The notes beneath the pieces were generated by a model that was not told the origin of the DNA, did no database searches, and saw only the letters and a list, made by a program, of their open reading frames with translations. From Gammaproteobacteria bacterium (GTDB taxonomy: Bacteria; Pseudomonadota; Gammaproteobacteria; UBA11654): a stretch of 10,507 nt of DNA. Positions 1-10,507 of the stretch are shown piece after piece. The position numbers and the translations under genes are program-made. Within the stretch, counting starts at the first letter, position 1; every line of letters starts with the position of its first letter. The DNA lies in NCBI GenBank assembly GCA_018672815.1, contig JABHDX010000060.1:1-10507 (forward strand), read 5' to 3'.

Positions 1-206
1 GCAGGTGAAAATATTGTTGATTCTTTCCCAATCTTTGCAAGTAAAGCATGATGCAATCCTTGTATTTTTTGATTCTTAGATAATCTAACTCTCCCCAACT
101 TACTGATATTACCTGTTAAATAAATAGTATCGCCTTTGTTAATGTTAATTTTGCTAAAGCATTCAATTAATTGATCCTGATATAACTTATATTGTTCTTC
201 GCTCAT
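1..206 (-). CDS. AAC(3)-family N-acyltransferase, N-terminal part (runs off left edge)
   Basis: Only the first 68 codons are inside the window, and the C-terminus lies beyond base 1. The visible protein begins MSEEQYKLYQDQ. It then carries a GDTIYLTGNISKLGRV stretch (about residues 27-42), and LLAKIGKESTIFSP near the edge. This matches the start of AAC(3)-type antibiotic/aminosugar N-acetyltransferases, where a 'GDtvlvHsSlsalG' strand-loop is followed by a helix and 'GeeGTlvmP'. Family members move an acyl group from acyl-CoA to an amino group of a sugar. In glycan loci they are thought to act on amino sugars rather than on drugs. The ATG lies one base after the stop codon of the upstream aldolase gene, so translation is probably coupled. 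The family call is fairly safe. The substrate, and any resistance role, cannot be inferred from this fragment. Confidence 0.72.
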   Translation of the reverse strand, partial: MSEEQYKLYQDQLIECFSKININKGDTIYLTGNISKLGRVRLSKNQKIQGLHHALLAKIGKESTIFSP

Positions 207-207
207 A

Positions 208-1173
208 TTACTTTTTAAATTGATCTAAAAAACGTTCTGCCGCAAATACCTGATGGGGCGGGATGAATCGGGTTATGGACATTCCAAAAGATCTTTTATT
301 AGCTCTTCCTTCATAATAACCCTTAACAATAGACTCTGCCTCCTCAACCAACTGGCTATGATCATTAGTAAGCGAAATGCAATTTAATTGCTTAAGAGTT
401 TTTGGCTTTTCAGATAATGATAACTCTAAGTTTAGTGTGCACGCCCAGAAATTTAACCTGGGAAATAAAGATTGTAAATAAAATTGAGAGGACCAAAATA
501 ACTCTTTATCATTTGGAAAAGGAAATGGTGTATGTATGTATACCTTTTTATATTCAAGAAGTAATTCAATCATGGGCTTAATTATTTCCCAATACTCCTT
601 ATGGTTAGGGTCGGGAAATGGCCATAAACTTGAATCCAGTGAATAATCAAAATGCCCATAGTGTACTTTTGATATCAAGCCATTAGCTTGATCATCAATC
701 AATAAACCAGATAATTTTTTATACCCTATTTGGGTCTCTATCATGGGAACGATTTCTAACCTAATATCATTTTCCAAAAATAACTCATGGATCATTACAA
801 TCGTTTGATAATTCTCTGTTTTAGGAAGAAAAATCCCCTTGATCGGCATGCCATTCTTTATTGATTTCTTAATAGCAACTACATCTTTATTAAAAAATTC
901 AGAAGTTATAGCATTAACTCGGATATAAATCATAGAGTTAAACTCTTCTTTGAAGGATTCTGATATAGAAATTAAACCTTTCCTTGCTTCATGTTTAAGT
1001 TTCCTAGTTTTTTCAATATTAAATGGATCTTGGGCACTATCTTCAAGATCCAAAATAGCATGTATATTTTTATAATTGAGCTTATTTAAAAACCTTCTTG
1101 ATGCCCTTGCTCTGGTTAATGGTAAGTATTGAATGATTGGAAACTCTGGACTCATGGTTTTATTGACTAGCAT
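208..1173 (-). CDS. HpcH/HpaI (CitE-like) aldolase/lyase family protein
   Basis: A protein of about 321 residues with the TIM-barrel signature of the HpcH/HpaI and citrate-lyase-beta families. These enzymes make or break C-C bonds between pyruvate or acetyl-CoA type units and an aldehyde or oxo acid, using a divalent metal. Visible motifs are LDLEDS (residues 41-46), IRVN (84-87, the substrate-binding Arg), FLPKTE (115-120), PMIET (143-147, probable metal-ligand Glu) and GHFDYSLD (173-180, probable metal-ligand Asp). The start is uncertain. An upstream TTG at 1191 would overlap the preceding gene by 11 bases, ATG 1173 leaves a 7-base gap, and ATG 1155 is also possible. None has a clear Shine-Dalgarno sequence. 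It sits between the DUF4910 gene and the AAC(3)-like gene. I infer a role in making or cleaving a small acid that decorates a sugar, but the substrate is unknown. Confidence 0.8.
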   Translation of the reverse strand: MLVNKTMSPEFPIIQYLPLTRARASRRFLNKLNYKNIHAILDLEDSAQDPFNIEKTRKLKHEARKGLISISESFKEEFNSMIYIRVNAITSEFFNKDVVAIKKSIKNGMPIKGIFLPKTENYQTIVMIHELFLENDIRLEIVPMIETQIGYKKLSGLLIDDQANGLISKVHYGHFDYSLDSSLWPFPDPNHKEYWEIIKPMIELLLEYKKVYIHTPFPFPNDKELFWSSQFYLQSLFPRLNFWACTLNLELSLSEKPKTLKQLNCISLTNDHSQLVEEAESIVKGYYEGRANKRSFGMSITRFIPPHQVFAAERFLDQFKK

Positions 1174-1180
1174 AATAAGA

Positions 1181-2470
1181 TCAAGAATCAACGGATGTAA
1201 TTAAATTACTATCTTTTAATGAATCAATTATCTCAGTCAATTCCCAGATTGGTTTATTTATTTTTTCTGCTATTGACAGTAAATCAGAATCGCCATCAAT
1301 ATATGTTAATAAATTCATCATGGTATCAACGTTTTCATTAGATTCCTTGGTACTGAGTGATGGGTATAAACCTCTTTTACTTAACTGAGGTTCACATAAT
1401 ACGATATTCTTAAATCGCTGATTTAACTCCAGACTTTCGATGGCTTTGATATAGACATTGTATGCTCCATTCAAGCCTTCCATACTGATAAAACTTAAGT
1501 CATCCAAAGAGGTATGATACTCATCATAACTTCCATATTTAGATCTCATAATGCTTGCAACTGGAAGATCAATACCAGGATAACAATATTGTCTTTCATC
1601 GCTCCCTCTATCCAAGAAAGAATATTTCTTATAATTTATTTTTAAATGATTTAACACATGAAGTGCAACCTTATCAGCCAATGTTTTTTCATTTCTGGAT
1701 GGTAAATATGAATAATTATTATTATCTCCAACACATGTAACATTGAATCCAGCAATCATATTTTCTTTTAAGTGATCGAGATTTTTTGATAAATAAGCAA
1801 TGGAACCAATAGTTTCAGGAATAAATATGAACCTATAGCTATTTCTTCTATTCTTTATTGATTGGAGATGTTTTGCTATATGCGTTGTTACGGCTGGACC
1901 AGACAATTCATTATTTGCCATTGAAGGATGGCAAATATAAGTTGAGAGGAATACTTCATCAGTAGAGCTACCCTCCAAAAATAACTCTCCATAGTTCATC
2001 ACTCCATTGGTGAACTCACTATCAATGAATACTCTATAATTGCCATTCTTTAAGTTTTTCTTTTGCTCTTCAGAAATACAAAATCCCCAATCCCTTTCAT
2101 AATATGACGTAATATAAGGTATGGCTGTTGGTTGATCAGGCAAAGAGTAAAGTTTGTTTTTAAGTTTATCCAAAGATAATGTTAGATCTATGGGTGTTGA
2201 GTAACCAACTACATGAAGGTTATTTTCTTTAAAATCAATAATCTTGTTTCCATCTGGATCGATTATATAAGCATCTTTAATATTCCATTCATCAGGTATA
2301 ATCCAGTCAAAGCAATTTGTACCAGAAGGAATTTCGCGAATATTAAAATCTGGCAACTCTCGCTGAAGAATTGAAAGAGTTTCTCTTACTCCAGCTCCTG
2401 TAATGCTTCTATTTATGGGAAATAGCTCACAACATAAATCATATATTTGGTTTTCTTCGGGTTTACTCAT
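1181..2470 (-). CDS. DUF4910 aminopeptidase-like (M28-related) protein with C-terminal winged helix
   Basis: A 429-residue protein of the DUF4910 group, a zinc-peptidase-like fold often found in polysaccharide loci. Residues 1-45 carry LFPINRSITGAG, typical of the family start. An inserted domain (about 50-140) resembles the DUF2172 segment. The catalytic-like core follows, with ICHPSMANNELSGP (179-192, probable metal-ligand His181), FIPETIGS (216-223), DRGSDERQYCYPG (287-299) and EYHTSLDDL (317-325, probable ligand His319). The last 65 or so residues (365-429) look like the small winged-helix domain that ends these proteins. No signal peptide is visible, so it should be cytoplasmic. Known members have been described only as putative aminopeptidases, and amide-bond hydrolysis on an N-acylated sugar is my speculation. 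It starts 26 bases after the second NeuB-family gene, and the next gene starts close to or overlapping its stop, so it is probably in the same operon. Confidence 0.82.
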   Translation of the reverse strand: MSKPEENQIYDLCCELFPINRSITGAGVRETLSILQRELPDFNIREIPSGTNCFDWIIPDEWNIKDAYIIDPDGNKIIDFKENNLHVVGYSTPIDLTLSLDKLKNKLYSLPDQPTAIPYITSYYERDWGFCISEEQKKNLKNGNYRVFIDSEFTNGVMNYGELFLEGSSTDEVFLSTYICHPSMANNELSGPAVTTHIAKHLQSIKNRRNSYRFIFIPETIGSIAYLSKNLDHLKENMIAGFNVTCVGDNNNYSYLPSRNEKTLADKVALHVLNHLKINYKKYSFLDRGSDERQYCYPGIDLPVASIMRSKYGSYDEYHTSLDDLSFISMEGLNGAYNVYIKAIESLELNQRFKNIVLCEPQLSKRGLYPSLSTKESNENVDTMMNLLTYIDGDSDLLSIAEKINKPIWELTEIIDSLKDSNLITSVDS

Positions 2471-2496
2471 ATCTCAAAAGGAAGGTAATGATAGAC

Positions 2497-3552
2497 TCAA
2501 TCAATTAAATCTTCTAGCTCCAACATATCTTTAGGGCTTTTATCTAATTTAAGCTTTTTACCTAATACGAAATGCAGTTGATCTGGTTGAATTCCATGTC
2601 CAGGTCTTCTATAAGTCAGATCTTGTTCACAAATTTGATGCCCAGCCGGTAATTCATTTTTCAAAAAGATAGATCTTCTAATCAAATCTCTTTTTTCTTT
2701 GTCTTTCTTTGTTAATTCATTTTGGGCCATAGCTAGTTCAACATCTCTAATAGAATTAACAAAAGGCTTAAGTTGATGGGGTTCTAGCGACATAATGTGC
2801 TCAACACTAGGAGTTGATTTATCTTCAGTGATGGTTTTTTCTATAATATCAACACCCATGGCTAGTGCGGCTATATCTATCTGCATTCCAATAGAATGAT
2901 CAGAATAGGCAATTGGATAAGAAAACATTTCTTTTAGTTTAGTGATAATTCCTAAATTAATATTCTCAACTTTAGCTGGATATCCAAATGAACAATGATG
3001 AATAATGATATTACTGTTGCCTTCGCTCTCAATAATATCGCATGCTCTTGAAACCTCATCTAAGGTTGACATCCCTGTATCTAATTGAATTGATAGACCT
3101 GTTTTAGCTGCAGCTCTGATCAAAGGAAAATGATTAATATCTGCAGATGCAATTTTGATGGTTTGACATCCCAGTTCAGCTGCAAACTCTATCTCATCTT
3201 CAAAACCAATCGTAACAAAAAAAGCCAAGCCAAGACTATCCGCATAGTTCTTAAGTGAGGTCCATTGATCACGAGAAAGCTCTCTTCTCTTCAAAATCTC
3301 ATAAAGAGATTCTTCAATATTTCTCATCACATTAGTTTCTCTATTAACTAAAATATCATAAGAAAACATCTGCTGCTTATTGGAGATAAGCTTCTCTGAG
3401 TCAAAGATTTGAAATTTAACTGCATCTGCGCCTGACTCAGATGCTATTTTTATCAAATTTTTTGCTGATTCAACTCCATTGTGTGTGGCACCTATCTCGA
3501 AAGTGATAAAACATGGGTGTCCTGGACCTATTTTTTTATTATTAATTTCCAT
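2497..3552 (-). CDS. divergent NeuB/SpsE-family nonulosonate synthase paralogue
   Basis: A 351-residue NeuB-family protein, full length for the family. It has an N-terminal TIM barrel and a C-terminal antifreeze-like (SAF) domain. Family members condense phosphoenolpyruvate with a six-carbon amino sugar to give a nine-carbon nonulosonic acid. Visible motifs are FEIGATHNG (18-26, usually AEIGxNHNG), ADAVKFQ (42-48), TIKIASAD (131-138), DTGMS (158-162), SDHSIG (217-222) and RRPGHGI (315-321) in the SAF domain. His219 matches the first Mn ligand of NeuB. The second ligand, 21 residues later in EKHxT of normal enzymes, is Thr240 here (IEKTITEDK). Its acceptor sugar is therefore uncertain; it could be a legionaminic-, neuraminic- or novel-type synthase. 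ATG 3552, five bases after the pseI stop, gives the usual family N-terminus. ATG 3576 would add eight residues and overlap pseI by 19 bases, with an AAGGGA some 10 bases ahead of it. Confidence 0.88.
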   Translation of the reverse strand: MEINNKKIGPGHPCFITFEIGATHNGVESAKNLIKIASESGADAVKFQIFDSEKLISNKQQMFSYDILVNRETNVMRNIEESLYEILKRRELSRDQWTSLKNYADSLGLAFFVTIGFEDEIEFAAELGCQTIKIASADINHFPLIRAAAKTGLSIQLDTGMSTLDEVSRACDIIESEGNSNIIIHHCSFGYPAKVENINLGIITKLKEMFSYPIAYSDHSIGMQIDIAALAMGVDIIEKTITEDKSTPSVEHIMSLEPHQLKPFVNSIRDVELAMAQNELTKKDKEKRDLIRRSIFLKNELPAGHQICEQDLTYRRPGHGIQPDQLHFVLGKKLKLDKSPKDMLELEDLID

Positions 3553-3557
3553 ATATC

Positions 3558-4598
3558 TTATTCCATCATCTCCCATGAAAGTGGGGTCCCTTTTTTTATA
3601 ACAACTTTAGCAGTTTTTCCTAATACTTCATCAAAATATTTCGGTTCTAACCCAAAGCTAGGTCTAATTCTTCTAATATTCTTAATAGAAATTTGCTCAC
3701 CTACTTCTATATCTTCCACAACATAGATTGATCTTCTAAATCTTAAGTTCTCTTTCTCCTCATCTCTTAATTCATAATTAATCTTACCTAAAGACTTCCA
3801 GACACTTAAAGATTGTTTACATAAGCTGCCTAATTCATCTGGCTCTAGAGAAAATTCACTATCGGGACCTGTATGCTCTCTGCTTGTTGTGACATGTTTT
3901 TCTATAAGGCATGCGCCCAATGCAATTCCTGCCAGAGATGTATCAATACCCATTGTATGATCAGAAAGCCCCACGTCCACATTAAACTCAGAAGAAAGAT
4001 CTGGTATTGTTTTTAGATTATATGCCTCCAAAGGAGCTGGATAGCTGCTAACACAATGCAGCAATACAAGTTCACTACAACCAGCATCTCTTGCTGTTTG
4101 AACAACTTCTGATATTTCTTCATAGTTTGCCATCCCAGTAGAAATAATAAGTGGTTTTTTTGTTGAAGCTGCATACTTAACTAAAGGTATACCAGTAGCC
4201 TCAAACGAAGCAATCTTATAAGCTGGTGAATTCAAATCCTCCAATAAATCTATTGCCGACTCATCAAATGGTGTGCTAAAGCAAGTCAATCCAATTTTTT
4301 TAGAATGACGAAATAATTCTTCATGCCATTCATATGGGGTTTGTGCCCATTGATAAAGCTTATATAAATTATAGCCCTTCCATAAACCTGTTGTGATTTG
4401 AAAATCATCTGTATCGGAATCAATCGTCATGGTATCTGCTTGATATGTTTGGAGTTTAATGGCGTCAGCGCCCTGCTCCTTAGCAATATTAATAATTTCA
4501 ATAGCTCTATCAAAATCTCCATTATGATTAGCAGATAGTTCCGCTACGATATAAGGAGGGCAATTATTACCAATAATTCTTTTATCTATCTTAATCAT
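3558..4598 (-). CDS. pseI: pseudaminic acid synthase
   Basis: A 346-residue NeuB-family enzyme with clear PseI character. It condenses 2,4-diacetamido-2,4,6-trideoxy-L-altrose (or an N-acyl variant) with phosphoenolpyruvate to form pseudaminic acid in the cytoplasm. Diagnostic motifs are AELSANHNG (19-27), IKLQTYQADTMT (47-58), GLWKGYNLYKLYQWAQTP (71-88), FSTPFD (107-112), YKIASFE (127-133), STGMANYEE (153-161), LSDHTMG (211-217), IEKHVT (232-237) and GPDSEFSLEP (244-253). The metal-binding histidines H214 and H235 are both present at the usual 21-residue spacing. The C-terminal SAF domain spans about 288-345 (RRSIYVVEDI, RPSFGLEPK, KGTPL). ATG 4598 is preferred because it gives the usual short leader before the first strand. 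A TTG at 4613 overlaps the GNAT stop as TTGA and would add five residues. The gene lies 11 bases after the GNAT gene, in the same transcription unit. Confidence 0.95.
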   Translation of the reverse strand: MIKIDKRIIGNNCPPYIVAELSANHNGDFDRAIEIINIAKEQGADAIKLQTYQADTMTIDSDTDDFQITTGLWKGYNLYKLYQWAQTPYEWHEELFRHSKKIGLTCFSTPFDESAIDLLEDLNSPAYKIASFEATGIPLVKYAASTKKPLIISTGMANYEEISEVVQTARDAGCSELVLLHCVSSYPAPLEAYNLKTIPDLSSEFNVDVGLSDHTMGIDTSLAGIALGACLIEKHVTTSREHTGPDSEFSLEPDELGSLCKQSLSVWKSLGKINYELRDEEKENLRFRRSIYVVEDIEVGEQISIKNIRRIRPSFGLEPKYFDEVLGKTAKVVIKKGTPLSWEMME

Positions 4599-4609
4599 AA
4601 ATTCTTTAC

Positions 4610-5059
4610 TCAATTAAAGTTATAGTAATTAAAACCCTCATCTTGATTAGTCATTTCAAATAAACACCTTTCAAAACATTTAATAGAAGCCATATTCTCT
4701 TTCTTTACTTTTGCCATTACTGGCAGATGATGAATCAGTCTGAATTGCTTTATAGCGCTGGATAATAACTCCACTGAAACATTTTTTCCACGCCATATAG
4801 GATTTAGATTAATTGAGACAACAGAATTCTTATCATTATTATCTATATCAAAACGAACCATTCCAATGGAGGTTTTTCTCTCTTCATCTTTTCCCAAATA
4901 AATAATGCTTTTTTTTGACTCTAATATTTTTGCATACCATATTTTATGATCCTCCCAGGTAATCCTCTCACCATTAACATACATAGCTCGTGTATGATCA
5001 TCATTTCGCCATTCAAAAATATCTTTTGAATCATCAATAGTTGCTATATCTAATTTCAT
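4610..5059 (-). CDS. GNAT-family N-acyltransferase, PseH-like
   Basis: A 149-residue single-domain GNAT acetyltransferase. EWRND (16-20) and ERITWEDHKIWYAKIL (31-46) are typical of PseH and of the acetyltransferases tied to PseG. In the pathway, PseH acetylates the 4-amino group of UDP-4-amino-4,6-dideoxy-beta-L-AltNAc using acetyl-CoA. IGMVRFDID (65-73) and VSINLNPIWRGKNVSVELL (81-99) form the core strand and the CoA pyrophosphate loop. That loop reads RGKNVS rather than the usual RGxGxG/A. The tail AKVKKENMASIKCFERC (116-132) matches the GNAT helix with 'N..Si..feK.GF'. The start codon overlaps the formyltransferase stop as ATGA. Position next to pseI supports a PseH role, but the acyl group could be other than acetyl. 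The gene contains an A8 run (bases 4909-4916). Confidence 0.83.
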   Translation of the reverse strand: MKLDIATIDDSKDIFEWRNDDHTRAMYVNGERITWEDHKIWYAKILESKKSIIYLGKDEERKTSIGMVRFDIDNNDKNSVVSINLNPIWRGKNVSVELLSSAIKQFRLIHHLPVMAKVKKENMASIKCFERCLFEMTNQDEGFNYYNFN

Positions 5060-5727
5060 TTAGACTTGATAGTAACCACAGCACGAAGTTCATCACCTAT
5101 TTTTTCTACTTGGCTAAATTCAATGCCTTTACTTCCTAGGTCAATAAAAGCTTTAGGGTAGTCTGGTCCATCCAACATTCTTATATGATTATAAAGTTGA
5201 TCAATTGAGTAATTCTCAGGTATTTTACTATCAGATGGTTTTCTTCTTTTAAAAAAACGAGGTTCTCCAATTTGATCTATAGGCATAGGTTCATTATTAA
5301 TAATATTGATAATCATCAATTCGATTTTTTTAGCAATTCTTGGAAAAATATCAGAGAGTGATCCTGATAAAGAAATATCCATAGATTCATAAATTGGTCC
5401 ACTATCTAGATTTTTACTCATCTTCAGTGCATTAACGGGAGACTCCTCAAAATCTTGCATTATTAAATTCTGAATAGGGCTGCCTCCTCTACCATATGGT
5501 AATGGGGCTGTGTGAAATGCAACACACTCAAAAGTATCGAAGATATCTGAGGAAACTTTCCAGTTCCAATGAGGAAAGAATATATATCTTGGACTAATTC
5601 TATCTAAGTTTTCTTTATTTAAGTCTTCTTTGTTATTGATATAAGTAAAATCATATTCCAAGAAAGCTGGACTCTTTTCTTCATTAAGGAACCAATCTCT
5701 AGAACTAGCTATAACATATCTCTTCAT
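5056..5727 (-). CDS. sugar N-formyltransferase (methionyl-tRNA formyltransferase-like)
   Basis: A 223-residue protein of the formyl_transferase fold, which uses N10-formyltetrahydrofolate. It is shorter than Fmt (about 310 residues), in line with sugar formyltransferases rather than Met-tRNA enzymes. The active-site region is VAFHTAPLPYGRGGSPIQNL (69-88) with His72, and the catalytic Asp is Asp108 in KNLDSGPIY (105-113). The family normally has Asn two residues before the His (NxH); here that position is Ala70. The C-terminal part has FFKRRKPSD (158-166) and HIRMLDGPDYPKAF (181-194), resembling the tail region of amino-sugar formyltransferases. It probably formylates the amine of a UDP-4-amino sugar or of a sugar deacetylated by its neighbour. 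It overlaps the PIG-L gene upstream and the GNAT gene downstream, each by four bases (ATGA), so the three proteins should be made together. Confidence 0.85.
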   Translation of the reverse strand: MKRYVIASSRDWFLNEEKSPAFLEYDFTYINNKEDLNKENLDRISPRYIFFPHWNWKVSSDIFDTFECVAFHTAPLPYGRGGSPIQNLIMQDFEESPVNALKMSKNLDSGPIYESMDISLSGSLSDIFPRIAKKIELMIINIINNEPMPIDQIGEPRFFKRRKPSDSKIPENYSIDQLYNHIRMLDGPDYPKAFIDLGSKGIEFSQVEKIGDELRAVVTIKSK

Positions 5728-6401
5728 CTTTTTATCTTTCTGAGGATTTGGAATGCCTCTGCTAGATTTAAACCAACCTGATTGCCTCTATAGTTAGCTA
5801 AAGTTTCTATACCATGAAGTGACCTCGAATGAGGCTCCTCCCTAATTTCACCTTGATATTGCATTAGAGCTTGATGCTTCTTTTCCCAAAATTCCTCAAT
5901 TGAAATAAACATATTTGGATAAAAACTTGATGTTACATCCTCATGACTATAATCAGTTGCAGAGGGAATCTCAAATGCACGAATCTCCTTCCATTTTTCA
6001 TCAGGTTGTGGCCTAAAAGCTGTCATTGTTGCTTCTGCTACAATCCTATGATCTATATTCAAGTCTGCAGTACTATGGGTATATACAATTGTTGGATGAA
6101 CTTTTTCCTTAGCCGCTTCAATAAACTTAACAACATCCAATAACGGTATTGAATCCATTGAATTATCTGGAAAATTAGCATTATCCAGCCACTTAAAACC
6201 AAGTATTTCTGATGCATTGTGAGCAGCCTTTTGTCTATTTTCAACTATTTCATCAGAATGATTAGATCTAGCACCAACACCGTCTGTCATAGATATAGAA
6301 AAGACATTATCTCCTTCAAAAACATGCCTCGCAATCGTTCCACCCATTCCTATGGTCTCATCATCAGTATGAGCTACAATAACTAATATTATTTCATTCA
6401 T
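5724..6401 (-). CDS. PIG-L/LmbE-family N-deacetylase
   Basis: A 225-residue zinc-dependent deacetylase of the PIG-L (LmbE) family, whose members remove an N-acetyl group from amino sugars or their conjugates. The metal/catalytic motif AHTDDE (10-15) has Thr in place of the usual Pro of AHPDDE, but keeps His11, Asp13 and Asp14. The second motif, HSTADLNIDHR (109-119), supplies His118. Other family features are GGTIARH (20-26), SMTDG (37-41) and ENRQKAA (54-60). ATG 6401 is secure because an in-frame TAG lies 21 bases upstream. There is only a weak ribosome-binding sequence ahead of it. It is the first gene of the overlap cluster. A 117-bp gap separates it from pseG, so a separate promoter is possible. 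Possible substrates are an N-acetylated UDP sugar or a finished nonulosonate, which the neighbouring formyl- or acetyltransferase could then re-acylate; this is inference. Confidence 0.88.
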   Translation of the reverse strand: MNEIILVIVAHTDDETIGMGGTIARHVFEGDNVFSISMTDGVGARSNHSDEIVENRQKAAHNASEILGFKWLDNANFPDNSMDSIPLLDVVKFIEAAKEKVHPTIVYTHSTADLNIDHRIVAEATMTAFRPQPDEKWKEIRAFEIPSATDYSHEDVTSSFYPNMFISIEEFWEKKHQALMQYQGEIREEPHSRSLHGIETLANYRGNQVGLNLAEAFQILRKIKR

Positions 6402-6518
6402 ATTACCGTTGGTTATTTTCTAAAAATATACTCTACGACCTCCCAATTAATAATTATTTCAATATTTTGATCTTCGATTCTATATATATATCAATATTAT
6501 ATCCATACCATCATAAAT
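6402..6518 (-). promoter_or_regulatory. AT-rich 117-bp intergenic gap, possible internal promoter for the PIG-L gene cluster
   Basis: This is the longest non-coding stretch in the window. It is very AT-rich and contains a TA run (6481-6491) and, on the minus strand, a perfect TATAAT (plus-strand ATTATA, 6496-6501). No good -35 box stands 16-18 bases upstream of it (TCATAA at the 17-base spacing). A GGGAGG sits in the middle of the gap on the minus strand, but no start codon follows it at a useful distance. No riboswitch or strong terminator is visible. Because TATAAT is common by chance in such DNA, a promoter here is only a possibility. Confidence 0.22.
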
Positions 6519-6526
6519 TTATGATG
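6509..6526. repeat. 18-bp perfect palindrome over the pseG stop codon
   Basis: CATCATAAATTTATGATG is its own reverse complement and covers the TAA of pseG (6519-6521). As RNA it could fold into a 7-bp stem with an AAUU loop. No U-tract follows on the minus strand, and the stem is AT-rich, so it is not a typical intrinsic terminator. It could be an mRNA-end hairpin, an operator-like site, or chance. Confidence 0.45.
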
Positions 6527-7610
6527 AGGATGTAAAATCTTTCATTATTGATTCCGTTATTCTCTTTGAGCCTAAACCATCACATAGACTAAAGGCTTTT
6601 TCTTGCATTGATAATAAAAGAGTTATGTCCTTATTACATGATTTTAAGCTTATTAATAAATCTTCAGTGGAGCCCCAATAACATGCTGCCCCTGATTCCG
6701 TAATGCCTTTAATATTTCTTTTCTGATTGGACGCAATACTTGTTAGAAATGATGGAAGCCCTAAAACACATCGCTCCCATGCACTATTACCGCCGGAGCC
6801 AATGGCTATATCTGCATTATACATAAGTGTTTCCATATCACTTATATTACTATGAATGCTTACCTCTAACTCTAATGAATCAATATCATTTGTAACTTTC
6901 TCAAGGCTTGGTGAATTAGAATCTAGAACACAGTTAACTTTTATGTTTTGTTTCCAGTCAACTTGATTGATTGTATTAATTGCTAAGCTAGAATAATTAT
7001 CTGGATCCATAGATCCCATAAAAATTAATATTTCTTGAATTGACGAAGTATGTTCTCTTTTCTTCTTAGCTTGTAATCTTAAATTGCTAAATTTAGGGTC
7101 TATCAAAGCATAATTAGGCCCTAAAAAAGAAACATAATCTTTCTTAGAGATAAATTTTGTATAGTCTTTATCTTTATTGATAAAAGATGAGTTTAATAGA
7201 AAATCACAATCTAGATGTCTATTTGCTAAATCATCAATAATAAATATTTTTTTACAATAATCTCTCACTTTGCTGTGCCAATGAGCATCAATTCCGTAAT
7301 GGTCAACAATCAATAAATCTACATCAATACCATCAATAATTTGAATAACTTCATTAACATCTTGCTCCCAATCAACAGAAAGCCAAGATTCATATGATGC
7401 TTTATTTATCTCAGTATTGGTTTTTTTTTGCAGCAACTTAACTTTATGATCAGTAGCAAATAAAATCTCATAATCTTGATCACTCTCGGGTCTACATATA
7501 AAAATTATCTCACTGCCAAGGGCTTTAAATTCGTCTGCTAAAGTAAGACATCTAGCTAAGTGGCCATTACCTATTCTTACGGATGCATCTAATCTAAATA
7601 CTATTCTCAT
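6519..7610 (-). CDS. pseG: UDP-2,4-diacetamido-2,4,6-trideoxy-beta-L-altropyranose hydrolase
   Basis: A 363-residue PseG with a GT-B-like fold, related to MurG. It cleaves the UDP sugar at the anomeric carbon, releasing UDP and the free 2,4-diacetamido sugar that PseI uses. Diagnostic motifs are FRLDAS (5-10) and IGNGHLARCLTLA (13-25). The latter includes His17, which matches the catalytic His17 described for Campylobacter PseG. Others are VDHYGID (102-108), IIDDLANRHLDCDFLLN (124-140), FLGPNYALIDPKF (162-174), FMGSMDPDN (197-205, the usual Gly-Gly-x-Asp region), IGSGGNSAWERCVLGLPS (270-287) and LCDGLGSKRI near the end. It is a stand-alone PseG without the fused acetyltransferase seen in some species; the GNAT gene is three genes downstream. 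The gene contains an A9 run (bases 7421-7429, codons 61-64). Its ATG has no clear Shine-Dalgarno sequence, and it lies 74 bases after the SIS-domain gene. Confidence 0.93.
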   Translation of the reverse strand: MRIVFRLDASVRIGNGHLARCLTLADEFKALGSEIIFICRPESDQDYEILFATDHKVKLLQKKTNTEINKASYESWLSVDWEQDVNEVIQIIDGIDVDLLIVDHYGIDAHWHSKVRDYCKKIFIIDDLANRHLDCDFLLNSSFINKDKDYTKFISKKDYVSFLGPNYALIDPKFSNLRLQAKKKREHTSSIQEILIFMGSMDPDNYSSLAINTINQVDWKQNIKVNCVLDSNSPSLEKVTNDIDSLELEVSIHSNISDMETLMYNADIAIGSGGNSAWERCVLGLPSFLTSIASNQKRNIKGITESGAACYWGSTEDLLISLKSCNKDITLLLSMQEKAFSLCDGLGSKRITESIMKDFTSSS

Positions 7611-7684
7611 AAGCGATTACATATCATGAAGATTAATTTTTATAGTTTTAAAAATATAAGTAATAATAGAACTTATTGCACACT

Positions 7685-8308
7685 TTAAAAAACAGTTTCT
7701 TCGATGGATTTAGAAGTATCCAGGTTATTTAATCTAATATATTGAGCTAACATATGCATTAGACTTTGATGAACATCTTCGACTATCCCATAGTTACTAC
7801 TATCTATATGTATGCAATAATCACTCATCTCCTTAGCTTTCCCACCTGTAAATCCTACAAAACTAATTGTTTTTATACCCATTTCTTTAGCTTGACTGAT
7901 TGCACGAATTATATTTGGACTTTGGCCACTGCTTGATATGCATATCAAAAGGTCCTGATTATTAGCATATTTCTCAACTTGAAAAGAGAAAATCTCATCA
8001 TAACTGATATCATTAGCTACGGCGGTAAGCGTGGGTGTATTACTAGTAAAAGAATGAATAATGGGTTGTATCTTAGTGTCGGTAGCTGTTCCTTTGAGGA
8101 AATCACAAACAAAATGATCAGATATAGCTGATGAACCTCCGTTACCACATGAAAAGATTGTGTGTCCATTCTTAATGGTTGTGTCCATAGCCTTTTGAAT
8201 TAATTCAAGTTGACTTAAATCTATACTCTCAAAACCTTTTTTGATTTCCGAGCTATAGCCCAAGAGAAAATCTGAGAGATTAGTATGATTTTTATTAGGA
8301 AATGTCAT
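7685..8308 (-). CDS. SIS-domain sugar-phosphate isomerase, GmhA-like
   Basis: A 207-residue SIS-domain protein most like GmhA (sedoheptulose-7-phosphate isomerase), which is of similar length. Motifs are FSCGNGGSSAISDHF (52-66) and ICISSSGQSPNI (122-133), the two phosphate-binding loops, and a C-terminal helix VEDVHQSLMHML (176-187). Compared with the zinc site of E. coli GmhA (His, Glu, Gln, His), the aligned residues here look like His65, Asp69, Glu177 and His185, so two ligands are changed but all could still bind a metal. No other heptose-pathway gene (kinase, phosphatase, nucleotidyltransferase) is seen nearby. The substrate may therefore be a different sugar phosphate, perhaps one also handled by the adjacent oxidoreductase. 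It starts 25 bases after that gene. The leader before ATG is A/T only and has no Shine-Dalgarno sequence. Confidence 0.85.
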   Translation of the reverse strand: MTFPNKNHTNLSDFLLGYSSEIKKGFESIDLSQLELIQKAMDTTIKNGHTIFSCGNGGSSAISDHFVCDFLKGTATDTKIQPIIHSFTSNTPTLTAVANDISYDEIFSFQVEKYANNQDLLICISSSGQSPNIIRAISQAKEMGIKTISFVGFTGGKAKEMSDYCIHIDSSNYGIVEDVHQSLMHMLAQYIRLNNLDTSKSIEETVF

Positions 8309-8333
8309 TTTTATTATTAAATAATTATAAGCA

Positions 8334-9368
8334 CTATTGATCGGGGTTCTCTATGTTATATGAATTTCTCCATTTCATATCATTATAATATATTCTATAG
8401 ACAAGTTTCATTGTCTCTAGAGCATCATTAGACGATCCACTATCCACCCTTTCATCTTGTAAAATGCATTTTGCAAATAACTCCATTTCTTTATCCCATG
8501 AATTATCTTTATTATATCGAATCGTATGTTCCTTTGGGTCTCCCAAATCAAAATCTGGATCGGCTTTAACTACTATCAATGTCTCGGATCCATAACTCTT
8601 TGTTCCAGTTAATAAACCACCTAAAATTAAGCTGCCTTTCTCCAAATTAATTTCCAGATGAAACCTATGTCTCCATTGTGTTGCGGACGAATTCAGCATT
8701 GCAACCACACCATCTTTAGAACGCATTATTGCATAAGCATTATCTTCTACATCATAACCCCAATGACTATTAGATACGAAACTATGAACATCATGAAAAT
8801 CACCACCAAAGAGTCTTATTAAGTCAACCATATGTATGCCTTGATCAAGCAATACACCCCCGCCAGACAACTCTCTTTTAGTCCTCCAATCAGGCTGATT
8901 AAATGTTATTAGCTTAGCTTTACCATATATTCCTCGGATATTTATTACTGAGCCTAATTCTCCTGATTTTAAAATATTTAAAGCTTCTTGTACTGAGTCA
9001 TGATACCTATGGTTGAATCCATACATTAACTTCAAAGATGGATTCTTTCTTTCACAGTCAACAACAGCTTGCACTTCTTTAACGGTTCTTGCGGGTGGCT
9101 TTTCACAAAAAACATGGCAACCTTTTTCTAAACCCTTTTTAGTGACCTCACTAGCCATATCATTACTCATACATACTAATACTGCATCTAAGTCTTCATT
9201 AAGTAGATCGTTATAATCTGTATAACATCGAACGTGATCATCAATCAGAGTTGAATTATCCAGCTTCTTATCACAAACAGCAATCAAGTTATAATTTGGA
9301 TTATTATCAAGACATGTCTTTCTTTTTTGTCCAACAACTCCAAATCCTGCTATTCCTATCTTTATCAT
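8334..9368 (-). CDS. Gfo/Idh/MocA-family NAD(P)-dependent sugar oxidoreductase
   Basis: A 344-residue protein with the standard two-domain build of the Gfo/Idh/MocA family. The N-terminal Rossmann fold begins IGIAGFGVVG (4-13), with the acidic residue of the second strand in AVCDKK (30-35). CEKPPA (88-93) contains the conserved EKP. The C-terminal alpha/beta domain has GGGVLLDQGIHMVDL (169-183), holding the catalytic Asp175/His179 pair. Family members oxidise or reduce a hydroxyl of free, phosphorylated or nucleotide-linked sugars. In glycan loci they often make keto or uronic intermediates. The substrate cannot be read from the sequence. The end of the gene lies 25 bases before the SIS-domain isomerase gene, suggesting the two act on the same sugar. 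ATG 9368 gives the exact family N-terminus; the leader is AT-rich with no clear Shine-Dalgarno sequence. Confidence 0.9.
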   Translation of the reverse strand: MIKIGIAGFGVVGQKRKTCLDNNPNYNLIAVCDKKLDNSTLIDDHVRCYTDYNDLLNEDLDAVLVCMSNDMASEVTKKGLEKGCHVFCEKPPARTVKEVQAVVDCERKNPSLKLMYGFNHRYHDSVQEALNILKSGELGSVINIRGIYGKAKLITFNQPDWRTKRELSGGGVLLDQGIHMVDLIRLFGGDFHDVHSFVSNSHWGYDVEDNAYAIMRSKDGVVAMLNSSATQWRHRFHLEINLEKGSLILGGLLTGTKSYGSETLIVVKADPDFDLGDPKEHTIRYNKDNSWDKEMELFAKCILQDERVDSGSSNDALETMKLVYRIYYNDMKWRNSYNIENPDQ

Positions 9369-9422
9369 TTTAATTGTTTTTTATAAAATTATATTTCTAA
9401 AACGTAGGTTAACATTACAAAG

Positions 9423-9436
9423 AAAAGATATCTTTT
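9423..9436. repeat. 14-bp AT-rich palindrome in the gap after the LIC12162-family gene
   Basis: AAAAGATATCTTTT is self-complementary and lies 12 bases beyond the stop of the LIC12162-family gene, in the 79-bp gap before the oxidoreductase gene. On the minus strand it is followed by CTTTG rather than a clean T run, so it is at best a weak terminator-like or regulatory site, and may be chance in AT-rich DNA. Confidence 0.25.
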
Positions 9437-9447
9437 TAATCATTAAT

Positions 9448-10507
9448 TTAATTAAGAGACAAACCTTCCTTCTGAAAAAAATCAATCCACTCAACAGTCC
9501 ATTCATCGCCTACTGTTCCACACATCTCAAAAAAATAGTCTATAGCTCTCCTTGTTGATGGATCTAACCACCATTCATCAGGATTATCCCAAACTTGATT
9601 GATGTGTTCTGCTGCTTTCAGTGGATCAGTAAAAATAATTTTATTACGCTTTAACTGCTCAATTAAATCATCAAACTGAGGATGAAAGGGCCAATGCTCT
9701 TCACAAAACAACAGTATGGTTGGGATGTTTGAATGCATTGCTTCTGAGAAAGTAGTTAGAGGGTAAGTACAGACCACTAATTTAGAGTGAGATAAAGCTT
9801 GCTTTAGTGATGAGTAGTTAGAGATTTTATCTCGACCTAAATCTCTCGCATATCTATCTCTAGAGCAAGTCCATCCATTTCCTCTACTATAGGATCTAAT
9901 ACTTAAGTGATCAGTAATCTCTTGATTCAATGCATTAGCAAATGTTATTTTTTGATCATAATCATCAGAATAATTCTTTGCAAAAGGTCCAGCTTGAGCC
10001 CGAAATGAATAACGTGATGTTTCAAAACCCACCAATGTTAAATTTGAACTGGTTTTCTTAGAAATTACATTAAAGATAGTTTGCCTTAATCCAGATATTA
10101 ATTTATTTGGCGTTAATTGAACCTGATTGCTCATATATGGCTTATGCCAGACTGTCATAGTGTCAGCAATCTTCTCTTGATGATCAAAAAACTGATATCT
10201 TGATCGAATTGCACCGCCATGTTGTGATACCACTAACCTTTTTCCATCTTCCACTTGGCCACCGGCCCAACAGTTAAAAAGATCATTATCCAGGTGAGCA
10301 TTGGCTGTAAAGATAACATCTCCATTTGTCTTGATTGATGAGGCCACTCGTTTCAGTTCATGAAAACCTTCCAGATAAGCAATTGGAATCTGGCTAAAAA
10401 TATGTTGTTGAAAAAACTCTTCAAAGTCATTTGTTGCATTAATATCAATGTTGCGACTATAACGCTCTTGATTTACAGAGGGATAATTAACTGTTTGGAA
10501 GAATTCA
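9448..10507 (-). CDS. LIC12162-family putative transferase, C-terminal part (N-terminus beyond right edge)
   Basis: The reading frame stays open to the window edge, so this is a 5'-truncated gene showing about 352 residues. A GTG at 10347 is an internal Val codon and not the start: in-frame protein such as QIPIAYLEGFHELKRV runs upstream of it. Visible features fit the LIC12162 family of putative transferases first noted in Leptospira surface-glycan loci. They are IPIAYLEGF before the conserved core, SQHGGAIR (visible residues about 94-101), CTYPLTTFSEAMHSNIPTIL, and the end LKAAEHINQVWDNPDEWW. The HGG segment and the 'T..EA...IPt' stretch resemble GT-B glycosyltransferase nucleotide-sugar sites. 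It may transfer a sugar during glycan assembly, but the activity is not established. The next gene follows after 79 bases. Confidence 0.82.
   Translation of the reverse strand, partial: EFFQTVNYPSVNQERYSRNIDINATNDFEEFFQQHIFSQIPIAYLEGFHELKRVASSIKTNGDVIFTANAHLDNDLFNCWAGGQVEDGKRLVVSQHGGAIRSRYQFFDHQEKIADTMTVWHKPYMSNQVQLTPNKLISGLRQTIFNVISKKTSSNLTLVGFETSRYSFRAQAGPFAKNYSDDYDQKITFANALNQEITDHLSIRSYSRGNGWTCSRDRYARDLGRDKISNYSSLKQALSHSKLVVCTYPLTTFSEAMHSNIPTILLFCEEHWPFHPQFDDLIEQLKRNKIIFTDPLKAAEHINQVWDNPDEWWLDPSTRRAIDYFFEMCGTVGDEWTVEWIDFFQKEGLSLN

Follow-up and report, generated by a model that had tools for sequence, protein, structure and literature searches.

The window, the whole stretch of 10,507 nucleotides that we analysed, carries two overlapping NeuB-family synthase genes among the genes on its reverse strand:

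2497..3576, reverse strand: EKTIT-type NeuB paralogue P0001, 359 aa; ATG at 3576, alternative start M9 at 3552
3558..4613, reverse strand: canonical pseudaminic acid synthase PseI (P0002), TIGR03586 494 bits against a cut-off of 340; overlaps the start of the EKTIT gene
4610..5059, reverse strand: GNAT acetyltransferase, PseH-like, 40.6 bits, below the PseH cut-off of 93.1
5056..5727, reverse strand: formyltransferase-like protein, from family scans
5724..6401, reverse strand: PIG-L-type deacetylase (PF02585)
6519..7610, reverse strand: PseG-type UDP-sugar hydrolase, TIGR03590 257 bits against a cut-off of 154

The scanned ORFs of the window include no PseB, PseC or PseF. A DUF4910/DUF2172/winged-helix protein is encoded next to the EKTIT gene (1181-2470, reverse strand); relatives of it occur in three of the 81 EKTIT loci described below (L001, L048 and L057), all three of which also contain formyltransferase and PIG-L genes. 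The protein encoded directly after it (208-1191, reverse strand) matches no Pfam family and resembles the C-C lyase RipC weakly (29.9 bits against a cut-off of 375), and no relatives of it were found among the ORFs called in the 81 loci. At the far end, the C-terminal part of a LIC12162-family transferase (9448-10506, reverse strand; 254 bits, cut-off 225) is cut by the window end.

P0001 has a NeuB domain (227.2 bits, Pfam cut-off 22.1) and a SAF domain (23.4 bits, cut-off 21), and NeuB/PseI synthases are the best structural matches of its AlphaFold2 model (mean pLDDT 91.1). An earlier note on this DNA had placed the gene at 2497-3552, using the M9 start that most aligned homologues share; its H219, T240 and H252 are our H227, T248 and H260. 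The central claim of that note, that the paralogue is missing the second metal-binding histidine, holds in both sequence and alignment: H227 is kept, and T248 occupies the second position within IIEKTITEDK. The note had also correctly read THNG where canonical enzymes have NHNG, and both histidines in the adjoining PseI (H219 and H240 of P0002, its H214 and H235). The codons from T248 to H260, and those of D166 and H193, were checked against the DNA. Decay, which the note had discounted, is ruled out by the full length of the gene together with the fixation of its new residues throughout its clade.

Among P0001 and the best 120 of 2,987 homologues from a protein search, 120 of the 121 sequences have T at position 248, and the remaining one has S. 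Loci encoding relatives were then gathered with two peptide patterns, of which one contains EKT, so the T248 count in these loci is in part a consequence of how they were found; neither pattern contains the other changes discussed below. Relatives were encoded by 92 candidates from named genomes, 80 of which were kept and joined by one viral contig to give 81 loci. With the window these supplied 82 EKTIT rows for alignment, and the same loci supplied 65 canonical (H-type) rows. Eight further members were fetched after a whole-genome profile search that was not built on the EKT motif, one of them a gene split by stops; all eight have T248, E259 and D166, with H (six), N (one) or M (one) at the position of H193. 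Among these, the divergent relative L147 (genome G1080) has lost H193 and shows other differences around strands 4 and 5. In a FastTree phylogeny whose canonical rows come only from the same loci, the EKTIT rows make up one side of a single branch (SH support 99), bearing out what the earlier note had offered as an unverified impression, that an EKTIT-type subclade exists elsewhere. We consider it confirmed that this conserved branch, whose active site is rebuilt, is real.

By record titles, members come from alpha-, beta- and gammaproteobacteria, Desulfobacterales, Cyanobacteria, Nitrospinota, Phycisphaerales, Elusimicrobia, Rokubacteria, Fibrobacteria, Eremiobacterota and a Thermoplasmata bin. 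The branch is nonetheless rare: counting the centre genome each time, matches above 300 bits were found in 6 of 385 genomes from the class of Fodinicurvata, 3 of 369 from the class of Hahella, 3 of 395 from the phylum of a Desulfobacteraceae MAG and 2 of 244 from the phylum of the cyanobacterium Baaleninema. Scores fall from 361 to 249 bits in the Fodinicurvata-class sample, a gap of a kind that the cut used in the other three samples would hide. The same rebuilt enzyme recurs in many distantly related bacteria, where it probably carries out a related, uncharacterised step; we found no description of the subfamily in the open-licence PMC literature, and no characterised member. Phages gave no match to the window (megablast) or to the protein (tblastn, 1e-30), nor did plasmids at tblastn 1e-60. 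On these searches we set aside a mobile-element origin, the one relative in the viral collection being an EKTIT synthase of 38% identity on a putatively viral 105 kb IMG/VR contig (L081) that also carries PseB, PseC, PseF, PseG, PIG-L and a canonical-type NeuB.

To compare the two groups, we called a column conserved when it reached at least 90% in EKTIT rows and at least 85% in H-type rows. Among 341 columns compared, 34 were conserved in both groups; 28 of these hold the same residue and six differ, which in Neisseria numbering are N29T, S154D, L180H, G211A, H236T and D247E:

3484..3486, reverse strand: T31 (Neisseria N29); T in 81 and S in 1 of 82 EKTIT rows, N in 62 of 64 readable H-type rows
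3079..3081, reverse strand: D166 (Neisseria S154); D in 82 of 82 EKTIT rows, S in 65 of 65 H-type rows
2998..3000, reverse strand: H193 (Neisseria L180); H in 79 and N in 3 of 82 EKTIT rows, L in 58 of 65 H-type rows
2908..2910, reverse strand: A223 (Neisseria G211); A in 98% of 82 EKTIT rows, G in 65 of 65 H-type rows
2833..2835, reverse strand: T248, at the second metal histidine (Neisseria H236); T in 81 and S in 1 of 82 EKTIT rows, H in 65 of 65 H-type rows
2800..2802, reverse strand: E259 (Neisseria D247); E in 81 of 81 readable EKTIT rows, D in 65 of 65 H-type rows

D166, T or S248 and E259 stand together in every readable EKTIT row, whereas the H-type rows without exception have S, H and D at these positions. 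The AlphaFold2 model of P0001 assigns positions 166, 193, 223 and 248 to strands 5, 6, 7 and 8; T31 directly follows strand 1, and E259 belongs to the segment past strand 8. D166 and H193, on neighbouring strands, may touch. P0001 departs from its own clade at 196-197, where it has SF and most members have PS.

This comparison of 82 EKTIT with 65 canonical rows bears out the changed metal site (His to Thr) that the earlier note had proposed. Its candidate for a replacement ligand, H260, did not stand: the residue is present in all 81 readable EKTIT rows, yet also in 17 of 65 canonical rows, and is therefore non-diagnostic. The diagnostic change there is the residue before it, D247 to E259, and on sequence grounds E259 with the kept H227 and E246 appears a better candidate metal-ligand set than H260. 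Two of the six changes (S154 to D and L180 to H) lie away from the histidine pair, and therefore the alteration may exceed the metal site, so that the note's interpretation as a whole is partly supported.

Much of the remaining active site is unchanged, including the other metal-site positions:

2896..2898, reverse strand: H227, first metal histidine, kept (Neisseria H215); H in 82 of 82 EKTIT and 65 of 65 H-type rows
2839..2841, reverse strand: E246, kept (Neisseria E234); E in 82 of 82 EKTIT and 65 of 65 H-type rows

Published contact residues of the Neisseria enzyme (PMC6795526) include Glu25, Gln55, Thr110, Lys129, Ser213, His215, Glu234, Arg314, Tyr186, Asn184 and Phe112, as well as Asn74 and Phe288, whose placement in the alignment is unreliable. 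In Neisseria numbering, E25, K53, Q55, T110, K129, S213, H215 and E234 are kept in all 82 EKTIT rows, and the SAF arginine (R324 of P0001, Neisseria R314) in 81 of 81 readable rows. Of the 82 rows, 80 keep Tyr186, while the Asn184 position is Ser in most rows, EKTIT and H-type alike. The position aligned with Phe112 is F in 42 of 45 PseI-like rows; among the 82 EKTIT rows it is G in 38, C in 13, A in 9, T in 8 and S in 4, and with a mostly small residue here another acceptor sugar is possible.

Neither the PseI nor the NeuB_NnaB model takes in the branch. P0001 scores 210.7 bits against the PseI model TIGR03586 (cut-off 340) and 277.9 bits against the NeuB_NnaB model TIGR03569 (cut-off 400). 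The best of the 82 EKTIT rows reaches E-values of 3.7e-69 and 2.9e-87 against these models, well below the first cut-off, and likewise below the second, by P0001's relation of E-value to bits; judged by E-value, none of the 82 attains either NCBIfam cut-off. EKTIT enzymes differ from PseI (TIGR03586; PDB 8h2c) at the second metal histidine, Asp247, Ser154, Leu180 and Asn29, and from NeuB (TIGR03569; PDB 1xuu, 2wqp) in having only one of the two metal histidines. SpsE and N,N'-diacetyllegionaminate synthase are automatic-annotation names, and 1vli has the canonical EKH and ADH.

KDO8P synthases, which come in metal and non-metal forms, resemble the EKTIT case only by analogy of working: they act on another substrate, and their switch is Cys to Asn, not His to Thr. 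PMC3052366 gives Cys, His, Glu and Asp as ligands of the metal-dependent forms, with Asn for Cys in the non-metal forms. A profile alignment of NeuB with KDO8P synthase (probability 87%, with tentative residue matches) sets E-K-H on E-T-H, the Ser154 position opposite a lysine, and the strands with Ser154 and Leu180 opposite the KKGQF and TERG stretches of KDO8P synthase. This alignment puts the Cys two residues earlier than Asn29/Thr31, nearby but at a different position, and the EKTIT profile left the Cys/Asn region unaligned; we make no claim that Asn29/Thr31 corresponds to the Cys/Asn switch, as had been expected.

The role of the second histidine in a canonical enzyme is illustrated by Caulobacter NeuB (PMC7591256). 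There, an induced H245A variant supported a degree of motility and flagellin modification, though falling far short of the wild type, and without inducer it gave no activity in vivo. Because the E30-to-H245 spacing of 215 equals that from E25 to H240 in the window PseI (the first histidine of which is at 194), we take H245 to be the second metal histidine, which on this evidence is important, but not indispensable, in the canonical enzyme.

The gene neighbourhoods point to pseudaminic-acid-type pathways. Counted from called-ORF clusters with scanned representatives, in 81 loci many of which are cut by contig ends, PseC lies near EKTIT in 58, PseB in 53, PseF in 53 and PseG in 51; HisF (28), WbuX (26), PIG-L (22), HisH (22), formyltransferase (16) and GSA-aminotransferase-like (15) genes are less frequent. 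The gene immediately before EKTIT is PseC in 33 of 78 loci, and the gene immediately after it is PseF in 32 of 78. The representative of the PseF cluster falls short of the PseF cut-off (149 against 206 bits). Matches at the PseH cut-off occur in none of 35 EKTIT genomes and in one of 14 control genomes, and because only one control has a match, the absence says little.

A canonical synthase lies within the fetched stretch in 60 of the 81 loci, and a whole-genome PF03102 search found a canonical NeuB in 43 of 44 EKTIT genomes (34 of 35, drawn from the genomes of 35 of the 80 loci, and 9 of 9 new ones). Of the 65 H-type rows, 36 match PseI and 6 match NeuB_NnaB at 1e-101. Canonical partners in L012, L008, L015 and similar loci have E-I-H, E-F-H or E-V-H instead of E-K-H, and several of them carry an insertion after SDH; further synthase types thus stand beside EKTIT genes. 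We also asked whether EKTIT ever serves as sole synthase. The one genome without a canonical NeuB, the MAG G020, has its contig cut off immediately past PseG, and in G1301, a single 3.78-Mb contig, the sole other NeuB is about 1.9 Mb away and the local PseB is a C-terminal fragment; neither is a clear case of it.

Taken together, we favour, at a probability of roughly one half, the reading that P0001 is a catalytically competent second nonulosonate synthase of a pseudaminic-acid-type pathway, with a rebuilt catalytic corner, working beside an ordinary synthase. We argue for catalysis because most other active-site residues are invariant; most likely the enzyme would still condense PEP with an aldose that the PseB/PseC route supplies. 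The catalytic corner combines His236 to Thr, Asp247 to Glu, Asn29 to Thr, and Asp166 and His193 in place of Ser154 and Leu180. Because this corner is rebuilt, the enzyme may need no metal, or may hold one differently through His227, Glu246 and Glu259, by analogy with the KDO8P synthase forms. Several observations weigh against this reading. Asp at the Ser154 position is odd if the pocket still holds the PEP phosphate, and doubt about ordinary PEP chemistry comes chiefly from having an acidic residue close to that pocket. The much weaker Caulobacter H245A indicates that the histidine matters in the canonical context; the divergent L147 keeps T248, E259 and D166 yet lost H193; and, with a canonical NeuB nearly always present, EKTIT may not suffice as a synthase by itself. 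More tentatively, EKTIT proteins could form an undescribed class of metal-free or differently metallated sialic-acid-type synthases, possibly with donor chemistry altered through the Asp-His pair, that make or edit an unrecognised nonulosonic acid within PseB-PseC-PseF pathways.

The frequent pairing could instead mean that EKTIT is a partner subunit that associates with the canonical synthase and modulates it, while itself catalysing little or nothing. In NeuB dimers the SAF domains are exchanged between the active sites; the kept R324, the overlap of the EKTIT and PseI genes in the window and the genome-wide and local co-occurrence would all suit such a role, as would a distance correlation between EKTIT and partner of 0.61 in the 18 loci holding all genes, a value that no pathway gene exceeds. 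In the larger set, however, the partner correlation is 0.32 (55 pairs), lower than the 0.47-0.59 of PseB, PseC, PseF and PseG (50-57 loci). The partners are also of several types, the active-site residues are conserved as in a working enzyme, and in G1301 the other NeuB is distant, though that cluster has only the PseB fragment; we consider this role unlikely.

Comparably doubtful is that the fold has been reused, with Asp166 and His193 as acid and base and a donor or reaction foreign to NeuB (for example a non-PEP donor, or the editing of a finished nonulosonic acid). The charge-changing substitutions at Ser154 and Leu180, on strands opposite KKGQF and TERG, would fit, as would the small residue (G, C, A, T or S) at the Phe112-aligned position in at least 72 of 82 rows and the standard synthase already held by most loci; but K54, Q56, T122, K141 and S225, which belong to the canonical active site, are unchanged in all 82. 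Least probable is that E259, with H227 and E246, stands in for the lost ligand in an otherwise ordinary Mn-dependent nonulosonate synthase, perhaps for another acceptor sugar: D247 to E accompanies H236 to T in every readable row, and H, E and D (besides Cys) are ligands in metal-dependent KDO8P synthase (PMC3052366), but D166 and H193 are left unexplained.

Flagella, capsules and lipopolysaccharides carry nonulosonic acids, and which of these sugars a given bacterium produces is commonly predicted from its NeuB homologues. Since automatic annotation names EKTIT proteins legionaminate synthase, SpsE or NeuB family, annotating the rebuilt-site branch under those names could mispredict sugar products, in genomes that nearly always hold a normal synthase as well. 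If the second synthase that we favour is active, it would offer a natural test of the family's need for metal, comparable to the one given by KDO8P synthases with and without metal.

Two individual members deserve mention. The homologue P0005 (393 aa) carries an N-terminal extension whose letters, as we presume, resemble the end of PseF, so that the PseF and EKTIT frames may run together there. In G783 the EKTIT gene (L145:7727-8793, reverse strand) is interrupted by stop codons and is a decayed copy, with PseI, formyltransferase and PseG ORFs of intact length beside it.
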